NCBI GenBank assembly: GCA_944324665.1
Contig: CALUXD010000002.1
Coordinates: 124,001 to 188,000, forward strand
Source: Candidatus Proelusimicrobium volucris
Lineage (GTDB): Bacteria; Elusimicrobiota; Elusimicrobia; Elusimicrobiales; Elusimicrobiaceae
DNA: 64,000 nt
Reading direction: 5' to 3'
The notes under the pieces: model-generated
Databases searched by the model: none
Seen by the model: the letters and a program-made list of their open reading frames with translations, nothing else
Told to the model about the DNA's origin: nothing
Made by a program: the position numbers and the translations under genes
Part shown: positions 1-64,000 of the stretch, in pieces
Layout of the letters: every line of letters starts with the position of its first letter
Position numbering within the stretch: the first letter of the stretch is position 1

Positions 1-1042
1 CAATCACTTTATCCCGATAATCGGTTGAGGTTAAGCGTTGCACCAGGCTTTCTGTGTTCGTGTTTTCTTCTACACAGCCCTCTTGAAATTTATTGAATTC
101 CTCTCTAGTTTGGCGGTCCAGGTCTTTTCTGTCTACCACAAACAGGCATTTGGCTATATTGCGGTTATCTTTCAACAACGTGGAGGCTTTAAAAGAAGTA
201 AGGGTTTTACCACTGCCCGTGGTATGCCAAATGTATCCGTTCCCACGGTTTTGCTCTATACAGTCCATAATGGCTTTAACCGCATAAATTTGATAGGGGC
301 GCATAATCATCATTTTTTGTTCACTAACGACCAGAACCATATATTTACTAATCAATTCCCCTAAAGTGCATTTACGTAAAAGCGTATCGGCAAATTCGTA
401 CAAATGGGTAATTTTTTTATTATCTTTATCCGCCAACTGATATACGGGCAAAAATTGTTCGTCCGCATTAAAAGCAAAGTGAGTTTTGTTATTATTGGCA
501 AAATAATAGGTATTACTTTCATTGCTTACAATGAAAAGTTGCATAAAACAAAGCAGAGTATTTGTAAAACCGTTGCCAGGGTCGTTTTTATATTCAACAA
601 TCTGTTCAATAGCCCTTCTGGGCGTAATTTGGAGAGATTTTAACTCCACCTGAGCCACGGGAATGCCATTAATAAGAATAATTACGTCGTATCTATGATA
701 ACTATTTTCCGTATTGATACGAAGTTGATTGATTACTTCATATTCATTTTTGCACCAATCCACAGTATTAACTAAAGTGTATTGAAGGGGAGTGTCATCA
801 TCTCTTTTAAAAGTGTTTGTTTCACGTAAACGTTTGGCAGCAAGGAATACATCCGGGGTAATAATGCTTTCTTTTAATCTTGTAAATTCAGAATCGCTTA
901 ATTTTACCCTGTTTAATTCTTCGAAATGCTTTCTAAAATTTTCTTCTAAAGAAGCCCGATCCTTGATATCTTCCCGATAGGTGTATTTTAATTCTTGAAG
1001 TTTTTTAATAAAATCGGTTTCAATTTGGCTCTCATTCTTCAT
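1..1042 (-). CDS. hsdR: Type I restriction enzyme R subunit (HsdR), 5' part, runs off window
   Basis: I translated the minus strand directly. From the ATG at 1042 an uninterrupted frame of about 347 codons runs to the window edge, so only the N-terminal part is present. It encodes the ATP-dependent translocase and nuclease subunit of a type I restriction system. The N-terminal nuclease core is visible as the stretch around YDVIILINGIPVAQVELK (PD-(D/E)xK type, with D and ELK). It is followed by the helicase Walker A motif HTTGSGKT and the VVDRKDLDRQ block typical of HsdR. An AAGG sequence lies about 9 bases before the ATG. The methylase and specificity subunits are not in the window and should lie further left if the locus is complete. 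The sequence is more AT-rich than the housekeeping genes to the right, in line with horizontal transfer. Confidence 0.93.
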   Translation of the reverse strand, partial: MKNESQIETDFIKKLQELKYTYREDIKDRASLEENFRKHFEELNRVKLSDSEFTRLKESIITPDVFLAAKRLRETNTFKRDDDTPLQYTLVNTVDWCKNEYEVINQLRINTENSYHRYDVIILINGIPVAQVELKSLQITPRRAIEQIVEYKNDPGNGFTNTLLCFMQLFIVSNESNTYYFANNNKTHFAFNADEQFLPVYQLADKDNKKITHLYEFADTLLRKCTLGELISKYMVLVVSEQKMMIMRPYQIYAVKAIMDCIEQNRGNGYIWHTTGSGKTLTSFKASTLLKDNRNIAKCLFVVDRKDLDRQTREEFNKFQEGCVEENTNTESLVQRLTSTDYRDKVI

Positions 1043-1440
1043 ATATAAATACCTTGGTATGAAATTCTGATTTAATTGCCTTATATGTCAGAATACAACT
1101 CTACACAATAAAACAATATCATCTATACACCTATTATGTATTGACACATATACTTACTAACGGGAATATGTTTCTCTGATAAATAGTACCTGGAAGATAT
1201 GCCGTTAAGGCGCTAAAAACATATATTCGCTCAGTAAATATTGATATATTATATTATAGCTATTATCGTAATACTAGCAACTAACGTAATTCTATAAATT
1301 GCCAAAAATGCAAAACTTTGTAGCACATAGAAAGCACAACCTATCTTTAGAAGTACAATCTATTAAATTTATATATTGAAATAAAAAACATTAACTATAA
1401 TTTGTTAGTCTTATTGAGAAACTATGCTACGGGGAACAGA
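1043..1440. other. AT-rich intergenic region between divergent hsdR and Ymh-like gene
   Basis: About 400 bases without a coding frame I can support. It must hold promoters for both divergent genes. A TATAAT hexamer at 1396-1401 precedes the right-hand gene, but the only TTGAAA upstream (1376-1381) is 14 bases away, which is short for a standard promoter. No hairpin terminator or repeat array is evident. Confidence 0.5.
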
Positions 1441-2178
1441 ATGAGTAATATATCAACTGCAGATAAACAATATTTAGATACTGCTTTACGCCTGGCTTCT
1501 GGAGGTTGGATTATTCGTTTTTCTGAAGAAGAGTTTGTCAATTTCTTCCAGGAACAAGGGGTAAATATTAACGACGAGGCCTATATAGAATATGGAAAAA
1601 CACAAAACGATCGATTCCGTGCCTGGCTAGATAAAGCAGATAATAAAACTGTTGGGAGTGTGATCTTAGAAATAGCAGCTTTATTTAGAAATAAAGAACT
1701 AAATGTGCCTATGTTTGTTAAATTTTCATCAGGATTAGAAAAAATAGGTAAAAAACTGTTATCTAAGCCAGACCGAAGCCAAGCTTCAGTGGCGGGGAAT
1801 TGTATTCATATTACTATTAGGCCTGAAATCTATAACCATATACAACGCTATCTTGAAACAGAAGACTACTTTCACGCCGTGGATGAAGCGTATAAGATAG
1901 TAAGAGAAAAATTAAAATCTATTACGGGGAAAGAAAAGGCCACTGAAGTATTTGGAGATGCTGGTACAAAAGTGGGGGCTCTAGATGAATTATATGGAAC
2001 TAGTACGGAAAGAGGTAATCCCCAATATGATTTTTATAGAGGATGTGGTTATATTCATTTAGCCATTCAGTTTTTAAGAAATGAAAAAGCTCATCGTAGA
2101 GCTATAAATCTGGATAAAAATATAGCGATTCATTATTTAGCTTTGGCTAGTTTGGCCTATGATTTGATTTCCAGATGA
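1441..2178 (+). CDS. Ymh/TIGR02391-like protein, putative HEPN-domain defence protein
   Basis: A 245-residue protein. I chose the ATG at 1441 over the upstream TTG at 1402 because the extra 13 residues are not protein-like and GGGG sits just before this ATG. The C-terminal third, with FYRGCGYIHLAIQFLRNEKAHR, resembles the Ymh family (TIGR02391), where a conserved RNxxxH element ends the domain. R-N-E-K-A-H fits the R-x4-H pattern of HEPN ribonucleases, so an RNase or abortive-infection role is possible; this is inference. No signal peptide or membrane segment is seen. It is divergent from hsdR on the same AT-rich block, consistent with a defence island. A short inverted repeat (ACCTaacAGGT) follows the stop codon. 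Family assignment is fairly likely; function is not established. Confidence 0.65.
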   Translation: MSNISTADKQYLDTALRLASGGWIIRFSEEEFVNFFQEQGVNINDEAYIEYGKTQNDRFRAWLDKADNKTVGSVILEIAALFRNKELNVPMFVKFSSGLEKIGKKLLSKPDRSQASVAGNCIHITIRPEIYNHIQRYLETEDYFHAVDEAYKIVREKLKSITGKEKATEVFGDAGTKVGALDELYGTSTERGNPQYDFYRGCGYIHLAIQFLRNEKAHRRAINLDKNIAIHYLALASLAYDLISR

Positions 2179-2464
2179 CCTAACAGGTCTTTTAGTCTTC
2201 TATTCTTGGGAGACCAGTTTCCTTTTAGACACGTCCCAATAATTCAAGGTGGCTTTTAAAATCTTGCAACTGTCCACAATTTGGCAGGTTATAGAGGGAC
2301 AAGAGGTGTCCAAAAAGTGTCCATTTTTGGTCAAAATGCGTTAAAATCCATTAAACTGCATTAAAAAAAGACCTCCTAATTTTAGGAGGTCTTTTTATAT
2401 CTTTTTGGCTCTTTTATCGTCGGAGGATTAAACTTTGTTAAACTCCACTAAGAACCATTTTAAA
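2179..2464. repeat. Repeat-rich junction next to tRNA-Arg, candidate integration (att) region
   Basis: This non-coding segment fills the space between the accessory genes and the 3' end of tRNA-Arg. It contains three copies of TGTCCA (2271, 2307, 2318), the last two in a small inverted arrangement ending in TTTTTGG. It also holds three TTAAA units at an exact 10-base step (2341, 2351, 2361). Repeats of this kind are common as recombinase arm sites at tRNA-integrated islands. No integrase gene is present within the window, so the assignment as an attachment region is inference. Confidence 0.45.
2365..2396. terminator. Bidirectional rho-independent terminator
   Basis: Perfect hairpin: AAGACCTCCTAA pairs with TTAGGAGGTCTT across a very short loop, with A and T tracts on the two sides. 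It can end transcription from the accessory side as well as from the tRNA-Arg side. Confidence 0.85.
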
Positions 2465-2539
2465 TGGTGCGCCCAACAGGAATCGAACTTGTATCCCCAG
2501 CTCCGCAGGCTGGTGCTCTATCCATTGAGCTATGGGCGC
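2465..2539 (-). tRNA. tRNA-Arg, anticodon GCG, with encoded CCA
   Basis: Folds into a full cloverleaf of 75 nt including CCA. The 7-bp acceptor pairs GCGCCCA with TGGGCGC, followed by discriminator A and a genomically encoded CCA. The D arm is closed by GCTC/GAGC. The anticodon stem CCAGC/GCTGG is perfect and its 7-base loop CTGCGGA gives anticodon GCG (codon CGC). The T arm carries one A-C mismatch. The arginine identity elements A20 and C35 are present. Bacteria normally read CGU/CGC with an ACG anticodon modified to inosine, so G34 is unusual. The other tRNA in this window has no encoded CCA. The gene's 3' end abuts the accessory block to the left, the classical side for island integration. 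Confidence 0.93.
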
Positions 2540-2640
2540 TTCCAAATCTCTATATATTCTACTATATTACTCGTAATTTTAGCTACTCTTTTTTAAAGTT
2601 ATAAATATAATATCGTATTTCTATATACTTTTTGAGCAAT

Positions 2641-2700
2641 AAAAAACAGCTAATCATTTGAAGTAAATGAAGTAGACAACTCCAAACGATTAGCTGCTGT
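2641..2700 (-). terminator. Terminator of the Cys-rich anchored protein gene
   Basis: On the minus strand, ACAGC..AGCTAATCGTTTG pairs with CAAATGATTAGCTGT about 25 bases later and is followed by a run of T. One mismatch is visible. It lies directly after the stop at 2711. Confidence 0.7.
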
Positions 2701-2710
2701 CTTAAATTTA

Positions 2711-3229
2711 TTACTCTTGGTATTCGGGCGTGTCAAATATGCTCTGCAAGCATCTGCCGCTTACACAGGCCGCTTTCGCTCCGCCGAAGTAGCTTCTGGG
2801 GCATTTTGAAAGTTCCGGGCATTGTTCCGGTTCGCCGGATACTCTCTTATATTCTTTTATCAATTCCTGCTCGTACTGTTTATTTACGAAGTAGGGGGCA
2901 TAGGCCTCTTTGCAGCAGCTGGGATATACCGCTACGCAGTCGTCGTCAGTTTCGCAGCCGGAGAATAAATCTTGAATATCGCTCATGCTGTTGCTTTTTG
3001 CCGCGTCTTCTTCCGTGGCTTCATAAGAGGTGATTTCCTTTTCCGGCTGAGCTGTTTGCTGATCTTGGGGAAGTACGGTTTCTTCAACTATAAATTCTTC
3101 TGTCAGCACTTCTTGCGCAGCGTTTTCGCCCGCAGGCGCGGCGGTTTGCTGTTTGCTCATGGTTTTCCAGGCTACCACTATTACGGCTAAAGCCGCCAAA
3201 ATTATTACTATCGATTTTATGTTTTTCAT
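2711..3229 (-). CDS. Membrane-anchored or secreted protein with C-terminal cysteine-rich domain
   Basis: A 172-residue protein with an AGGAG Shine-Dalgarno 8 bases before the ATG. Residues 5-22 form a single hydrophobic segment acting as a signal anchor or uncleaved signal. A low-complexity Q/E/A-rich linker follows (about 25-85). The C-terminal domain (about 90-165) has eight cysteines, including the pattern C-x3-DDDC, a CC pair and a final C-x3-GRC. Such spacing suggests a disulfide-bonded extracytoplasmic fold similar to small Cys-rich domains in secreted proteins of other bacteria. I do not recognise a named family. It is a single gene with its own terminator, downstream of and co-directional with xth. 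It is distinct from the three-member Cys-rich family described elsewhere in this window, lacking that family's module. Confidence 0.75.
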   Translation of the reverse strand: MKNIKSIVIILAALAVIVVAWKTMSKQQTAAPAGENAAQEVLTEEFIVEETVLPQDQQTAQPEKEITSYEATEEDAAKSNSMSDIQDLFSGCETDDDCVAVYPSCCKEAYAPYFVNKQYEQELIKEYKRVSGEPEQCPELSKCPRSYFGGAKAACVSGRCLQSIFDTPEYQE

Positions 3230-3241
3230 TTATAGCTCCTT

Positions 3242-4009
3242 TTATATTTCTATATCAATGCCTACGGGCGCATGGTCCGAGCCGGGCACGTCACTTAGTA
3301 TATAAGCATTTTTTATAAGTTTTGAGGCCTTCTCGTCAACCATAAAATAATCCAGCCGCCAGCCCACGTTTCTGCTTCTGGCGGAAGTTTTATAGTCCCA
3401 CCAGGTGTACTGCTTGCCTTGAGTGTTGAACATTCTGAAGGTATCCACCAAGCCCTCGCTGAAGAACTTATCAAGCCAAGCGCGTTCCTGCGGAAGGAAG
3501 CCCGTAGTCTTTTGGTTTTCTTTGGGGTGTTCCAAATCTATTTCTTTATGCGCGGTATTGACGTCCCCGCAAGTTATGACGTATTTCTTTTTTGAAAGTT
3601 CTTTGCACATTTCTAAAAATGCCGCATAGAAGCGCAGTTTGTACTCGACTCTGTGTTCGCCTTGCCCCCCGTTGGGAAAGTAGACTGTTAGGAAGTAGAA
3701 ATTTTCGTATTCCAAACACAGCATTCTGCCTTCCGCGTCGAACTCCTCACTGCCCAGGGAAGTTGATACCGACAGCGGTTTTTCTTTGGTGTAAACGCCA
3801 ACGCCGCTGTATCCTTTGCGCTGAGGTACGGAAAAGTAGGAGTGATATCCCGGAATATTTTTTAATTCCTCGGATAATTGTTCCGGCCAGGCTTTTGTTT
3901 CCTGCAGGCCGATTATATCGGGGTTGGCTTTTAACAGCCAATCCTTAAAACCCTTCTTTTCCACGGCTCTCAGGCCGTTTACGTTCCATGAAAGGAAAAT
4001 TCTCTTCAT
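3242..4009 (-). CDS. xth: Exodeoxyribonuclease III / AP endonuclease
   Basis: A 255-residue enzyme of the ExoIII/APE1 family, which incises DNA at abasic sites in base-excision repair and has 3'-5' exonuclease activity. All family blocks are visible: the metal-binding SWNVNGLRA start, the catalytic IIGLQETKA, GYSGVGVYTK, the active-site CGDVNTAH (Asp and Asn), the DNA-contacting YTWWDYKTSARSRNVGWRLD block, and the C-terminal GSDHAPV with catalytic Asp-His. The length is typical. It is transcribed divergently from metK with only 33 bases between the two starts, so their promoters must overlap. The Cys-rich protein gene follows after 12 bases and may be cotranscribed. Cytoplasmic. Confidence 0.96.
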   Translation of the reverse strand: MKRIFLSWNVNGLRAVEKKGFKDWLLKANPDIIGLQETKAWPEQLSEELKNIPGYHSYFSVPQRKGYSGVGVYTKEKPLSVSTSLGSEEFDAEGRMLCLEYENFYFLTVYFPNGGQGEHRVEYKLRFYAAFLEMCKELSKKKYVITCGDVNTAHKEIDLEHPKENQKTTGFLPQERAWLDKFFSEGLVDTFRMFNTQGKQYTWWDYKTSARSRNVGWRLDYFMVDEKASKLIKNAYILSDVPGSDHAPVGIDIEI

Positions 4010-4042
4010 AATTGATATAATATCATTTTAAGGACAATAATT

Positions 4043-5203
4043 ATGAGAAAAGGCAGATATTTTTTAACTTCCGAATCCGTTTCGGAAGGGCATCCCGATA
4101 AGGTGTGCGATCAGATTTCCGACGGAGTTCTTGACGCCATATTGGCTAAAGATAAGACGGCTCGCGTCGCTTGCGAAACTTATATAACAAGAGGATTGGT
4201 TGTTGTCGGAGGAGAGATTACCACCTCCACCTGGGTCGACGTAGACAAAATAGCGCGCGACACCATAAAGAATATCGGATACACCGATGCAAAATATGGT
4301 TTTAACTATGAGACTTGTTCCGTAGTAAACGTTATAGGCAAGCAATCGCCCGATATCAGCCAGGGCGTAAACGTTGGCGGTGCCGGCGACCAGGGGTTTA
4401 TGGTTGGATATGCTTGCAGGGAAACAAAGGAATATATGCCGCTTCCGCTCCAGCTGGCGCACGAGATTTTGATTAAACTTGCCGATATGAGGAAGAGCGG
4501 CGAGCTCTCTTACGTCGGGCCAGATTCAAAATCGCAGGTGACGGTGGAGTATAAAGACGGCGTCGCGCAGAGAATAGATACCGTCGTTCTTTCCACCCAG
4601 CATACGGAAGATATTTTGGATAAAACCGGCAAGAAAATTACCGAAGAGTCCAAAAAAGAATTGATAGAAAAAGTGATAAAACCCGTAATAGGCAAATGGG
4701 CCGACGACAAAACCAAATATCTTATCAATCCTACCGGCAAATTTGTAATAGGCGGACCGCAGAGCGATACAGGTATGACGGGCCGCAAGATTATAGTTGA
4801 TACTTATGGCGGGCGTACTGCCCACGGCGGCGGCGCGTTCAGCGGTAAGGATCCCACAAAAGTGGATAGATCGGCGGCATACTTGGCCAGATATATAGCC
4901 AAGAATGTCGTAGCTTCTGGCCTGGCGGAGGAGTGCGAAGTCCAAATAGCTTACGCGATAGGCAAGGCCGAACCGGTGGGTTTTTATTTGGATACTTTAG
5001 GTACAGGCAAAGTGCCGGACGATAAACTTACGGCAATATGCAAAAAGGTGTTTAAGATGACGCCGCGCGCGATAATAGAGCAGTTTAAACTGCAGAGGCC
5101 TATATATCAAAAGACGGCTTCATACGGGCATTTTGGGCGTAGTATCTTCCCTTGGGAGAAAACCGACAAAGCAAAAGAAATAGCCGCACTGGCCAATAGG
5201 TAA
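4043..5203 (+). CDS. metK: S-adenosylmethionine synthase
   Basis: A 386-residue enzyme making S-adenosylmethionine from ATP and methionine, the cell's main methyl donor. Visible signatures are [18 protein letters not shown] at the N terminus (ATP and metal binding), the hexapeptide-like GAGDQG, and [19 protein letters not shown] (phosphate loop). The three-domain length is normal. An AAGGA sequence precedes the ATG. A strong hairpin terminator directly follows the stop, so the gene is probably monocistronic. With only 33 bases upstream before divergent xth, there is no room for a SAM riboswitch leader. Confidence 0.98.
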
Positions 5204-5209
5204 CATTTA

Positions 5210-5242
5210 ATTTCCCCGATACAGTGAGTATCGGGGAAATTT
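5210..5242 (+). terminator. metK terminator
   Basis: Stem TTTCCCCGATAC/GTATCGGGGAAA around a short AGTGA loop, followed by TTTTT, seven bases after the metK stop. The longest frame of the next gene would start inside this hairpin, which argues for its downstream ATG. Confidence 0.93.
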
Positions 5243-5262
5243 TTAGAATTACGGGGGTTGTA

Positions 5263-7506
5263 ATGAAATTTATTCGCATATCGTTAAGAACGCTGCTGTA
5301 TGCGGTCGGGGCCGTCGCCTTGTTGCTTTTGACGGGGGATTTGGCACTGCGGTATTTGCTGCCTACGGAGGGCGTTCAAAAGAAGATAGTTTCTTTCCTG
5401 GCGCAGAAAACCAAAGGCGAAGTAAGCATAAAAAATATAGCCGCCGGCCTTACCGGGATACACTTAGATAATATATCGATAAAAGCGCCGGGCGGGGCGG
5501 AAATACTGCAGGCAAAAAGCGTGCTCGTAAAGATATTCCCTTTTAAATTGCTTCAAGGGGACGTGGACTTTAACGATGTATCCATAGACGGGCTAAAATT
5601 ATATATCGTAAGGGACACAAACGGCATTTTTAATTTTGAGCAGCTGTTCTCCGCTGAAGGGAAGAACGCCAAATCGCCAGACGAGGAGAGAAAAGATCCC
5701 TTCTGGAAAGATTTGAGCGTAAAACGCCTTCAGCTGCGCCATTGCGAGATATATTACGACGATTTGGGGAAAAATCTTAAACTCTCTTTAAAGACACTCT
5801 TTTTGGATGTTCATAACTTTAGTTTCTCCGCCCCATTCAGATTGAGCGTAAACACTTTATTAGATTATGAGAGAAATTCCTTCAAACTGGAAAATCTGCC
5901 TCTGGGTTTTACCGTCAGATCGGATTTGGCAATGACTAATTGGCATAATGCTTTTGCCGAAATAGATCAGCTGACTGTGGAGAGAGGCGGTACCCTTTTG
6001 AAGATAAACGGTTCCGTAACGGATTTCATAAGCCCAAATATGCAGATAAGCGCGCAGTCGGACAATTTCTCAAGTGAGGCTTTAAACGGTATTTTTAATA
6101 CTCCCGCGTTTTATCTGGGCGATGCCGGGCTTGAACTGAACGCTGCATATAATCCGTCTTTGGGAAAAATAATTTTCAATAGTTTTAACGTTAGTGCTTT
6201 AAATTCGGCAATTAGCGGTAAGGGCGGGATAATTTTGGATGATAAGCCTTCATATAGTTTGGATATAAAGATAGCTTTGGCTTTGGCGGGGTTTTCCAAA
6301 GCGATAAGCGTGTTGGGGAAATATTTGTTGGACGGATTTGTAAGCGCTTCTTTAAAACTAAGCGGGGGCGATATCCGCGGACGCTTGTCTACGCAGAATC
6401 TCGGCTTCTTCTATGACGGAGCCGGAACATTCAGCGACGTCAACGCAATAACGGAAATAAAAACTTTAAAAAATATAACCATTAACAATCTTAGCGGGCG
6501 GCTTAACGGGAACGCCTTTAAAACGGCGCTTACATATTTGGACAACGGTCAAAACGCGGATGTTAATTTTAATTTGCAGGCGGATAAAATTTTGTTAAAA
6601 CAGGGGAGCTCTTCAATGCTGGATTCAGCCTCGGAGTATGAGCCCGATACCGAACCTGTTTTGGCGGAAGATTCTACCCCCGCATCAGATAAGGATAAAG
6701 GCTGGTTCTTGCCGCCTTTAAATATAAAAGGTACGGCGAAAGTCGCGGCGTTGGAGGCCCCATATTTTAACGCATATGACGTGAACTTTAAAGCCGATGT
6801 TATAAATTTCAAGCCTTCTTTGGCCGGGATAAGCGGACATTTCTCATTGAATACCGGTACAGGGGTGATAAAGGATTTGTACCGCCTTACCAATGCAAAC
6901 GCTTTGACGAAGGTTCTGTTCGTTTCCCTGGGGGTGGTGAGCAAGCTGATAAACAGTTTGGACGTGCTGTCGCTTCTCAACACTTTGGCGGCCGCGATTT
7001 TACCGGTTGACAAACAGGCCCAGGCTTTGGAGACGTTGCCCGACAAGATATCCGGTTCTCTTAATTACGACAGCTTTGATATGGATTTGAATTTTAAAGA
7101 CGGGGTTAGCAATATTAAAAAAGGTTCTTTTATATCATCGCTCATATCTTTTAATTTGGAAGGGAATATGAATTTCAACAGCAGGGCGATAGATATGGCA
7201 CTCAACGCGGCGCCCGGCAGAATAAGCGAAAACGGGATAATGCCGCTTAAAATAAAGGTCGGCGGAACAATTGAGAATCCTGACGGAAAGATGAGTATGC
7301 TTTCCAGTGCGACTAGTTTGATTAGCCAGACGATATTTAAAAATCCCGGCAGCAGGTTGGTAAAGAAAAGCCTTAACGGCGTGTTGGGTATATTCGGTTT
7401 GAAATCGGAAGATAAGAGGAATAAAGGCACAAGTTCGGCAAGCGAAGGGGAGGATTTTATTCCTATTGAAATTCCTTCTTCTGACGAAGAATCCGCCGCC
7501 AAATAA
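5263..7506 (+). CDS. AsmA-family envelope protein
   Basis: A 747-residue protein. I chose the ATG at 5263 (GGGGGT upstream) because the GTG at 5224 lies within the metK terminator. Residues about 8-30 form a signal anchor; the rest is a long, beta-rich periplasmic domain with alternating short hydrophobic and polar strands. The pattern SVLVKIFPFKLLQGDVDF near residue 90, repeated 'ISGKGGI' and 'LNGNAF' type strands, and a C-terminal IKVGGTIENPDGKMS block are typical of AsmA/TamB-like proteins, thought to bridge the periplasm and help lipid or outer-membrane protein transport. A Glu/Pro/Asp-rich insertion around residues 455-485 looks like a flexible linker. The gene stands alone, with a bidirectional terminator shared with the converging MFS gene. 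Confidence 0.8.
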   Translation: MKFIRISLRTLLYAVGAVALLLLTGDLALRYLLPTEGVQKKIVSFLAQKTKGEVSIKNIAAGLTGIHLDNISIKAPGGAEILQAKSVLVKIFPFKLLQGDVDFNDVSIDGLKLYIVRDTNGIFNFEQLFSAEGKNAKSPDEERKDPFWKDLSVKRLQLRHCEIYYDDLGKNLKLSLKTLFLDVHNFSFSAPFRLSVNTLLDYERNSFKLENLPLGFTVRSDLAMTNWHNAFAEIDQLTVERGGTLLKINGSVTDFISPNMQISAQSDNFSSEALNGIFNTPAFYLGDAGLELNAAYNPSLGKIIFNSFNVSALNSAISGKGGIILDDKPSYSLDIKIALALAGFSKAISVLGKYLLDGFVSASLKLSGGDIRGRLSTQNLGFFYDGAGTFSDVNAITEIKTLKNITINNLSGRLNGNAFKTALTYLDNGQNADVNFNLQADKILLKQGSSSMLDSASEYEPDTEPVLAEDSTPASDKDKGWFLPPLNIKGTAKVAALEAPYFNAYDVNFKADVINFKPSLAGISGHFSLNTGTGVIKDLYRLTNANALTKVLFVSLGVVSKLINSLDVLSLLNTLAAAILPVDKQAQALETLPDKISGSLNYDSFDMDLNFKDGVSNIKKGSFISSLISFNLEGNMNFNSRAIDMALNAAPGRISENGIMPLKIKVGGTIENPDGKMSMLSSATSLISQTIFKNPGSRLVKKSLNGVLGIFGLKSEDKRNKGTSSASEGEDFIPIEIPSSDEESAAK

Positions 7507-7529
7507 GACATAAATTTTGCTTGCATAAG

Positions 7530-7558
7530 AAGCCCCGCCGAGAAAGCGGGGCTTTAAA
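7530..7558. terminator. Bidirectional terminator between AsmA-like and MFS genes
   Basis: AAGCCCCGC/GCGGGGCTT stem with a 7-base loop, placed between two converging stop codons. Confidence 0.92.
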
Positions 7559-7559
7559 T

Positions 7560-8798
7560 TTATCTGGCCATGGGCTTTGTTATCGGCATTGGCCTTCTTG
7601 GCTTTAAACCGTCTTGTTCGTAGGTAACCCATTTTTTGAGGTTTAAAAACGCGGCGCCCGCCACGCAGGCAATCGCGGCTATAACTAGCCAAGGCAAAGG
7701 CGGGTAAACGGGGCTTAGGTTCTGCATCATTATCCCGGCAAGAAGTATACCCGTGGAAACACCCGCTTGATTGGATAGAACATATAATCCTAGGAAGCGG
7801 CCCCTTTTATTATCCGGCGCAATATTGGAAGCCAAAGAATGCCCCGCGGGCAATACCAGCATTTCGCCCAAAGCCGCGAATACCATTCCTATAATAAGCG
7901 TATAAAATCCCAATGCGAAACCTACCGAACCATATCCTATGGCGTAAAGGAAACAGCCCAAAGCCAAAGCTGCGCTCAGGCGCATCTTTGCTATAAATTT
8001 TGACGCTTGGTATTGCAGCAGAACAACCGACATTCCTTGAATTGAAAACAATAACCCCACGGCGTTTTCTGTCAGATTAAGGCATTTGACGGCATGAAGG
8101 GAAAGACCGACTACCAATTGGGCCGAAACTATCGAAATCAGGAAATTATAGAAACATAGTCTGGAAAGGTTTGCGTTTTTAAGTTCCGCAAACATTTTGA
8201 TGAAATGACTTTTGCGGCGCAAGACTTTTTTGAGAGCGTCTTGAATATAAAGCTGAAGGTAAATCATTGCAGTAAAAAAGGTTATAGATGTCAGAAAGAA
8301 TCCTAAAGAATAAGATATATTCGCCAGGAAGCCGCCCATGGCCGGGCCCAATGTCCAGCCCAAGTTAATACCTATTCTTATGTATCCGAAGGCTTTTACC
8401 CGTTCAGCGCTATTGGTGTTATCGGCTATCCAAGCGTTGGAGGCGGGGCGGAAGAATGCTCCCAAAAAGCTGCCCGCGAAGTGGAATGCTATGGTTATGA
8501 GATAATGCGCGTCGAAGAAAATTGACGCGGCGATAGCCAGCATAGACAGTGACCTGAGAAATAGGGAAACGACCATAACTCTTTTTCTTCCGAAGTTATC
8601 GGAAACTTCCCCGCTGATCGCGCTTGCCGCCGCGGTGGTAAACATTGCCGCCGCGAGCATAATGCCGATAATGCCCGGCGCTACGTGTTTTTGGGTGGTC
8701 AGATATATGGTAAGAAAGGGGATGCTCAAAGCATAGCCGAAGGCGATAAGGCCGTTGGCTACGGCGATAATTATCAAACTTTTGGTCTTTTCTGTCAT
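7560..8798 (-). CDS. MFS transporter (drug/metabolite efflux type)
   Basis: A 412-residue, 12-helix major facilitator. I chose the ATG at 8798; a TTG five codons further upstream is the alternative, and neither has a clear Shine-Dalgarno. Helix 2-3 carries the MFS signature as DNFGRKRVMV, matching the family G-x3-D-x-x-G-R-(K/R) motif A. Charged cytosolic loops separate the two six-helix halves around residue 195-215 (KKVLRRKSHFIK). The C terminus is basic. Substrate cannot be deduced; sequence style suggests an efflux pump of the proton-antiporter group. It is divergent from yggS, with about 90 bases between them. Confidence 0.85.
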   Translation of the reverse strand: MTEKTKSLIIIAVANGLIAFGYALSIPFLTIYLTTQKHVAPGIIGIMLAAAMFTTAAASAISGEVSDNFGRKRVMVVSLFLRSLSMLAIAASIFFDAHYLITIAFHFAGSFLGAFFRPASNAWIADNTNSAERVKAFGYIRIGINLGWTLGPAMGGFLANISYSLGFFLTSITFFTAMIYLQLYIQDALKKVLRRKSHFIKMFAELKNANLSRLCFYNFLISIVSAQLVVGLSLHAVKCLNLTENAVGLLFSIQGMSVVLLQYQASKFIAKMRLSAALALGCFLYAIGYGSVGFALGFYTLIIGMVFAALGEMLVLPAGHSLASNIAPDNKRGRFLGLYVLSNQAGVSTGILLAGIMMQNLSPVYPPLPWLVIAAIACVAGAAFLNLKKWVTYEQDGLKPRRPMPITKPMAR

Positions 8799-8839
8799 AT
8801 TGATATTGTACAACTTTAGGAGCGGTAAAAATTAAAACT

Positions 8840-8868
8840 TTGCGTATTTCACAAAATTTTGATAAAAT
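8840..8868 (+). promoter_or_regulatory. Sigma-70-type promoter of yggS
   Basis: TTGCGT (8840-8845) and TAAAAT (8863-8868) with a 17-base spacer, about 20 bases before the yggS ATG. The same -10 form recurs before tRNA-Leu. Confidence 0.65.
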
Positions 8869-8888
8869 AGTCAAGAGGGTGGTTCTAT

Positions 8889-9575
8889 ATGTGCCATAAA
8901 TCCAGCTATTTTGACAATTATTGCCGTATTCTGGCGGATGCGCGCGCCATTGCGGGGAAGAACGGTTTCGACGCCGATAAGGTTAATGTGCTTGTGGTAA
9001 CGAAATACGCTCGCGCCGAGCAAATAGCGCAGCTGCTAAGCTGCGGCGGTATATCGATGATAGGGGAATCTCGTCTACAAGACAGCTTGGAAAAGTGGAA
9101 CTCGCCTTTGCTTAGCGGATATAAAGTACAAAAATTTTTTATAGGGCACTTACAAACCAATAAGGCTGCAAAAGTAGTAGACAATTTTGATTTTATTTGT
9201 TCTTTAGACTCTTTGCGTTTGGCGCGTTGTATAGACAAGGAAGGCGAGAAACTGGGGCGCAGTGTTAGTTGCCTGGTCCAGATTAAGCTGACGGATCGGG
9301 AAACCCAGGGCGGTTTGCCATTGAAAGAGGCCGGCGATTTTATAGAGCAGGTCCGCAAGGGGTTTAAACACATAACGCTTAGGGGTATAATGGCGATAGC
9401 GCCCGACACCGAAGATAAAGCCCTGCTAAAAGAATGTTTTAAGAAAGCGGCTGAGATTTTTAAAGTCTATTTTACTAAAGAGGATTATCTTTCTTTGGGA
9501 ATGAGCGGGGATTATGAAACGGCGGTAGCAGAAGGCAGCAATCTGCCGAGAATAGGCAGCGCCGTATTTAAGTAG
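8889..9575 (+). CDS. yggS: YggS-family pyridoxal phosphate homeostasis protein
   Basis: A 228-residue single-domain alanine-racemase-like TIM barrel that binds pyridoxal 5'-phosphate and buffers its level; no enzymatic reaction is known for the family. Visible features are the PLP lysine in LVVTKYA, the IGESRLQD strand, FFIGHLQTNKAAKV, the MAIAP segment and the phosphate-binding LGMSGDYETAVAEGSN near the C terminus. Length matches the family. An AGAGGG sequence precedes the ATG, with a good promoter just upstream. A DUF167 gene follows within 20 bases, the same pairing as yggS/yggU loci in other bacteria, so they form a two-gene operon. Confidence 0.95.
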   Translation: MCHKSSYFDNYCRILADARAIAGKNGFDADKVNVLVVTKYARAEQIAQLLSCGGISMIGESRLQDSLEKWNSPLLSGYKVQKFFIGHLQTNKAAKVVDNFDFICSLDSLRLARCIDKEGEKLGRSVSCLVQIKLTDRETQGGLPLKEAGDFIEQVRKGFKHITLRGIMAIAPDTEDKALLKECFKKAAEIFKVYFTKEDYLSLGMSGDYETAVAEGSNLPRIGSAVFK

Positions 9576-9595
9576 ATTTGGGAAGGAGGAAGGGC

Positions 9596-9859
9596 ATGAT
9601 AATAAAAGTGCGGGTAATTTCCACTACCGGAGACAATGAAGTAGTAAGCAGGATAGGCAGCGTGCTTCGCGTAAAAGTTAAGACGAAGAAGTTAGACAGC
9701 GAAGCCAATGATATTCTTAAATATTTTATGGCGGACTTTTTCTCCGTCAATGAAGAAGACATAAACATAATCAAAGGCAACAAAGGCAAGGAAAAGACGG
9801 TGGAGGTTCGCGGTAAAAGCGAGGAAGCCTTAAAAAAGGTAATGGACGCCATACCGTAA
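9596..9859 (+). CDS. DUF167/YggU-family protein
   Basis: An 87-residue protein. I prefer the ATG at 9596, directly after a strong GGAGGAAGG Shine-Dalgarno, to the TTG at 9578. It matches the DUF167 (YggU) alpha/beta fold: KVRVISTTGDNEVV at the N terminus, a central L(K)VKVKTKKLDSEAND block and a C-terminal IIKGNKGKEKTVEV strand, equivalent to the family's SG...SRxK. The function of the family is unknown. It lies 20 bases behind yggS and ends before a strong terminator, so it is the second gene of that operon. Confidence 0.88.
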   Translation: MIIKVRVISTTGDNEVVSRIGSVLRVKVKTKKLDSEANDILKYFMADFFSVNEEDINIIKGNKGKEKTVEVRGKSEEALKKVMDAIP

Positions 9860-9931
9860 TTAGATCCGTTTTAAGATAACCAATTACACGCAAAGGATTT
9901 AAAAAGTTATTGTAATACAAGTTGTCATGGT

Positions 9932-9963
9932 GCCGCGTTAGTAAAGCTAACGCGGCTTTTTTG
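9932..9963 (+). terminator. Terminator of yggS operon
   Basis: GCCGCGTTAG/CTAACGCGGC stem with a 4-base loop, followed by TTTTTT. Confidence 0.94.
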
Positions 9964-10153
9964 TTTTAATCTATTTTAAAAAATCGATAATTTTAAAAAT
10001 GTTCACTATTTTTTAAGAGTTAAAATTTTCAATATTGACCTTTGAAATAGAGCTAAAGGCAGTGATAAATATTATTAGAAGGTTAATCCAATGTTTCAAG
10101 ATAAATACTTGAAAAATGGGATAAAAGTCTTTATAAATAAGAAAATTATAGGG

Positions 10154-10182
10154 TTGACTGGGAAAGTTGTAGATGTTAAGAT
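10154..10182 (+). promoter_or_regulatory. Promoter of Cys-rich gene A (TTGACT / TAAGAT)
   Basis: TTGACT at 10154-10159 and TAAGAT at 10177-10182 with a 17-base mixed-sequence spacer. The -35 shares the seven bases TTGACTG with the promoters of the other two family members, but this spacer has no T homopolymer, so this copy would be stably expressed if the model is right. Confidence 0.7.
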
Positions 10183-10253
10183 ATTATAAAGGGAGCTTTG
10201 TGTTTTGACATCAAGAAATTAAAACAGGTTTAGGAAAGGAGAAAGATATATTT

Positions 10254-11114
10254 ATGTTTCACATAAAAAGGAAATTGCCGATTATTATTATAACGGTTAT
10301 GCTTTGTGTGTTTATCGGCTCTACAAATGTGAAGGCGTATGAAACGTTTTTAACTCCTGGCAGCGGGGGGACGATAACCGATGTCGGAACGGTGGTGGAC
10401 GGTGGAATGGTCTCTACTGTAAATTGCAATTCCGTCGGTGCGATTCAATATCGCGCAAATAGTGATTGCGGGACTTCGCAGAGGACGTGCTGCGCAAATA
10501 AACTGTGGTCTGGTTGGGATAAGGAGTGTACTTGCCAAAAAGACGGTGAAGAATGCGACCGTTGGCAAATATACGCTAGTTTTGACGCCGAAAATTGCAA
10601 ATGCGTATGCCCCGAGGGCGCCATAGAGGTTAACGGCGTTTGCGAGTGTGACGAAGCCAATGGCTATAAACTAGGCGATCACGAATGTGTAAAAGATGAT
10701 ACTCCCTCATGTCCCGCAGACGAATGTTGGAACGGTTCGGCATGCGAGGCTAAAGGCTCTACGAGTATGTCTTGCGTTGGTTCTGTACAGTTGACGACAA
10801 GCGGGACTTTAACCAGAACGGCTATCTGCCATGAGGGAAGCGGTTGGTCTTATGGGGGATGGAAAGGAACATGTAGATGTCCCAACGGCTATACGTGGGT
10901 AGGAAGCGGGTTGAGCGGATATTGCGATAAAGAAGAGTCTTGGGTTTGGTCTTGTGACCACGGTTCAATAGTGTCCACTGACGGTTGTAAGATTTATGGC
11001 GGGGAAAATCCTCTCAGGGGATATCCATGCAGCAGTAAGGGTGCTACTGCGACAGCTTATGAAGATATAGGCGCTGGACAGTGTGAAAAAGCCTATTGTG
11101 TATGTGGAGGATAA
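10254..11114 (+). CDS. Secreted cysteine-rich protein A (three-member family of this window)
   Basis: A 286-residue protein with a clear Sec signal peptide (basic start, hydrophobic 9-22, cleavage near VKA-Y). The mature part is extremely rich in Cys, Gly and Trp. Residues about 65-92 hold the family module: [QK]-Y-x4-[DT]-C-G-T, four residues, then C-C-x4-W-S-G-[WC]-[DN]-[KQ]-x-C. Residues 113-130 look like short EGF-like or 'NGxCxC' units, and 158-164 hold CWNGSAC, also present in protein C. No LPxTG, lipobox or barrel is seen, so it should be secreted or held at the surface by disulfide-bonded partners. I recognise no named family. It has its own promoter and terminator, hence a single-gene unit. 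Function is unknown. Confidence 0.85.
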   Translation: MFHIKRKLPIIIITVMLCVFIGSTNVKAYETFLTPGSGGTITDVGTVVDGGMVSTVNCNSVGAIQYRANSDCGTSQRTCCANKLWSGWDKECTCQKDGEECDRWQIYASFDAENCKCVCPEGAIEVNGVCECDEANGYKLGDHECVKDDTPSCPADECWNGSACEAKGSTSMSCVGSVQLTTSGTLTRTAICHEGSGWSYGGWKGTCRCPNGYTWVGSGLSGYCDKEESWVWSCDHGSIVSTDGCKIYGGENPLRGYPCSSKGATATAYEDIGAGQCEKAYCVCGG

Positions 11115-11214
11115 AATAGGCATAAGGTATGTTTTAATTTACCTATAATAATGTCTATAATTGTGAATTGTAGATATTGCGATTGTTAAGGAAACTAACA
11201 TCTTATAATTAACT

Positions 11215-11245
11215 GCCCCGCCGATTTGTCGGCGGGGTTTTTTAT
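11215..11245. terminator. Terminator of Cys-rich gene A
   Basis: CCCCGCCG/CGGCGGGG stem with a 6-base loop and a T run. The same stem, with a similar AAC(T/C)G lead, ends Cys-rich gene B. Confidence 0.92.
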
Positions 11246-11339
11246 TGTTTGCGCTGTTGCTTTGAAATATGCATTGTACGGATATATTTATATTGCGTTA
11301 AAATGTATTTTACTTTATTATAGTAGATAGAACTCGTAA

Positions 11340-11810
11340 TCAGAGTTTGAATTTATTTTTAAAGCCGCGTTCCATCTCTCTGGAGAGGTCTTTCTTTTTG
11401 AGGGTTTCGCGTTTATCGTATATTTTTTTACCTTTGGCCAATGCTATTTTGGCTTTTGCCCAACCGTTTTTAAGATATATTTCCAACGGTACTATGGTTT
11501 GGCCTTTTATTTCATTGGCGGCTGCAAGTTTATTGATTTCCTTTCTGTGCAGGAGCAGTTTTCTTGTTCTTGTCGGGTCCAAAGATGTATGAGTGTTGAA
11601 AGCATAGGGCTTGATGTGCATATTAAACAGATACGCTTCGCCTTTATCCATTCTGACGAAGGAGGAATCCAAACTGCAGTCTTTAAGACGCAGCGATTTT
11701 ATTTCCGAGCCGAAAAGCGCCATACCCGCTTCGAATGTCTCCAGAATGAAATATTCGTGCAGTGCTTTTCTGTTTGTCGAAACAACTTCTATTCCTTTCT
11801 TCCTTGCCAT
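11340..11810 (-). CDS. smpB: SsrA-binding protein SmpB
   Basis: A 156-residue tmRNA-binding protein of the trans-translation ribosome rescue system. Recognisable blocks are the N-terminal NRKALHEYFILETFEAGMALFGSEIKS beta-barrel start (split here as NRKALHEY and GSEIKSLR), FNMHIKPY, the DPTRTRKLLLHRKEI block, and the basic tail KKIYDKRETLKKKD that folds in the decoding centre. Full length. No tmRNA gene was recognised in the window. The gene is divergent from tRNA-Leu, about 100 bases away. Confidence 0.97.
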   Translation of the reverse strand: MARKKGIEVVSTNRKALHEYFILETFEAGMALFGSEIKSLRLKDCSLDSSFVRMDKGEAYLFNMHIKPYAFNTHTSLDPTRTRKLLLHRKEINKLAAANEIKGQTIVPLEIYLKNGWAKAKIALAKGKKIYDKRETLKKKDLSREMERGFKNKFKL

Positions 11811-11867
11811 AGAAGTAATTTTAGCAAATTTACCGAAGGAAAGATAAAAGGTATATTTTATTCTTGA

Positions 11868-11896
11868 TTGTAAAAAAAGTCTGAATTTAATAAAAT
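11868..11896 (+). promoter_or_regulatory. Promoter of tRNA-Leu
   Basis: TTGTAA (11868-11873) and TAAAAT (11891-11896) with a 17-base spacer, placing the start a few bases before the mature tRNA 5' end. Confidence 0.65.
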
Positions 11897-11906
11897 AATC
11901 AAAGAT

Positions 11907-11990
11907 GGGCGGGTGGCGGAATTGGCAGACGCGTACGGCTCAGGACCGTATGTCCGAAAGGACTTAAGGGTTCAAATCCCTTTCCGCCCA
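11907..11990 (+). tRNA. tRNA-Leu, anticodon CAG
   Basis: Class II cloverleaf of 84 nt. Acceptor GGGCGGG pairs with TCCGCCC (one G-U), discriminator A. The anticodon stem is TACGG/CCGTA with loop CTCAGGA, giving CAG (codon CUG). The long variable arm TGTCC-GAAA-GGAC is typical of leucine tRNAs, and the T arm AAGGG-TTCAAAT-CCCTT is perfect. CCA is not encoded; it must be added after transcription, unlike the tRNA-Arg of this window. Confidence 0.95.
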
Positions 11991-12047
11991 TTGTTTTCTG
12001 ATTAACTTCTTTTATCTCCCTACACAATTCTATAACAAACAGAGTAA

Positions 12048-12683
12048 ATGATTATGAAAAAGATATGGCTAAGTGTCTTTTTGACGCTATTTTTGTCTTT
12101 TCCGTTAGCGGCGTATGATTATCCTTCCGATTTGGAGGGATCAAATGCCCTTTTGGAAAGCAGGTATGCCAGCGTTCGTCCTTACGTCAGGGCAGATGCG
12201 GGGCTTACTTATTCCTCTTTTGAGCTTGGCTCGGGATAGGATTTGACAGGCTTCCAATTTATAGGCAATTTGGCTTTGGGCGCGGAGTATAAGCGTTCCA
12301 GAGTGGAATTGGCTTATCAGCCCAGGGAAGCCGTTTCCGATGTGATATATATGCTTGCGGATACTTTCGCCAGCGTCAGCGGCGACGTATTTATGGTCAA
12401 CTACTTTTACGATTTCTTCTATGCTAAGTATTTCGACCTTTATATAGGAGCCGGGGTCGGTGTCGATAAGTGGGAAAGTGTTTCCCGCGCTACGATATCT
12501 GGTTCTAAAGATGTAAAAGATGACGGCACATCTTTTATAGGCGGGCTGTATTTGGGAATGAGTTTTAATATCCCTATGAAGTATATCGTGACCAGTTTGG
12601 ATATGGGCGTAGATTATTACTATGAAAGGCATTTTAAAACTAACAATTTTGTTCCCAAAGTGGGATTAAGGTTTGGTTTTTAG
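12048..12683 (+). pseudogene. Outer-membrane beta-barrel protein interrupted by an in-frame amber codon
   Basis: Two frames, 12048-12239 and 12240-12683, are in the same reading frame and are separated only by TAG at 12237-12239. Together they give about 211 residues. There is a signal peptide (hydrophobic 6-19, cleavage near PLAA-YD). Alternating amphipathic strands follow (VRPYVRADAGLTYSSFELG, then FIGNLALGAEYKRSRVELAY and so on). The C terminus ends in FVPKVGLRFGF with terminal Phe, as in OmpA/OprF-type eight-stranded barrels. The barrel is intact on both sides of the stop and shows no frameshift, so this is either a recent point nonsense mutation, a sequencing error, or a readthrough or suppression case. 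The gene has its own terminator. Function is unknown beyond a small porin-like barrel. Confidence 0.8.
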
Positions 12684-12686
12684 CCA

Positions 12687-12714
12687 AAAGCCCCGCCTTC
12701 AGGCGGGGTTTTTT
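12687..12714. terminator. Terminator of the barrel gene
   Basis: AAGCCCCGCC/GGCGGGG hairpin with a TTCA tetraloop and TTTTTT, directly after the stop. Confidence 0.93.
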
Positions 12715-12845
12715 ATTTCGGCGTTTTGATAGGAATTTATTGCTCTGTATGAGGGTGTTAAAATATAGTAAAATTGATAAAGCCTAGAGCTATGGACATA
12801 AGGCATAAACCTTGCCTTTTAGGCTCAAGAAAAGCGGGTATTTTG

Positions 12846-13658
12846 ATGTTGTCAAGAAAGAAAAAGGCCACCAGGCGTTTTGCGCCGATACGCGGCAAGC
12901 GGGAAAAGGCCCTCAGAATAAAGAGAATAATTTTGGTTTTATCGGCTTTTGCGGTTATATTTGCGGTATTTTTCGTTTTAAATAAGGCCGCGGATATGAT
13001 TTTTGACGCGAAAAGCCGTCCTCAATGGCTGCAATGGCACGTTAAAAAGATAAATGTAGGCGGAGAAAACGGGGCGATAGCCGAAGAAGTGAAAAAATAT
13101 ATAACATTTAAGGAAGGCGACGCCATATCCTATTCGGATTGTTCTGCGTTGGAAGGCTTATTGGAAGACAATTTGAAGGAGTTGAAGAAAGTTTCGGTTT
13201 GGCGCAATTATTTTACCGGGGACTTAAACGTGAAGATAAAGAAGCACGAGCCCTTTGGCAGAATAGAAACCGAAAACAAAAAGTATCTTTTTGCGGAGAA
13301 CGGCCTTATTTTTAACGATGATAAATCTCCCCGATATGAGGCCCTTTTGAAGATAAAAACGGAAGGGGAAATAAAAGGTGAATTTTTGTCTAAAGAATTT
13401 GTAGAATTAGTAAAAGCGGTAAAGGGCGAAACCGATTTGTCGGTGGAGGAATTTACCGTGAATATGGATAAACAATCTTTCGGTTTAACGCTGAAAGGTG
13501 CATATGCAGATATGGGCGGGTTGAAAGACGGCGCCGGAAAGATAAAAGTTTTGGAAAGGGTTATGGCGGAATCTGCCCGCCGCGGTTTTAAAGAACCCTT
13601 TAAGATTGATTTCAATTATTTTAACGACGGCAAAATATATTTAAAGCCGTCGGCATAA
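12846..13658 (+). CDS. ftsQ: Cell division protein FtsQ
   Basis: About 270 residues from the ATG at 12846; another ATG at 12792 in the same frame is possible and neither ribosome site is decisive. Architecture fits FtsQ/DivIB: a very basic cytoplasmic start (SRKKKATRRFAPIRGKR), one transmembrane helix (about residues 25-48 of the short form), then a POTRA-like periplasmic domain with INVGGENGAIAEEVKKYI. A beta domain with VNVKIKKHEPF-like strands and the late 'LIFNDD' block comes next. FtsQ links cytoplasmic and periplasmic divisome parts. Sequence similarity within the family is low, so the call leans on position: it directly precedes ftsA and ftsZ. Confidence 0.85.
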   Translation: MLSRKKKATRRFAPIRGKREKALRIKRIILVLSAFAVIFAVFFVLNKAADMIFDAKSRPQWLQWHVKKINVGGENGAIAEEVKKYITFKEGDAISYSDCSALEGLLEDNLKELKKVSVWRNYFTGDLNVKIKKHEPFGRIETENKKYLFAENGLIFNDDKSPRYEALLKIKTEGEIKGEFLSKEFVELVKAVKGETDLSVEEFTVNMDKQSFGLTLKGAYADMGGLKDGAGKIKVLERVMAESARRGFKEPFKIDFNYFNDGKIYLKPSA

Positions 13659-13673
13659 AGGTGTTTTTATAAT

Positions 13674-14927
13674 ATGGCTAAGACGAATTTAATAGCAGCA
13701 TTGGATATAGGCAGCGGCAAAGTAACGGCCGTGGCCGCCGCATATGACGCGGAAACTAATTCTTTAAGGGTAGTAGCGGGTAAAAGCGTTCCTTGCCGCG
13801 GCCTTAAGAGAGGAATGGTCAGCGATATAAGGGAAGCCTCCTCCTCAATAACCGAGGCTATAAACTATATGGAGGAAAAAGCCGAGCAAGACATAAACGC
13901 TTTATATGTAGCTTTGCGCGGGGATCATTTGGAATCCTTTACCAATCACGGGACGTACAATATATCCCGTGCCAATAAAGAAATTACGGCCGAAGATATA
14001 GAGCAGGCGATAGCGAATGCGCGTTCGATCCCGATAAAGATAGATAACGAGATTATAAGCGTAGTTCCGCAAGGTTTTTCCATAGACCGCAAAGGGGGGA
14101 TAACCAATCCCGAGGGCATGGACGGTTCTCTTTTGGAGGTTGACGTCCATATAACTACCGGTTTAAGCTCTTGTGTGAATAATTTAATGAAAGCTATCAC
14201 CCGCCCAGGCTTTAGGGTCGACGGAAAATTTTATGGTTTGGTGTGCCTGGCCGAGAGCGTACTTTCTCCCGAGGAAAAAGAGAGTTATTGCCTGATAATA
14301 GATTTGGGCGGGGAAACAATATCCGTAGGCATATGGGCGGAAGGCGCTTTGATATACGCCAAAGATTTTCCGTTCGGGTGCGATATTTTTACCAGGGATA
14401 TAATAAACGCTTTGCATACGCCCAAAGCCAGCGCGGCGGAAATAAAAGAGCGTTACGGCGTGGCTTATCCGGCGTATTTGGAGGAGGAAACTACGATAGA
14501 AGTTCCCTCCATGGACGGCAAAAGCTCCTCCGAGATAAAAAAGAGTTACCTTTTGGATATAATCCAGCCGCGGGCGGAAGAACTTTTTGAAACTATCCGC
14601 GAGAGCATAGAAAAAGCCGGTTTTGGCGATTTCTTAAAGGAAGGTTATGCCGTACTTACGGGCGGCGGTTCTTTAATGCCTGGCATAGAGGCACAGTGTT
14701 GCCAGAGCTTGGGGCTTAAGGAAGCGCACAAAGCTACGGTCCAGCGCGACATAATAGACGCGGAAGAAAAATATTTTGATCCGATGTATACGACGGCATT
14801 GTCTTTGGCGGCCTATGCCGCGCGCAGGGAAATGATAGCTGAGGAGCACGGCCGCGACATGGTAAACAGGTCGCCTATACTAAAATTCTTCAATATGCTG
14901 AAGAATTCCAACATTTTTGGCGGTTAA
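13674..14927 (+). CDS. ftsA: Cell division protein FtsA
   Basis: A 417-residue actin-fold ATPase that tethers FtsZ filaments to the membrane and starts divisome assembly. Visible features: the phosphate-1 loop AALDIGSGKVTA, the family's SHF/1C domain (GRAI-type region with RGLKRGMVSDI and the HITTGLSS segment), the phosphate-2 loop IIDLGGETISVGIW, the adenosine-binding VLTGGGSLMPGIE, and a C-terminal amphipathic stretch (SPILKFFNMLKNSNIFGG) that would act as the membrane-targeting helix. It sits 15 bases after ftsQ and 3 bases before ftsZ, in one operon. Confidence 0.96.
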   Translation: MAKTNLIAALDIGSGKVTAVAAAYDAETNSLRVVAGKSVPCRGLKRGMVSDIREASSSITEAINYMEEKAEQDINALYVALRGDHLESFTNHGTYNISRANKEITAEDIEQAIANARSIPIKIDNEIISVVPQGFSIDRKGGITNPEGMDGSLLEVDVHITTGLSSCVNNLMKAITRPGFRVDGKFYGLVCLAESVLSPEEKESYCLIIDLGGETISVGIWAEGALIYAKDFPFGCDIFTRDIINALHTPKASAAEIKERYGVAYPAYLEEETTIEVPSMDGKSSSEIKKSYLLDIIQPRAEELFETIRESIEKAGFGDFLKEGYAVLTGGGSLMPGIEAQCCQSLGLKEAHKATVQRDIIDAEEKYFDPMYTTALSLAAYAARREMIAEEHGRDMVNRSPILKFFNMLKNSNIFGG

Positions 14928-14930
14928 TTT

Positions 14931-16130
14931 ATGAGCGATAATTCATTGGATTCATTGTTTTCGTCGGCCGAACAGTTTGAAGGAAAGTTGGCCAAGATAA
15001 AATGCGTCGGAGTAGGCGGCGGAGGCGGCAACGCTATAAACCACATGATGGAAGCGGGGATAGAAAATGTCGATTTCGTGGCTATAAATACGGACGCGCA
15101 GGATTTAAGGCGCAACAAGGCGCCGTATTTGGTGCAAGTCGGCGAGAAAATAACAAAAGGGTTGGGCGTCGGCGGCGATCCTAAGCGCGGCAAGCAGGCG
15201 GCGGAAGAATCGATAGAGCAGCTTCGCAATGTGGTTACCGACACCGATTTGCTTTTTATAACAGCGGGAATGGGCGGCGGAACAGGTACGGGCGTAGCGC
15301 CGGCTTTGGCCAAGGTCGCAAAAGAAATATATGGCGACAATATTTTGGTGGTCGGAGTAGTTACCAGGCCGTTTAATTTTGAAGGATATGTGCGTGCGGA
15401 TCAGGCTGATAAAGGCATAAAGGAAATGCAGGAATATGTGGACTCGATGATAATCGTCCCGAACGAAAGACTGTTTGAAAATATAGATTCCAAAACTACT
15501 ACGGAAGAAGCCTTCAAAATGGTCGACGAGGTGCTTTTGCAGGCCGTAAAAGGAATTTCGGAAGTGATATTGCGCCCCGGCAATATGAACATAGATTATA
15601 ATGACCTTAAAACTGTAATGTTAAAATCTGGGTGTTCTTTGATAGGGATAGGGCAGGCTAAAGGGCCTAAGCGGCACTTGGACGCGGCGCGCCAGGCATT
15701 GAGTTCTCCTCTGCTTGAAAACGCCGATATATCCGGCGCTAAAGGATTTATAGTATATTTTACCGCGCCCGATGATATTACCATGACGGAGCAAGGCGAT
15801 GTGATGAATATAATCAAGCAATATGCCAGCAACGAATCTAAGGTAATGTTTGGGCATATGTACGATAAGAGTTTGCCGCCGGGCACATTCAGCGTGACGA
15901 TAATAGCCACTGGCTTTGGAAGAGAGGGTGCGCCCCGTTTAAATACGGTAAGGCATTCTTTGGGGGTGGGTTCTCCCGAGAAGACGCGCGAGCCCATCAG
16001 GAATATTCTGCCGCATACGGCTTCGCCGCGGACGGTGAACCGCACGCCAAGAAGCGCGGACGCTTTTGATTCAAGATCTGATTTTATGCTTATCCCTGCG
16101 TTTATAAGACGCAGGAAGGAGGGAAAGTAA
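14931..16130 (+). CDS. ftsZ: Cell division GTPase FtsZ
   Basis: A 399-residue tubulin homologue forming the division ring. The tubulin signature GMGGGTGTGVAPALA binds GTP phosphate, and IKCVGVGGGGGNAINHM is the N-terminal nucleotide loop. The T7 loop is present as VMLKSGCSLIGIG with the catalytic acidic region just before it (MNIDYNDL). After the globular core (to about residue 330) comes a basic linker, then a C-terminal peptide DFMLIPAFIRRRKEGK. This corresponds to the conserved tail (consensus DIPAFLRR) that binds FtsA, here followed by a basic extension. Transcribed with ftsQA; pilT follows after 1 base. Confidence 0.98.
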   Translation: MSDNSLDSLFSSAEQFEGKLAKIKCVGVGGGGGNAINHMMEAGIENVDFVAINTDAQDLRRNKAPYLVQVGEKITKGLGVGGDPKRGKQAAEESIEQLRNVVTDTDLLFITAGMGGGTGTGVAPALAKVAKEIYGDNILVVGVVTRPFNFEGYVRADQADKGIKEMQEYVDSMIIVPNERLFENIDSKTTTEEAFKMVDEVLLQAVKGISEVILRPGNMNIDYNDLKTVMLKSGCSLIGIGQAKGPKRHLDAARQALSSPLLENADISGAKGFIVYFTAPDDITMTEQGDVMNIIKQYASNESKVMFGHMYDKSLPPGTFSVTIIATGFGREGAPRLNTVRHSLGVGSPEKTREPIRNILPHTASPRTVNRTPRSADAFDSRSDFMLIPAFIRRRKEGK

Positions 16131-16131
16131 T

Positions 16132-17205
16132 ATGGCCATAGGACTTACCACTTTGCTTAAAACGGTAGTAGACAATAAAGCCAGCGGCTTGCATATAAGG
16201 GGGAACTCTAATGCTTATGTTCGCATAAACACGAAGATAAGGGAGATAGAGGACTGTTTCTTGACCAATGACGACGTTAAGAAAATCGCCGCTGCGATAA
16301 TGGGCGAACGCGAAAAAAAGATGTTCGACCAGAACTTGAGCGTAGACTTCGCGCTCGACGCTAAAGAATACGGCCGTTTTAGGTTTAACGTATTTAGGCA
16401 ATCGGGCAAAATATGTATGGCCATAAGGCATATACCGTTAAGGATACCCTCGTTTGAACAGCTTAATCTGCCCGGCGAAACGCTTAAGAAAATAGCCGAT
16501 AACCACCGCGGCATAGTGTTGGTAACGGGTATGACGGGTTCGGGCAAATCTTCTACTTTGGCCGCGATGATAGACCATATAAATAAGACTCGTTCCTGCC
16601 ATATCCTTACGGTGGAAGACCCTATCGAATTTGTGCATACCGATCAGCGCAGCATAGTCAGCCAGCTTTCTTTGGGTACGGATACGCTTTCTTATTCATC
16701 CGCACTCAGATACGCCATGAGGCAAGATCCTAACGTAATCATGTTGGGCGAAATGCGCGACGCGGAAGTTATCCGTTCGGCCATAGCGGCGGCGGAAATG
16801 GGGCAGCTGGTGCTTTCCACTCTGCACACGATTAACGCGGTGCAGACGATATCCAGGGTAATAGAATCCTTCCCGCCCGAGCATCAGGGGCAGGTGCGCT
16901 TTCAGCTGGCGGACCTTTTAAGGGGTGTGATATCGCAAAGGCTTCTGCCGAGAATAGGCGGCGGATTGGTACCCGCAATAGAGATAATGTTACCTACGGC
17001 TCAGATAAAAAAGTGTATACTGGAAAATAAAATCTCCGATATATATAAGGCTATATCTTCCGGCGAGTATTACGGCATGCAAACATTTGACGATTCTTTG
17101 GTAAGGCTTCACAGGGAAGGCAAGTGCAAACTTGAAGACGTTTTGGACTTCTCTACAAATCCGGACGGCATTATGCTCGCGCTTAGAGGCTTGGACAATA
17201 GATGA
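16132..17205 (+). CDS. pilT: Type IV pilus retraction ATPase PilT
   Basis: A 357-residue hexameric ATPase of the secretion-ATPase superfamily that drives pilus depolymerisation for twitching and DNA uptake. It shows the Walker A GMTGSGKSSTLAA, the Asp box (VEDPIEF), the Walker B VIMLGEMRDAEVIRSA, and the His box MGQLVLSTLHT. An AIRSAIAAAE-like helix and the length agree with PilT rather than the longer PilB. A Shine-Dalgarno AGGAGGGAAAG overlaps the ftsZ end. It overlaps cmk by four bases. No pilin genes are next to it, so the pilus itself is encoded elsewhere. The placement between ftsZ and cmk is unusual. Confidence 0.95.
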   Translation: MAIGLTTLLKTVVDNKASGLHIRGNSNAYVRINTKIREIEDCFLTNDDVKKIAAAIMGEREKKMFDQNLSVDFALDAKEYGRFRFNVFRQSGKICMAIRHIPLRIPSFEQLNLPGETLKKIADNHRGIVLVTGMTGSGKSSTLAAMIDHINKTRSCHILTVEDPIEFVHTDQRSIVSQLSLGTDTLSYSSALRYAMRQDPNVIMLGEMRDAEVIRSAIAAAEMGQLVLSTLHTINAVQTISRVIESFPPEHQGQVRFQLADLLRGVISQRLLPRIGGGLVPAIEIMLPTAQIKKCILENKISDIYKAISSGEYYGMQTFDDSLVRLHREGKCKLEDVLDFSTNPDGIMLALRGLDNR

Positions 17206-17888
17206 CAAATCTACGCCCTTCCAAAATAACCATAGCCATAGATGGTACCGCCGGTGTGGGTAAATCATCGGTAGGCAAGGCTGTCGCCTTGAAGTACGGC
17301 ATCAGTTTTTTAAGTACGGGGCAAATGTACAGGTGCCTTGGCTGGAAAGTGCTTAAAAGCGGTATCAATATGGACGACGAGTCTGCGGTAATCAAAGCGG
17401 CCAAAGATATTGTTTGGGGTTTTGAGCGCCAAAGCGACAGCAGCTTAAAAGTGCTGGTAGACGGCCAATATTTGGGCGATAAACTCCAGCTTGAGGAAGT
17501 AGGGCGGGCGGCCAGCAAAGTGTCTGCGATAGGCCCAGCCCGCGCTGTAATAATGCAAAAGCAGATTGATTTGGGCCGCGAAGGCAATATAGTTATGGAG
17601 GGGCGCGACATAGGCACCGCGATATGCCCCGATGCCCCCGTCAAGATTTACCTTATAGCCAATGCCGAAGCCCGCGCGCAAAGGCGTGTAAAACAGCTTC
17701 AGGAACAGGGTGAAAAGGCCGATTACGACGAAATATTGGCCTCGATCATATCGCGCGACGAGCGCGATTCCAATCGTTCTTGTTCGCCGTTAAAACCGGC
17801 GCCAGACGCCGTGATTATAGATACTTCGGCCTTAAGTCTTGATGAGGTTATAGAGAAGGTTATGGAGGAAGTTGGCAAGGTATGGTAA
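17202..17888 (+). CDS. cmk: Cytidylate kinase
   Basis: A 228-residue enzyme phosphorylating CMP and dCMP with ATP, in pyrimidine salvage and CDP-lipid supply. Features: P-loop IAIDGTAGVGKSSVGKAVA, the substrate-binding FLSTGQMYRCLGW, the VMEGRDIGTAICPDAPVKIYL block specific to Cmk, and the lid with RRVKQLQEQGE and SRDERDSNRSCSPLKPA. The start ATG overlaps the pilT stop, and the end overlaps plsC by 7 bases, so translation is coupled. The cmk-plsC-rpsA order is found widely in bacteria. Confidence 0.96.
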   Translation: MTNLRPSKITIAIDGTAGVGKSSVGKAVALKYGISFLSTGQMYRCLGWKVLKSGINMDDESAVIKAAKDIVWGFERQSDSSLKVLVDGQYLGDKLQLEEVGRAASKVSAIGPARAVIMQKQIDLGREGNIVMEGRDIGTAICPDAPVKIYLIANAEARAQRRVKQLQEQGEKADYDEILASIISRDERDSNRSCSPLKPAPDAVIIDTSALSLDEVIEKVMEEVGKVW

Positions 17889-18487
17889 GACAAGCTCTTC
17901 TTAATTTGATAAAATTTATGTTTAGAAGTTACTTTTTGCTCTTTTACAAAGTGAAAGTGAGCGGATTGGATAATATTCCGCAGGAAGGCGGTTTGATAAT
18001 GGCGTGCAATCACATGTCCAATTTCGACCCGCCGTTTGCGGGAGGATTTGCCGGTAAGAGGAGAGATTCAATCTATTTCATAAAGAAGGAGCTTATGTCG
18101 GTTCCGTTGTGCGGGTGGCTTTTTAAGTATTTTGGATATATTCCGGTAGACAGGCGCAAACCCGGCGGCGATATGGGGGCGATAAAAGCGGCTTTGAAGG
18201 TAGTGAAGAAAGGCGAGAGCCTGTTTATCTTTCCGGAGGGCACTCGCTCCAAGACAGGGAAACCCGGCAGAGGAAAGCCCGGCATAGGCTTTATGGTATA
18301 TCACAGCGGCGTGCCGGTTTTGCCGATAAAGATAACCAATACAAACAAATTGCCTTTTACCAGAGAGGAATTAAAAGTAACGTTTGGCAAACCGTTTAAG
18401 GTGGTGCCGGACGAAACGAGGGAAATAAAAGAGCAGTTTCAGGAATTTGCAGATAAAGTAATGGACGAAATAAATAAACTTGATTAA
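17882..18487 (+). CDS. plsC: 1-acyl-sn-glycerol-3-phosphate acyltransferase
   Basis: A 201-residue membrane-associated acyltransferase that makes phosphatidic acid from lysophosphatidic acid. It carries the catalytic H-x4-D motif as ACNHMSNFDPP and the glycerophosphate-binding FPEGTRSKTG motif, with the family's VDRRKPGG block between them. One N-terminal hydrophobic segment (LIKFMFRSYFLLFYKV) can insert in the inner membrane. It overlaps cmk; rpsA follows after about 50 bases. Confidence 0.95.
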   Translation: MVRQALLNLIKFMFRSYFLLFYKVKVSGLDNIPQEGGLIMACNHMSNFDPPFAGGFAGKRRDSIYFIKKELMSVPLCGWLFKYFGYIPVDRRKPGGDMGAIKAALKVVKKGESLFIFPEGTRSKTGKPGRGKPGIGFMVYHSGVPVLPIKITNTNKLPFTREELKVTFGKPFKVVPDETREIKEQFQEFADKVMDEINKLD

Positions 18488-18536
18488 AACGGAGGTAACA
18501 CATTTTACGTCTGGAACGTAAAGTGTCAAGAGCTAT

Positions 18537-19730
18537 ATGACTAACCCAGAAGAAATAAAAAACACACAGGCGGCCGAAAGCGGCGAAGATATGACGATGG
18601 ACCAGTTGTTCGCCGAACAGGACGCGATGCAGGAGAAATTAAACAAAAGGGAAATCGTCAACGTAAATGTAGTTCAAATATCACAGGATAACGTGCTGGT
18701 GGATACGGGCGACAAAAAAGAGGGGTTGATCCCGTTGTCCGATTTTGAGGGCAGAGCGATACCGACGGTAGGCAGCGAAATAAGCGCGGTGCTCGTACGC
18801 AAAGGCACGGACGAGAGACATTCTATTTTATCCCATAAGAAGGCTTTGGAGGCTTTGGGTTGGGACATTTGCAAGAAGGCTTTTGACAATAAGGAAAGAG
18901 TGAAAGGCATAATAACCGAATGCGTAAAAGGCGGGTACAAAGTGGACGTAAACGGCGTGCAGGGTTTTATGCCGTTGTCGCTTTCGGAAATACATCCGGC
19001 TTATAAACATTATTTGCCCAAGGGCGCGAAGATAAAGGCCGTTATAGCGGAGTTCTCGAAGGAAAAGCAGAAACTGATAGTTTCCAGAAAACAGGTTCTG
19101 CAGGAAGACGAGGCTGAGCGCAGAACGCAGGTTTTGAGCGAGATTAAAGCCGGCGACGTTTTGAGAGTAGTCGTATCCAAAGTAGGCAAGGACTGCCTGT
19201 TCTTACGCTTCCACGGAATTGAGGGGATAGTAACCTTGGATAATGTCGCCTGGAAAGATCCTCAGACGATACTTGCCAATTACAGGAGAGGACAGAGAAT
19301 TAAAGCCAAATTGCTCTCGATAGACGAAGAGAAGGGCGTAATGAATTTCGGCGTGAAGCAGTTGTTCCTAAACCCGGCCGATCTTCTTAAGAAACGCTAC
19401 GGATATATGACGACGGTAAAAGGCGTTATTACAAAAGTGTCCGAAGAAGGCGTGGAAGTGGAATTGGGCAAAAATAAGACGAAGGGCTTTATCGCGGAAA
19501 ACGAGCTTGGCTTGGATTTTACCGGTAAAGAAGGCGATACCGTTCAAGCTGTTGTAATAGGCGTTGACGCAGCCAATTTTACGGTAAATCTTTCCGTAAG
19601 ACGTTTTGACCAGGTCCAGAATAGAAAGGTAGTGGCGCAGTATTTGAAGCAGGCGCCGCGCCCGACCTTGGGCCAGCTTTTACAGGATTCTATGGAATCC
19701 TCCGAGGAAGAATCCGAAAGCGGCAAATAA
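18537..19730 (+). CDS. rpsA: Ribosomal protein S1 (four S1 domains)
   Basis: A 397-residue RNA-binding protein with four S1/OB-fold repeats: starting near residues 37 (VNVNVVQISQDNVLVD), 122 (VKGIITECVKGGYKVD), 207 (LRVVVSKVGKDCLFLRF) and 292 (VKGVITKVSEEGVEVEL). The acidic N-terminal stretch is typical. Most proteobacterial S1 proteins have six domains; four is common in other phyla. It helps mRNA with weak Shine-Dalgarno sites bind the 30S subunit. Its own start has AGAGC only, with a longer leader of about 50 bases containing an inverted TTTACGT/ACGTAAA pair (18503-18523), a possible autoregulatory hairpin. It ends the ftsQ-to-rpsA gene run and is followed by a terminator. Confidence 0.92.
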   Translation: MTNPEEIKNTQAAESGEDMTMDQLFAEQDAMQEKLNKREIVNVNVVQISQDNVLVDTGDKKEGLIPLSDFEGRAIPTVGSEISAVLVRKGTDERHSILSHKKALEALGWDICKKAFDNKERVKGIITECVKGGYKVDVNGVQGFMPLSLSEIHPAYKHYLPKGAKIKAVIAEFSKEKQKLIVSRKQVLQEDEAERRTQVLSEIKAGDVLRVVVSKVGKDCLFLRFHGIEGIVTLDNVAWKDPQTILANYRRGQRIKAKLLSIDEEKGVMNFGVKQLFLNPADLLKKRYGYMTTVKGVITKVSEEGVEVELGKNKTKGFIAENELGLDFTGKEGDTVQAVVIGVDAANFTVNLSVRRFDQVQNRKVVAQYLKQAPRPTLGQLLQDSMESSEEESESGK

Positions 19731-19746
19731 TAAAACTTGGCAATTT

Positions 19747-19779
19747 AAAGGGATACTCGATATGGGTATCCCTTTTTTG
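19747..19779 (+). terminator. Terminator after rpsA
   Basis: AAAGGGATAC/GTATCCCTTT stem with an 8-base loop and a T run. Confidence 0.93.
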
Positions 19780-19919
19780 TTTTTAGCGGTTGTGGCAGAT
19801 TAAGAAAACGGGTACGATAATTTATTGTGCCCGGCAAATCTCATATAATGTCAAAACCTTTAAGGAAAGATGTTTTTGTTGTATAATTTTATAGTTAAAA
19901 TCCTCATAGGGGTAAGAAA

Positions 19920-20855
19920 ATGTACGCCGGCTTTTGGAAAAGGTTTTTTGCTTTTATAATAGATTGGGCCATATTATTTGCCTTGATGTTATTGCTTTAT
20001 ATTGCGCTAGGTATTTTTACATTTTATCTGACTGATTGGCAGAGTGATACTGGTATAAATTCAATAAATGTTCTAACAGCGCTTTTTTACTTAAGTTCCT
20101 TCGCTGTTCCTATTCTTTATTGGAGCTTTTTTGAAGCATCGTCTTATCAGGCTACGCCCGGCAAAATGGCGCTTGGCATAAAGGTCTGCGACGAGAACGG
20201 AAATCCGCTGAAGTTTACGCAGTCGTTGGGGCGTAATCTGGGTAAGATAATTTCAAATTTAACTTTTTATATCGGTTATGTGATGGCGGGTTTTACGGTC
20301 AAGCGTCAGGCACTGCACGATAAAATGTCGGGCTGTTTGGTTATTGATAAAACGGCGAATATTGATGATTTACGGCCTTTCCCCAAAGCGTCGCTATGGA
20401 AGATAGCGGCGGCGGTATTTGCGGCGCTGTTGCCGTTCTTTTTGTTGTTTGCGCTAATAACGGCATTAATAGTTTTTCTTTCTTTCTCATATGTAAAATC
20501 TTTTATGGATTTTAATAATGCGATGCAAAATCTAAGTATGATAAAACGAATGCAGACTTCCTACAAACTGGAAAATGGCGCCTATGCCGACAGGGTAGGA
20601 GATTTGTTTTCTGCAGGAAACGAGGCGGTAAAAGCGGAAAGTTCAGGGAAGGAAGACTTTTCTTTCTCACATGACGGAGATTTTTCTTATAAGTTGGTTT
20701 CAGGTGGAGTTGCGGCAGAATATAAAAGGGTACCGCATTATTATTTAACGTTGTGTTATGATGCCGAAAAAAAATGTCTGAGCGATGATTTGGAAAAATT
20801 AAAAGATAGAGATATTGTCATAGCGTCCCCAGAGGAATGCTGTGTCGAAAAATAG
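19920..20855 (+). CDS. RDD-family membrane protein with pilin-like C-terminal domain (1)
   Basis: A 311-residue protein. Residues 1-145 are an RDD domain: the start MYAGFWKRFFAFIIDW, two transmembrane helices, the ATPGKMALGIKV motif and the HDKMSGCLV end. A third hydrophobic segment (about 155-190) leads to an extracytoplasmic C-terminal domain. That domain begins with a helix (NLSMIKRMQTSYKLENGAYA) and then a beta region, resembling the globular part of type IV pilin or pseudopilin proteins. It has four cysteines: LTLCY..KKC and a terminal P-E-E-C-C. The next gene is a paralogue with the same organisation and cysteine spacing. AGGGGT precedes the ATG, and a TATAAT (19882-19887) lies upstream. 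The RDD domain's function is unknown; the fusion is unusual. Confidence 0.8.
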   Translation: MYAGFWKRFFAFIIDWAILFALMLLLYIALGIFTFYLTDWQSDTGINSINVLTALFYLSSFAVPILYWSFFEASSYQATPGKMALGIKVCDENGNPLKFTQSLGRNLGKIISNLTFYIGYVMAGFTVKRQALHDKMSGCLVIDKTANIDDLRPFPKASLWKIAAAVFAALLPFFLLFALITALIVFLSFSYVKSFMDFNNAMQNLSMIKRMQTSYKLENGAYADRVGDLFSAGNEAVKAESSGKEDFSFSHDGDFSYKLVSGGVAAEYKRVPHYYLTLCYDAEKKCLSDDLEKLKDRDIVIASPEECCVEK

Positions 20856-20868
20856 GAGGAATAAAAAT

Positions 20869-21897
20869 ATGTATGCAGGGTTCTGGAAAAGGCTTGCCGC
20901 CTTTATAATAGACAACATAATAGCCTATGTGCTTTTGATGATTGTAATGGCTTTTATAGGGTATAGCGATAAGCTGTCCAATCCCGCTACGGTAGTATCG
21001 GCGGTTTTGGTTATGACGGCATGCTCGATGCTGATTTATGCTTTATATTGGGCCTTGTTTGAGAGTTCTTCTCTGCAGGCTACGCCGGGCAAAATGGCGC
21101 TGGGTATAAAAGTAACGGATATGAATGGCAACAGGATTTCTTTTGGCCGTGCGCTTGGGCGTAATTTGGGTAAAATAATATCCGGATTTACGCTTAATAT
21201 AGGCTATGTTATGGCGGGTTTTACCGTAAGAAAGCAAGCCTTACATGATAAAATGGCCGATTGCTTGGTAATAGACAAAAACGCAGATACTCAGAATTTA
21301 CAGCCTTTGCCTAAGGCAAGCGGCACATTGGTGTTTTTTGCCATATTAGGCGCGCTTAGTCCGTTTATTATTTATATTGTTGCGATGAGCTTTATGTTTA
21401 TGGCGTTCTTTAAGATGGCTGGTATTCCGTCAATCCCGACAAGTGGAGCTTCGCTATCGGAAAGGGGCGGCTATGCCGATGTACTTGAATCTTCTGAAGA
21501 AGAAAATACATCTGAAGAGGCCTATTTATTGGAGGAGGAAGACGACTTGAATAATGCGGAAATCCTTAAAGTTAAAATGATGGGCAATCTGCTTCTTGTT
21601 ATTGCGAAAATTCAAGAAATGTATGCCGAGCAAAATAACGGGCAATACGCCAAAACTTTTGAGGAACTAAAAGAAAATATGCCGGAATTTCCGGAACAAT
21701 CCTACGAAGTTGTCAATTACAAATTGGCTTTGGGGGAGAACTATATTACGGCCTCAGCCGAGGAAAAAGACGGTGTTCCCGCCCATACTCTTACCCGCTG
21801 TTACGCCAAAGACAGGACTTGTATATATGCGCATGTTTTTTCTTTTGTTAAGGAAGTAGATTTGCCATATTCTCAACCCGAAATGTGCTGTTTATAG
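20869..21897 (+). CDS. RDD-family membrane protein with pilin-like C-terminal domain (2)
   Basis: A 342-residue paralogue of the preceding gene. I set the start at the ATG at 20869 because it aligns with the neighbour's MYAGFWKR start and follows AGGAGG; the longer frame begins inside the previous gene. The RDD domain covers about 1-145 (ATPGKMALGIKV, HDKMADCLV). A third hydrophobic segment and a Glu/Ser-rich acidic linker (about 205-230, SSEEENTSEEA) follow. The pilin-like domain has the helix LVIAKIQEMYAEQNNGQYA and cysteines in LTRCYAKDRTC and P-E-M-C-C, the same spacing as in the first copy. The pair arose by tandem duplication with an insertion of the acidic linker. A strong terminator follows. 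Confidence 0.8.
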   Translation: MYAGFWKRLAAFIIDNIIAYVLLMIVMAFIGYSDKLSNPATVVSAVLVMTACSMLIYALYWALFESSSLQATPGKMALGIKVTDMNGNRISFGRALGRNLGKIISGFTLNIGYVMAGFTVRKQALHDKMADCLVIDKNADTQNLQPLPKASGTLVFFAILGALSPFIIYIVAMSFMFMAFFKMAGIPSIPTSGASLSERGGYADVLESSEEENTSEEAYLLEEEDDLNNAEILKVKMMGNLLLVIAKIQEMYAEQNNGQYAKTFEELKENMPEFPEQSYEVVNYKLALGENYITASAEEKDGVPAHTLTRCYAKDRTCIYAHVFSFVKEVDLPYSQPEMCCL

Positions 21898-21918
21898 TCG
21901 GTTAATATTTAAATATAC

Positions 21919-21949
21919 TACCCCCGCTTTTCAAAAGCGGGGGTTTTTG
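21919..21949 (+). terminator. Terminator of the RDD gene pair
   Basis: CCCCCGCTTTT/AAAAGCGGGGG stem with a minimal loop and TTTTT. Confidence 0.94.
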
Positions 21950-22172
21950 TATGTTGTAAAATCTCTGATAAAGCGGAAGATATGTATTATCGTGCAGTAT
22001 AAGTAGGGGTAAAATTTACTTATTTAATCTAGGCTTGGCGAACAGGGGGATTTCTAAACTTCTACTTTTAGGGAGGAACTTAAAAAGATTGCATTTGCCT
22101 GCCTGCGAAGTTGGCGTTTTATTAACATAATCAAAGTAGTACGTCTAAGTAAACCCAAAAAGCAGAAACAGC

Positions 22173-22201
22173 TTGACTGTTTTTTTTTTTTTTGATAAAT
22201 T
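22173..22201 (+). promoter_or_regulatory. Promoter of Cys-rich gene B with 14-T homopolymer spacer
   Basis: TTGACT (22173-22178) followed by G, 14 consecutive T (22180-22193), GA and TAAATT (22196-22201). With TAAATT as -10 the spacer is 17 bases, the optimum. GATAAA at 22194 is the alternative -10, with a 15-base spacer. A homopolymer in the spacer changes promoter strength whenever its length slips, as known for porA of Neisseria meningitidis (poly-G). The same element with 13 T precedes Cys-rich gene C. Confidence 0.75.
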
Positions 22202-22294
22202 TTTCCTGAATTGCAGGCTGGGAATATTATTCATATCGTATTTTGTGCGAAAACACCTGTGGCCTGCATAGAAAATCGGAGGAGGTCTTTTTTT

Positions 22295-23263
22295 ATGTCA
22301 AAAAATTGCGGATTGAAATTATTGCTTTCAGCACTTTTTCTAGCAGTCTCTCTTCCAGTTTGTTCGCAAGTGTTAAAACTGTGTACGCCAGGTACTAAAC
22401 AGTATAAACCGAAAGGCGACTGTGGGACCAGCGTCAGTACTTGTTGCGATAGCGGAATATGGAGCGGATGGGATAAGAGCTGTGGTTATTTTTGGAGTTG
22501 CCGACAAGTCCCTAAAAGTTATTGCAGAGGGACGACGGGCGGTCTTCCGGCTACGGTTAGCGGTTCTTTGCAAGGGAAAAGCTGCAGTGAATATGGCAAA
22601 GAGGGTTTTTCCAGCGGAACGACAAATGGCGATGGAATGCTTATAGACGGAAGCAACAGTGCTTGCTATCAATGCGCCTGCGGATATATGCCGACAAGTC
22701 CCGCATGCAACTGCTCAGGTACGGCCAGCGGAAGTTGTACAGCATATATAAACGGTGCAGCTTATGTAGGAACAAGAAAATGCGTGGCTTCGTGTCTTTG
22801 GGATGATTGCTATTCTATAAGTAACCCCGAAGGACAATATTGTGGTTTGACACCAGGTAAGACATATCAATGCACTCCGGCGGCATATCCGGAACACGGC
22901 GGTTATCAAGTATGCGAAAGCGCTTACGACGAACCCGGACAGCTGAAAATAAGCGCTTGTATAGCTTGCGGAGCCAACCAGTGCCTAGCTAAAAGCGGTG
23001 GACTTGGATCTGACGCAAGATACTACTGTGTATCCAAACCGACTAGCGGATCTGACACTAAAGGAAAATATAATTGTACGGCTGCCACTTGTCGTAATGC
23101 GGGTATGACTACATCTCCGTGGACTTGCACGGCCAAAACATATACGTCGTGCTATAGCGGGTATACTTTGAGCGGCGGGAATTGTGTTTCCAACAGCGGA
23201 GGAGGCGGTGGTTCGACAATAATAAAGCCAATAGACCCTAGCCTGCCTTCTTTGAAACTATAA
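22295..23263 (+). CDS. Secreted cysteine-rich protein B
   Basis: A 322-residue protein. I use the ATG at 22295, preceded by GGAGGAGG and followed by a normal signal peptide (KLLLSALFLAVSLPVCS-Q); an earlier in-frame start at 22211 would place untypical residues before it and lies too close to the promoter. The family module is at residues 36-63, with C-G-T, C-C and W-S-G-W at the same spacing as in proteins A and C. The rest contains about 30 further cysteines in CxC and CxxC pairs, with Gly, Ser, Thr and Tyr, and no regular repeat. A Gly-Gly-Gly-Gly-Ser tail leads to a short C-terminal IIKPIDPSLPSLKL segment. No membrane anchor is seen. Expression is probably phase-variable (poly-T promoter). 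Function unknown. Confidence 0.85.
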   Translation: MSKNCGLKLLLSALFLAVSLPVCSQVLKLCTPGTKQYKPKGDCGTSVSTCCDSGIWSGWDKSCGYFWSCRQVPKSYCRGTTGGLPATVSGSLQGKSCSEYGKEGFSSGTTNGDGMLIDGSNSACYQCACGYMPTSPACNCSGTASGSCTAYINGAAYVGTRKCVASCLWDDCYSISNPEGQYCGLTPGKTYQCTPAAYPEHGGYQVCESAYDEPGQLKISACIACGANQCLAKSGGLGSDARYYCVSKPTSGSDTKGKYNCTAATCRNAGMTTSPWTCTAKTYTSCYSGYTLSGGNCVSNSGGGGGSTIIKPIDPSLPSLKL

Positions 23264-23315
23264 ATTGCCGTATAGGAATCTTTTTGAAGGGGATACATTC
23301 CTCTCCAACTAACCG

Positions 23316-23344
23316 CCCCGCCGCGCAGACGGCGGGGTTTTTGT
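23316..23344. terminator. Terminator of Cys-rich gene B
   Basis: CCCCGCCG/CGGCGGGG stem with a 6-base loop and TTTTT, nearly the same as the terminator of gene A. Confidence 0.92.
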
Positions 23345-25009
23345 CGTATGAAAACAAGACTTAATAATATATAAACAGCCGTACAGGTCAATGCCTATAT
23401 TGACTGGACTAAAGAGCTGCGTTTATCTTTTCGCTTAACATAGTATCGTTTTTTAAGGGGATATCTCAAATATTTTTATATTCTACTCTAAAAATATCCG
23501 CCTTAATAAGAGAGTATTTTTTATGTCGGAGGGGAAGAATAAAAAATTGTTTTTTGTGCGCTACCTGAAGATATAAGAATTATTTGCCAAAAGAAAAATG
23601 GAAAATATAATCCGCTTTGGATAATTTACACACGGATTTAAAGCCTTGCCAAGTATAAAACACAAAATCCCAAAATTTTGATACACAGAACTGAAAAGTA
23701 AAAAACAACCATTTGCTTTGCCTAATATTGTTAGAAACAGCTTATTTTCGCCAAAAATGAGCTATAAACGCTTTTTGTGCTTTTAGGTATAAAGAGTACC
23801 CAAAAAGATTTAAAAACGAAGTGGGTTTCCTTTAATTTATTATTAAATTACGCAAAGAAAGCATTTAAAAGATCTGCAATAAACATTTTGATCTGCAATC
23901 TCGCTAAAATAATATCCCGATGTCCTTCTATAAATCCAATTATAGCCAATTAGTTTTTCTAAATGTAGAATTAAATTTCTTCTATAAATAGCAAGTCGTT
24001 ATTATTTTTTTAAATGAAAAGAGATATCAGAATGTCTGCAAAATAAAAATGATAGTAATTATTTCTGTTTTATATTTATATTGTAGAATATAAATAATTC
24101 TATAATTAATGAGGCGCATAAATTCTATAATTTGTTTTAATTATAAAATATATTTTATTCTACAAACTTTGATATCTAGTGTTAAATAAGACTATTTTTT
24201 ATATTTTTATAGAATTAAAAAATGTCTATAATGATAAAGTATATAAACAAAGAGTTGTTTTTTTGTATGTTTCTTGTTGAAGGTATTTTTAAATTCTATA
24301 ATATGTTAAAAATTTGGATATATAATAATTCTATAATCTAAAAATATTTATATTTTTATCTTTATTCTTTTATGGAATTGAATAAGTTCTATAATATTTA
24401 ATAATTTGTAGTATTTTTTTTATTCAATAATAAAGGATATTTGTTATAATTATTCTTAAGGAAGAACTAAAACATTGAGTAAATTACTAATATTGACATT
24501 TGGAAGTTTGGCTGGGTTTAGACTTTTTTAGGTGTTTTTCAGTATTTAGATGTTTTTAAGCTAGGCAAATCACTAGGGAAGCTAATATTGAACAAAAGAG
24601 TAAAATTAAGAGGGATATTATCTTTTTTACTAAAAGATTTTATATTTATTAGTACGCATTGTATCAATAATTAGGTCAATTCCGGAGATGGATTGCTTGG
24701 CTTTTATGGTGGCATAATATTTTCATATTGTAATATACGGAGTAATATTAGCTAATTTTCCGCATTGGTTTTGGGGAGATAAAATCAACTGAGATATGCA
24801 TCAAATAAAGAGTTGGGTTCTATTGCTGGAATAGGGACAAATTGAGCTTGCGCCGGCGCTGATTATCCCATTTATAATGAGTGTTCTTATTGCTTTGATA
24901 TCGCTTAAAAAGGGCTTTTTTATTTGATACAATTCTTCTAGCCTGTTATTTTGTTTGTTTTAGGCTAATATATTTATATGGATTTATAATATTTGGAAAG
25001 AGGGTTTTT
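23345..25009. other. 1.7 kb very AT-rich region without convincing genes
   Basis: No frame of gene quality occurs on either strand, and base composition is clearly more AT-rich than the surrounding genes. From about 24098 to 24395 it holds a cluster of TTCTATAAT motifs (listed separately). TTGACA occurs at 24494-24499 without a good -10. A short GC-richer stretch near 24840-24905 reads as A-C-A-G-A-D-Y-P-I-Y-N-E-C-S-Y-C between stops and may be a gene relic. It follows a Cys-rich gene and could be decayed family DNA or a foreign insertion. Confidence 0.5.
24098..24395 (+). repeat. Cluster of TTCTATAAT motifs
   Basis: Exact TTCTATAAT at 24098, 24123, 24294, 24329 and 24387. One-base or two-base variants lie at 24158 (TTCTACAAA) and 24224 (GTCTATAAT), with a reverse copy TTATAGAAT at 24207. 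Spacing is irregular (25 to 70 bases). In such AT-rich DNA some recurrence is expected, but five exact 9-mers in 300 bases is striking. Confidence 0.5.
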
Positions 25010-25513
25010 ATGAATATAAAGGTATTGGAAGGGGACATAACGCTTTTGAAGGTAGACGCGATAGTAAACGCAGCGAACAGCAGTTTGCTTGGCGGCGGTG
25101 GGGTAGACGGCGCTATTCACAAGGCTGCGGGGCCTAGACTATTGGAGAAATGCAAAACTTTGGGTGGCTGTAAAGCCGGTGAGGCTAAGATTACCAGGGG
25201 TTACGATTTGCCCGCCGCCTTTATTATTCATACCGTCGGGCCGATGTGGCATGGCGGAGCCAGCGGCGAGGAAGATACTTTAAAAAGATGTTATGAGAAC
25301 AGCTTAAAACTTGCTGAGGAGAACGGTTTAAAGAGTATCGCTTTCCCGTGTATATCAACTGGGGCCTACCATTTCCCGGCAGAGAAGGCGGCCCAAATCG
25401 CTTTTGATGCCGCAAAGGAATTTCTTAAGGACAAAGCTGATTTTACGGTTTATTTCGTCTGTTATAACGGGGCGGACTATAAGCTCTACAAGAAACTTGA
25501 AGCCGCTTTATAA
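25010..25513 (+). CDS. Macro-domain protein, O-acetyl-ADP-ribose deacetylase type
   Basis: A 167-residue single macro domain that binds ADP-ribose and, in this subfamily (YmdB-like), hydrolyses O-acetyl-ADP-ribose or removes mono-ADP-ribose. Signatures: GDIT near the start, [23 protein letters not shown] (the catalytic Asn-Asp-containing loop), HTVGPMW, and the phosphate-binding [14 protein letters not shown]. Length and blocks match the family throughout. GAGGG precedes the ATG. The hypoxanthine-DNA glycosylase-like gene follows after 3 bases, so the two are cotranscribed. Confidence 0.95.
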
Positions 25514-25516
25514 GTT

Positions 25517-26023
25517 ATGTTGAGGAGTTTTGCCGCCGTTACCGATGATAATACAGAGATATTGACGGTGGGGACTATGCCGGGTGCGGCCAGTTTGGCC
25601 GCGGGCGAATATTACGCGCATAAGCGCAATCATTTTTGGCCGATAATATTTGCTTTGTTTAACGGCGGCAGAACTTTAACTTCATATGAAGAAAAGATTG
25701 CGCTTCTCTTATCTCACAAAATAGGGCTTTGGGACAGCCTAGAATATTGCGACAGGCAAGGAAGTCTGGATAAAGACATTCGCCGCGAACGCCCTAATAA
25801 CTTTAAAGTTTTATTTCAAAGTCGCCCTAAAATAAAAAGAGTGGTTTTCAACGGTCTTGCGGCGCGCAATTACTTTCTGAAATACAATGATGTTTCCGAC
25901 GGGCGGGAATATGTTTTAATGCCTTCGACCAGCCCCGCCAACGCTTCCAAATCTTTTGAGGATAAACTCCTTTTATGGCGCCGGGCTTTAGATATTGGCG
26001 GACGAGTTATTGCAAATAAATAA
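25517..26023 (+). CDS. Hypoxanthine-DNA glycosylase-type (UDG family 6) enzyme
   Basis: A 168-residue protein of the uracil-DNA glycosylase superfamily. ILTVGTMPGAASLAAGEYYA contains the family's GTMPG motif, followed by HKRNHFWPI, in which the Asn is the family-6 catalytic residue. The C-terminal LMPSTSPANA supplies the DNA-intercalating loop (S-P-A-N-A). These match DNA-deoxyinosine glycosylases, which remove hypoxanthine arising from adenine deamination. Overlap with mismatch-specific Mug-like members is possible. It is coupled to the macro-domain gene. A strong terminator follows. Confidence 0.88.
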   Translation: MLRSFAAVTDDNTEILTVGTMPGAASLAAGEYYAHKRNHFWPIIFALFNGGRTLTSYEEKIALLLSHKIGLWDSLEYCDRQGSLDKDIRRERPNNFKVLFQSRPKIKRVVFNGLAARNYFLKYNDVSDGREYVLMPSTSPANASKSFEDKLLLWRRALDIGGRVIANK

Positions 26024-26136
26024 TCTTTTGCATTAAACTGCAATGTTCCGTTTGAGAGGGGAGATAAATTGCTTTTTCTTTACTTGTTTTCCGGTGCGGA
26101 TTTTAAGTTTTGCCATTCTTATGGATTGAAAATAAA

Positions 26137-26169
26137 AAACCCCGACTTTATAAAAAGCCGGGGTTTTGG
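26137..26169. terminator. Bidirectional terminator
   Basis: AACCCCG/CGGGGTT hairpin extended by CTTT/AAAG, between converging genes, with A and T tracts on both sides. Confidence 0.9.
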
Positions 26170-26184
26170 TTATTAAAGCGATAT

Positions 26185-27165
26185 TTAATTCATATATTCG
26201 CCGTTTACTATACTTATTGCGGCGGTATCGATTGGTGTTACCGTTTTCTCGTCTAAATTAACCTCATAGGAGCCGCAGGAAATCGGGAAGTCCTTCATCG
26301 TGGAAGGCGTTTTGCCCAATTTGCCGTTTACTTTGCAGGTTACTTTGTAGATAGGCGTTCCGATTTTAACGGTGGTCCAATCTCTGTCGTTTGACATAAG
26401 CACAAGGCCCTGAGCGCGTTTTGCTTTGTCTATAGCGAGGATATAGGAGTCTATCTCCTTGTTGTAAAATCTTTTAAGCAGGAGAACGGCTTGGCGTCTT
26501 TCGTAGGATAACTTCTTTTTTAAGAGTTCCTGCCTTGCCGAATCGGATATTTCGTTATAATCAGGTTCTTCTTCATCTGTTTTGATATCGGTATAGATTT
26601 GCGGCGTAGTATCGGGCTTCTTTTCCGGCGCGAAGAGATATGTCCCTTGCTTGGTATCGGATTCCCTATACAACTTAGCTGTTTGCGTACCGAAATCCAA
26701 ATCGAGGAACTGTTCCGGTTTTGTCACTTGGTCATATTCCAACTGTACCACACCGTCGGATTTGATTACGCCTTTCTGTTCCGCTTTAGCGTGTATCGTT
26801 TTCAAGAAAGGCGAGTAGCTTACATTGATGGTAAGTATTTCCGGCTCGTATTTTTTTGCCGTGCCATATTCCACCAAATCGTCGGCGAAACCGGCATTGA
26901 AATCCATTTGTACGGATTTATTTTCGCTATACCAGCAGCAGCGGGTGATGCAAGCTCTGTCGGTATCGATGCGGTACTCGGCCTCCGCGGGATTAAAACG
27001 GAGATTTAATTTATAGCAAACGTCGGCGGTGGAGCCGTCCAGATCCGACTTTGAAGAAACAATGGAAATCCATTGTTTAGTGGAACTGCCGTCCGTGGTA
27101 CTCATTCCCACGCAGCCGCAAATAAACAGCGGCATCAATAAGATAGAAGGTAAAAATTTTCTCAT
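26185..27165 (-). CDS. Lipoprotein of unknown function
   Basis: A 326-residue protein with a lipoprotein signal peptide: hydrophobic LPSILLMPLFICGC, with the lipobox cysteine at residue 18. The mature part begins with a Ser/Thr-rich stretch, then beta-rich sequence (residues 40-160). An acidic Asp/Glu-Pro linker (about 185-205) precedes a helical region with KLSYERRQAVLLLKRFYNKE. A C-terminal domain contains two cysteines (YKVTCKVNGK and ISCGSYEVN) that could form a disulfide. I do not recognise a family. It stands alone, divergent from the small lipoprotein gene, and both share a 134-base AT-rich upstream region. Confidence 0.75.
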   Translation of the reverse strand: MRKFLPSILLMPLFICGCVGMSTTDGSSTKQWISIVSSKSDLDGSTADVCYKLNLRFNPAEAEYRIDTDRACITRCCWYSENKSVQMDFNAGFADDLVEYGTAKKYEPEILTINVSYSPFLKTIHAKAEQKGVIKSDGVVQLEYDQVTKPEQFLDLDFGTQTAKLYRESDTKQGTYLFAPEKKPDTTPQIYTDIKTDEEEPDYNEISDSARQELLKKKLSYERRQAVLLLKRFYNKEIDSYILAIDKAKRAQGLVLMSNDRDWTTVKIGTPIYKVTCKVNGKLGKTPSTMKDFPISCGSYEVNLDEKTVTPIDTAAISIVNGEYMN

Positions 27166-27299
27166 ACTTTGATTATATCCTATTTTTAAGATAAATTATA
27201 AGATAATTCATAATAGCATTTTATTCAAGACTTTTTATAAATTATAATATAATATATACATATATTGAAGGATCGGACGCTGTTTTAAGGAGGAATATA

Positions 27300-27572
27300 A
27301 TGAAATATTTGTTAATGGTTGCGGTGTCTTTAGCAGTTTTGGGCGGATGCGCTTCCAACTCAGCCAAAGGCGAAGAGGACGCGAAATATTCCAATAAAGT
27401 TTCTGCCGAGGATACGACTCAGGGGAATGTTATCATTGATGAAGAATTTGATTTGCTCGTCGCGCCTGAATATGATTATGAAACGGAAGTTCCTTACGCC
27501 GAGCAAATAAAGAATCAACCCGTTAAGAAGCAAACCAAGAGCGCTAAGAAACCCGTGGCGGTAAAGCAGTAA
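27300..27572 (+). CDS. Small lipoprotein
   Basis: A 90-residue protein with a perfect AAGGAGG Shine-Dalgarno and a lipoprotein signal (LLMVAVSLAVLGGC, lipobox L-G-G-C, cysteine at residue 17). The mature part is acidic in the middle (DEEFDLLVAPEYDYETEV) and ends in a Lys-rich tail (KKQTKSAKKPVAVKQ). No domain is recognised. It lies 4 bases before nadA, so it is probably cotranscribed with the NAD genes although nothing links it to them functionally. Confidence 0.75.
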   Translation: MKYLLMVAVSLAVLGGCASNSAKGEEDAKYSNKVSAEDTTQGNVIIDEEFDLLVAPEYDYETEVPYAEQIKNQPVKKQTKSAKKPVAVKQ

Positions 27573-27576
27573 TAAG

Positions 27577-28623
27577 ATGCGGGACTTTACGGCTGCGCAA
27601 ATGGAAGAAGAAGCGCGACGGCTATACGCCTTGTTGGGCAATGTCACCGATTTTAAAACCGGCGGGAAGTATACTCTTGAACATTGCAGGGCGATAGCGC
27701 CGTCTGTTTTGGCGGTAAACAATCTAAAAAAAGAAAACGACGCCGTAATTTTGGCGCACTATTATTGTGCGCCGGAAATAGTTTACGGCGTCGCCGATTT
27801 TAAAGGCGACTCTTACGCTTTGGCGAAAAAAGCGGCGGAGTTTGCCGGCAGGAATATAATATTCTGCGGTGTCTATTTTATGGCCCAAACGGCCAAGATA
27901 GTAAATCCCGGCAAGAGGGTCTATCTTCCGCCGGTTACGGCGGGCTGTTCCCTGGCCGACGGCATTGACGCGGATACGGTATCAAAACTTAAGGAAAGGT
28001 ATCCCGATGCGGCGTTTGTGTGTTACATAAACAGCACTGCCGAGGTTAAAGCATTGTGCGACGTATGCGTTACGTCTTCAAATGTGTACGACATAGCCGC
28101 GGCGATGCCAAACGAGAGAATAGTTTTTATACCGGATTTGTTTATGGCCGACAATATCCGTGCCGAACTTAAACGGCGCGGTATAAAGAAAGAGGTACTC
28201 TCTTTCGGAGCGACTTGCTGCGTACACGATAAATATACGGTGCGTGACGTAGAGGAACTGCGTTGGGCACATCCTTCGGTAAAAATAATAAGCCACCCGG
28301 AATGTCCTTTGGCGGTGTGCGAAATCAGCGATTATTGCGGCAGTACTTCGGGTATGTTGGATTATGTAAAGAAATCCGACGCCAAGGAGTTTGCGGTCCT
28401 CAGCGAAGACGGCATCGTAAATTCTTTGGAGCTGGAAAATCCGTCAAAAACATTTTACGCTGTCAGCAGGCCTTGCGGCCAGATGAAGCGCAACACTCTT
28501 GGCAATATATTGGGCGTTTTGAACAATTTGGAACAAGCCCCGCAGGTACAGGTACCATGCGATACGGCGCTAAGAGCTAAGAAATGTATAGATAATATGT
28601 TTGAAATGGCAGGTAAGAAATGA
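27577..28623 (+). CDS. nadA: Quinolinate synthase NadA
   Basis: A 348-residue [4Fe-4S] enzyme that condenses iminoaspartate with dihydroxyacetone phosphate to quinolinate in de novo NAD synthesis. Visible: VILAHYYCAPEI (substrate-binding Tyr and Cys), the DFKGDSYALAKKAA block, the CYINSTAEVKALCDVC segment with an iron-sulfur cysteine, the HPECP motif, and the late SRPCGQMKRNTL, which contains the third cluster cysteine. Length is typical. It overlaps nadC by 4 bases (ATGA). No nadB (aspartate oxidase) follows, so the iminoaspartate source must be encoded elsewhere or provided by aspartate dehydrogenase. Confidence 0.97.
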   Translation: MRDFTAAQMEEEARRLYALLGNVTDFKTGGKYTLEHCRAIAPSVLAVNNLKKENDAVILAHYYCAPEIVYGVADFKGDSYALAKKAAEFAGRNIIFCGVYFMAQTAKIVNPGKRVYLPPVTAGCSLADGIDADTVSKLKERYPDAAFVCYINSTAEVKALCDVCVTSSNVYDIAAAMPNERIVFIPDLFMADNIRAELKRRGIKKEVLSFGATCCVHDKYTVRDVEELRWAHPSVKIISHPECPLAVCEISDYCGSTSGMLDYVKKSDAKEFAVLSEDGIVNSLELENPSKTFYAVSRPCGQMKRNTLGNILGVLNNLEQAPQVQVPCDTALRAKKCIDNMFEMAGKK

Positions 28624-29450
28624 TAGACAAAATAATAGAGTTGGCGGTTGAGGAAGATTTCGGACTTGGCGATATAACTACCGATAATATTTTTGGCCCG
28701 AATGACTTTATAAAAGCCGCTTTTATAGCCAAAGACGATATGATCGTCTGCGGAGGCGAGGTCGCCAAGGCTGTGTTCGGCTATGTAGACTCGTCAATAA
28801 AATTTAAGATGCTGAAGAAAGAAGGCGAGTTTATAAAAAAAGGAACGAAACTTGCCGAGGTAAGCGGCCCTGCGCTTGGCGTTTTGAAGGGCGAGCGTCC
28901 CGCGCTAAACTTTATGCAGAGGATGAGCGGCATAGCTACTATGGCTTTTGAACTTAATAAAATAGCCAAGAAGTATAAAGTTATGTTGGTAGATACCAGG
29001 AAATCCTTGCCTGGTATGCGCAAATTTGACAAATACGCCGTAAGGACAGGCGGAGTCAAAAATCACAGAATGTCGCTTTCCGACAGCGTAATGATAAAAG
29101 ATAACCACATATCGGCCTGCGGAGGAATAGAGAAGGCTGTAAAGCTTATAAAGAGCAAGATAGGCCATACACCCAAGATAGAAGTGGAAACGAAAAACCT
29201 TAAGGAAGTTAAGGAAGCGTTAAAGGCTGGGGCCGATATAATTATGCTGGATAATATGTCCATATCGGATATATTAAAGGCCAAGGCTTTGATAAACGGC
29301 AAAGCTATTATAGAGGTGTCCGGCGGAGTAAACCGGAATAACCTGGAAGACTACTGCAAAACGGGTGTAGACGTAATATCAATGGGCGCGCTGACGCATT
29401 CTGTACCCGCGAAAGATATAAGCATGCTTGTATCTGAGATAAAGAGATGA
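28620..29450 (+). CDS. nadC: Nicotinate-nucleotide pyrophosphorylase NadC
   Basis: A 276-residue type II phosphoribosyltransferase that makes nicotinate mononucleotide from quinolinate and PRPP. Features: EDFGLGDITTD at the start, ERPALNFMQRMSGIATM, the substrate-binding DTRKSLPGMR(K)FDKYAVRTGG block, HRMSLSD-VMIKDNH, and the phosphate-binding VSGGVN near the C terminus. Translationally coupled to nadA. An aminotransferase gene starts 11 bases after its stop. Confidence 0.97.
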   Translation: MIDKIIELAVEEDFGLGDITTDNIFGPNDFIKAAFIAKDDMIVCGGEVAKAVFGYVDSSIKFKMLKKEGEFIKKGTKLAEVSGPALGVLKGERPALNFMQRMSGIATMAFELNKIAKKYKVMLVDTRKSLPGMRKFDKYAVRTGGVKNHRMSLSDSVMIKDNHISACGGIEKAVKLIKSKIGHTPKIEVETKNLKEVKEALKAGADIIMLDNMSISDILKAKALINGKAIIEVSGGVNRNNLEDYCKTGVDVISMGALTHSVPAKDISMLVSEIKR

Positions 29451-29461
29451 GGAGTTTAAAT

Positions 29462-30673
29462 ATGAAAGATTTTTCACATTTGTTGGCGAAGGTAAACGGC
29501 AGAGCTACGGCCTCCGTAATCAGGGAATTGCTTAAGATGACGAGCGTTCCTGGTATGATTTCTTTTGCCGGCGGAATGCCTGCGCCGGATTTGTTTCCGG
29601 CGGAGGAGATTGGAGAAATAGTAAAAGATGTAATAGTCAAAGAGCCTAATATAGCCTTGCAGTATGGCTGTACGGAAGGGGAAAGCGGTTTTAAGGCGGA
29701 GCTTATCAAACTGCTTAAAGCGGACGAGGATATTGAAATTACTCCAGATGAGCTTATAGTCACTTCGGCTTCCCAGCAGGCTTTGGATATAGTTGGCAAG
29801 GCCTTTGTCGATCCTGGCGATGCCATAATAGTAGGCAAGCCGACGTATTTAGGCGCTTTGCAGGCTTTTGAAACATACGGCGCGGATATGATAGGCGTAG
29901 AGAGCGACGATTTCGGCATAACGGCGGAATCTTTGGAAGAGAAGTTGGAAGCCCTCAAGAAAGAAGGGCGCGTATGCAAATTTATCTATATAGTGCCCGA
30001 TTTCCAAAATCCGACGGGTACGACAATCCCCACGGAACGCCGCGTAAAGATATTGGAACTTGCCAAGAAATACGGCACCGTTATTTTGGAAGATTCCCCT
30101 TACAGGAAAATACGCTTTAAAGGGGAACATCAAAAGACTTTTTACGCCTTGGACAAGGGCGAGGGTAATGTAATAACGATGTTCACTTTTTCCAAGACAT
30201 TCGTTCCGGGTTTCAGGCTGGGTTATATAATCGCCAATAAGGAGATAATAAGGAAATTCGCGATACTAAAACAGGCGATGGACTTGTGCAGCTCTCCTGT
30301 CTGCCAAGCGATAACGGCGGAATATTTAAGGCAGGGCCGGCTTGAGAACCATGTAAAGAAATTGGTGAAAGTATACAGCGAGAAACGCGAAGCGATGTTA
30401 AATGCTTTGGAAAAGTATATGCCGCAGGGCGTTACGTGGACCAAACCTGAAGGCGGGCTTTTTCTCTGGGTGGTCCTGCCGGAAAATATCGACGCGGAAA
30501 AGATGTTTATAACGGCTGTAAAGAACAATGTGGCCTACGTGATAGGTTCGGCTTTTTATCCCGATAAGAGCGGCAAAAATACTTTGCGTTTGAATTTCTC
30601 TTATCCTTCTTTTGAGCAGATAGAAGAAGGCATAAAACGTTTGGGCAAAGCGATAAAGGAATACAAAGCCTAA
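29462..30673 (+). CDS. PLP-dependent class I/II aminotransferase (2-aminoadipate/MocR-like group)
   Basis: A 403-residue fold-type I aminotransferase. I chose the ATG at 29462, which has GAGGAG 7 bases upstream, over the ATG at 29447 that overlaps nadC. Visible features: MISFAGGMPAPDLFP at the N terminus, ALQYGCTEGESGFK (PLP phosphate region), VPDFQNPTGTTIP (Asn-Pro-Thr-Gly), and the Schiff-base lysine in TFSKTFVPGFRLGY. These match the group that includes alpha-aminoadipate (LysN-like), valine-pyruvate and aromatic aminotransferases. Substrate cannot be fixed. Its place behind nadAC suggests a role in aspartate or amino-acid metabolism feeding NAD synthesis, but this is only context. It ends in a terminator. 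Confidence 0.88.
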   Translation: MKDFSHLLAKVNGRATASVIRELLKMTSVPGMISFAGGMPAPDLFPAEEIGEIVKDVIVKEPNIALQYGCTEGESGFKAELIKLLKADEDIEITPDELIVTSASQQALDIVGKAFVDPGDAIIVGKPTYLGALQAFETYGADMIGVESDDFGITAESLEEKLEALKKEGRVCKFIYIVPDFQNPTGTTIPTERRVKILELAKKYGTVILEDSPYRKIRFKGEHQKTFYALDKGEGNVITMFTFSKTFVPGFRLGYIIANKEIIRKFAILKQAMDLCSSPVCQAITAEYLRQGRLENHVKKLVKVYSEKREAMLNALEKYMPQGVTWTKPEGGLFLWVVLPENIDAEKMFITAVKNNVAYVIGSAFYPDKSGKNTLRLNFSYPSFEQIEEGIKRLGKAIKEYKA

Positions 30674-30689
30674 ACTAAATCTTTAAGAC

Positions 30690-30722
30690 AAAATCCTCTC
30701 CCTAAAAAGGAGGGGATTTTTA
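30690..30722 (+). terminator. Terminator of the nad operon
   Basis: AAAATCC-CTCC stem pairing with GGAG-GGATTTT, one bulge, then T run. Confidence 0.88.
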
Positions 30723-30792
30723 TTTGTCCAATCGCGGAGGAAGAAACGGCGATTTACGCGCGAAATATTTGGCTGTTTGTGTATTTATCATA

Positions 30793-30824
30793 AAAAATCC
30801 CGCTTTTAAAAAGCGGGATTTTTA
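30793..30824 (-). terminator. Terminator of ald
   Basis: AAAATCCCGCTT/AAGCGGGATTTT stem with A and T tracts; lies directly behind the ald stop on the minus strand and is symmetrical enough to work both ways. Confidence 0.88.
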
Positions 30825-30852
30825 CTCGAAAGACAATTTTGCGCGGCTGTTT

Positions 30853-31974
30853 TTAAAGGTCTAAAGCCTTTAAGGGCGGCATATATAGTTTTTCCAAGCC
30901 GAAGGCTTGCGCCACCGGCTCATAAGTTATAAAGCCGTCATAGGTATTAAGCCCAGTTAAGAGGGCCGTATTTTCTTTGCAGGCCTTTTTTATGCCTTTG
31001 GCGGCCAGCTGCAGTCCATAAGGCAAAGTTGCGTTGTTAAGCGCAAATGTGGAGGTTCTGGCATAAGCGCCTGGCATATTGGCTACGCAGTAGTGGATAA
31101 TATTATCCACGGTGTATACGGGATCGGAGTGGGTTGTCGGGCGTGAAGTTTCAAAGCAGCCGCCCTGGTCTATGGCGACGTCGACCATAACCGCGCCGCT
31201 CTGCATGGTTTTAAGGTCTTCTTTTGTGACGAGTTTCGGGGCTTTTGCGCCGGGTATGAGTACGGCTCCTATTACGATATCGGCTTTTTTGAGGGCTGTT
31301 TTTACGGTCAGCGGGTCGCTGTAAAGGCAAGTAACGTTTGAGGGGAGTATTTCGCTAAGGAACTCCAGCCTTGCCAAATTCAAGTCGCACACCGTTACAT
31401 TTGCGCCCAGGCCGGCGGCGGTTTTAGCGGCATTTGCGCCTACCGTTCCGCCGCCCAGGATAAGCACTTGCGCGGGAGAAACGCCCGTAACTCCGCAGGG
31501 CAATATTCCGCGCCCGCAATAATGTTTGCTAAGATAGTAACTGCCCATTAAAGCCGACATTCTGCCCGCGACTTCACTCATCGGTTTAAGAAGGGGGAGC
31601 GTATGGTTTTCTTCCACCGTTTCATAGGCTTCGCTTATTATTTTTTTCTTTAGGCAGACGTCGAGCAGTTCCCTGTCGGCGGCGAAATGAAAATAAGTGA
31701 AGATGAGCTGGCCCTCTTTCATTAGGTCGTATTCCTGTTTAAGGGGCTCTTTTACTTTTACTATCATATCGGCGGCAGACCATACTTCGGCCGCGGTTTT
31801 TAATATGGTGCAGCCGGCGGCTTCGTATTCACAGTCGGGCAGAGCGGAACCCAAACCCGCGCCGCTTTCGATAAAGACGCTGTGTCCGGCTTGTACGTAA
31901 GCGTGTGCGGTATTTGGCGTAAGGCCTACTCTAAACTCATTGTTTTTAATTTCTTTTGGGCAGCCTATTTTCAT
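30853..31974 (-). CDS. ald: Alanine dehydrogenase
   Basis: A 373-residue NAD-dependent enzyme interconverting alanine with pyruvate and ammonia. I start at the ATG at 31974, because the longer frame's first residues are translated from an AAAGGAG ribosome-binding site. Features: N-terminal KIGCPKEIKNNEFRVGLTP with the substrate Arg and Lys, the VKVKEPL block, the Rossmann VLILGGGTVGANAAKTAAGLG, and the late TVDNIIHYCVANMPGA signature with the active-site Asp/His region. In a fermenter, it may make alanine as an end product or assimilate nitrogen. Single-gene unit with its own terminator. Confidence 0.96.
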   Translation of the reverse strand: MKIGCPKEIKNNEFRVGLTPNTAHAYVQAGHSVFIESGAGLGSALPDCEYEAAGCTILKTAAEVWSAADMIVKVKEPLKQEYDLMKEGQLIFTYFHFAADRELLDVCLKKKIISEAYETVEENHTLPLLKPMSEVAGRMSALMGSYYLSKHYCGRGILPCGVTGVSPAQVLILGGGTVGANAAKTAAGLGANVTVCDLNLARLEFLSEILPSNVTCLYSDPLTVKTALKKADIVIGAVLIPGAKAPKLVTKEDLKTMQSGAVMVDVAIDQGGCFETSRPTTHSDPVYTVDNIIHYCVANMPGAYARTSTFALNNATLPYGLQLAAKGIKKACKENTALLTGLNTYDGFITYEPVAQAFGLEKLYMPPLKALDL

Positions 31975-32062
31975 TTTTAGCTCCTTTACGGCAATCATTT
32001 TAAAATATTATGCAGTCTTAAATTCTTTATATATTTTATCGGCCGGAATTTGCAAGCCATAC

Positions 32063-32092
32063 AAAAAGCCCCGCTTTAGAAGCGGGGCTTTT
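32063..32092 (-). terminator. Terminator of the LPS/CTP operon
   Basis: AAAGCCCCGCTT/AAGCGGGGCTTT hairpin, 14 bases after pyrG, A tract on its minus-strand 3' side read as T. Confidence 0.93.
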
Positions 32093-32105
32093 GAATAATT
32101 TGTAT

Positions 32106-33692
32106 TTAATTCTTTTTATTCTTTAAAGCCGCTTTGACTAATCCGTCAAAGAGCGGATGGGGCTTTAAAGGACGGCTGGCGAATTCGGGGTGGAATTGCA
32201 CCGCTATAAAGAACGGGTTTTTTGGATATTCCACGATTTCAGGCAGCAATTCTTTATGCCAGGCGCTTACTTTAAGGCCGCAATTTTCCAGCAGGGGGAC
32301 AAATTGCGGATTGTATTCGTAGCGGTGTCGGTGTCTTTCTTCTATGGTGTCTTTCTTGTATAGTTTATGGGCAAGGGAGCCTTTTCGTATTTTCGCGCTG
32401 TAATTGCCAAGACGCATAGTCCCGCCGAGTTTCTTTATTTTCTTTTGGTCTTTCATCATAGCGACGACGGGGTTTTTTGTGTCGGGGTTGATTTCGGTGG
32501 AGTCGGCGTCTTTAAGGCCGGCCAAATTGCGCGCGGCTTCTATGACGGTGCATTGCATACCCAGACATATCCCCAGGAACGGGATTTTATTTTCTCGTGC
32601 GTATTTTATGGCTTCTATTTTGCCCGGTATTCCGCGTTTGCCGAATCCGCCCGGCACGATAATGGCGTCCAATCCTTTAAGAGAAGCGGGTATAGGGTCT
32701 TTTTGCGTATTTATGTATTTAACTTTTACCGATACTTTATTTGACATTCCAGCCAAATATAAAGATTCCGCCACGGATTTATAAGCGTCTTTAAGTTCGG
32801 CGTATTTGCCGGCTATGCCTACGGTGATTTGCTTTTTGGGGGAAGTGGCTTTGCGCACGAAGTCGAACCATTTGCCGTCGTTTTTCTTTTTCGCTTTGAG
32901 GTTCAATCTCTTTATTACCAAATCCGTAAGGCCCTGTTTTTCCAGTTCTTCCGGTACGAGGTATATCGATGGCGCGTCCATAACTTCTATTACGGCGGCG
33001 GGTTCTACGCTGCAAAAGAGGGAGAGTTTCTTTTTCATCGAGTCTGAAATAGGGTGTTCCGTTCTGCAGGCCAGGACGTCGGGTTCTATGCCGATTTCGC
33101 GCAGTTTGTTTACCGAGTGTTGTGTCGGCTTTGTTTTAAGTTCGCCCGCGGAAGAAATATAAGGCACCAAAGTGGCGTGCAGCGTCATAACGTTTTCGCG
33201 TCCGCGTTCGACCCTGAACTGCCTTGCCGCTTCCAAGAATGGCAAGCCCTCAATGTCGCCTACGGTGCCGCCTATTTCTATTATCGTAATGTCGAAATTT
33301 TTATCAAAGGCGGCAAAGCGTTTTTTTATTTCGTTTGTTATGTGCGGGATTACTTGTACGGTTACGCCGTTATAATCGCCGCGGCGTTCATTGTCTATTA
33401 CCGTTTGATATATCCCGCCGGCGGTATTGGTATTGGCTTTGGTCATCGGGACGTCTAAAAATCTTTCGTAGGTGCCTAAGTCCAAATCGGCTTCCGCGCC
33501 GTCGGCAGTTACGAAAACCTCCCCGTGCTGGTAGGGGCTTAATGTTCCCGGGTCTATATTGATGTAAGGATCGCATTTTATCATATTGACCTTAAAGCCG
33601 CGCAGCTGCAAAAGTTTCGCCAAGCTCGCGCCCGTTATCCCCTTGCCGAGCGAGCTTACCACCCCGCCCGTAACAAATATAAATTTCGACAT
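32106..33692 (-). CDS. pyrG: CTP synthase
   Basis: A 528-residue enzyme making CTP from UTP, ATP and glutamine. The amidoligase domain has [20 protein letters not shown] at the N terminus (P-loop) and the conserved [10 protein letters not shown] and [10 protein letters not shown] blocks. The C-terminal glutamine amidotransferase domain carries the nucleophile elbow [10 protein letters not shown] and the catalytic His-Glu near FHPEFASRP. Length is normal. It is the last gene of the operon, 13 bases behind kdsB. KdsB uses CTP, so the pairing makes biochemical sense. Confidence 0.98.
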
Positions 33693-33705
33693 TTCAATTA
33701 CTCCT

Positions 33706-34452
33706 TTACTGTTCTTTAGAAATTTTTACAAATTCTTTCGCCCGTTCCAAATCCTCCGGCGTATCTATCGCGGGGCCCGTTTTTACCGTCAATACCGCTT
33801 TTATCGTCATACCCGCCTCAAGCGCGCGGAGCTGTTCCAATTTTTCCAGCCGCTCCAGCGGGCTGGGCGGCAGCTGAACGAAGCGTTCCAGCGCGGCCCT
33901 CTTATAGCCGTATATCCCGCAGTGGATATGATATGGCGCCTTTTCGCTCTGCGGAGTCTTTTCCCTTTTGTAGGGTACTACGGAGCGGGAAAAGTATAAA
34001 GCCCGTCCGTCTTCGGCAAGTACCGCTTTTACGTGGTTTGGATTATCGACTTGATCCCAATCAACGGTGGGTATGCAGGCCGTGGAAATATCGGTGTGCC
34101 GGTCGGTTTTCAAAAGTTCGGCCACGGCGCGTACGGTTTTAGGCAGGACAAAAGGCTCGTCGCCTTGCACATTGATTATGTAATCGGCTTTTAAACCTTT
34201 TGCCGCTTGGTAAATTCTGTCGGTGCCGCTGGGACAGTCGGAAGGCGTCATCACGGCTTTCGCGCCAAAGTTCTGCGCCGCTTTGGCTATACGTTCGTCG
34301 TCGGTGGCGATAATTACGTCCCCGCATTCGGCCTTTTGGCAGGCCTCGTATACCCATTGTATTATCGGCTTGCCGTAGAGGTCGGCCAAAGGTTTGCCGG
34401 GGAAGCGGGTGGAACCGTATCTGGCGGGTATTATTATTAAAGTGTCGCTCAT
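33706..34452 (-). CDS. kdsB: 3-deoxy-manno-octulosonate cytidylyltransferase
   Basis: A 248-residue enzyme activating Kdo as CMP-Kdo for the LPS inner core. N-terminal IIPARYGSTRFPGKPL binds nucleotide, DVIIATDDERI and DYIINVQGDEPF (substrate and Mg sites) follow, and the late HCGIYGYKRAALERF and TGPAIDTPEDLERAKEF blocks are diagnostic for KdsB. It overlaps rfaE1 by 4 bases and is followed by pyrG after 13 bases. Confidence 0.97.
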   Translation of the reverse strand: MSDTLIIIPARYGSTRFPGKPLADLYGKPIIQWVYEACQKAECGDVIIATDDERIAKAAQNFGAKAVMTPSDCPSGTDRIYQAAKGLKADYIINVQGDEPFVLPKTVRAVAELLKTDRHTDISTACIPTVDWDQVDNPNHVKAVLAEDGRALYFSRSVVPYKREKTPQSEKAPYHIHCGIYGYKRAALERFVQLPPSPLERLEKLEQLRALEAGMTIKAVLTVKTGPAIDTPEDLERAKEFVKISKEQ

Positions 34453-35438
34453 AAAACCTCTTTTATTTCCTCTACGGTGGCGGTCGCCGTGCCGAGTTTC
34501 GCCACCACTATACCCGCCGCTTTATTTGATATATATGCCGCGTCCGGCAGAGAAGCGCCGCAGGCCAAAGCCAAAGTAAGCACCGATATTACAGTATCGC
34601 CCGCGCCGGTTACATCGTAAACTTCCTTGGCGGTAGCTTTTATTGTGGTTACTTTTGGTTTCGCACCCTTTTCAAACAAAGTCATACCTTCCGCACTTCT
34701 GGTGATGAGTATCGATTCGGCATCTAAAGTCTTAAGTATTTTTTTGCCTAGATTGATTATTGCGGCATTGTCCTTTTTGGGCGGCAGGCCCATGCCTTCC
34801 CACGCCTCTTTGGTATTGGGGGTCATACAGGTAATGCGTTTGTATTTGAGGAAGTTATCTATCTTCGGGTCCACGCAGACGGGAATATTTTTTGCTCTGC
34901 ATATATTTATTATTTCCTCTATATTATGATCGGAGAGCATTCCCTTCCCGTAGTCCGACATTACTACGCCCTTTGCAGTTTTTACCGCTTTCTTGAAATT
35001 CTTCATACATTCTTTGGCTATCGGCGGGCAGATGCGCTCTTTGCTTTCCCTGTCCACTCTTACTACCTGCTGGCGTTCGGCTATTATGCGTACTTTTTGG
35101 GTGGTGGGCCTATTGTCGTCGGTGACCAAAGCGCTGACGTCAACGCCTTTATCTTTTAAATAACCCTTCAAAATAGTTCCTTTTAAATCTTTGCCGATAA
35201 CGGATAATATTTTTGGCTTGGCGCCGAGCACCGCCAAATTTACCGCCACATTGCCCGCGCCGCCCGCGATAAAATCTTCTTCTTCCACGTATACTACGGG
35301 GACGGGCGCTTCTGGCGATATCCTGCTCACCGAGCCTTTGACGAATTGATCCAGCATAATATCGCCTATTACTATTATCTCTTTGCCTTTAAAGCTGTCT
35401 ATAATATCGGTAAAATGACGTTTCTCTTTATTTTGCAT
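34449..35438 (-). CDS. rfaE1: D-glycero-beta-D-manno-heptose-7-phosphate kinase (RfaE domain I)
   Basis: A 329-residue ribokinase-family enzyme of ADP-heptose synthesis. VIGDIMLDQFVKGSVSRISP and the GGAGNVAVNLAVLGA substrate motif are specific for RfaE/HldE domain I. The catalytic GAGDTV anion hole is near the C terminus (VTGAGDTVISVLTL). The cytidylyl/adenylyltransferase domain II found in fused HldE is absent, so ADP-transfer is done by a separate protein not in the window. It overlaps kdsB by 4 bases; gmhB, the next pathway step, lies two genes upstream in the operon. Confidence 0.94.
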   Translation of the reverse strand: MQNKEKRHFTDIIDSFKGKEIIVIGDIMLDQFVKGSVSRISPEAPVPVVYVEEEDFIAGGAGNVAVNLAVLGAKPKILSVIGKDLKGTILKGYLKDKGVDVSALVTDDNRPTTQKVRIIAERQQVVRVDRESKERICPPIAKECMKNFKKAVKTAKGVVMSDYGKGMLSDHNIEEIINICRAKNIPVCVDPKIDNFLKYKRITCMTPNTKEAWEGMGLPPKKDNAAIINLGKKILKTLDAESILITRSAEGMTLFEKGAKPKVTTIKATAKEVYDVTGAGDTVISVLTLALACGASLPDAAYISNKAAGIVVAKLGTATATVEEIKEVL

Positions 35439-35448
35439 AAAAGCTCCT

Positions 35449-36702
35449 TTATTTCGTTTCGCTTGTGTTTGGCGTTTGCTCGGATAGGGAATATTCCGTA
35501 AGTTCCGCCGTTACGCTGCCGATGAACACTTCCACCGACATCTTTACGGGCAGCCTGCGTTCGTCATCGGTAAGCCATACCTTAAGGCTTTTGCCTTTGG
35601 CGGTAAATATACCCTCGCCGCTGAATTGCGGCTCCACTACTATACAATTAAATTCGCCCGCTTTAACTTTTACCTTCTTCTTGCCCAAAACGGTAACTTT
35701 CAGCGGATATTGTTTTTGACGGTTGACGATGTCAAAATAAATTTCGCCCTTTTCCGGCAGAGGCTGCAATCTTACGTAATAGAGTGCGGATAGCATATCC
35801 AAAACCTCTTCTCCTTCAAAGGTCATCTTTTGGGTTTTTATGTTGCCGTCCCTGTCCTGCCTGTGATTATTATAAGTGTTGTTAGCGTAGTTAAAGGCTA
35901 GCCACTCGTCGCGCGCGTATTTGCCTTCCCTCACGCTTTGCCAATAACCCAGGGATTTTTTTGCCGTAATATCCAACCAAGATATATTTATATCCCTAAC
36001 CTTAAATAAAGCGTCTATTATACTGTGGGAATTGGCGTCGGCCCTAAGCTCATAGGCCAAGGTGCCGTTACTATCTACTATTCTGGTCGTTTGCAGCTGT
36101 GCCACGCCCGCCACTATGAAAGACCAGCCAATATTGTATTTTAAAGTTTCGCCGAACCATACAGGCTTTTTTAATGACTTGGTTTGTTCGATTGTCGCGT
36201 CCTGTGCGAAGTAGAAAGGGGAAGTCAAGCGTCCTTCTTCCGTTTTTAATATCACGGCTTCAGGGTCGTCATAGGCGTTCATTTCCGGAAATTGTTTTTG
36301 TTCTTCCTCGGAGGGAGTTCCGGCGTTTTTATCCGTATTTTCGGCTTTAGTCTGAGCCTTGCCGTCTTTGGAGTGTTGTTCGGCGGCGGTTTTATTGGTT
36401 TGTTTTTGTGTGGTTTTTTGCTCCGCTTTTGTCTGCTCTTGGTTCAGTTTCTCTTTTTGCGAGGGCGAAGGGGAAGGGGAAAAGAATTTTATAAGAGATT
36501 GGGTAAAAGTCTGCGGTTCTTCTTGCGTTTCGTCCGAAGAGGGCTGTTCTTGCGCCGGGGCTTGTTTTTCTTCTTCAACCTGCTCTATGGCGGGTGTTTG
36601 TACCGGGGTGCCCTGTTCTTGTGAAACGACTTTATTGCTCTTTGTTGCGCAGGCCGGCAGCAACAGTACTGAAGATAGTATAAGTACGGTAAAAAATCTC
36701 AT
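35449..36702 (-). CDS. Lipoprotein with C-terminal DUF3108 domain
   Basis: A 417-residue protein with a lipoprotein signal (VLILSSVLLLPAC, lipobox cysteine at 18). A long low-complexity Gln/Glu/Lys/Thr-rich linker (about 25-150) is followed by a beta-rich domain starting at GETLKYNIGWSFIVAG. The strands with SHSIIDALFKVRD, LGYWQSVREG and a final GSVTAELTEY correspond to DUF3108, an envelope domain of unknown function often near outer-membrane or LPS genes. It overlaps gmhB by 4 bases and lies 10 bases before rfaE1, firmly inside the LPS operon. A role in envelope or LPS assembly is inferred from position. Confidence 0.85.
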   Translation of the reverse strand: MRFFTVLILSSVLLLPACATKSNKVVSQEQGTPVQTPAIEQVEEEKQAPAQEQPSSDETQEEPQTFTQSLIKFFSPSPSPSQKEKLNQEQTKAEQKTTQKQTNKTAAEQHSKDGKAQTKAENTDKNAGTPSEEEQKQFPEMNAYDDPEAVILKTEEGRLTSPFYFAQDATIEQTKSLKKPVWFGETLKYNIGWSFIVAGVAQLQTTRIVDSNGTLAYELRADANSHSIIDALFKVRDINISWLDITAKKSLGYWQSVREGKYARDEWLAFNYANNTYNNHRQDRDGNIKTQKMTFEGEEVLDMLSALYYVRLQPLPEKGEIYFDIVNRQKQYPLKVTVLGKKKVKVKAGEFNCIVVEPQFSGEGIFTAKGKSLKVWLTDDERRLPVKMSVEVFIGSVTAELTEYSLSEQTPNTSETK

Positions 36703-37250
36703 TTAGAAAGCTCCTTAATATATTTTGCCGCCCCGTAAATATCCAAACAGATTTTCACATTTTTAAGCTGTGGGGCGTATTTGGCTTTTTGGCGTTTGCC
36801 GTTGGCCGTAAGCACCATAATGCCGCGCATGCCGATATTGGCGGCGAAATCCATATCAGATTTTTTGTCGCCTATCATAAATGAATTGGCGACGTCGATA
36901 TTATGTTCCTTTATCAATTTCAGCCCAAGGCCCGGCGCTGGTTTGCGGCAGGAGCAATTCTCGTTCGGGGCGTGAGGGCAGTAATATATGCCGTCTATAT
37001 CGGCCGCTTCTTTAAGCAGTTGGCACATCCTTTGGTTTACGGCGTTGACTTCGGCCTCGCCGAAGTATCCTCTGCCTATGCCCGACTGGTTCGAAACTAT
37101 AAAAAGTTTATAGCCCATTTCCTTAAAAAGTTTAAAAGCCTTCAAAGTATTTTTATATAGCTTTACGCCCTTGGGATCAGAGAGATAAGTACCCGGTTTC
37201 TCTTTGATTACCGTTCCGTCGCGGTCCATTAAAATGGCTTTATTTTTCAT
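36699..37250 (-). CDS. gmhB: D-glycero-beta-D-manno-heptose-1,7-bisphosphate 7-phosphatase
   Basis: A 183-residue HAD-superfamily phosphatase. The nucleophile motif is AILMDRDGTVIKE (Asp-x-Asp-Gly-Thr), the second motif is FIVSNQSGIGRGYF, and the zinc-binding loop contains CPHAPNENCSCRKPAPG with the Cys/His set typical of GmhB. Motif IV is present as FMIGDKKSDMDFA. It removes the C7 phosphate in ADP-heptose synthesis. It overlaps lpxL-like by 11 bases and the DUF3108 gene by 4. Confidence 0.94.
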   Translation of the reverse strand: MKNKAILMDRDGTVIKEKPGTYLSDPKGVKLYKNTLKAFKLFKEMGYKLFIVSNQSGIGRGYFGEAEVNAVNQRMCQLLKEAADIDGIYYCPHAPNENCSCRKPAPGLGLKLIKEHNIDVANSFMIGDKKSDMDFAANIGMRGIMVLTANGKRQKAKYAPQLKNVKICLDIYGAAKYIKELSK

Positions 37251-38181
37251 GGGAAATATCCTTTTTTAGTTCCGCTTCCTGCAGCTTCATAGCTTCTATG
37301 CAATCTTTTTCGCGTTTCCAGCGGTTATGGCCCCAAAGCCAAGTTTCGGGAGCCAATTTAATGTAATCTTCAAGTTTTGATTTAAGCAGTACGGTATAAT
37401 CGTACACGGCCTTATGGGAATATTCTATTTTCGGGGGGAGGAATGTATCTGTCCTTTCCACTATTATTTTTTTGCCGCGCCTGTATATCCTTATGGCGTA
37501 TACCGGCACCTGCGCCTTAAGCGAAAGCACCGCAGTCAACGGGGCGACTTCCGCCGCCCTTCCCAAGAACGGCATATACAGCTTTGAGGCGTGCACGCTT
37601 TGGTCGCTTAAAATTGATATTAAACCGCCCTTTTTAAGGGCTTTAAAGCAGGAAAAGAACGGGTTATATGCGCTTATGTAGCGCGCTCCGCGTATGGAGC
37701 GCAGGCGGTTTACTTCTTTGTCGACGTAAGGATTTGTCTGAGGCTTTGCTATAAAGCATACATTTTTAAAAAGAATGCTTACTATTAGGCCCGCGATTTC
37801 CCAGTTGGTAAAGTGTCCCAAATGCAGAATGCAGCCTTTGCCCGCGGCATTCTGCGCGGCCACTTCTTCCATTCCTATCAGCTCCACTTTTGAAAGGATA
37901 TCCTCATCTTTCATATAGGCCGCTTTGACGAACTCCGCCGACAGCCTGCCGATATTGCGCCAAGATTCCAAAGCTATATAATCAACTTCTTTTTCTGATT
38001 TTTCGGGAAAAGCTTTTTTTATGTCTTCTTTTGTTCTCAGGTAGCGTTTGCGTATGACTAGTGTAAGAGCTGAACCCAGCAATTCGCCGAATTTAAGGGC
38101 AAAACTCCACGGCATTAAACGAATAGCGAAAATCAATGCCTTAAGCCCGAGGTACTGGCAGTAGAAGTTTAAATCCTGCAT
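37240..38181 (-). CDS. lpxL: LpxL/HtrB-type Kdo-lipid A acyltransferase
   Basis: A 313-residue lysophospholipid acyltransferase family protein with an N-terminal membrane segment (LKALIFAIRLMPWSFALKFG). The catalytic motif LHLGHFTNWEIAG gives H-x4-E. The SILSDQSVHASKLYMPFLGR block and the C-terminal PETWLWGHNRWKR are characteristic of lipid A late acyltransferases. It adds a secondary acyl chain to Kdo-lipid A at the inner membrane. LpxL and LpxM cannot be told apart here; the gene symbol is provisional. First gene of the six-gene operon, divergent from lpxK. Confidence 0.88.
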   Translation of the reverse strand: MQDLNFYCQYLGLKALIFAIRLMPWSFALKFGELLGSALTLVIRKRYLRTKEDIKKAFPEKSEKEVDYIALESWRNIGRLSAEFVKAAYMKDEDILSKVELIGMEEVAAQNAAGKGCILHLGHFTNWEIAGLIVSILFKNVCFIAKPQTNPYVDKEVNRLRSIRGARYISAYNPFFSCFKALKKGGLISILSDQSVHASKLYMPFLGRAAEVAPLTAVLSLKAQVPVYAIRIYRRGKKIIVERTDTFLPPKIEYSHKAVYDYTVLLKSKLEDYIKLAPETWLWGHNRWKREKDCIEAMKLQEAELKKDISHEK

Positions 38182-38314
38182 ATCTTATTATATCAAAAAG
38201 GGGTATCCTTGGTGCTTATATTTAAAGGAACGCGCGTGCGAAGGCGTGGTTATTTATTGGCGGCGGCGAAAATAATATAATATATTGTCAGAACAATAAT
38301 CGGAGAATGTTTAT

Positions 38315-39406
38315 ATGGATTTCATAAAATTAAGGGAAAAACTGTTAGCTAATCCCGCCGGACGTTTACTGTTGTCTTTTGCTGCTTTTATTTACGGCTT
38401 GGGCGTGAAATTGGTGTTGTTTTCATATAAAAAGGGCTGGCGCGCGGTAAAGGCGGTAAACAGCAGGGTGGTATGCATAGGCAATATAACCGCGGGCGGA
38501 ACGGGCAAGACGACGGCCGTCCTTTTGTGCGCTTCAAAACTGAGCAAAGCTGGCGTCAGAACTGCGGTGGTATCGCGCGGATATAAAAGGAGCGCAAAAA
38601 AAGACGAAGTAGTGGTTCTTTTTGACAAAGATTTGCTTAATTGGCGCGAAAGCGGCGACGAACCTTATATGATGAGCCAGCTTTTGGCCGACGATAAAGT
38701 GCCGGTGGTAGTCAGTTCCGACAGATACGCCGCGGCGAGCCAGGCTGTCAAGGAATTTAGAAGCCAGGTGATACTTTTAGACGACGGTATGCAGCATCAC
38801 CGTCTTAAAAGGGACGCCAATGTCGTTTTGGTAGACGCGGTAAATCCGTTCGGAGGAGAGGAACTCTTGCCTTTAGGTACTTTGCGCGAGCCGATGACCG
38901 CTCTTAAAAGGGCTTCTTTGGTGGTGATAACGCACAGCGATTTGGTGTCGGCGCGCGAACGCGAGGAGATAAAAGATACCGTCCGCCTTATTAACGACGA
39001 AATAGAAATAATAGAAGCCGTCCACAAGCCGGACTATTATTTTGACGTTACGACAAAAACGAAACTAGCCCTTAAGGACCTTAAAGGCGATGCCGTAGCT
39101 TTTTCCGCCATTGGGGATCATTCCAGCTTTGAGCAGACTTTGCGCAATTTGGGCCTTAACTTAAAGCAGACTTGGCGCTTCCCCGACCATGGTACCTATG
39201 ATATGGAGCAGATGGAGACTTTTGCTTCTTCGCGCGGCGGCCTTCCGCTTATTACAACTTTTAAGGATTACGTAAAATTCCCCGAAGGCTGGCAGGACGT
39301 TATTAAAGACAAACTCTATATTTTAGCGATAAATATGCAGATACTTAACGGGGAGGAAAACAAACTTATGGAAATACTATACCCGGGTATAAGCAAGAAA
39401 AAATAG
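38315..39406 (+). CDS. lpxK: Tetraacyldisaccharide 4'-kinase LpxK
   Basis: A 363-residue lipid A kinase adding the 4'-phosphate. An N-terminal membrane helix (SFAAFIYGLGVKLVLF) is followed by the Walker A VCIGNITAGGTGKTTAVLL, characteristic of LpxK. The catalytic and Mg site follows as LLDDGMQHHRLKRDANVVLVD. The VSRGYKR block is also conserved. A CGGAG Shine-Dalgarno precedes the ATG. The gene is divergent from the lpxL-rfaE1-kdsB operon, so lipid A phosphorylation and acylation are controlled from one 130-base region. Confidence 0.96.
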   Translation: MDFIKLREKLLANPAGRLLLSFAAFIYGLGVKLVLFSYKKGWRAVKAVNSRVVCIGNITAGGTGKTTAVLLCASKLSKAGVRTAVVSRGYKRSAKKDEVVVLFDKDLLNWRESGDEPYMMSQLLADDKVPVVVSSDRYAAASQAVKEFRSQVILLDDGMQHHRLKRDANVVLVDAVNPFGGEELLPLGTLREPMTALKRASLVVITHSDLVSAREREEIKDTVRLINDEIEIIEAVHKPDYYFDVTTKTKLALKDLKGDAVAFSAIGDHSSFEQTLRNLGLNLKQTWRFPDHGTYDMEQMETFASSRGGLPLITTFKDYVKFPEGWQDVIKDKLYILAINMQILNGEENKLMEILYPGISKKK

Positions 39407-39434
39407 CTTTTGTTTTTTGCGGAAAATTTATATG

Positions 39435-39463
39435 ACTCCCGCTATTTTGAGCGGGAGTTTTTT
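39435..39463 (+). terminator. Terminator of lpxK
   Basis: ACTCCCGCT/AGCGGGAGT stem with TTTTTT. Confidence 0.92.
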
Positions 39464-39547
39464 ATCGTCTGATTTCGTATTGGGGCGAGCTCGTTTCCGC
39501 CTGATGTTAATCTTTAGGCGGAATAGGAAACTTTATTGCCCGCCGAA

Positions 39548-39571
39548 AAAGCCGCCCCGTAGGGCGGCTTT
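39548..39571 (-). terminator. Terminator of malQ
   Basis: AAAGCCGCCC/GGGCGGCTTT stem with a 4-base loop; on the minus strand it follows the malQ stop and ends in a short T run. Confidence 0.8.
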
Positions 39572-39598
39572 GCGAAAGACTTGCGGCGATATTAGGCT

Positions 39599-42253
39599 TT
39601 AAAGCCTGCCGCTTTGCGCCGTAAGAGCGCGCATTTTATAGTTTAGTTCATTGTCGGAGATAAGATCTTCCAGCGCAATATGCATACGGTAACGCCAATA
39701 ATGTTTGGGATTTGAGGGTATGTTGATGCGCTCGCTTTCTATATCGGGCAGGCGGCGTTTCTCGTCTATGCTTAGCCAATCCTGAAAAGAGTTCAAACAC
39801 AGCATTGAGGGGGCGGCAAGGTTCATTCTCAGCACTTCCTCGCATATTTTGCCGTCGGCCTCTTGCGGGGCGGCGCCTTCAAAGCGCAATACCCGATTGT
39901 AAAAGGATTGGGTTTGCTCCTTATCTTCCCGCCACCAGCCGCGCAGGGTAGCCATATCGTGCGTCGATATGGTGCAAACCGAAAGATAGGGATATTTGGA
40001 AGGGTCGCCAAAACGGTCAAGCGGGCTTTTTGGCATACGCTGGATTTCCAAACTCAATATTTGCAAATCGTTCATCACCTCGGGCACGCAGGCTGGTATC
40101 ATACCCAAATCTTCCGCGCAGGAAAGCATTGCGGTGCAATGTACCAGCGTCGGCAATTTTGCCATGGCTTCTTTCTTCCAAAAATCATTGTGCCTGTGGT
40201 AAAAATAGTTGTTGTACAAATTGGTATAAGCCTGTTTTTTATCCTCTGGCAAAGCCTCAAACGCCAAGGATTTTAAAGCCGATATGCGGGGGTGGTACAT
40301 ATCGGGCTTGCTCTTATCGGCCACGAAAAGCACATTGCTTATAAGGGAATAGAGCCCTTCTTTTAAGGCTTGGCTTTCGGCGTCGGTTTTTTCCTTAAAA
40401 TACTCTTCCGTTTTGCGCTGGGTATTGAAAGGTTCCTTAAGTTCGTAAAGGCCGCCTTCAAGCGGGATAAGATATTCGGATTTTACGAGTTCCGCTTTTT
40501 CCGGAAAGAACTTTTTAAGGGTTTTATCATCGATATAAGGTTTAAGATATTGCTCTTTAAAATCCAATCCGAAGTTTTTAATTTCTTCCGCGCTCATCGG
40601 CATAGCGGGCGAGAATTGGCCCAGCAGTCCGTGTACGGAACTAAGCGGAATATCCCATATCCTGAAGAATCCCAGGACGTGGTCTATTCGGTAAGCGTCG
40701 AAATATTCCGCCATTTTTTTAAATCGTTTTTTCCACCACAGATAACCGTCTTTCGCCATTTCCTCCCAGTTGTAAGTGGGGAATCCCCAGTTCTGTCCGT
40801 TGACGGAGAAATCGTCGGGCGGCGCACCGGCCTGGCTTTGCATATTGAAGTAATGCGGTTCCGTCCAAGCCTCTACGCTGTTTCTGGATATGCCGATTGG
40901 TATATCGCCTTTTAAAATCAGGCCTTTGCTTCTGGCGTAATTGGCCGCGTCCAAGAGCTGCAGGTGCAGATTATACTGCGTAAAATAGTGCAGGCGGACT
41001 TCTTTATAGGCTTTGCTTTTTGGCGAGGTCAGTTCGTATATGCGGGCTTTGTCGTAGATGCGGTAGGCGCTGGGCCATTTGGAAAAGTCGGCAGTTTTAT
41101 ATTTGTCCCTCAAATAGCAGAAAGCGGCATAAGGACGGAGCCACTCTTTATTGGCCTCGAAGAATTTTAGGTATCCTTCGTCCTGCGGGAACTCTTTATA
41201 TCTTTCTCTGTATGCCGTTTTGATGTATGCTCTTTTTAAAGCGTTTACCTGTTCGTATTCCACCTGTTTTGCGGCGTTAAGGCGGCGCCGTTCCAAATCA
41301 AACCAATATTGTTTGTTTTTGTTTTTGAGAGGGCCTAACGCATTTAAGTCCATATACATCGGGTGTATGGCGTAAATGGAAATGCTTGCATACGGATAAG
41401 AATCCGTCCATGTGCCGGTGATGGCGGTATCGTTTATGGGCAGTATTTGTATTACCTTTTGGCCTGCGGCGACGGCCCAGTCGGCCAATTTCTTCAAATC
41501 GCCGAAGTCGCCCACGCCGAAGCTATCTTTGCTCCTTAAAGAGAATACGGGCAGCACTATTCCGCTTTCGCGCGGAAGGGGGATATCAAAAACGGGGAAA
41601 TAATCGTTTTTTGCCAATACTTCTTTAGATTTTATTTCGGCGTTAAGACGGCAGTTTTCTCCTTTCTGCCAGAATACCTGCTCTCCGTGTATGGCGACGA
41701 ATTTAAACTCAAGAGGGAAATTCATTTTTGAGGCGTCCAAAGCTATGCTCCATTCATTGGGCGCGGTTTTTTGCATGATCGGCGCGTTTTCGGGTTTCCA
41801 GTTCCCAAGATTATCGTCAGATCCGCATATCTTTAGGATAAAATCTTTTCTTGCCTGCGGGGCATAGGTTTTTATCAGCAGGGTTTTATCGCAAAGAGAA
41901 AGCTCCCCGCAGGTTTTAAAGCCGTCGTTAAAAGCGGAAGAGTATAAAAAGGAATTTGGCGGAACGTCGCGCCAGGAGTCCTGCACGTCCAGAGTATAAT
42001 CCAGGGGGATATCGGCCAATGATAATTCCCTTTTGGGGAAGGGATATTCCCGTCTGTGTTCGCGGTCGCCGCGGTATACGGCATAGGCGTATTTGATATA
42101 AGGTATGTAATTTTGGCCCAAATCGAGCTGGGCCGTCCAAAGGCCGTTGCCTTCATCATCCATACGAAGCGGGAAAACTTTTTTGTTTTCCAACAGCAAG
42201 GCCAGGTACTCGTCTTGCCCGGCGAAGTAATTTAAGGAAAATTTAATTTTCAT
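39599..42253 (-). CDS. malQ: 4-alpha-glucanotransferase, DPE2-like with two starch-binding domains
   Basis: An 884-residue enzyme of family GH77. I start at the ATG at 42253; a TTG nine codons upstream is less likely. Residues 1-115 and 125-230 are two CBM20 starch-binding domains; the second has the hallmark GSDDNLGNW. The catalytic barrel starts at LPVFSLRSKDSFGVGDFGD. The nucleophile Asp lies in FDAYRIDHVLGFFRIW, the acid/base Glu in CAEDLGMIPACVPEVM, and the third Asp in STHDMATLRGWW. This two-CBM arrangement with a longer barrel is that of plant DPE2 and some gut bacteria, acting on maltose and branched glucans. Cytoplasmic, no signal peptide. Single gene followed by a terminator. The DPE2-like subgroup is known but less common than plain MalQ. 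Confidence 0.95.
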   Translation of the reverse strand: MKIKFSLNYFAGQDEYLALLLENKKVFPLRMDDEGNGLWTAQLDLGQNYIPYIKYAYAVYRGDREHRREYPFPKRELSLADIPLDYTLDVQDSWRDVPPNSFLYSSAFNDGFKTCGELSLCDKTLLIKTYAPQARKDFILKICGSDDNLGNWKPENAPIMQKTAPNEWSIALDASKMNFPLEFKFVAIHGEQVFWQKGENCRLNAEIKSKEVLAKNDYFPVFDIPLPRESGIVLPVFSLRSKDSFGVGDFGDLKKLADWAVAAGQKVIQILPINDTAITGTWTDSYPYASISIYAIHPMYMDLNALGPLKNKNKQYWFDLERRRLNAAKQVEYEQVNALKRAYIKTAYRERYKEFPQDEGYLKFFEANKEWLRPYAAFCYLRDKYKTADFSKWPSAYRIYDKARIYELTSPKSKAYKEVRLHYFTQYNLHLQLLDAANYARSKGLILKGDIPIGISRNSVEAWTEPHYFNMQSQAGAPPDDFSVNGQNWGFPTYNWEEMAKDGYLWWKKRFKKMAEYFDAYRIDHVLGFFRIWDIPLSSVHGLLGQFSPAMPMSAEEIKNFGLDFKEQYLKPYIDDKTLKKFFPEKAELVKSEYLIPLEGGLYELKEPFNTQRKTEEYFKEKTDAESQALKEGLYSLISNVLFVADKSKPDMYHPRISALKSLAFEALPEDKKQAYTNLYNNYFYHRHNDFWKKEAMAKLPTLVHCTAMLSCAEDLGMIPACVPEVMNDLQILSLEIQRMPKSPLDRFGDPSKYPYLSVCTISTHDMATLRGWWREDKEQTQSFYNRVLRFEGAAPQEADGKICEEVLRMNLAAPSMLCLNSFQDWLSIDEKRRLPDIESERINIPSNPKHYWRYRMHIALEDLISDNELNYKMRALTAQSGRL

Positions 42254-42313
42254 AAAGGAATATCCCCCGTAGCGTATCAAATTTATTATAACAACTTTTT
42301 TACGGCGGCGTTT

Positions 42314-43528
42314 TCAGTTTATGGGGGGAGTAGCTTCGCTTCTTCTGGCCCAGACCGCGGCGCCAATCAACAGGGCGAAGAATATCAATACCGCCAGCAG
42401 GGTATTGAATAATCCGCTGATTTTAAGCAACAGCGCGATTACCAGAATGAAAACGCTTTCTATAAATGCGGCGCCTGCGGCGAAGAGGCCCAAAGTTTTG
42501 CCTCTCGTTTCCTCTTGGGCGCGCGACAAAATGATGGTTATTACCATCGCGCTGAACGCGCCGAAGGGCAAGCCGCACAGGCCAGTGGCGGCTATTACCA
42601 GCGTCTTGGGCAGATTGTACATCAGCACCAACACCGAGAGCGCGTAGGCCGAGTAATTTATTACCGAAAGGGTAAAGAACTTAAATTTTTTGCCCGCCGC
42701 CGCGTAATACACCGCCCCGATAAAAGCGCCAAGCCCGAAAGCCGCTTCCAATAAACCCAGGAACAGCGAACCGTGTTTAAATTCATGCACGTAGCTGGGC
42801 AGGATAAGCAGTTCCCACGATTGGCCCAGTATAAAAAGCGGCAAAGTAATCAAAATGACTTTAAGCAGGAAAGGATCTTTTGTAAGGTTGTCCCACGCCG
42901 TTTTGTAAGTGGTGGGATTGGGTTTTATACGCGGCTTTCTGGCATTAAAAATCTTTAACGCTATTATTACTATCGCCAAGCAGAGAATGACTGCGCAGAC
43001 CCACGCTTGCAAAGTGCCGTAAAGCGCGATGATAATCCCGCCCGCCAAAGGGCCGGCTACGGCCATAATACCGTCCAAGGCTTCGCGTATGCCGGTAACT
43101 CTGTGCAGCGGCATCGCGGCGAGGCGGGCGTAAGTGGGCATTAGAGATTGCCTCGACATTTGGCCCGGTTCGTCAAAGAACGCGCTGAAGAATATTATAG
43201 CCGAAATCAGCCAAGGTTTCGCGTAATCAAGAATTATAAGCGTAGGTATGGCGGCGATAAGGATAAGCTGGGAGGCTTCGCATATCATCATAGTTTTTGA
43301 GCGTCCCAATCTGTCTATGACCGCGCCGCCCCATAGCGAAGAGAAAATGCTTGGCATAATAGTAGCGAAACCCGCTATGCCCAGCCAAATTACGGAATCG
43401 GTACTGACAAGTATATACCACGGCAACAATATCTGAAACAGCTGATTGACCAATGAGGATAAAGCCTCCATGGTCAATATCAGCCTAACGGGCGTGCGGT
43501 TATATTTTGTTTCGGTGTTCGCTACCAT
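42314..43528 (-). CDS. MFS transporter
   Basis: A 404-residue, 12-helix major facilitator. Motif A in the helix 2-3 loop is GGAVIDRLGRSKTMMI. The half-site loop around 185-205 is basic (KIFNARKPRIKPNP). The overall style (short N terminus, SLVNQLFQILLPWYIL first helix) matches MFS members of the efflux-like or enterobactin-exporter-like group. Substrate is unknown. It lies 60 bases upstream of malQ on the same strand, so it may be transcribed with it, but no sugar-specific features are evident. Divergent from the dnaJ-family gene. Confidence 0.85.
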   Translation of the reverse strand: MVANTETKYNRTPVRLILTMEALSSLVNQLFQILLPWYILVSTDSVIWLGIAGFATIMPSIFSSLWGGAVIDRLGRSKTMMICEASQLILIAAIPTLIILDYAKPWLISAIIFFSAFFDEPGQMSRQSLMPTYARLAAMPLHRVTGIREALDGIMAVAGPLAGGIIIALYGTLQAWVCAVILCLAIVIIALKIFNARKPRIKPNPTTYKTAWDNLTKDPFLLKVILITLPLFILGQSWELLILPSYVHEFKHGSLFLGLLEAAFGLGAFIGAVYYAAAGKKFKFFTLSVINYSAYALSVLVLMYNLPKTLVIAATGLCGLPFGAFSAMVITIILSRAQEETRGKTLGLFAAGAAFIESVFILVIALLLKISGLFNTLLAVLIFFALLIGAAVWARRSEATPPIN

Positions 43529-43576
43529 AAGGTAAATAAATTATATAAAATGATTTCATAAGGAAAGGGGGAATAT

Positions 43577-44581
43577 ATGTCAGAATACAAAGACTATTAT
43601 AAGATATTGGGCGTCGGCAAAAACGCAAGCGAAGCCGACATTAAAAAAGCTTTTAAAACTCAGGCCCGCAAATATCACCCGGATATGCACCCTGAGAGCG
43701 AAAAGGCAGCTATGACCGAGAAGTTCAAAGACATTAACGAGGCCTACGAAGTCCTTTCCGACAAGCAAAAACGCGCCATTTACGATCAGGTCGGCAGCGG
43801 CGGATACCAAAATTACGCACGCGGCGGCGGAGCATCTACCGGGCGCGGCAGTTCTTCTTACGGTTCTTCAGGTGCGGGCGGCGCGCAGTATTATCAATAT
43901 TCCGGCGGCAATCCTTTTGGCGGCGGCGGAGTACATTTTAACGGGACGGGCGGCTTTAACGCTTCGGACTTCAGCGATTTCTTTCAGCAGATTTTCGGCG
44001 GAATGGGAGGCTTTTCTGGCAGGGGCAGACGATCGTCTGCTTCCGCCAACCCGTTTGCTGGTTTTGGCGGGGCTTCCGCACAGCAAGCGGAGAGCGGCGA
44101 CAGCGAAGCCAATTTATCGCTTGATTTGGCCGAGGCTTACCGCGGCGGTCTTGTAAATCTTACTCTTCCAAACGGAAGGAATGTGCAAGTTAAATTCCCC
44201 GCAAAAATAGCGGACGGCGCCAAAATAAAACTTAAAGGTTTGGGAAACCCCGGCCCCAGAGGCAGCGGCGATTTGTACGTAAACGTTAAAATTGCGCCTA
44301 ACGCTCATTTCAGGCTGGACGGGAAAGACATATATAAAGTTATAGACATTATGCCGTGGACCGCCGCTTTGGGCGGGAATGTTTCGGTACGTATGCCCGA
44401 TGACAGCTTGGTAAAAATCAAGGTGCCAGCCGGCTCTCACAGCGGGCGCAAGCTGAAGCTGAGCGGAAAAGGCTTGGGCAAGAATGGCGATATGTATGTA
44501 CAGCTTATGATAAACAATCCCAATATACTGACAAAGCGTCAGAAGGAATTGTTTGCTATGCTTAAAGAGACGGATGAATAA
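43577..44581 (+). CDS. DnaJ-family co-chaperone (CbpA-like, no zinc finger)
   Basis: A 334-residue type II J-protein. Residues 4-70 are a J domain with the DnaK-contacting H-P-D in KYHPDMHPES. A Gly/Ser/Phe-rich region (about 75-175) follows, then two C-terminal beta domains (NLSLDLAEAYRGGLVNLTL and so on) ending with a dimerisation segment. The zinc-finger CxxCxGxG repeats of DnaJ are absent. This is the layout of CbpA, which delivers substrates to DnaK and may bind curved DNA. A GGAAAGGGGG Shine-Dalgarno precedes the ATG. It forms a one-gene unit with a terminator. Confidence 0.93.
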   Translation: MSEYKDYYKILGVGKNASEADIKKAFKTQARKYHPDMHPESEKAAMTEKFKDINEAYEVLSDKQKRAIYDQVGSGGYQNYARGGGASTGRGSSSYGSSGAGGAQYYQYSGGNPFGGGGVHFNGTGGFNASDFSDFFQQIFGGMGGFSGRGRRSSASANPFAGFGGASAQQAESGDSEANLSLDLAEAYRGGLVNLTLPNGRNVQVKFPAKIADGAKIKLKGLGNPGPRGSGDLYVNVKIAPNAHFRLDGKDIYKVIDIMPWTAALGGNVSVRMPDDSLVKIKVPAGSHSGRKLKLSGKGLGKNGDMYVQLMINNPNILTKRQKELFAMLKETDE

Positions 44582-44597
44582 ATCTTCCCGTTTTATC

Positions 44598-44627
44598 AAA
44601 GCCTCGGTTGAACGCCGAGGCTTTTTA
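44598..44627 (+). terminator. Terminator of the DnaJ-family gene
   Basis: AAAGCCTCGG/CCGAGGCTTT stem and T run. Confidence 0.93.
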
Positions 44628-44690
44628 TTTATGGTGTTTATCTTGGCGCTATTTGTTAAAATTAAAATAGTTTAAAACAAAAGAGGTTTT

Positions 44691-45575
44691 ATGGCGAAGA
44701 TAAAAGAAGGACCCAAAGTAGTAGGCATAGGCGAACTTTTGTGGGATATGCTTCCCGAAGGCAAAAGAGCTGGCGGCGCGCCGATAAATTTCGTCTATCA
44801 CGCCGCAAGGCTTGGCGCGCGTGGTTGCGCGGTAAGTGCGGTCGGGGGCGACACTCTGGGCGGTGAAATCCTTGCGGAGCTTGCAAAAAACGGAATAGAG
44901 CATTGTATAGCGCGCTTGGATTATCCCACGGGTACGGTTTTGGTCAAACTTGACGATAAGGGCGTACCATCTTACGATATTACCGAAAATGTGGCTTGGG
45001 ATCATATTCCTTTGACACAAGAAGCCTTGGCCGCCGTAGCCGAGGCGGAGGCAATCTGTTACGGCACTTTGGCTTCCAGAAGTGAAGAAAGCGCAAAGAG
45101 CGTAATTGAACTTTTAAGCCGTTGTCCAAAGGAGGCTCTCCGTTTTTACGACATTAATTTACGGGGAAATTATTATAATGCCGAATTGATAAATAGATTG
45201 CTTGGCCAAGCAAATATTTTTAAGATAAACGACGAAGAACTTGTAACATTAAAGCAAAAGTTCGGGATAAAAGGGGATAAAGGTCAAGTCTGCCGCGCTT
45301 TGCTTAAGGAATACAATCTTAGATATCTGATACTTACCGCGGGTGCGAAATACAGCGAGGTGTATTGGCACGGCGGCGTATCACGCGTGGACACTCCACA
45401 GGTTAAAGTGGTGGATACGGTGGGTGCGGGCGATTCGTTTTCGGGCGCTTTCGTATATGGCATTTTAAGCGGAATGAATGTAGAGCAAGCGCATAAGCTG
45501 GCGGTGGAAGTGTCGGCTTATGTCTGCACGCGCAGCGGCGCGTGGCCGAAATATGAGAGGAAACAATTTTTATGA
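44691..45575 (+). CDS. PfkB-family carbohydrate kinase (fructokinase-like)
   Basis: A 294-residue ribokinase-fold sugar kinase. Features: VVGIGELLWDMLPEGKRAGGAPIN at the N terminus (split G-GELLWDM and the GG-APIN substrate motif), the GARGCAVSAVGGDTLG block, DINLRG, and the ATP/anion-hole motif VDTVGAGDSFSGAF with the catalytic Asp. The AGGAPINFV motif is typical of fructokinases. It overlaps the sugar permease gene by 4 bases, so the pair likely takes up and phosphorylates a sugar, probably fructose. Confidence 0.88.
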   Translation: MAKIKEGPKVVGIGELLWDMLPEGKRAGGAPINFVYHAARLGARGCAVSAVGGDTLGGEILAELAKNGIEHCIARLDYPTGTVLVKLDDKGVPSYDITENVAWDHIPLTQEALAAVAEAEAICYGTLASRSEESAKSVIELLSRCPKEALRFYDINLRGNYYNAELINRLLGQANIFKINDEELVTLKQKFGIKGDKGQVCRALLKEYNLRYLILTAGAKYSEVYWHGGVSRVDTPQVKVVDTVGAGDSFSGAFVYGILSGMNVEQAHKLAVEVSAYVCTRSGAWPKYERKQFL

Positions 45576-46735
45576 CCGACAGTAATAAATCTTCGTTTAT
45601 TTTCAAATTGATACCGGTAATGCTGGCGTTTTTCGCGATGGGTTTTGTGGATATGACGGGCATAGTCAGCAATTACGTACAGAAAGATTTTAATCTTTCG
45701 CATACTATGGCGGGATTGCTGCCGTCGATGGTGTTCTTCTGGTTTTTGGTCTTTTCTGTTCCTACGGGCATTTTGATGAATAAGATAGGGCGGCGAAAGA
45801 CGGTGCTTATCAGTTTGGCGGTTACTTTAATAGCCTTGATTTTGCCTTTTGTGCATTATAATCTTGCGTTTATGTTGGTGGCATTGTCGCTTTTGGGGAT
45901 AGGCAATACTTTGATGCAGGTTTCGCTTAATCCTTTGGTGTCGAACATCGTCAGCGGCGATAAGCTGGCCAGCTTTATGACTTTTGGGCAGTTCGTTAAG
46001 GCGATAGCCTCGTTTATCGCGCCGATTATAGCGGCGTGGGCCGCTTTGCGTTTTGACAACTGGAAGTTGTTATTCCCGATATTCGCGCTGGAAGGCCTGC
46101 TCGCCTTAATCGCCTTGGCCAAGACGGAAGTAAAAGAAACGCAGAGCGTAAGCAAAAACTCCGGCTTTAGGGAATGTTTCGCTCTGCTGGGCGAAAGGAC
46201 GGTGCTTTTGTTTTTCATAGGGATAATATGCCATGTCGGCATAGACGTCGGCACTAATTTGACCGCCCCTAAAATCCTTATTGAAAGGCTGGGGTGGGAC
46301 CTTACGGCCGCTTCCGCGGGCGCGAGCGTATATTTTCTGTTTCGCACGATAGGCTGTTTTGCGGGCTCTTTCCTGCTTGCCAAGATAAACAACGGCGTAA
46401 TATTCGCCGTGAGCGTGCTTTTGATACTTGCGGCCTGTTTGGGGCTTTTGGCGGCGCCGTCGAAGGCTTTGATATATTTGTGCGTGGCTATGATAGGTTT
46501 GGGCAATGCCAATATTTTCCCGATAATATTTTCCCGCGCGATACTAAGCGCGCCGGGCAAACAAAATGAGGTTTCCGGCCTGATGATAATGGGGCTTGTA
46601 GGGGGAATGATATTCCCGCCGATTATGGGCGCGGCTTCGGATTTATTTGCATCGCAGAGCGCGGCCGCGGCGGTATTGGCTTTGGGCGCGGCCTATTTGT
46701 TATTTGTAATTAAGCTGACTTTTAAGAAAGAGTAA
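45572..46735 (+). CDS. MFS sugar permease (FHS family-like)
   Basis: A 387-residue, 12-helix transporter resembling the fucose/glucose:H+ symporter (FHS) branch of the MFS. Residues near the start read MLAFFAMGFVDMTGIVSN, the helix 2-3 loop has LMNKIGRRKTVLI, and a helix-4 stretch has GIGNTLMQVSLNPLVSN, typical of FHS proteins. Helix 11-12 has the MGLVGGMIFPPIMGAASD motif of the same branch. Translationally coupled to the kinase. Substrate is a hexose by context, not proven. Confidence 0.88.
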   Translation: MTDSNKSSFIFKLIPVMLAFFAMGFVDMTGIVSNYVQKDFNLSHTMAGLLPSMVFFWFLVFSVPTGILMNKIGRRKTVLISLAVTLIALILPFVHYNLAFMLVALSLLGIGNTLMQVSLNPLVSNIVSGDKLASFMTFGQFVKAIASFIAPIIAAWAALRFDNWKLLFPIFALEGLLALIALAKTEVKETQSVSKNSGFRECFALLGERTVLLFFIGIICHVGIDVGTNLTAPKILIERLGWDLTAASAGASVYFLFRTIGCFAGSFLLAKINNGVIFAVSVLLILAACLGLLAAPSKALIYLCVAMIGLGNANIFPIIFSRAILSAPGKQNEVSGLMIMGLVGGMIFPPIMGAASDLFASQSAAAAVLALGAAYLLFVIKLTFKKE

Positions 46736-46785
46736 AACTTTGTGCAATTTTTATCAAAAAATATCAAAAAGTCTTTATTGGTAAA

Positions 46786-46812
46786 ACGCCCCCGTTTTTT
46801 ACGGGGGCGTAA
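46786..46812. terminator. Bidirectional terminator between sugar permease and terminase genes
   Basis: ACGCCCCCGT/ACGGGGGCGT perfect 10-bp stem around TTTTT, close behind both converging genes. Confidence 0.92.
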
Positions 46813-46814
46813 TT

Positions 46815-48011
46815 TCAAAAGAAAGTCAGGGAAGGCTCGGCCGAGTTTTGTATTTCTTTCTTATAGCTGTATATCGCGTAGCGCAGGGCGTCTAGGGCGT
46901 GGTCGTTAAATTTTAGCGGCTCTTCTAAAATATTGCCGTTTAGGTCGGTTTTCCAGCTGTAAGATTCTATTTCCCTGATAAGATTGCAGGAACTCTTTGT
47001 TATCAGCAATTCCCCGCAGCTTTTTACCGCCATTATCCCGTTAAGAATATTCTTGTCGGCCGCTTTTATGTTAAAACCCGCGCGGTATATCGCTTCTATG
47101 CGGGCGGGTTCGGCGGCGTCGGCGTATATCGTCTGGCCGCGCTCTTGTGGCGGGATTATATTCTTTAACTCTTCTATCAGGGCGTCATTGGTCAGGGCGG
47201 CGCGGTATAGTTTTTCTTCCGCGCAGAAAGCGCCGTCTTTTATCCCCACTTTCACCAAAGCCGAAGGATTGTTAAACCCGAAATCCAAACCCCAAATAAT
47301 CTCTTGCGGGTTGCTAAAAGGGTCCTCTACGCTGCGCCAGCGCGAATATATTAATTTGTCGCTTCTGCCCCAGTTGCCCAATGCGTAGACTTCGTAGGCG
47401 TTTTTGTCGTATTCCTTCAAAGAAAGAAGAGTATCTATGTATTCCTTGGAGAGGAAAGGATTATCCCTGTAACTGCTGCGTATGACTTTTATGCCTTTGC
47501 GGTTTATCAGCTTTTTGGCTATCCAGCTGTTGGCGTCGGTAGGATTGAGGGTAAGGAATATTTGGTTTGTCATATCAGCTTCTTTGGCTGCGGAAAGGCG
47601 GGTGAGCAGAACAAGATAATCCTGATAGGTAAATTCCGTTGCTTCTTCCATCCAGATATAATTAAATTCGGAGGATTTTATTTTCTCTGGGTCGTCGAGC
47701 GAAAAGAACTGTATTCTGCTGTTGCCCAGCAGATAAAAATTTTCCGTCTTGTTAAGTTTCCCGCTTTCAAAAAGGCCGTATTTGCCGAGCAGTTCCATTA
47801 CAAGGCGAAAGGCCGTCATTTTAAGGGCGGGCATAGTCTTTCTGGTTATGGCTATGAGGCAGGCGCGGTTTAAAGCCCGCATTATCAGCAGCTGGGCCAT
47901 GGCGTAGCTTTTGCCCGAGCGAGCCCCGCCGATATTGACTACCGTCTGCTCGCGGGCGGTATAGTTTTCCCTGAATATTCGGCCGACTTTAAATCTGTTT
48001 GTCGTTTTCAT
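46815..48011 (-). CDS. Phage terminase large subunit (PBSX type)
   Basis: A 398-residue DNA-packaging motor. ATPase part: Walker A VVNIGGARSGKSYAM, Walker B FNYIWMEEATEF with catalytic Glu, and the coupling TLNPTDANSW. Nuclease part: RNase H-like acidic residues in IIWGLDFGFNNPSA, IYADAAEPARIEA and FNDHALDALRYA. All key residues are intact, so this is not an obviously decayed gene. It overlaps the small-subunit gene by 23 bases. Nothing else in the neighbourhood (portal, capsid, tail, integrase) is phage-like, and composition resembles the chromosome. An orphan packaging module, either a prophage relic, a satellite or a gene-transfer agent component. Confidence 0.92.
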   Translation of the reverse strand: MKTTNRFKVGRIFRENYTAREQTVVNIGGARSGKSYAMAQLLIMRALNRACLIAITRKTMPALKMTAFRLVMELLGKYGLFESGKLNKTENFYLLGNSRIQFFSLDDPEKIKSSEFNYIWMEEATEFTYQDYLVLLTRLSAAKEADMTNQIFLTLNPTDANSWIAKKLINRKGIKVIRSSYRDNPFLSKEYIDTLLSLKEYDKNAYEVYALGNWGRSDKLIYSRWRSVEDPFSNPQEIIWGLDFGFNNPSALVKVGIKDGAFCAEEKLYRAALTNDALIEELKNIIPPQERGQTIYADAAEPARIEAIYRAGFNIKAADKNILNGIMAVKSCGELLITKSSCNLIREIESYSWKTDLNGNILEEPLKFNDHALDALRYAIYSYKKEIQNSAEPSLTFF

Positions 48012-48330
48012 AAATTATTTTGCTGGGAGCCTCGGTTCTTTTGGGGCTTTCTTTGGGTGATTTGTTGTATTTTTTTGGCAGGCGGTTCGTCAGGGAAAAG
48101 CACAAAATGCCCGCGGTCTTGGATTTGAGCGCCGCTTCTATAAGCGCGATTTCAAGTTTCAGATTGATTATTTTGTCAAAAGCTTTAAGAAAGCTCTTAT
48201 CTTCGGCCAAAGCCGAGCAGAGCATATTTTTGGGGAAAGCGGAAAGCTCCAACGCTTCGGTTATGGTGTTAGCTTCCTGCAAGGTTTTTAGGAAATTTTC
48301 TTTTAGGGTTTTGTCTGTATCTTTTTGCAT
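47989..48330 (-). CDS. Putative phage terminase small subunit
   Basis: About 113 residues from the ATG at 48330; an earlier in-frame ATG at 48378 would add a non-protein-like tail. It is helical, with the C-terminal segment TAGILCFSLTNRLPKKY corresponding to the family's usual 'FxLxNRxPxKY' end in small terminase subunits. The N-terminal part (KENFLKTLQEANTITEAL) would form the helix-turn-helix that finds the packaging site. The assignment rests mainly on this end motif and the 23-base overlap with the large subunit. Confidence 0.65.
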   Translation of the reverse strand: MQKDTDKTLKENFLKTLQEANTITEALELSAFPKNMLCSALAEDKSFLKAFDKIINLKLEIALIEAALKSKTAGILCFSLTNRLPKKYNKSPKESPKRTEAPSKIIYENDKQI

Positions 48331-48462
48331 ATTGCCGTCGTAGAAATGGTAGTGACGGCTATAAATATATAATAGCAAATTATTAGTTTCTCTTCAAATA
48401 GGCGCGGGGACAGCCGTGCGAAAAAAGGCTATTATTACTCCAAAACGGCTTTAGCGTTAAGT

Positions 48463-49221
48463 TTATTTATTTTTGTATATTTCCCAAAGTTTGGCGTATT
48501 TAACGGCGGGATAGAAACTGCTGAACAAAGCCCACAGAAAACCTTGTATACCGTCCAAGAAGCCCAGTTTAAGAATGTATATTTTAAAAAATTCCATCGG
48601 CGGCCTTATAAGTTGAACGGCCTTAAATTTCTTTCCGCGTTCGGCCATAGTCTGGGCGGCCAAAGAGGTGTATCTGTTAAACTTGCCGAAGTATTGTTCT
48701 ATCGAAGTGTAGGTGTTATGCATAAACACATTTTCAAGTTCGCCGGTTTTGCCTTGCGTTTGCAGTACTTCGTGCACTCGTCCGCCGACGTAGCGGGCGG
48801 AGCCGGTTTTTACAAGCCTTAAAATTTTTTCGTTATGTACTCCGCCGTGTTTCATTTCTCTTCCCAAAAACACGTTGGATCGTTTAAGATAATAACCTTG
48901 GCACAGGTCCATATCTTTGGAGTTTAAAAGTTCTTTTATTTCCTCAAGCAGAGCCGGGGTGAGATATTCGTCGGCGTCCAAGCTGAGCGCCCAAGGTTTT
49001 GAGCACATTTCCAAAGCGGCGTTTTTCTGTTCTGTAAAAGAGGTAAATTCCTTAAATGCCGTTTTCGCGCCGAACTCTTGGGCTATGGCAAGAGTTTGGT
49101 CGGTACTGCCGCTGTCCAGGATAATAATCTCATCAGCTATTTCCTTAACGCTTTGCAGGCAGGTTTTAAGATTTTTTCCTTCTTGTTTGGTTATTAAAAA
49201 GACCGACAGTTCTTTCTTCAT
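48463..49221 (-). CDS. Family 2 glycosyltransferase (LPS core type)
   Basis: A 252-residue enzyme. I start at the ATG at 49221 with AAGGGGA upstream; a longer in-frame start reads through the GT9 gene's end. GT-A fold signatures: LSVFLITKQEGKNL at the start, EIIILDSGSTDQTLAIA (nucleotide binding) and ALSLDADEYL (DxD). The KRSNVFLGREMKHGG block is found in the WaaE/KdtX-like LPS core beta-glucosyl or heptosyl transferases. Substrate unknown. It overlaps the neighbouring GT9 gene by 56 bases, so translation is coupled and the two probably modify the same LPS core. Confidence 0.85.
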   Translation of the reverse strand: MKKELSVFLITKQEGKNLKTCLQSVKEIADEIIILDSGSTDQTLAIAQEFGAKTAFKEFTSFTEQKNAALEMCSKPWALSLDADEYLTPALLEEIKELLNSKDMDLCQGYYLKRSNVFLGREMKHGGVHNEKILRLVKTGSARYVGGRVHEVLQTQGKTGELENVFMHNTYTSIEQYFGKFNRYTSLAAQTMAERGKKFKAVQLIRPPMEFFKIYILKLGFLDGIQGFLWALFSSFYPAVKYAKLWEIYKNK

Positions 49222-50224
49222 TAAAAATCCCCTTGTTTTTTTTGCTCTTTTGTGCGAATATTGTATCAAAAACCTCGCAAGTCTGCGTAAGAGATATTTC
49301 CTTAAGGCAGAAGGCTCGGCAATCGCCGAGGCAGCTACTCTCGCATTGCTGTTCTTTGGGCTTTATTAAAGCCGATACGGGCGCGGGCATATCTAAAAAT
49401 TCTTCCGCTTTTAACGGAGCGAATACTATGGCTTTTTTGCCTAAAGCCGCGGCTAAATGCGCGGGCAGCCCGCAGCCGCCGATAATGCCCTCGCTCCTGG
49501 CTATTATCGCGCTTAAAACCGCTATATCGGGTGCGGTTCTTATTACGGCGGGTTTCTTTATGCAGAGCCAAAAAATCTCGTTTACCGTATGGGAAGATTG
49601 TTTATCAGCCGCTACTAAAAGTACTTTAAGCTCTTTATGTTTAAGCGCCGTTTTGTCGTTTAGTTTAGCGTAAAATTCTTTGCCGCAGTTTAGGTGCGGC
49701 GCACTTGCGCCGGGGAACATACAGACGAATTTCTCTTTAGGGGAAATACCCGCCTCTTTAAGCAGGTCCAGCGCGGAATTGTCTTCCGCTTTGTCTATAA
49801 ACAATTGGCTTTTCGCGGGGAAAAAGTAAATAAACAAAGGTTTAAGCAGGGCGATATTTATGTCTTGCGCTTTGCTTTTCCCGTCTATTTTTACCGATGT
49901 ACCCGCAAACAATGCGGTAAATGGCGAATAAGGCATAATGCGCCTCTTTATGCCGGCCATAAAAGCCGCGAAGGCGTATTTAAAAATAGGTTTTGTTAAG
50001 ATTAGAAGGTCGTATTTTTCTTCTTTAAGCAGGGGGTAGAGTTTACTAATGCCCATAATCGGCATTGTCTTGAATACGGCCGAATTGTTTTTAAACAGCC
50101 AAGGATAAGCCGATATGACGCTTATTTGCGTGCGCGGGAAATTACGCTTAAGTATGCTTAAAGCTGGCGTAAGCGCGAGTGTCCGTTCCGGAGTATCCGG
50201 GCAAATAAGCAGTATATTGTTCAC
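49166..50224 (-). CDS. Family 9 glycosyltransferase (heptosyltransferase-like)
   Basis: A 352-residue GT-B enzyme of the ADP-heptose transferase family. MNNILLICPDTPERTLALTPAL starts the N-terminal domain (split for length as NNILLICPDTPERT), VCMFPGASAPHLNCGKEF resembles the nucleotide-binding loop, and GIIGGCGLPAHLAAALGKKAIV is the C-terminal ADP-sugar-binding block. Additional cysteines near 300-330 (CESSCLGDCRAFC) are unusual and may bind metal. It probably adds heptose to the LPS inner core, matching the rfaE1 and gmhB genes here. The C-terminal tail overlaps the GT2 gene by 56 bases. Confidence 0.85.
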   Translation of the reverse strand: MNNILLICPDTPERTLALTPALSILKRNFPRTQISVISAYPWLFKNNSAVFKTMPIMGISKLYPLLKEEKYDLLILTKPIFKYAFAAFMAGIKRRIMPYSPFTALFAGTSVKIDGKSKAQDINIALLKPLFIYFFPAKSQLFIDKAEDNSALDLLKEAGISPKEKFVCMFPGASAPHLNCGKEFYAKLNDKTALKHKELKVLLVAADKQSSHTVNEIFWLCIKKPAVIRTAPDIAVLSAIIARSEGIIGGCGLPAHLAAALGKKAIVFAPLKAEEFLDMPAPVSALIKPKEQQCESSCLGDCRAFCLKEISLTQTCEVFDTIFAQKSKKNKGIFNEERTVGLFNNQTRRKKS

Positions 50225-50311
50225 TCTTATATTTTAACATTTAAGGCAAATATTTAAAAAAGTACAAAATTATGCTAAATTTATCTTAATTCGTTAAGGA
50301 GGGGGATTTCG

Positions 50312-50899
50312 ATGAAGAAGTTGGCGATGTTTCTTTTAGGCTGTTTGGTTTTTGGCGCTTGTGCGGGTGTACCCGTAGATAAAAGTACGGAGTATTTGGC
50401 CAAGGGAGAGATGTATCATAAAATCGGGCGGGCACAGAAAGCTCTTAAGTATTTAAACAAGGCCATTGCGGAAGATCCGACAAACGCGCAGGCGTATTTG
50501 TCGCGCGGTTCGCTTTTTTACTCCGTGGGCGAATATGATAATGCAATAGCTGATTTCAACTTGGTATTGGAAGCCGATAAAAACGTGCCCGAGCTTTACT
50601 CCGCCTTGGGTGCGGCTTATGCCGCCAAGGGCGAATATAAAGAGGGCCGGGAGGCCTTATTAAAATCTTTGGAACTTTATCCAAACAATGTAGCGGCTTT
50701 AAATTCTTTGGGGGGAATATATTATTCTACGGAGAATTATAATGCCGCCATCGAGCAATACAGCAAAGCGTTGGAGCTGCGCCCCGTACAGGGAATTTTC
50801 TATATGAGAGGAGTCTGCTACGAGAAGCTTGGCATGCAGGAGAAAGCCGCAGACGATTTCGCTAAAGCGGATTTCTTGGCGGGCGTATCGGCACAGTAA
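50312..50899 (+). CDS. TPR-repeat lipoprotein
   Basis: A 195-residue protein with a lipoprotein signal (MFLLGCLVFGAC, lipobox F-G-A-C). Five tetratricopeptide repeats then fill the mature chain: starting near residues 30, 63, 97, 131 and 164, with the usual alanine/glycine and P-N or D-P caps. TPR proteins are protein-protein adaptors; similar small outer-membrane TPR lipoproteins assist type IV pilus secretin assembly (PilF/PilW-like), so a link to PilT of this window is possible but unproven. A GGAGGGGG Shine-Dalgarno precedes the ATG, and a terminator follows. Confidence 0.85.
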   Translation: MKKLAMFLLGCLVFGACAGVPVDKSTEYLAKGEMYHKIGRAQKALKYLNKAIAEDPTNAQAYLSRGSLFYSVGEYDNAIADFNLVLEADKNVPELYSALGAAYAAKGEYKEGREALLKSLELYPNNVAALNSLGGIYYSTENYNAAIEQYSKALELRPVQGIFYMRGVCYEKLGMQEKAADDFAKADFLAGVSAQ

Positions 50900-50928
50900 A
50901 ACAGTATTTCGTTTAATTGGATAAATTA

Positions 50929-50960
50929 AAACCCGCGCTATTGAGGCCGCGGGTTTTTTT
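50929..50960. terminator. Bidirectional terminator between TPR gene and efflux operon
   Basis: AAACCCGCG/CGCGGGTTT stem with a 10-base loop and T run. Confidence 0.9.
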
Positions 50961-50983
50961 ACGGCTTTGTAATTGTTTGGCTT

Positions 50984-52219
50984 CTATTCAAATCTAAGCG
51001 CGTCTATCGGGTTGAGAGTAGAGGCTTTATAGGCGGGGAAAAATCCGAAACATATACCCACCAAACCGGAAAATACAAACGATATTACCATCGGGAAAAG
51101 GGTTATCCCTATCGGCAGAAAGTCAGGAGCGAAAGTTTTTATCCCCATTGCAACCGATATGCCCAAAGCTATACCCAAAAGCCCGCCCGTTAGAGAGAGG
51201 ACCAAGGCTTCCACCAAAAACTGCAGCCTTATATCCCAAGCTTTTGCGCCTATAGCCATACGTATGCCGATTTCTCTGGTCCTTTCCGTTACGGATACGA
51301 GCATAATGTTCATAATGCCTATACCGCCAACCAGCAGAGATATCGACGCTATTGCCGCCAACAGTACGGAAAATGTTTGGCTGGCTTCCATGGCGCTTTC
51401 CATCATTTGCGTAAGATTGCGGATAATAAAATCGTCCTCTTTTTTACCGGTAATATTATGGCGTTGCCGCAGGAGAAGGGTTATCTCCTCCTCCGCGGCG
51501 TCAATCTCCTCGGTGGAGTTGGCCTGCACCATAATGTTTCTTACCGTGCCCGGGAATTCCGAGCCGAACAGTTTTTTAGACGCAGTGCTTACAGGGACTA
51601 TTACGGTATCGTCTTGGTCGGTACCGTAGGCCGATTGCCCCATTGATTTCAGTACTCCTACCACTTTAAAAGGCATATTGTTTATTCTGACGTTTTTGCC
51701 TATTGGATCGACTACTCCAAAAAGATTTTCCACTACCGTTTCGCCAAGTATTACCACGCTTGCGGCCTGGCGTACGTCTTCATCGGTAAAGAGGGATCCG
51801 TTGTCAACATCCCAAGAACGTATATAAAATAAAGACGGAGTTGTACCTTGTACTTGCGTGGACCAGTTTTGATTGCCGTATACTATTTGGCCCGTACCGT
51901 TGACGGTAGCAGCTACTTGATTTACGTGCAGAGAATTTTTTTCTATGGCATAAGCGTCGTTTAAAGTCAAGGTGGGTTTGGAGCCGTGTCCCGTTCTGGC
52001 CCCGCTGGAAGTTACAGAGCCTGATCGTATCATAAGCAGATTGCTGCCCATACTGGACATTTGGTCCGAAATCCTTTTCTTGGCGCCTTCTCCTACCGCA
52101 AGCATTACTATTACCGCCGCAACGCCGATTATTATACCCAAACTGGTAAGTACTGAGCGCAGTTTGTTTGTCCAAATCGCTTTAACGGCTATTTTAAAGA
52201 TGGTGAAAATATCTATCAT
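50984..52219 (-). CDS. macB: ABC transporter permease, MacB/FtsX-like
   Basis: A 411-residue permease of the MacB type. An N-terminal helix (AVKAIWTNKLRSVLTSLGIIIG) is followed by a large periplasmic domain (about 45-285) and three C-terminal FtsX helices, with the signature VGGIGIMNIMLVSVTERTREIG and a final TLNPIDALRFE. In this version the nucleotide-binding domain is a separate protein (overlapping by 4 bases upstream). With MacA and TolC it couples ATP hydrolysis to export across the outer membrane, of antibiotics or small peptides. Last gene of the four-gene operon. Confidence 0.94.
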   Translation of the reverse strand: MIDIFTIFKIAVKAIWTNKLRSVLTSLGIIIGVAAVIVMLAVGEGAKKRISDQMSSMGSNLLMIRSGSVTSSGARTGHGSKPTLTLNDAYAIEKNSLHVNQVAATVNGTGQIVYGNQNWSTQVQGTTPSLFYIRSWDVDNGSLFTDEDVRQAASVVILGETVVENLFGVVDPIGKNVRINNMPFKVVGVLKSMGQSAYGTDQDDTVIVPVSTASKKLFGSEFPGTVRNIMVQANSTEEIDAAEEEITLLLRQRHNITGKKEDDFIIRNLTQMMESAMEASQTFSVLLAAIASISLLVGGIGIMNIMLVSVTERTREIGIRMAIGAKAWDIRLQFLVEALVLSLTGGLLGIALGISVAMGIKTFAPDFLPIGITLFPMVISFVFSGLVGICFGFFPAYKASTLNPIDALRFE

Positions 52220-52920
52220 TGAACTACCGTCCTGTGATTGTTTTGTTCGTCGCTTACCAATTCTCCGTCCTTAAAGCGTATAATACGTTTGGCATAATCG
52301 GCTATATCCTGTTCGTGCGTTACCAAAATTATGGTTTTATTCTGTTCGCTGTTAAGTTTTGCGAAACTGCACATGACTTCTATACTGGTTTTCGTGTCCA
52401 GGTTCCCGGTAGGCTCGTCGGCGAAGATTATCGGAGCGTCGTTTACTATTGCTCTTGCTATGGCTACGCGCTGCTGCTGCCCGCCGGAGAGTTGATTGGG
52501 CATATGTTCCAGCCTGTTGCCCAACCCGACGGCTTTTAAAGCCTTTATCGCTTTTTCTTTTCGCTCATGTGCGGGTATTCTGGCGTAAATCATCGGCAGC
52601 TCTACGTTTTCTATAGCCGTAGTTCTGGAAAGTAAATTAAATCCTTGAAACACAAAACCTATTTTGCGGCATCTTATGTCGGCCAGTTCGGTTAAGCTGG
52701 ATTTGGTTATATCCAGTCCGTCCAAATAATATTTGCCGCTGGTGGGCTTGTCTAAACAGCCCAGCATATTCATAAAAGTACTTTTCCCGCTTCCGCTCGG
52801 GCCCATTATCGCGACAAATTCTCCGTGCTCTATGGTCAGATTGACGTCTTTTAACACTTGCAGCGGAATATCGCCAAGATTATAAGTTTTGTATATATGT
52901 TCTACTTTGATTAAGGACAT
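52216..52920 (-). CDS. ABC transporter ATP-binding protein, MacB-type
   Basis: A 234-residue ATPase. Walker [20 protein letters not shown]-loop [12 protein letters not shown], signature [15 protein letters not shown], Walker [13 protein letters not shown], and the H-loop [10 protein letters not shown] are all intact. It groups with the LolD/MacB ATPases that serve FtsX-type permeases. It overlaps the permease by 4 bases and follows the membrane fusion protein after 20 bases. Confidence 0.96.
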
Positions 52921-52940
52921 TGTCTTATCCTCCGCCCGCG

Positions 52941-54104
52941 TTAAAAGCCGGGGGGCCCCATTCTCCTGCGGTTATTGTTGGTTTTACTCTGGAGCAAAGC
53001 GCTGGTGACGATTTCGGTATTTTCTGGCAAATTGTCACTTAGTATTTCCGTCCTGCTTCCGTTGGTAATACCAGTTGTAACTTCTATGCGTTCTATCTCG
53101 CCGGTATTTTTGTCTTGAATCCAAACCCCTTGCCCCTTATAGGCTTTTTTACCTTCTGGGGAGGTATTTTTTATGATGGCATTGTCGGGCGGTACGAATC
53201 TCAGCGATTGGTTCGATACGCTTAAAGCGTCTTCCCTTATCGCTGTTATTATGGAGGCGTTGGCCGTCATACCTGGTTTTAATTTAAGATCGCTGTTATC
53301 GACCGATACCACCACGGTATAAGTTACGACGTTTGATGTCGTTAAAGGGGAGTTTCTAACCTGTATTACTTTGCCTTTGAAAGTCGTTGTGGGATATGCG
53401 TCGACGGTAAAATTAACGTCTTGACCTTCGGCTATTTTGCTGATATCGGCTTCCGATATGTTTACTTCTATTTGCATTTTGGTTAAGTCTTCCGCTACGG
53501 AGAAAAGCGTAGGAGTGCTGAAGCTTGCCGCCACCGTTTGGCCGAGTTCGACTTCTTTGGAAATAACAATTCCGTTTACCGGCGAAACTATTTGGGTATA
53601 GCCCAAGTCGATTTTGGCTTTGTCCAAAGAGGCTTGCGCCTGTATTACCTGCGCTTTGGCCTGGAGGTAAGCCGTTTCGGCGTCGTCAAGTTCGCTTTTG
53701 GCGACGAGTTCCTGCTTATAGAGCTGTTTGTAGCGGTTATAGTTCCTTTCCTGATTTTTAAATTCGCTTTCCACTTTAAGGACATTGGCTTCCTGTTGGA
53801 CTACCGCGGACTCGTAGGTGGAAGGATCAATAACTGCCATAAGGTCTCCTTCTTTCACGATGGAGTTGAAGTCTACCAAAATCTCCTGTATTTTGCCAGA
53901 GACCTGCGTGCCTACGCTGGTTTCGGTGGTAGGGTTAATCGTGCCGGATGCTTCCACCTGCTCGACTATTCTTGCCCGTTTGACAAGTTCCGTCGCGTAA
54001 AAATCGGTTTTTGGCCCGGCGGTTAATTTGAAATATAGTCCTATCGCGGCCGCTATTATGAGTACGGCCAATATTATTTTCCAAGTTTTCTTTTTCTTTC
54101 TCAT
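52941..54104 (-). CDS. macA: Periplasmic membrane fusion protein, MacA-like
   Basis: A 387-residue adaptor. An N-terminal signal anchor (IILAVLIIAAAIGLYFKL) is followed by the lipoyl half-motif VEASGTINPTTETSVGTQVSGKI, the alpha-hairpin (about 95-190, including QEANVLKVESEFKNQERNY) and the second half-motif PVNGIVISKEVELGQTV. A beta-barrel and membrane-proximal domain follow. It bridges the inner-membrane ABC transporter and TolC. The stop is 20 bases before the ATPase, and the gene starts 2 bases after the TolC stop. Confidence 0.93.
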   Translation of the reverse strand: MRKKKKTWKIILAVLIIAAAIGLYFKLTAGPKTDFYATELVKRARIVEQVEASGTINPTTETSVGTQVSGKIQEILVDFNSIVKEGDLMAVIDPSTYESAVVQQEANVLKVESEFKNQERNYNRYKQLYKQELVAKSELDDAETAYLQAKAQVIQAQASLDKAKIDLGYTQIVSPVNGIVISKEVELGQTVAASFSTPTLFSVAEDLTKMQIEVNISEADISKIAEGQDVNFTVDAYPTTTFKGKVIQVRNSPLTTSNVVTYTVVVSVDNSDLKLKPGMTANASIITAIREDALSVSNQSLRFVPPDNAIIKNTSPEGKKAYKGQGVWIQDKNTGEIERIEVTTGITNGSRTEILSDNLPENTEIVTSALLQSKTNNNRRRMGPPGF

Positions 54105-54106
54105 AG

Positions 54107-55393
54107 TTATATAATCCCCATAGCTTTATTAAGCGCCGCGATCGACAAAGTATAGTCGAAAACGGCTTGTATATAAGCGAGTTTCGCGTCGCTTAAAGTA
54201 GTTTCCGCATCTTTAACTTCTATGTAGTTGCCCACGCCCACTTTGTAGCGGCCTACGGCCAGTTCGTAGTTTTCCTGCGCTTGGGTGCGGGTTATTTCCG
54301 CCACCGGTATTTTGGATTTAGAGTCCTGCACGTTAAGGTAAGCCTCTTTTATTTCCAACAAAATATCCTGTTCGGCGGAAGTCAAATTGTAGTAAGCGCT
54401 GAGCATATTGTTTTGCGCTTCTTTTACGCTGTTATAGGTGCTTAAGCCCGAGAATATCGGTATTGATACGCCCGCGCCGACGCTCCATCTGTCGTAGAGG
54501 GGGAAATCTCCTCCGCTCCACCCGTAAGAGCCGGTGGCGTTTATGCTGGGCGCGTAACCTGTTCTGGATAGTTTTATATTCTGCCTTGCGCTTTCCAATT
54601 TTAGTTTATAGCCCAGCAAATCCTGTCTGTTTTTCATCGCGGTATCAAGGGCTTCTTCTTCCGTGAGGGTAAACTCAGGAAGGGTATTGTTCATCTGGAG
54701 CGAGAACTGCGGCGCAGGATCATAAATACCCATAACGTTTAACAGTACATGGTAAGACTTTTTTAAGGAGTTCTCGGCCTGTATTAAATTGAGTTTCGCG
54801 TTGTTTAAGTTTACCTGTGCGGTGGTAACGTCGATTTTTGGTCTTGTTCCCACCTGATAATAGGCCTGCGCTCTTTTAAGCTGCTCCTGATATTGTTCGA
54901 CCGATTGCTCGTACACGTGTTTGCTTTCTCTGGAGAGCAGGGTATCATAGTAGGCTTTTTTTAGTTCGTATATGGTATTGATTATTAAATTTCTGGTATC
55001 GGCGACGGCGGAATAATAGGAATTTTCCTGTATCGCGGAGGAAAGGCCCGTCTTGCCAAAGTCGTAAATAAGTTGCTTGGCGTTGATGGAGGAAGAATAT
55101 CCGTCCTGAGCACCGCTCCAGCCCGTTGCCGATTCGGAGTCGCTTCTGCTGTAATTGGCGCTTGCGTCTATTTGCGGCAGATAAGACGATTTCGTCTGTG
55201 AGAGCCTATTTCGCTGTGCTTCCTGCGATGCGAAAGAGGAGGAAATCGTCGGATTATTTTTTAAAGTGATGTCGATACAATCCTCAAGCGAGAGGACAGT
55301 ATCTTTCTTTATCGTATCCTGCGCCGCGGCGGCGCTGGGATATACGAAAACGGCCAAAGCCGTAATAATAGGAATAAGATTTTTTATTTTCAT
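54107..55393 (-). CDS. tolC: TolC-family outer membrane efflux protein
   Basis: A 428-residue protein with a signal peptide (IPIITALAVFVYPSAAA) and the two internally repeated halves of TolC. Each half has long coiled-coil-forming helices and short beta strands, for example LEDCIDITLKNNPTISS and LTEEEALDTAMKNRQD, which mark equivalent starts of the repeats. It forms the trimeric exit duct. The homologous MacA, ATPase and permease genes follow closely, so this is the first gene of a complete MacAB-TolC-type operon, about 220 bases from divergent rmlD. Confidence 0.94.
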   Translation of the reverse strand: MKIKNLIPIITALAVFVYPSAAAAQDTIKKDTVLSLEDCIDITLKNNPTISSSFASQEAQRNRLSQTKSSYLPQIDASANYSRSDSESATGWSGAQDGYSSSINAKQLIYDFGKTGLSSAIQENSYYSAVADTRNLIINTIYELKKAYYDTLLSRESKHVYEQSVEQYQEQLKRAQAYYQVGTRPKIDVTTAQVNLNNAKLNLIQAENSLKKSYHVLLNVMGIYDPAPQFSLQMNNTLPEFTLTEEEALDTAMKNRQDLLGYKLKLESARQNIKLSRTGYAPSINATGSYGWSGGDFPLYDRWSVGAGVSIPIFSGLSTYNSVKEAQNNMLSAYYNLTSAEQDILLEIKEAYLNVQDSKSKIPVAEITRTQAQENYELAVGRYKVGVGNYIEVKDAETTLSDAKLAYIQAVFDYTLSIAALNKAMGII

Positions 55394-55616
55394 AATAATA
55401 TTTTAACAATTATGGGTTTGATAATTAAGCGTTTCAGCCCGCCGATAGCATAACCCCTTTTGAAACGAATATATTGCCCGACGGTAAATATAAAAATATG
55501 CAATAAATTAGGGCTTCTATACGTTTTAGGTGCCCGAACTGTAAAATGAGATTGCTAAAAATTAAATAATAATGTATTTTATGTTAGGACATTAAAGAAA
55601 TATACGAGGTGAAGAT

Positions 55617-56465
55617 ATGATTTTGGTTACCGGCGCAAAAGGACAGATGGGGCAGTCTTTAAAGAAAGTTTTTCCTGCGGACAAAGTTATTTATACCGAT
55701 ATAGAAGAGCTTGATATAACCGTCTATGACAGCGTAGACAAAATTGTGCGGGAAAATAATATCTCCACCATAATAAACGCCGCGGGGTATACCGCGGTTG
55801 ATTCCGCCGAAAAAAATATGGATCAAGCCTATGCGGTAAACGCTTTTGGCGCTCGCAATTTGGCGATGGCGGCGGCGAAGTACAACTTGGGTATGATACA
55901 AATGTCCACGGATTTTATCTTTGACGGCAACAACTTCAAACCTTATACCGAAAACGACAAACCGCACCCTCTGTCTGTATACGGACAAACTAAACTTGAG
56001 GGGGAGTTGTTCGTCCTGAAAAACGCGCCGCAGTGTATAGTCTTGAGGACCTCCTGGCTTTACAGCGAGTTCGGCACTAACTTTGTTAAGACGATAATCT
56101 CGCTTGCCAAGAAGCAAGATGAAATCAAGGTAATATACGATCAAATCGGCTCGCCTACTTATGCCGGCGATTTGGCCGCGATCGTAGAAGGGATGGTGCC
56201 GGTGGTAAAAAACGGCGTAAAGAAAATATACAATTATTCCAACGAAGGCGTATGTTCTTGGTACGGATTTGCGAGGGAAATCGTCAGCCTTAAAAAACTT
56301 AAATGCGAAGTCCTGCCGATAGAATCGCAGGAATACCCCGCTTCCGCGCAGCGCCCGCATTATTCGGTGCTTAGCAAAGCCAAAATCAAAAGGGAGTTCG
56401 GCATAAAAATCCCCTATTGGCGCGACGCTTTGCAAAAAGCGATAGTCCGCATAGACGCCGATTAG
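55617..56465 (+). CDS. rfbD: dTDP-4-dehydrorhamnose reductase
   Basis: A 282-residue short-chain reductase that makes dTDP-L-rhamnose, a precursor for LPS O-antigen or other surface glycans. The Rossmann start ILVTGAKGQMGQSL, the INAAGYTAVDSAEK substrate block, the active-site STDFIFDG and YGQTKLEGE (Tyr-x3-Lys), and VLRTSWLYSEFG are diagnostic for RmlD. The other rml genes are not in the window. AGGTGAAG precedes the ATG; a terminator follows. Confidence 0.95.
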   Translation: MILVTGAKGQMGQSLKKVFPADKVIYTDIEELDITVYDSVDKIVRENNISTIINAAGYTAVDSAEKNMDQAYAVNAFGARNLAMAAAKYNLGMIQMSTDFIFDGNNFKPYTENDKPHPLSVYGQTKLEGELFVLKNAPQCIVLRTSWLYSEFGTNFVKTIISLAKKQDEIKVIYDQIGSPTYAGDLAAIVEGMVPVVKNGVKKIYNYSNEGVCSWYGFAREIVSLKKLKCEVLPIESQEYPASAQRPHYSVLSKAKIKREFGIKIPYWRDALQKAIVRIDAD

Positions 56466-56487
56466 AGTAATATACCGCAAAATATTT

Positions 56488-56523
56488 ATCCGCGCTTTAC
56501 AAAAATAAAGCGCGGATTTTTTG
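56488..56523 (+). terminator. Terminator of rfbD
   Basis: ATCCGCGCTTTA/TAAAGCGCGGAT stem, 12 bp, with a T run. Confidence 0.94.
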
Positions 56524-56648
56524 TAGTTTGGGTAAAAACTCTTGACCGTAAAAAATAGCAAGGCTTCTTAATGCCCTTATTGGCTCTTGACTTGAAGTTA
56601 ACTCCATAGTTTATACTTTATATAGATTTTAAATAGGAGTGTGAAGCA

Positions 56649-57134
56649 ATGTGTAAAAAGAAATTGGCCGCCGTATTGTCGGCGGGTTTGATATGCGGAT
56701 TTATACTTGGGAAAATGACGGAGAATAAAACAATGAAAGATAAAAATATAGATACGATATTTGCCATTGGGGAGGAAAACCCTTACGGCAAATTCTTTAC
56801 CGGTAAGACATATCTTAATATGCTCAGCCAAGGCGACGCGGAGTTTAATGCGCCGATAGGCAATGTTACTTTCGAGCCTGGCGCCCGCACTAATTGGCAT
56901 AAACACAGCGGCGGGCAGATACTGCTTGTTTTGGCGGGTGAAGGGCGCTATCAGGAACGCGGCAAGGAAATACGCGTTCTTCATAAAGGCGATGTAGTAA
57001 GAATATCGCCAGATGTAGAGCATTGGCACGGTGCCGCGCCGCAGAGTTGGTTTACGCATATATCCTTGGAAACCAATGTCCCAAACAACAAGGCGCAGTG
57101 GCTTGAGCCTGTATCCGACGGGGAATATAAATGA
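56649..57134 (+). CDS. Membrane-anchored or exported cupin-domain protein
   Basis: A 161-residue protein. The N terminus (KKLAAVLSAGLICGFILG) is a signal anchor or export signal. The remainder is a single cupin barrel with both metal motifs: GARTNWHKHSGGQILLVLAG(E)GRY (His-x-His, Glu/Gln, and so on) and GDVVRISPDVEHWHGAAP (second His). Similar cupins sit beside carboxymuconolactone decarboxylase (CMD) genes in bacteria, here the next gene, which overlaps by 4 bases and is also anchored. A protective or detoxifying role in the periplasm is likely; the substrate is unknown. Confidence 0.85.
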   Translation: MCKKKLAAVLSAGLICGFILGKMTENKTMKDKNIDTIFAIGEENPYGKFFTGKTYLNMLSQGDAEFNAPIGNVTFEPGARTNWHKHSGGQILLVLAGEGRYQERGKEIRVLHKGDVVRISPDVEHWHGAAPQSWFTHISLETNVPNNKAQWLEPVSDGEYK

Positions 57135-57922
57135 GGAAAGGCGTAATACTTTTATTGGCGCTGTTTTTAATAGCGGCCGCGGTATTTTTTGCGGCACATA
57201 AGAGAGAGGAATATTCGTATATGACAAACGAGGAAATTAAATCCGATGAGATTATGCAAGTGTGGGGGAATTTTGTGGAGCGGGACGTAAAGCCGCACGG
57301 CACTTTGGACAAAAGGACCAGGTATCTCGTCCTCTTGGCGGGTAATGCCGCGGCGCAGGGCTTTGGCTCTTACGAAACGCTGTTAAGGGAAGCTCTGAAA
57401 GCGGGCGTAAAGCCCGAGGAAATAAAAGAAAGTTTATATCAAGCCGTTCCTTATGCGGGTATGGCGAAGATATACGATTTTCTTATCCTTACCGATAAAA
57501 TTTTCGCGCAGAGCGGAATAAAGCTGCCCTTGGCGAAAGCAGGTGTAGTAAATGAAGATACGAGGTTTGAGCAAGGTCTTAAAGCGCAGAAAGATATTTT
57601 CGGTTCCGAACATATCGACGTTATGCGCCAAAACGCCCCCGCGGATCTAAAGCATATACAGGATTATCTTTCGGCCAATTGTTTCGGCGATTATTATAGC
57701 AGAGGCATATTGGATATAAAGACGAGGGAACTTCTTACTTTCGTCGTTTTGGTATCAATGGGGGGCGCGGATCCGCAAGCCAAGGCTCATGCGGGCGGGA
57801 ATAAAAATATTGGCAATAGCCGCGCGCTTTTGATAGACAGTGTTACCCAGCTTCTGCCCTATATAGGCTATCCTCGCGCTTTAAACGCGATAAGCGCGAT
57901 ACAGTCCGCTTACGGCGCGTAG
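57131..57922 (+). CDS. Membrane-anchored carboxymuconolactone decarboxylase (CMD)-family protein
   Basis: A 263-residue protein with an N-terminal membrane segment (VILLLALFLIAAAVFF) and two CMD domains. The first (about 60-130, with TRYLVLLAGNAAAQG and ALKAGVKPEEIKESLYQAVPYAG) has the helical hairpin typical of the family. The second (about 190-262, with TRELLTFVVLVSMGG and LLIDSVTQLLPYIGYPRALN) repeats it. The CxxC redox pair of AhpD-like peroxidases is missing: the equivalent positions are GNAAAQ and SMGGAD. A decarboxylase or binding role is therefore more likely than peroxidase activity. Coupled to the cupin gene. Confidence 0.85.
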   Translation: MRKGVILLLALFLIAAAVFFAAHKREEYSYMTNEEIKSDEIMQVWGNFVERDVKPHGTLDKRTRYLVLLAGNAAAQGFGSYETLLREALKAGVKPEEIKESLYQAVPYAGMAKIYDFLILTDKIFAQSGIKLPLAKAGVVNEDTRFEQGLKAQKDIFGSEHIDVMRQNAPADLKHIQDYLSANCFGDYYSRGILDIKTRELLTFVVLVSMGGADPQAKAHAGGNKNIGNSRALLIDSVTQLLPYIGYPRALNAISAIQSAYGA

Positions 57923-58085
57923 CAAGGCATTAAATAATAATTGTTGGCAGTATGTTTTGTGCTTGCCAAAAACGCTTGGCGGGATAGTATCTGGCAGGTT
58001 TTTAGGCGGGGAATTATCCTTAAAGAAGCAATTAAAGTTTTTAATGCCGCAACAATCTTCCGTCTAAATATCAATTATGCGATAA

Positions 58086-58117
58086 AAAAACCGGTACTAA
58101 AAAGTACCGGTTTTTTG
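58086..58117. terminator. Bidirectional terminator
   Basis: AACCGGTACT/AGTACCGGTT stem with an AAAA loop and T runs, between the CMD gene and hydA, which converge. Confidence 0.94.
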
Positions 58118-58130
58118 CGTTTATATATTT

Positions 58131-59609
58131 CTATTCCGAAGCCTTCACTTGGAAGCTGTCCACTCCCGCTTTTTCGGCGTAGGCTTCTTCTTGCTCTCTG
58201 GCTTCTTTTATGGGTTTTATCGTCGAGCACCCGCCGACGCATCCGCCGGGGCAGCACATCACTTCCACTAAATTGCCCGCGGATTTGCCCGTCTTGGCAT
58301 AGGCTTTTAGTTTAAAGATGTTTTTCCTGTCTATGCCTGCTATAACTTCCTCTTTGATCAAGGAGGCGTAATCGCCCGCGGCTTTCTTTACGGTCTGTGC
58401 GACGCCGCCCGTTATGCCGAATTTTAAAGCCTCTACCGTAGCTTTGCGGTCGAATTCGGTTTCGGGGCAATCTTCAAGATTTATACCTTTGCCGAATATC
58501 ATTGCTTTAAGCTCTTCGTAGCTTATTACATAATCGACATATTCGTCGGTTTGGGCTTCTTTGCGTTTGGAAAGACAAGGCCCGACAAATACCGTTATAG
58601 CCTCGGGTATCTCTTTCTTTACCAGCTGGGCCGTATAGTGCATAGGCGTACCGGTTGAGGAAATATACGGCAGCAATTCTGGAATATGCTTCTTGGCTAA
58701 ACGTGTATAGGCGTGGCAGCAGGAAGTCGTCATAAAGGGGCGTTTTTCGTCTACCACTTTTTCTATAAATTCCGCCGCCTCTTTTTGTGCCGTAATATCT
58801 GCGCCGAGGGCTACTTCGTATACGTGGGTAAAGCCCAGTTCTTTAATAGCGGTGGCGAGCTGTCCTACCGATATGCCGAACTGACCCGCTATCGAAGGCG
58901 CTACCATAGCCACCAAAGGTTTGCCAGCTTTGGTTTGCTTCAGTACGTCTAAAATTTGGCTGCGTTCCATAATCGCGCCGAATGGGCAGTTCTTCATACA
59001 GTTGCCGCAGCTGATGCATAAAGAGTGGTCTATCTTCGCTATGCCCTTTTCGTTCTTCTTTATGGCGTTTACGGGGCAGGATTCTTCGCACGGTACCGTT
59101 AGCTTGAGTATGGCGCCGTAAGGGCAGGCGTCTTTGCATTTGCCGCAGCTTTTGCATTTGTCTTGGTCGATATGCGCCTTATGGTTGCTTACCGTAACTG
59201 CGTTGAAGAAGCAGGCGTTTTCGCACTTTCTGGCCAGACAGCCTTGGCAAAGTTCGCTTACCATATATCTGCTTTTTACGCAGGCCGAGCAGGCACTTTC
59301 CAAAACTGTCAGCAGTTTATTGCTTTTATGGTCAAACTGAGGGTTATTCTGCCCGACATATTCGTTTAAAGGAATGGCTTCGTCGACTTCATTGACGGAA
59401 TAGCCGAAAGCGGCCAAAGCGCGAAGTTTCAATATTGCGCGTTCCTTATATACGCAACAGCGGAACGCCGCTTCGCTGCCTTTGGGGATAATATTCCACG
59501 GAAGGTGGTTGATGTCCTTTTCCAATGTGCCTTTATAGAACATTGAACAGATTTCTTCCAGCACTTCCATTTTAAAGTGTTCGGAGTAATTTCTTTTTGT
59601 CATATACAT
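58131..59609 (-). CDS. Monomeric [FeFe] hydrogenase, group B type
   Basis: A 492-residue enzyme that evolves or takes up hydrogen at an H-cluster. An N-terminal Cys-rich region (about 85-115, SACSACVKSRYMVSELCQGC) and three ferredoxin-like 4Fe-4S motifs (CKSCGKCKDACP, and CISCGNCMKNCP among them) feed electrons. The H-cluster ligands are in TTSCCHAYTRLA (L1), FVGPCLSKRKEA (L2) and EVMCCPGGCVGG (L3). L1 has His where the family usually has Pro after the Cys pair. Length and the GPC-x-x-K form of L2 fit group B, common in gut fermenters. It follows rex (about 90 bases) and adhE, all on the minus strand, so Rex control is likely. Confidence 0.92.
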   Translation of the reverse strand: MYMTKRNYSEHFKMEVLEEICSMFYKGTLEKDINHLPWNIIPKGSEAAFRCCVYKERAILKLRALAAFGYSVNEVDEAIPLNEYVGQNNPQFDHKSNKLLTVLESACSACVKSRYMVSELCQGCLARKCENACFFNAVTVSNHKAHIDQDKCKSCGKCKDACPYGAILKLTVPCEESCPVNAIKKNEKGIAKIDHSLCISCGNCMKNCPFGAIMERSQILDVLKQTKAGKPLVAMVAPSIAGQFGISVGQLATAIKELGFTHVYEVALGADITAQKEAAEFIEKVVDEKRPFMTTSCCHAYTRLAKKHIPELLPYISSTGTPMHYTAQLVKKEIPEAITVFVGPCLSKRKEAQTDEYVDYVISYEELKAMIFGKGINLEDCPETEFDRKATVEALKFGITGGVAQTVKKAAGDYASLIKEEVIAGIDRKNIFKLKAYAKTGKSAGNLVEVMCCPGGCVGGCSTIKPIKEAREQEEAYAEKAGVDSFQVKASE

Positions 59610-59695
59610 ATTTTACCATATTGGAAGTATCGGAAAAAGCGGATAAAATGCTCTTGCCAAGGCGGTTCCATCGATAAAATTTTAGTGTTTGCGGG

Positions 59696-60319
59696 TTAAT
59701 TTTTAAGTTTCAGGCAAAGCAATGCCAAGCCTATGCTGAGGTCCTCGTTTTGCAGCGCTATGTGAGGTGGAACTTTTATATCGGCAGGCGAGAAGTTCCA
59801 AATAGCCTTTATTCCCGCACCGACTAAAGTATCTGCCACGCCCTGCGCCGCGTAAGCGGGTACGGATATTATGGCGGTGGAGATTTTGTGAGTCTGGACA
59901 TAAGATGCCAAGTGCTCTATATGCAGTATGTTTTTGTTGTCGGCTTTGGTTATGTCGGTATCGAAAGCCGCCACCATATTAAAGCCGTGTTTTTTAAAGC
60001 CTTCGTAGTGGAACAAAGCCGAGCCCAGTTTACCGTATCCCACAAGGCATACGTCCCTTTCCTTCTGCCAGCCCAAGAATTGCTGTATGGCGGCTATGCT
60101 GCCTTTTACATTATATCCGAGCCTTGTTTTGCCGGGCGCTTTGGCCAGCAGCATATCCTTTTTTACGGAAATCGGTTTCAGGCTTAGTTTTGATGCTATC
60201 TCCACCGAGGATATATACTGCCTGCCGTAGCGGAACATATCGTTAAACAGCCTCAAGTATTGAGGCATACGCTTAACCGCTTGGATATTGCCGGCGTTTT
60301 GCTTTTCGGATTTGTTCAT
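59696..60319 (-). CDS. rex: Redox-sensing transcriptional repressor Rex
   Basis: A 207-residue protein that senses the NADH/NAD+ ratio. It has an N-terminal winged-helix domain (about 10-75, with EIASKLSLKPISVKKDMLLA as recognition helix region) and a Rossmann NAD(H)-binding domain (VCLVGYGKLGSALFHY, G-x-G-x-x-G). The C-terminal ADIKVPPHIALQNEDLSIGLALLCLK helix swaps between subunits. It normally represses adhE- and hydrogenase-type genes when NADH is low. Here it lies directly between these two genes. Confidence 0.93.
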   Translation of the reverse strand: MNKSEKQNAGNIQAVKRMPQYLRLFNDMFRYGRQYISSVEIASKLSLKPISVKKDMLLAKAPGKTRLGYNVKGSIAAIQQFLGWQKERDVCLVGYGKLGSALFHYEGFKKHGFNMVAAFDTDITKADNKNILHIEHLASYVQTHKISTAIISVPAYAAQGVADTLVGAGIKAIWNFSPADIKVPPHIALQNEDLSIGLALLCLKLKN

Positions 60320-60356
60320 TGTTTTGATGAGTTTCTTCTTTAAGTCTTTTGAGAAG

Positions 60357-60385
60357 AGGCCGCCGCTTTTGGACGGCGGCCCCTT
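60357..60385 (-). terminator. Hairpin after adhE
   Basis: GGCCGCCG/CGGCGGCC stem with a 9-base loop, between adhE and rex. The T tract is weak, so it may attenuate rather than end transcription into rex. Confidence 0.65.
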
Positions 60386-60391
60386 TGATAT

Positions 60392-63052
60392 TTATTTCTT
60401 CGCGGCTTTCGCTTTTTTCTGAGCGACCAATTCTTCCCCGTAGTAAGCCTTTAAGAACAATTCTTTGATTTCGCTTACCAAAGGATATCTGGCGTTGCCG
60501 CCCGTGCATTGATCGTCGAACGCGAGTTCCGACATTTCGTCGAGTTTCGCCAAGAAGTCGGATTCGGGTATGCCGTACTCTTTGATGGAAGTCGGGATAT
60601 TAAGCCCTCTTTTGAGTTTTTCGATCTCAAGTACGAGCTTGTCGACTTTCTGGCCCTTGTCGTCTTTGGAGTTATCCAACCCTAAGAAGTGGGCTATCTT
60701 GGCGTAGCGTCCTTTGACGAAAGGATACTTATACTGCGGGAACAAGCCTTGTTTCGTCGGTTTTTCCGTGGCGTTGAACTCTATTACGTAGCTGATGAGC
60801 AAGGCATTGGCCAAGCCGTGCGGAACGTGGAAGATACCGCCCAATTTATGCGCCATGGAGTGGCACAATCCCAAAAACGCGTTTGCAAATGACATACCGG
60901 CTATCGTAGCGGCATAGTGCATTTTCTCGCGGGCATTGGGGTTCTGCGCGCCTTCGTCATAGGATACTTTAAGATATTTAAACACAAGTCTTAAAGCTTC
61001 CAAAGCCTGGCCCTCGGTGAAGTTTGTGGAGAATATGGAAGTATAAGATTCTATCGCGTGTACCATAACGTCCAAGCCCGAAAAAGCCGTCAGGGATTTG
61101 GGCATATTCATTACGAATTCCGGATCGACGATGGCCATATCCGGCGTTAAGGCATAGTCCGTAATGGCGTATTTGGTGTTGGTTCTTTCGTCGGTGATAA
61201 TCGTAAAGGGCGTTACCTCCGAACCGGTGCCGGAAGTGGTGGGGATAGCCACCATCACGGCTTTTTTGCCGAGCTCCGGCAGAGGATAAATTCTCTTTCT
61301 TATATCCATAAAGCGCGCGGCGATGTCGTCAAAGCTCATATTCGGGTTTTCGTACATGAGCCAAATCATTTTGCCCGCGTCCATAGGCGATCCGCCGCCC
61401 AACGCGATAATCAAATCGGGCTGGAAGGAATCGGTAATGTGCAAGGCTTCGTGGATAGTGGCCAAGTCCGGATCGGGCTTTACCGCGCTGAATACCCTTA
61501 TCGACATGCCAAGGTTTTCCAATACATCTCTTACCATAGCTACATAACCGAAGGTTTCCATCGATTTGTCGGTAATGATGAAAGCTCTTTTCTTGTCTTT
61601 GAGTTCTTCAAGGGCGAGCTTCAAAGCGCCTCTCTTAAAGTAGATTTTCTTGGGTACTTTGTACCAGTACATATTTTCTCTTCTTTCGGCAACGGATTTA
61701 ATGTTCATAAGGTGTTTTACTCCGATATTTTCGCTGACGGAGTTACCGCCCCAAGAGCCGCACCCCAAGGTGAGAGAAGGCGCAAGCCTGAAGTTGTAAA
61801 CATCGCCAATGGCGCCCTGCGAAGAGGGCATATTGATAAGGGTTCTGCCGGTGTGCATCGTCTTTTGGAAAAGCTCAATGTGTTTCTTATTGGCTTCGTC
61901 CGTGTAAAGAACGGAAGTATGCCCCGCGCCGCCCAGCTCAATAAGAGCTTCGGCCGTATCTACGGCGTGCTCAAAAGAGTCGGATTTGTAAAAACCGAGT
62001 ATCGGGGAGAGTTTTTCGTGCGAGAAAATTTCCTCATCGCCCACCACCGAACATTCCGCTATCAGTATCTTGGTGTGTTCCGGCACTTTTACGCCAGCCA
62101 TCTGCGCTATTTTGTAAGCGCTTTGCCCGACTATTGCTGCGTTTAATTTGTGGCCGTCGGGCATAATGAGGCTTCCCACGGCGGCTTTTTCTTTCTTCGT
62201 TAAGAAGTAGCAGCCTCTTAAAACGAATTCCTCTTTTACCGCGTCATAAATGGGGGCTTCCACTATTACGGATTGCTCGCTGGCGCAGATTACGCCGTTG
62301 TCAAAGGTTTTGCTCATAATTACCGAGCTTACCGCCATTTTGATGTCGGCTGTGGCGTCTATAACTACGGGAGTATTGCCCGCGCCTACGCCGATAGCAG
62401 GTTTGCCGGAGCTGTAAGCCGCGTGCACCATGCCGGGGCCGCCGGTAGCCAAAATAAGGTTAATGCCGGGGTGGCGCATAAGTGCATCGGAAAGCTGCAT
62501 GGTGGGTTCTTCTATCCAGCCGATGATATTTTTGGGCGCGCCCGCTTCCACCGCCGCGTTGAGTACTATTCTGGCGGCTTCTATCGTGCATTTCTTGGCG
62601 CGCGGATGCGGCGAAAATACGATACCGTTTCTCGTCTTTAAGGCCAAAAGGGATTTAAAAATGGCCGTAGCCGTCGGGTTTGTGGTAGGAACTACGCCCG
62701 CTATTATACCGATAGGTTCGGCTATTTGTTTGTATCCGAAAGAGTCATCGTCCGTTATCACGCCGCAGGTTTTAGTGTCTTTATAACTGTTATATATGTA
62801 TTCCGAAGCGAAATGGTTCTTTATAACTTTATCTTCCATTATCCCCATTCCCGTTTCGGCAACCGCGAGCTTGGCAAGATATATGCGGTTTCTGGCCGCG
62901 GCCATCGCCGCCGCCCTGAATATCTTGTCTACGGATTGCTGGTCAAAGTTGGCGTATTCTTTTTGCGCCGCTTTGACTTTTTCGACTACGGCATTAAGAT
63001 TTTTAAGTGCCGCGTCTTCATTCTGAGTCGTGTTTTTTTTGGTTTCTGCCAT
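60392..63052 (-). CDS. adhE: Bifunctional acetaldehyde-CoA/alcohol dehydrogenase AdhE
   Basis: An 886-residue spirosome-forming fermentation enzyme that reduces acetyl-CoA via acetaldehyde to ethanol with two NADH. The N-terminal aldehyde dehydrogenase half (to about 440) has the catalytic Cys in FDNGVICASEQS and the VGAGNTPVVID block. The C-terminal iron-containing alcohol dehydrogenase half has GGGSPMDAGKMIW and the metal ligands in GLCHSMAHKLGGIFHVPHGLANA (His-rich). Length is normal and no key residue is missing. Its upstream region holds candidate operator repeats, and rex lies just downstream. It is the main route for regenerating NAD+ in an anaerobe. Confidence 0.98.
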   Translation of the reverse strand: MAETKKNTTQNEDAALKNLNAVVEKVKAAQKEYANFDQQSVDKIFRAAAMAAARNRIYLAKLAVAETGMGIMEDKVIKNHFASEYIYNSYKDTKTCGVITDDDSFGYKQIAEPIGIIAGVVPTTNPTATAIFKSLLALKTRNGIVFSPHPRAKKCTIEAARIVLNAAVEAGAPKNIIGWIEEPTMQLSDALMRHPGINLILATGGPGMVHAAYSSGKPAIGVGAGNTPVVIDATADIKMAVSSVIMSKTFDNGVICASEQSVIVEAPIYDAVKEEFVLRGCYFLTKKEKAAVGSLIMPDGHKLNAAIVGQSAYKIAQMAGVKVPEHTKILIAECSVVGDEEIFSHEKLSPILGFYKSDSFEHAVDTAEALIELGGAGHTSVLYTDEANKKHIELFQKTMHTGRTLINMPSSQGAIGDVYNFRLAPSLTLGCGSWGGNSVSENIGVKHLMNIKSVAERRENMYWYKVPKKIYFKRGALKLALEELKDKKRAFIITDKSMETFGYVAMVRDVLENLGMSIRVFSAVKPDPDLATIHEALHITDSFQPDLIIALGGGSPMDAGKMIWLMYENPNMSFDDIAARFMDIRKRIYPLPELGKKAVMVAIPTTSGTGSEVTPFTIITDERTNTKYAITDYALTPDMAIVDPEFVMNMPKSLTAFSGLDVMVHAIESYTSIFSTNFTEGQALEALRLVFKYLKVSYDEGAQNPNAREKMHYAATIAGMSFANAFLGLCHSMAHKLGGIFHVPHGLANALLISYVIEFNATEKPTKQGLFPQYKYPFVKGRYAKIAHFLGLDNSKDDKGQKVDKLVLEIEKLKRGLNIPTSIKEYGIPESDFLAKLDEMSELAFDDQCTGGNARYPLVSEIKELFLKAYYGEELVAQKKAKAAKK

Positions 63053-63091
63053 TGTTTGGTTTCTCCGGTTTTACTGCTTTAAGTGTAAAGT

Positions 63092-63206
63092 AATTGGTAT
63101 ACTTATATATCCATTATATCAATTAGCAATTGTCAATGCAATATCTAAATAAAACTTTAAATTATCGTTAGCAATAGCACTCATATTTAAAGCTAATTGG
63201 TATATC
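63092..63206. promoter_or_regulatory. Candidate operator half-sites upstream of adhE
   Basis: AATTGGTATA occurs twice in the same orientation (63092-63101 and 63195-63204). ATTATATCAATTAGC (63113-63127) is the near-perfect inverted match of GCTAATTGGTATATC (63192-63206), 13 of 15 bases. They do not match the usual TTGTGA/TTGTTA Rex palindrome well, so Rex binding is a guess based on position. Confidence 0.35.
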
Positions 63207-63373
63207 TTGATATCTAATATGCTGTTTCAGTCCTTAAATATACATCAAAAAGCCTGCTTAAAATCGAGAGAAGTTTTTTATTCCTTATATGAGGTCGCGT
63301 TCTTCGTTGGCAGGCGTATGGGAATTAAATAAATATATACTCTGTAAAACATTTTTGAAAAATCAAAAAACGC

Positions 63374-63401
63374 TTGACTGTTTTTTTTTTTTTGATAAAT
63401 T
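63374..63401 (+). promoter_or_regulatory. Promoter of Cys-rich gene C with 13-T homopolymer spacer
   Basis: TTGACT (63374-63379), G, 13 T (63381-63393), GA and TAAATT (63396-63401), spacer 16. The block from GCTTGACTG to GATAAATTT is identical to that of gene B except for one fewer T. Confidence 0.75.
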
Positions 63402-63494
63402 TCTTCTGTATTCTGGCCTGTAAAATGTGAAATATCTCTGCTTTGGATTAGGTTGCTTTGAGCGGGCCGATTAACTATATAGGAGCGAAAAAAG

Positions 63495-64000
63495 ATGCCG
63501 AAAAACAAAATGGTTAGAAGGGAGTTTTTTAACAAAATCTTATTTTTGTCAGTTTTATTTACTGTTGTTTGTGCAAGCAATATATTTGCGGCGGTGGCAT
63601 CATGTTCTGGAATTACGGACGGCCAGACAAGATATGGCACAATAAACGGAAAATGCTGGGCATATTATTGCAGTGACGGTTCAATAAGGCAGCTGGGCAG
63701 TGTAGATTCATCTAAATGCGCCAGCTGCAACGGAGTGAAATATGCTCCTTTGGGCACTTGCGGAACCTGTAAATATGAATGTTGCAGCGATGGAAGCTGG
63801 AGCGGATGCAACCAAGCGTGCCCGGATCCTTCAGATTGTTCCGGCGATACCTGTTGGAACGGTTCAAGCTGTGTTTCTAAGCCGACCGGCAGCAAGTATT
63901 GGGGCAAATACAATGTTTTTTATAACGGCACTTGCTATTATACTTGCGATTCTTGGGTTTGCAATAAAGGTAGCGGATGGTCGTGTACCAGTAAGACTCC
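63495..64000 (+). CDS. Secreted cysteine-rich protein C, N-terminal part, runs off window
   Basis: Read directly from the sequence: the ATG at 63495, preceded by AGGAG, opens a frame of at least 168 codons to the window edge. A signal peptide (FFNKILFLSVLFTVVCASNIFA, cut near residue 32-33) precedes a Cys-rich chain. The family module sits at residues 82-109 (K-Y-x4-T-C-G-T, four residues, C-C-x4-W-S-G-C-N-Q-x-C) with exactly the spacing of proteins A and B. CWNGSSC at 120-126 repeats a block of protein A. After this comes a Tyr/Cys-rich stretch. The 3' end is not in the window. Function is unknown; promoter architecture suggests phase-variable expression. Confidence 0.85.
   Translation, partial: MPKNKMVRREFFNKILFLSVLFTVVCASNIFAAVASCSGITDGQTRYGTINGKCWAYYCSDGSIRQLGSVDSSKCASCNGVKYAPLGTCGTCKYECCSDGSWSGCNQACPDPSDCSGDTCWNGSSCVSKPTGSKYWGKYNVFYNGTCYYTCDSWVCNKGSGWSCTSKT

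What the first reader, a model, noticed from the sequence alone, without database searches (positions are those of the whole stretch)
22173..22201. Poly-T spacer promoter in front of a secreted Cys-rich gene, candidate phase-variable switch
Between TTGACT (-35) and TAAATT (-10) lie 14 consecutive T plus flanking G and GA, total 17 bases, the optimal spacing. A homopolymer at this place changes the spacer, and so transcription, with each slip during replication; this is established for N. meningitidis porA (poly-G) and H. influenzae hif (TA repeats). No such T tract occurs at the other promoters I identified for housekeeping genes in the window.
Basis: partly seen in the sequence, partly recalled or inferred. 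Interest (0 to 1): 0.85.

Follow-up and report, generated by a model that had tools for sequence, protein, structure and literature searches.

The report
Slippage-prone poly-T promoters for surface proteins
The run of 14 T's sits inside a real promoter that is copied 11 times in this gut bacterium, and about a thousand times across its family, nearly always before pilus or secreted cysteine-rich genes where examined, which makes a slippage-driven surface-protein switch plausible but not yet shown.

Summary
In detail: TTGACT-17-TAAATT with a 14-T spacer lies at 22173-22201. It is one of 11 such promoters in this 1.5 Mb genome. All 11 runs of 10 or more T in the whole genome are these promoters. 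They precede secreted Cys-rich genes or type IV pilin-like genes; a second copy is in the window (63374-63401).

The class is family-wide: 65 of 90 genomes, up to about 95 copies per genome, zero hits with the reversed pattern. In the main subclass the T count compensates for the neighbouring bases (modal T 13, 12, 11, 10 after 1, 2, 3, 4 other bases), so the -35/-10 spacer is most often 16 bp (172 of 254). This supports promoter function and shows that spacer length is constrained.

Slippage is visible: two pilin copies differing at 3 of 500 downstream bases carry T10 and T12; a third with the same promoter and leader has T14. But 7 of 10 syntenic sites keep their spacer length in a sister species, so rapid free switching is not shown. 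No reads or expression data were available.

Verdict: partly supported. It is a new, very large variant of known homopolymer-spacer promoters (Mycoplasma vlp, Bordetella fim).

The parts
22138..22148 (+). Upstream TACGTC-type motif, part of a block conserved in many of the 31 promoters of G000 and G007 (consensus cgTacgt.gAggttt)
   Evidence: consensus of 31 promoters; role unknown
22157..22172 (+). A-rich block ending in GC directly before the -35 (consensus AAAAAacGC)
   Evidence: may act as an UP-like element (inference)
22173..22178 (+). -35 hexamer TTGACT
   Evidence: TTGAC kept in related promoters
22179..22195 (+). 17-base spacer G + T14 + GA
22180..22193 (+). Slippage-prone tract of 14 T
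22193..22201 (+). Extended -10 element TGA-TAAATT (TG motif plus -10 hexamer)
   Evidence: TGN kept in relatives whose -10 hexamer differs (TACATT, TAAAGT, TACAGT)
22278..22286 (+). Shine-Dalgarno GGAGGAGGT
   Evidence: sequence
22295..23263 (+). Secreted Cys-rich protein gene, 322 aa, with the shared N-terminal domain CxxG..QYKPxGxC(G/D)T..RTCCxxGxWSxWxxxC
   Evidence: no Pfam or NCBIfam match; domain found in 6 of 60 relatives, all in this genus
23307..23343 (+). Terminator AACTAACCGCCCCGCCG...CGGCGGGGTTTTT, shared by most Cys-rich cassettes
63374..63401 (+). Second copy of the promoter in the window, T13, spacer 16
63495..64000 (+). Second secreted Cys-rich gene (runs past the window end; 279 aa in full)

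Best explanation
This is a member of a dedicated promoter class of the Elusimicrobiaceae (family named by inference) that drives expanded families of type IV pilin-like and Cys-rich secreted proteins. The promoter is a sigma-70-type core, TTGAC(A/T/C), mostly with an extended -10 (TGN-TANANT), and most of the spacer is a pure T run. Shown here: the motif, its copy number, its placement, the conserved total spacer and tract-length differences between near-identical copies. Inferred: replication slippage moves the spacer by 1-3 bp around an optimum of 16-17, which raises or lowers transcription of each gene independently, so cells carry different heritable mixtures of pilins and Cys-rich surface proteins, with selection pulling the length back.
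For: All 11 runs of T>=10 in the genome are at this promoter. 65 of 90 family genomes have it, about 1,180 matches, zero with the reversed pattern in every genome. Downstream genes are pilins or Cys-rich secreted proteins. T count compensates prefix length, so the spacer mode is 16 for prefixes of 1-4 bases. Near-identical pilin copies have T10 versus T12 with 3 of 500 downstream differences, and T14 on a third with the same promoter and leader. Precedents: vlp, maa2 and vmm spacer tracts (PMC2268961), Bordetella fim (PMC1891110), Streptococcus R28 T tract with three transcript states for 9/10/11 T (PMC7098570).
Against: No reads, isolates or transcripts. 68% of promoters in the subclass sit at one length, and syntenic sites tend to keep their length (7 of 10, permutation p = 0.014). 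The extended -10 may make spacing less critical. In Mycoplasma agalactiae a T tract before the -10 of vpma does not generate variation (PMC2268961). MutS is present, so slippage is not unchecked. Tract lengths come from assemblies of unknown read type.
Confidence: 0.6

Rival explanations
1. Structural promoter element, not a switch. The pure T run is kept because a stiff A/T-tract spacer of about 16 bp gives this promoter class its strength or its specific recognition (for example co-regulation of pilins); length differences are deleterious noise removed by selection.
For: Tight mode at 16 bp in 11 genomes with compensating prefixes; 78 of 95 identical in G026. Lengths kept at most syntenic sites. 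The -35 and -10 are near-invariant within a genome.
Against: A third of the copies are off the mode. Near-identical cassettes in the own genome differ by up to 4 T. E. minutum-like G018 has about 80 pilin hits without such tracts, so pilin genes do not need it.
Confidence: 0.3
2. By-product of cassette spread: the promoter with its T tract was copied along with pilin and Cys-rich genes by recombination, and the tract itself has no role.
For: Promoter, leader and terminator are shared by unrelated inserts, and the same chromosomal site carries different genes in G000 and G007.
Against: Compensation between prefix and T count and independent flank sequences in different species are hard to get without selection. 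Long T runs are absent elsewhere in the genome.
Confidence: 0.08
3. Chance homopolymer or assembly artefact.
For: Homopolymer lengths are error-prone in some read types.
Against: 0.00 expected by chance; present in 65 separate genome assemblies.
Confidence: 0.02

Closest known systems
Mycoplasma hyorhinis vlp promoters (poly-A in the promoter spacer)
   Same: A family of divergent surface-protein genes, each with its own promoter holding a homopolymer in the -35/-10 spacer
   Different: There switching with tract length is shown (Citti and Wise 1995, cited in PMC2268961 and PMC10502178). Here it is T on the coding strand, mostly with an extended -10, pilins and Cys-rich proteins, up to about 95 copies, and no expression data
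Bordetella pertussis fim2/fim3/fimX C-stretch promoters
   Same: Several fimbrial subunit genes share a promoter with a homopolymer whose length alters transcription (PMC1891110)
   Different: There the tract spaces an activator binding region from the -10; here it lies between a good -35 and the -10
Neisseria porA poly-G spacer
   Same: Homopolymer in the -35/-10 spacer
   Different: Single locus and G tract; not checked in the library
Streptococcus pyogenes Spy1336/R28 T tract
   Same: T homopolymer before a surface protein gene; 9, 10 and 11 T give three transcript states (PMC7098570)
   Different: Single intergenic locus; not described in the passages read as a -35/-10 spacer
Mycoplasma agalactiae vpma T tract
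   Same: T tract just upstream of the -10 of a surface-protein promoter
   Different: Shown not to drive variation (PMC2268961): a caution against inferring a switch from the tract alone

Membership tests
Homopolymer-spacer phase-variable promoters | Homopolymer lies between recognisable -35 and -10 | tested here: met
   relatives have TTGAC...TATAAT or TACAAT around the tract
Homopolymer-spacer phase-variable promoters | Tract long enough to slip and differing in length between otherwise near-identical copies | tested here: met
   T10/T12/T14 on near-identical pilin cassettes
Homopolymer-spacer phase-variable promoters | Length differs between close strains or within a population | not testable with these tools
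   one genome per species held; sister species keeps the spacer at 7 of 10 sites
Homopolymer-spacer phase-variable promoters | Transcription depends on tract length | not testable with these tools
   no expression data
Homopolymer-spacer phase-variable promoters | Controls surface or secreted proteins | tested here: met
Sigma-70-type extended -10 promoter | TTGACA-like -35, TGN-TATAAT-like -10, spacer 15-18 | tested here: met
   for the window; for 254 copies, 237 of them at 15-18. A second class in G014 has 19-20 bp and mostly no TGN
Type IV pilin (N-methyl) genes downstream | GFxxxE prepilin motif | tested here: met
   PF07963 and TIGR02532 hits; met by sister genes under the same promoter, not by the window gene itself

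The most novel reading that the evidence does not exclude
A gut bacterial family carries up to about 95 independently slipping promoters per 1.5 Mb genome, one in front of each of many pilin-like or Cys-rich surface genes. Every cell lineage would then carry its own heritable combination of surface proteins, a slippage-based surface repertoire larger than any I know of, with selection holding each spacer near 16 bp.
Probability: 0.4. Interest if true: 0.85.

Novelty: new variant of a known kind. Interest (0 to 1): 0.68.

Why it matters
Homopolymer-spacer switches are known for single genes or small families, mostly in pathogens. Here the same design recurs in most members of a little-studied gut family, in front of expanded pilin and Cys-rich repertoires with no assigned function. 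The many natural copies with identical flanks and different T counts form a ready-made experiment on how spacer length sets promoter strength, and metagenome reads could test switching without culture. It also gives a promoter signature that finds the surface repertoire of these uncultured bacteria.

Tried and rejected
Structure prediction of the window protein: mean pLDDT 36.7, uninformative, so no fold search. Solved-structure search with the Cys-rich domain: no match. Pfam and NCBIfam for the Cys-rich protein: no match. Rfam around the site: nothing near its threshold. A single mobile element carrying the promoter was considered and rejected: homology between copies often ends about 60 bp upstream, while genes and leaders differ. 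Missing mismatch repair as the cause of long tracts: rejected, mutS scores over the family cut-off in all 40 genomes searched. The original papers on E. minutum and vlp are not held; only citing papers were read. Reads of the same species could not be reached.

Full report
What is there. At 22173-22201 the window reads TTGACTG-T14-GATAAATT. Read as a sigma-70 promoter it is TTGACT, 17 bases, TAAATT; the last T and GA add an extended -10 motif. About 90 bases downstream, behind a strong Shine-Dalgarno, starts a 322-aa protein with 31 cysteines and an N-terminal hydrophobic segment like a signal peptide. A rho-independent terminator follows at 23315-23338. The complete pattern is not expected in shuffled sequence.

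It is not a single locus. The exact 29-mer occurs twice in the genome. With any tract length the motif occurs 11 times: T10 once, T12 four times (one after GG), T13 four times, T14 twice. A search for every run of ten or more T in the 1,496,100-base genome gives exactly these 11 sites and nothing else, although 117 runs of eight or more exist and shuffled sequence would hold about 3.4 runs of ten or more per 64 kb. Long T runs are thus absent from the genome except inside this promoter. One more copy lies in the window at 63374-63401.

The genes. The copies precede either secreted Cys-rich proteins with a shared N-terminal domain (CxxG..QYKPxGxC(G/D)T..RTCCxxGxWSxWxxxC) or type IV pilin-like genes (MKNLNRKGFTLIELLVVV). 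In the sister species G007 one gene fuses a pilin N-terminus to a long Cys-rich region (L029). The Cys-rich domain has no Pfam, NCBIfam or solved-structure match and was found in 6 of 60 relatives, all in this genus. Most Cys-rich genes end with the same terminator (AACTAACCGCCCCGCCG...). At several syntenic sites G000 and G007 have the same upstream DNA and promoter but different genes. So these look like self-contained expression cassettes whose contents are exchanged.

How far it reaches. Relatives carry the same design with their own flanks: TTGACTTG-T12-GATAAAGT (G011), TTGACATCG-T11-GCTACATT (G026, 98 matches), TTGACACCCG-T10-GATAAATT (G004), TTGACGG-T14-CTATAAT (G010), TTGACAACG-T15-CTACAAT (G014). 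Family-wide, 65 of 90 genomes have matches, in two of six genera, about 1,180 matches in all (some overlapping), at most 94 in one genome with this stricter pattern; the reversed pattern gives zero in every genome. In the loci read from G026, G014 and G022 the downstream genes are nearly all pilins. G018, a single 1,643,562-base contig that I take from memory of its genome size to be Elusimicrobium minutum, has about 80 pilin hits, but none of the 27 whose upstream region could be read has a T run above 8. The family is therefore most likely Elusimicrobiaceae; this naming is inference.

The spacer is the conserved quantity. In 254 promoters from 11 genomes, with 1, 2, 3 or 4 bases between the -35 hexamer and the T run, the modal T count is 13, 12, 11 and 10. 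The total spacer mode is 16 bp in every case (172 of 254; 41 at 15, 21 at 17, 15 at 14, 3 at 18, 2 at 13). Orthologues show the same: the window gene has G-T14 (17 bp), its relative in G007 GG-T13 (17 bp); another pair has GG-T12 against G-T13 (both 16 bp). This is strong evidence that the element is a promoter in which spacing matters. G014 is an exception, with a second class at 19-20 bp.

Does it switch? For: two pilin cassettes of this genome are identical over 130 bases downstream of the tract and differ at 3 of 500, yet one has T10 and the other T12; a third with the same promoter and leader has T14. The tract changes faster than its flanks. Against rapid free switching: at 10 syntenic sites the spacer is equal in 7 between G000 and G007 (permutation p = 0.014; small sample), and 78 of 95 tracts in G026 are identical. 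Either slippage is slow or selection pulls the length back. A T tract near a surface-protein promoter is not sufficient evidence: in M. agalactiae it plays no role in variation (PMC2268961), whereas in S. pyogenes 9, 10 and 11 T give three transcript states (PMC7098570). An extended -10 could also reduce sensitivity to spacing (general knowledge of such promoters).

Most likely mechanism. Shown: a multi-copy, family-wide promoter with a T-tract spacer of constrained total length in front of surface genes, with slippage between copies. Inferred: each +/-1-2 slip alters transcription of its own gene, giving heritable, reversible variation in pilin and Cys-rich surface proteins. I put the promoter reading at about 0.95 and expression-altering slippage with a biological role at about 0.6; the main rival is a structural T-tract spacer that selection keeps at 16 bp.

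Limits. Lengths come from assemblies of unknown read type, and homopolymers are error-prone in some. Only one genome per species is held. No reads, transcripts or cultured strain were available. Pattern searches required at least 8-9 consecutive T, so interrupted or shorter tracts were not counted. The spacer statistics were entered by hand from the listings and cover 11 genomes with a GA/GC/GG-type junction before the -10; G014-type promoters are not in them.

Noticed in passing
window 63374-63401: Second poly-T promoter (T13) before another secreted Cys-rich gene that runs off the window end.
   Followed up: yes
window 10254-11114: A third Cys-rich gene of the same family without a poly-T promoter (possible TTGACT-17-TAAGAT upstream); a variant of the shared terminator lies at 11207. 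Seven further Cys-rich genes of the genome also lack the T tract.
   Followed up: partly
L010 vs L027, L013 vs L022 (G000 vs G007): Same chromosomal site and promoter but a different Cys-rich gene behind it, as if the gene content of a cassette had been exchanged.
   Followed up: partly
L029 (G007:C10:205000-210000), gene after position 1320: Protein with a type IV pilin N-terminus fused to a long Cys-rich repeat region, 498 aa.
   Followed up: no
G014 loci L209-L226: Two spacer classes in one genome, 15-16 bp and 19-20 bp, with about the same T count; the 19-20 bp class is hard to fit to a normal sigma-70 promoter.
   Followed up: no
L101 (G003), position 1501: A 27-T run between TTGACAAGC and a pilin start, much longer than elsewhere.
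   Followed up: no
L102 (G011), positions 1451 and 1501: Two T16 runs 50 bases apart before a pilin fragment at a contig end; several tracts in G011 and G026 lie at contig ends.
   Followed up: no
window 19920-21897: Two adjacent RDD-type membrane proteins (my reading of the sequence) with different C-terminal extensions, just upstream of the finding.
   Followed up: no

Follow-up and report, generated by a model that had tools for sequence, protein, structure and literature searches.

Cysteine-rich module proteins of gut Elusimicrobiota: a shared poly-T promoter with type IV pilin genes and evidence for exchange of tails

Slippage-driven changes in the length of a T-tract tune the transcription of the adhesin gene sabA in Helicobacter pylori, and other genes of this organism carry tracts placed as at sabA (PMC4081817). 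Vibrio cholerae secretes TcpF with the help of a type IV pilus, and TcpF and CofJ alike are non-pilin secreted proteins of type IVb pili whose expression is linked to the pilus and which are brought to the surface (PMC9565799). CdiA and Rhs (e.g. PMC6336857) combine a constant head with a C-terminus that is exchanged past a conserved junction, and with an orphan tail downstream, and the thrombospondin type 1 repeat and fibronectin type I are short, Cys/Trp-rich extracellular beta units. The family of Cys-rich proteins described here resembles each of these systems in part. In our preferred reading, to which we assign a probability of roughly 0.6, its members would be exported proteins of the cell surface which are co-regulated with the pili and probably function as adhesins, their tails being exchangeable and their expression tuned by slippage.

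Three family genes, starting at 10254, 22295 and 63495, carry the module pattern in the window, i.e. the whole stretch of 64,000 nucleotides of Candidatus Proelusimicrobium volucris that was analysed. Their products are referred to as proteins A, B and C:

10254..11114, + strand, module gene for protein A, 286 residues, 9% Cys, without a poly-T promoter
10446..10529, + strand, module copy 1, 28 residues (E 1.3e-7 to the copy at 22400)
22295..23263, + strand, module gene for protein B, 322 residues, with a signal-like segment, the module and a Cys-rich tail
22400..22483, + strand, module copy 2, 28 residues (segment and profile searches)
63495..64000, + strand, module gene for protein C, 279 residues when complete; the gene leaves the window
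63738..63821, + strand, module copy 3, 28 residues (segment and profile searches)

Translation of 22400-22483 yields QYKPKGDCGTSVSTCCDSGIWSGWDKSC in the frame opening at ATG 22295, which has a good ribosome-binding site upstream, so that the position given in the preliminary description is correct. The 28-residue pattern which it reported for proteins A, B and C could be reproduced as written, together with the motif C-W-N-G-S-[AS]-C common to the products of the 10254 and 63495 genes. The invariant spacing that it claimed holds for the three window copies and is lost family-wide, where several paralogs exhibit insertions of 2 to 10 residues, located ahead of the first C-G-T or in the interval from CC to WS. 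The unit conserved throughout the family comprises about 35 residues (C-x3-4-G-x3-Y-x3-G-x-C-x-T-x2-R-x-C-C-x2-G-x-W-S-x-W-x3-C) and begins about 7 residues before the 28-residue pattern, with an extra Cys (C-x3-4-G-x3-Y...). A single 33-residue segment found 13 places in its own genome of 1,496,100 bases, with E values of 1.3e-7 and 1.9e-7 for the two leading places besides its own, and 15 copies were retrieved from the same genome by a profile built on 12 copies (best E 3.2e-18). The recurrence of the module in the genome is far beyond chance.

Pfam and NCBIfam scans of nine module proteins gave nothing above noise, in line with the earlier statement that no described domain with this pattern was known to its author; a PHROGs scan of the module proteins returned no meaningful match, and PDB sequences compared with the module and repeat profiles gave weak chance-level rows only. 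Among 100 relatives, copies were located in G007 (23), G017 (34), G011 (4) and G004 (3), mostly within the same genus, and genus g6 contributed three single weak matches with E above 0.001, which are doubtful. At E 1e-5 the module occurs in 5 of 340 Elusimicrobiota genomes and in 1 of 100 genera. The profile search of the phylum which the preliminary description had proposed hence places the module in five species of one genus with a consistent context, and neither an existing domain nor a lone genome without context accounts for it. At least 12 species of the same genus lack the module and its distribution is therefore patchy. These limits derive from the searches of the 100 relatives and the 340 genomes; when 84,980 species were scanned, with the GTQTR repeat motif of the tails (see below) as query, matches came only from Elusimicrobiota records or from uncultured records matching them. 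Open-access papers yielded nothing about these proteins, nor about phase variation in the phylum, and the family is previously undescribed. A viral origin was rejected, the poly-T promoter pattern having matched none of 2.9 million viral contigs.

The preliminary description had further suggested comparing predicted structures for a common fold. AlphaFold2 gave beta-rich models, with pLDDT 88.7 and pTM 0.50 for the module plus repeat and pLDDT 81.9 for the module alone (strands 9-14, 18-24 and 30-33), and searches of PDB folds with either model yielded no significant match. The top Foldseek rows were fibronectin type I pairs (E 0.17, TM 0.24, not significant; E 1.6 for the module alone), and a search of PDB sequences listed a TSP1 protein at a non-significant E of 5. 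The module is thus similar to the thrombospondin type 1 repeat and fibronectin type I in being short, rich in Cys and Trp and predicted as beta, a weak and non-significant resemblance, whereas the order of its cysteines is different and a Pfam match is absent; the TSP1 signature was found neither in the module proteins nor in the repeat-bearing prepilins.

Family proteins consist of about 150-350 residues, about 10% of them Cys, in the order signal-peptide-like start, variable stretch, module and tail. Signal peptides had been assigned to A, B and C, and by eye signal-peptide-like N-terminal segments are indeed visible in all three. One kind of tail bears the repeat KPxTxxxC...GTQTRTVTCNTSTGEWxxGSWGTC, a second opens with CWNGSxC, and further tails are unrelated. 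In several members the GTQTRTVTC repeat follows the module; homology between the two, suspected by eye, was not supported by a profile comparison, which gave a probability of 0.3%. As judged from the alignments, the module closes off the constant head in a new, exported-looking Cys-rich family.

Many module genes have in common an upstream element with the consensus TTGACTG-T(10-14)-GATAAATTT. This poly-T promoter was missed in the preliminary description, as were the terminator, the exchange of tails at the module end and the connection with type IV pilins. The promoter features in the window are:

22139..22144, + strand, GTACGT box, preceding TTGACT by 34 bp (same place, -34/-35, at 8 of 11 promoters)
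22173..22199, + strand, promoter-like element TTGACTG-T14-GATAAA upstream of the 22295 gene (pattern search)
22180..22193, + strand, T14 homopolymer in the promoter spacer
63374..63399, + strand, promoter-like element TTGACTG-T13-GATAAA upstream of the 63495 gene (pattern search)

The genome contains 11 exact copies of the promoter, with 0 for the reversed-pattern control, and all 10 T-runs of at least 11 residues in the genome lie inside it, the eleventh site being a T10. Downstream of these sites are seven module genes, three genes for type IV prepilins and one for a Cys-rich protein whose module is degenerate; at least seven module genes, including the 10254 gene, are without a recognisable poly-T promoter. 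Relatives from two genera of the family were found to carry the element as well, and 98 distinct sites in several genomes are distributed over prepilins (49), module genes (41), other Cys-rich proteins (5) and other genes or contig ends (3). Which side is expanded depends on the genome (modules/pilins 17/2 in G017, 15/2 in G007 and 2/17 in G011), and the sites of genus g6 precede 24 pilins and no modules. In G011, contigs C9, C11, C15 and C16 bear poly-T promoters in tandem, about 620 bp apart, before successive pilin genes, and many contigs of this genome start or stop at the element, so that repeats were probably collapsed during assembly.

With respect to the hexamers TTGACT and GATAAA we infer a working promoter, the activity of which would depend on the length of the tract. 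Our guess for the -10 region is either GATAAA (14-bp spacer) or TAAATT (16 bp), at a total length of 26. As at sabA, the T-tract is located next to core promoter elements. The sabA tract, however, lies upstream of or beside the -35 region, whereas here the tract fills the gap between TTGACT and GATAAA, and unlike sabA the element, whose activity is predicted, is common to a whole regulon with up to 36 copies per genome.

In this genome, three pilin promoters contain T14, T10 and T12, while their flanks differ by only 1-2 mismatches in 57 positions upstream and by 0 in 156 downstream. Near-identical flanks around tracts of such different lengths point to slippage, i.e. slipped-strand mispairing. 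At these three paralogous promoters tract length thus varies faster than the flanks. Tracts of orthologs in G000 and G007 are unequal in several cases as well, measuring T13 and T14 for gene E, and T12 and T13 for gene G. All these differences are between paralogs or species, as opposed to within one clone. Some of these differences may be homopolymer assembly errors. In all genomes most elements have a total length of 25-27 in spite of varying first spacer bases (G, CG, CA or TG), the number of T compensating for them, and this constancy suggests selection on spacing. It would suit a poly-T tract that is a fixed promoter architecture, acting via DNA curvature or an UP-like contact with an optimum near 26, in which case the proteins would merely be co-expressed with the pilins. 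We consider this unlikely, though the strongest of the alternatives, as near-identical pilin promoters vary by up to 4 T and adjoining near-identical genes of genus g6 (L086) by 2 T, a pure homopolymer would be unnecessary for a fixed optimum, and the rest of the genome is devoid of long T-runs, which suggests that they are probably costly and yet are kept here. The two adjoining secreted-protein genes at L086 (genome G053) bear the GTQTR repeat and promoters with T12 and T10; their C-termini differ, giving a constant head and a variable tail without the module.

Slippage-tuned expression of exported surface proteins, the reading which we prefer, would further involve the type IV pili. This genome has 17 prepilins, and the GTQTR repeat recurs in tandem on giant prepilins, whose Cys-rich repeats are related to those of the module proteins. 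One Cys-rich prepilin gene is followed, 172 bp on, by a module gene, and a PilT-like ATPase (16132-17205) lies between two module genes of the window. Type IV pilins (Pfam N_methyl) share with the module genes the promoter and, at that one locus, the neighbourhood. Unlike pilins, the module proteins exhibit signal-peptide-like N-termini without an N_methyl/GFxxxE match: none of nine module proteins matched N_methyl or TIGR02532, whereas the neighbouring pilins do match. One prepilin of 2,290 residues (L172, G000:C2:262300-270000) contains 164 Cys and long tandem Cys repeats; its kin from G007, G017 and further Elusimicrobiota are longer than 1,100 residues over the stretches read.

An attachment of the module proteins to the pilus is suggested by predicted co-regulation and by shared repeats. 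The likeness to TcpF and CofJ is an analogy in the way of working and not one of sequence similarity, and those proteins occur singly per pilus operon, whereas here a large paralog family has exchangeable tails. Each family gene would represent a cassette composed of the poly-T promoter, a signal peptide, a short variable region, the module of about 35 residues, an exchangeable Cys-rich tail and often a terminator, and one promoter type would drive module genes as well as type IV pilin genes. The proteins would then act at the cell surface together with type IV pili, most likely either as secreted adhesins or as pilus-associated binding proteins; their export route, pilus contact and adhesin function are predictions. 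The module would perform a constant job, such as folding, export or docking, and the tail would provide the binding specificity. Variation could arise in two layers: a T-tract that slips, lying as it does between TTGACT (-35-like) and the -10-like region, would alter the expression of individual genes, and tails would be swapped when cassettes recombine. A more far-reaching version, in which the slippage-prone promoter governs pilins and module proteins as a genome-wide contingency regulon, with a random subset expressed per cell and tails renewed by recombination, strikes us as a serious candidate with slightly less than an even chance. If slippage does operate, pilins and secreted proteins would form a contingency system beyond the well-known pathogens. 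The family offers a first functional handle on many unannotated Cys-rich genes of gut Elusimicrobiota, the poly-T promoter is a readable mark by which the entire surface regulon can be located in each such genome, and the surface diversification of a small-genome gut bacterium becomes testable.

The exchange of tails was followed in full detail for one ortholog pair. Gene J of G000 (L173:3883-4515, module at 3976-4092) and its ortholog in G007 share 90% DNA identity over a stretch that starts ahead of the promoter and reaches base 4094 (2 bp past the module), beyond which homology ends and returns at 4577 with 95% identity. The 3' part of the present tail of J (4168-4555) is 84% identical to that of the neighbouring gene P (2156-2548), a gene which is frameshifted near 2207, and a headless open reading frame downstream of J (4563-5000) corresponds to the tail that is still fused to the module in G007. 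The break of homology at the module end and the headless old tail indicate that the tail was replaced at this point, leaving a fossil downstream, and in this pair the alignments document one such replacement. In addition, a survey of mosaics in which 64 proteins were compared by halves revealed close heads with unlike tails (94% over 69 residues versus 27% for J and its G007 ortholog; 82% versus no match for L150 and L153 of G017) as well as close tails with unlike heads (64% over 84 residues versus 37% for L013 of G000 and L041 of G017). At the level of these alignments the mosaics run both ways.

Ordinary recombination among repeats also yields head/tail mosaics, and the proteins might be structural blocks of the envelope or of a pilus sheath, Cys-rich and possibly metal-binding, whose diversity reflects neutral drift and duplication. 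Such a role would agree with a Cys content of about 10% in a genome in which DsbA, VKOR and Thioredoxin_4 were not recognised. Diversification, however, agrees better with the break of homology at the module end, with the repeated pairs that have a constant N-terminal and a different C-terminal part, with a lineage-specific expansion of modules that is traded against that of pilins, and with the dedicated promoter and terminator; we therefore regard purely structural blocks as improbable. Less probable still is a role as effectors or toxins, rather than adhesins, that are secreted and exchange their C-terminal domains in the manner of polymorphic toxins. The constant N-terminal part, variable C-terminus and displaced orphan tail recall CdiA and Rhs, but the tails are small, Cys-rich and repeat-like, without a Pfam match or a recognised toxin domain, each gene has its own promoter and terminator, and no immunity-gene pattern was seen among open reading frames of at least 90 residues at the loci read. 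How proteins with 10% Cys mature in a genome lacking recognised DsbA, VKOR or Thioredoxin_4 is a question which the surface proteins of our preferred reading raise as well.

The family genes are frequently followed by a terminator hairpin of the form GCCCCGCCG-loop-CGGCGGGG-TTTT, which occurs only twice in the window, behind the 10254 and 22295 genes:

11215..11241, + strand, family-type terminator after the copy-1 gene
23315..23341, + strand, family-type terminator after the copy-2 gene

It is found behind 9 of 13 family genes, for eight of them within about 100 bp, the ninth lacking the first G; for gene J it lies 540 bp further on, past the orphan tail. The three pilin loci do not have the family terminator, and the degenerate-module gene possesses both the poly-T promoter and the terminator. 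A common promoter and a common terminator would serve as recombination arms between cassettes. In the intergenic region which extends from 23341 to 25010, positions 24000-24420 are AT-rich with repeated ATTCTATAAT-like words and no clear gene. Two adjoining RDD-family membrane proteins are encoded at 19920-21897 of the window, and by eye their C-terminal parts resemble globular domains of pilins.
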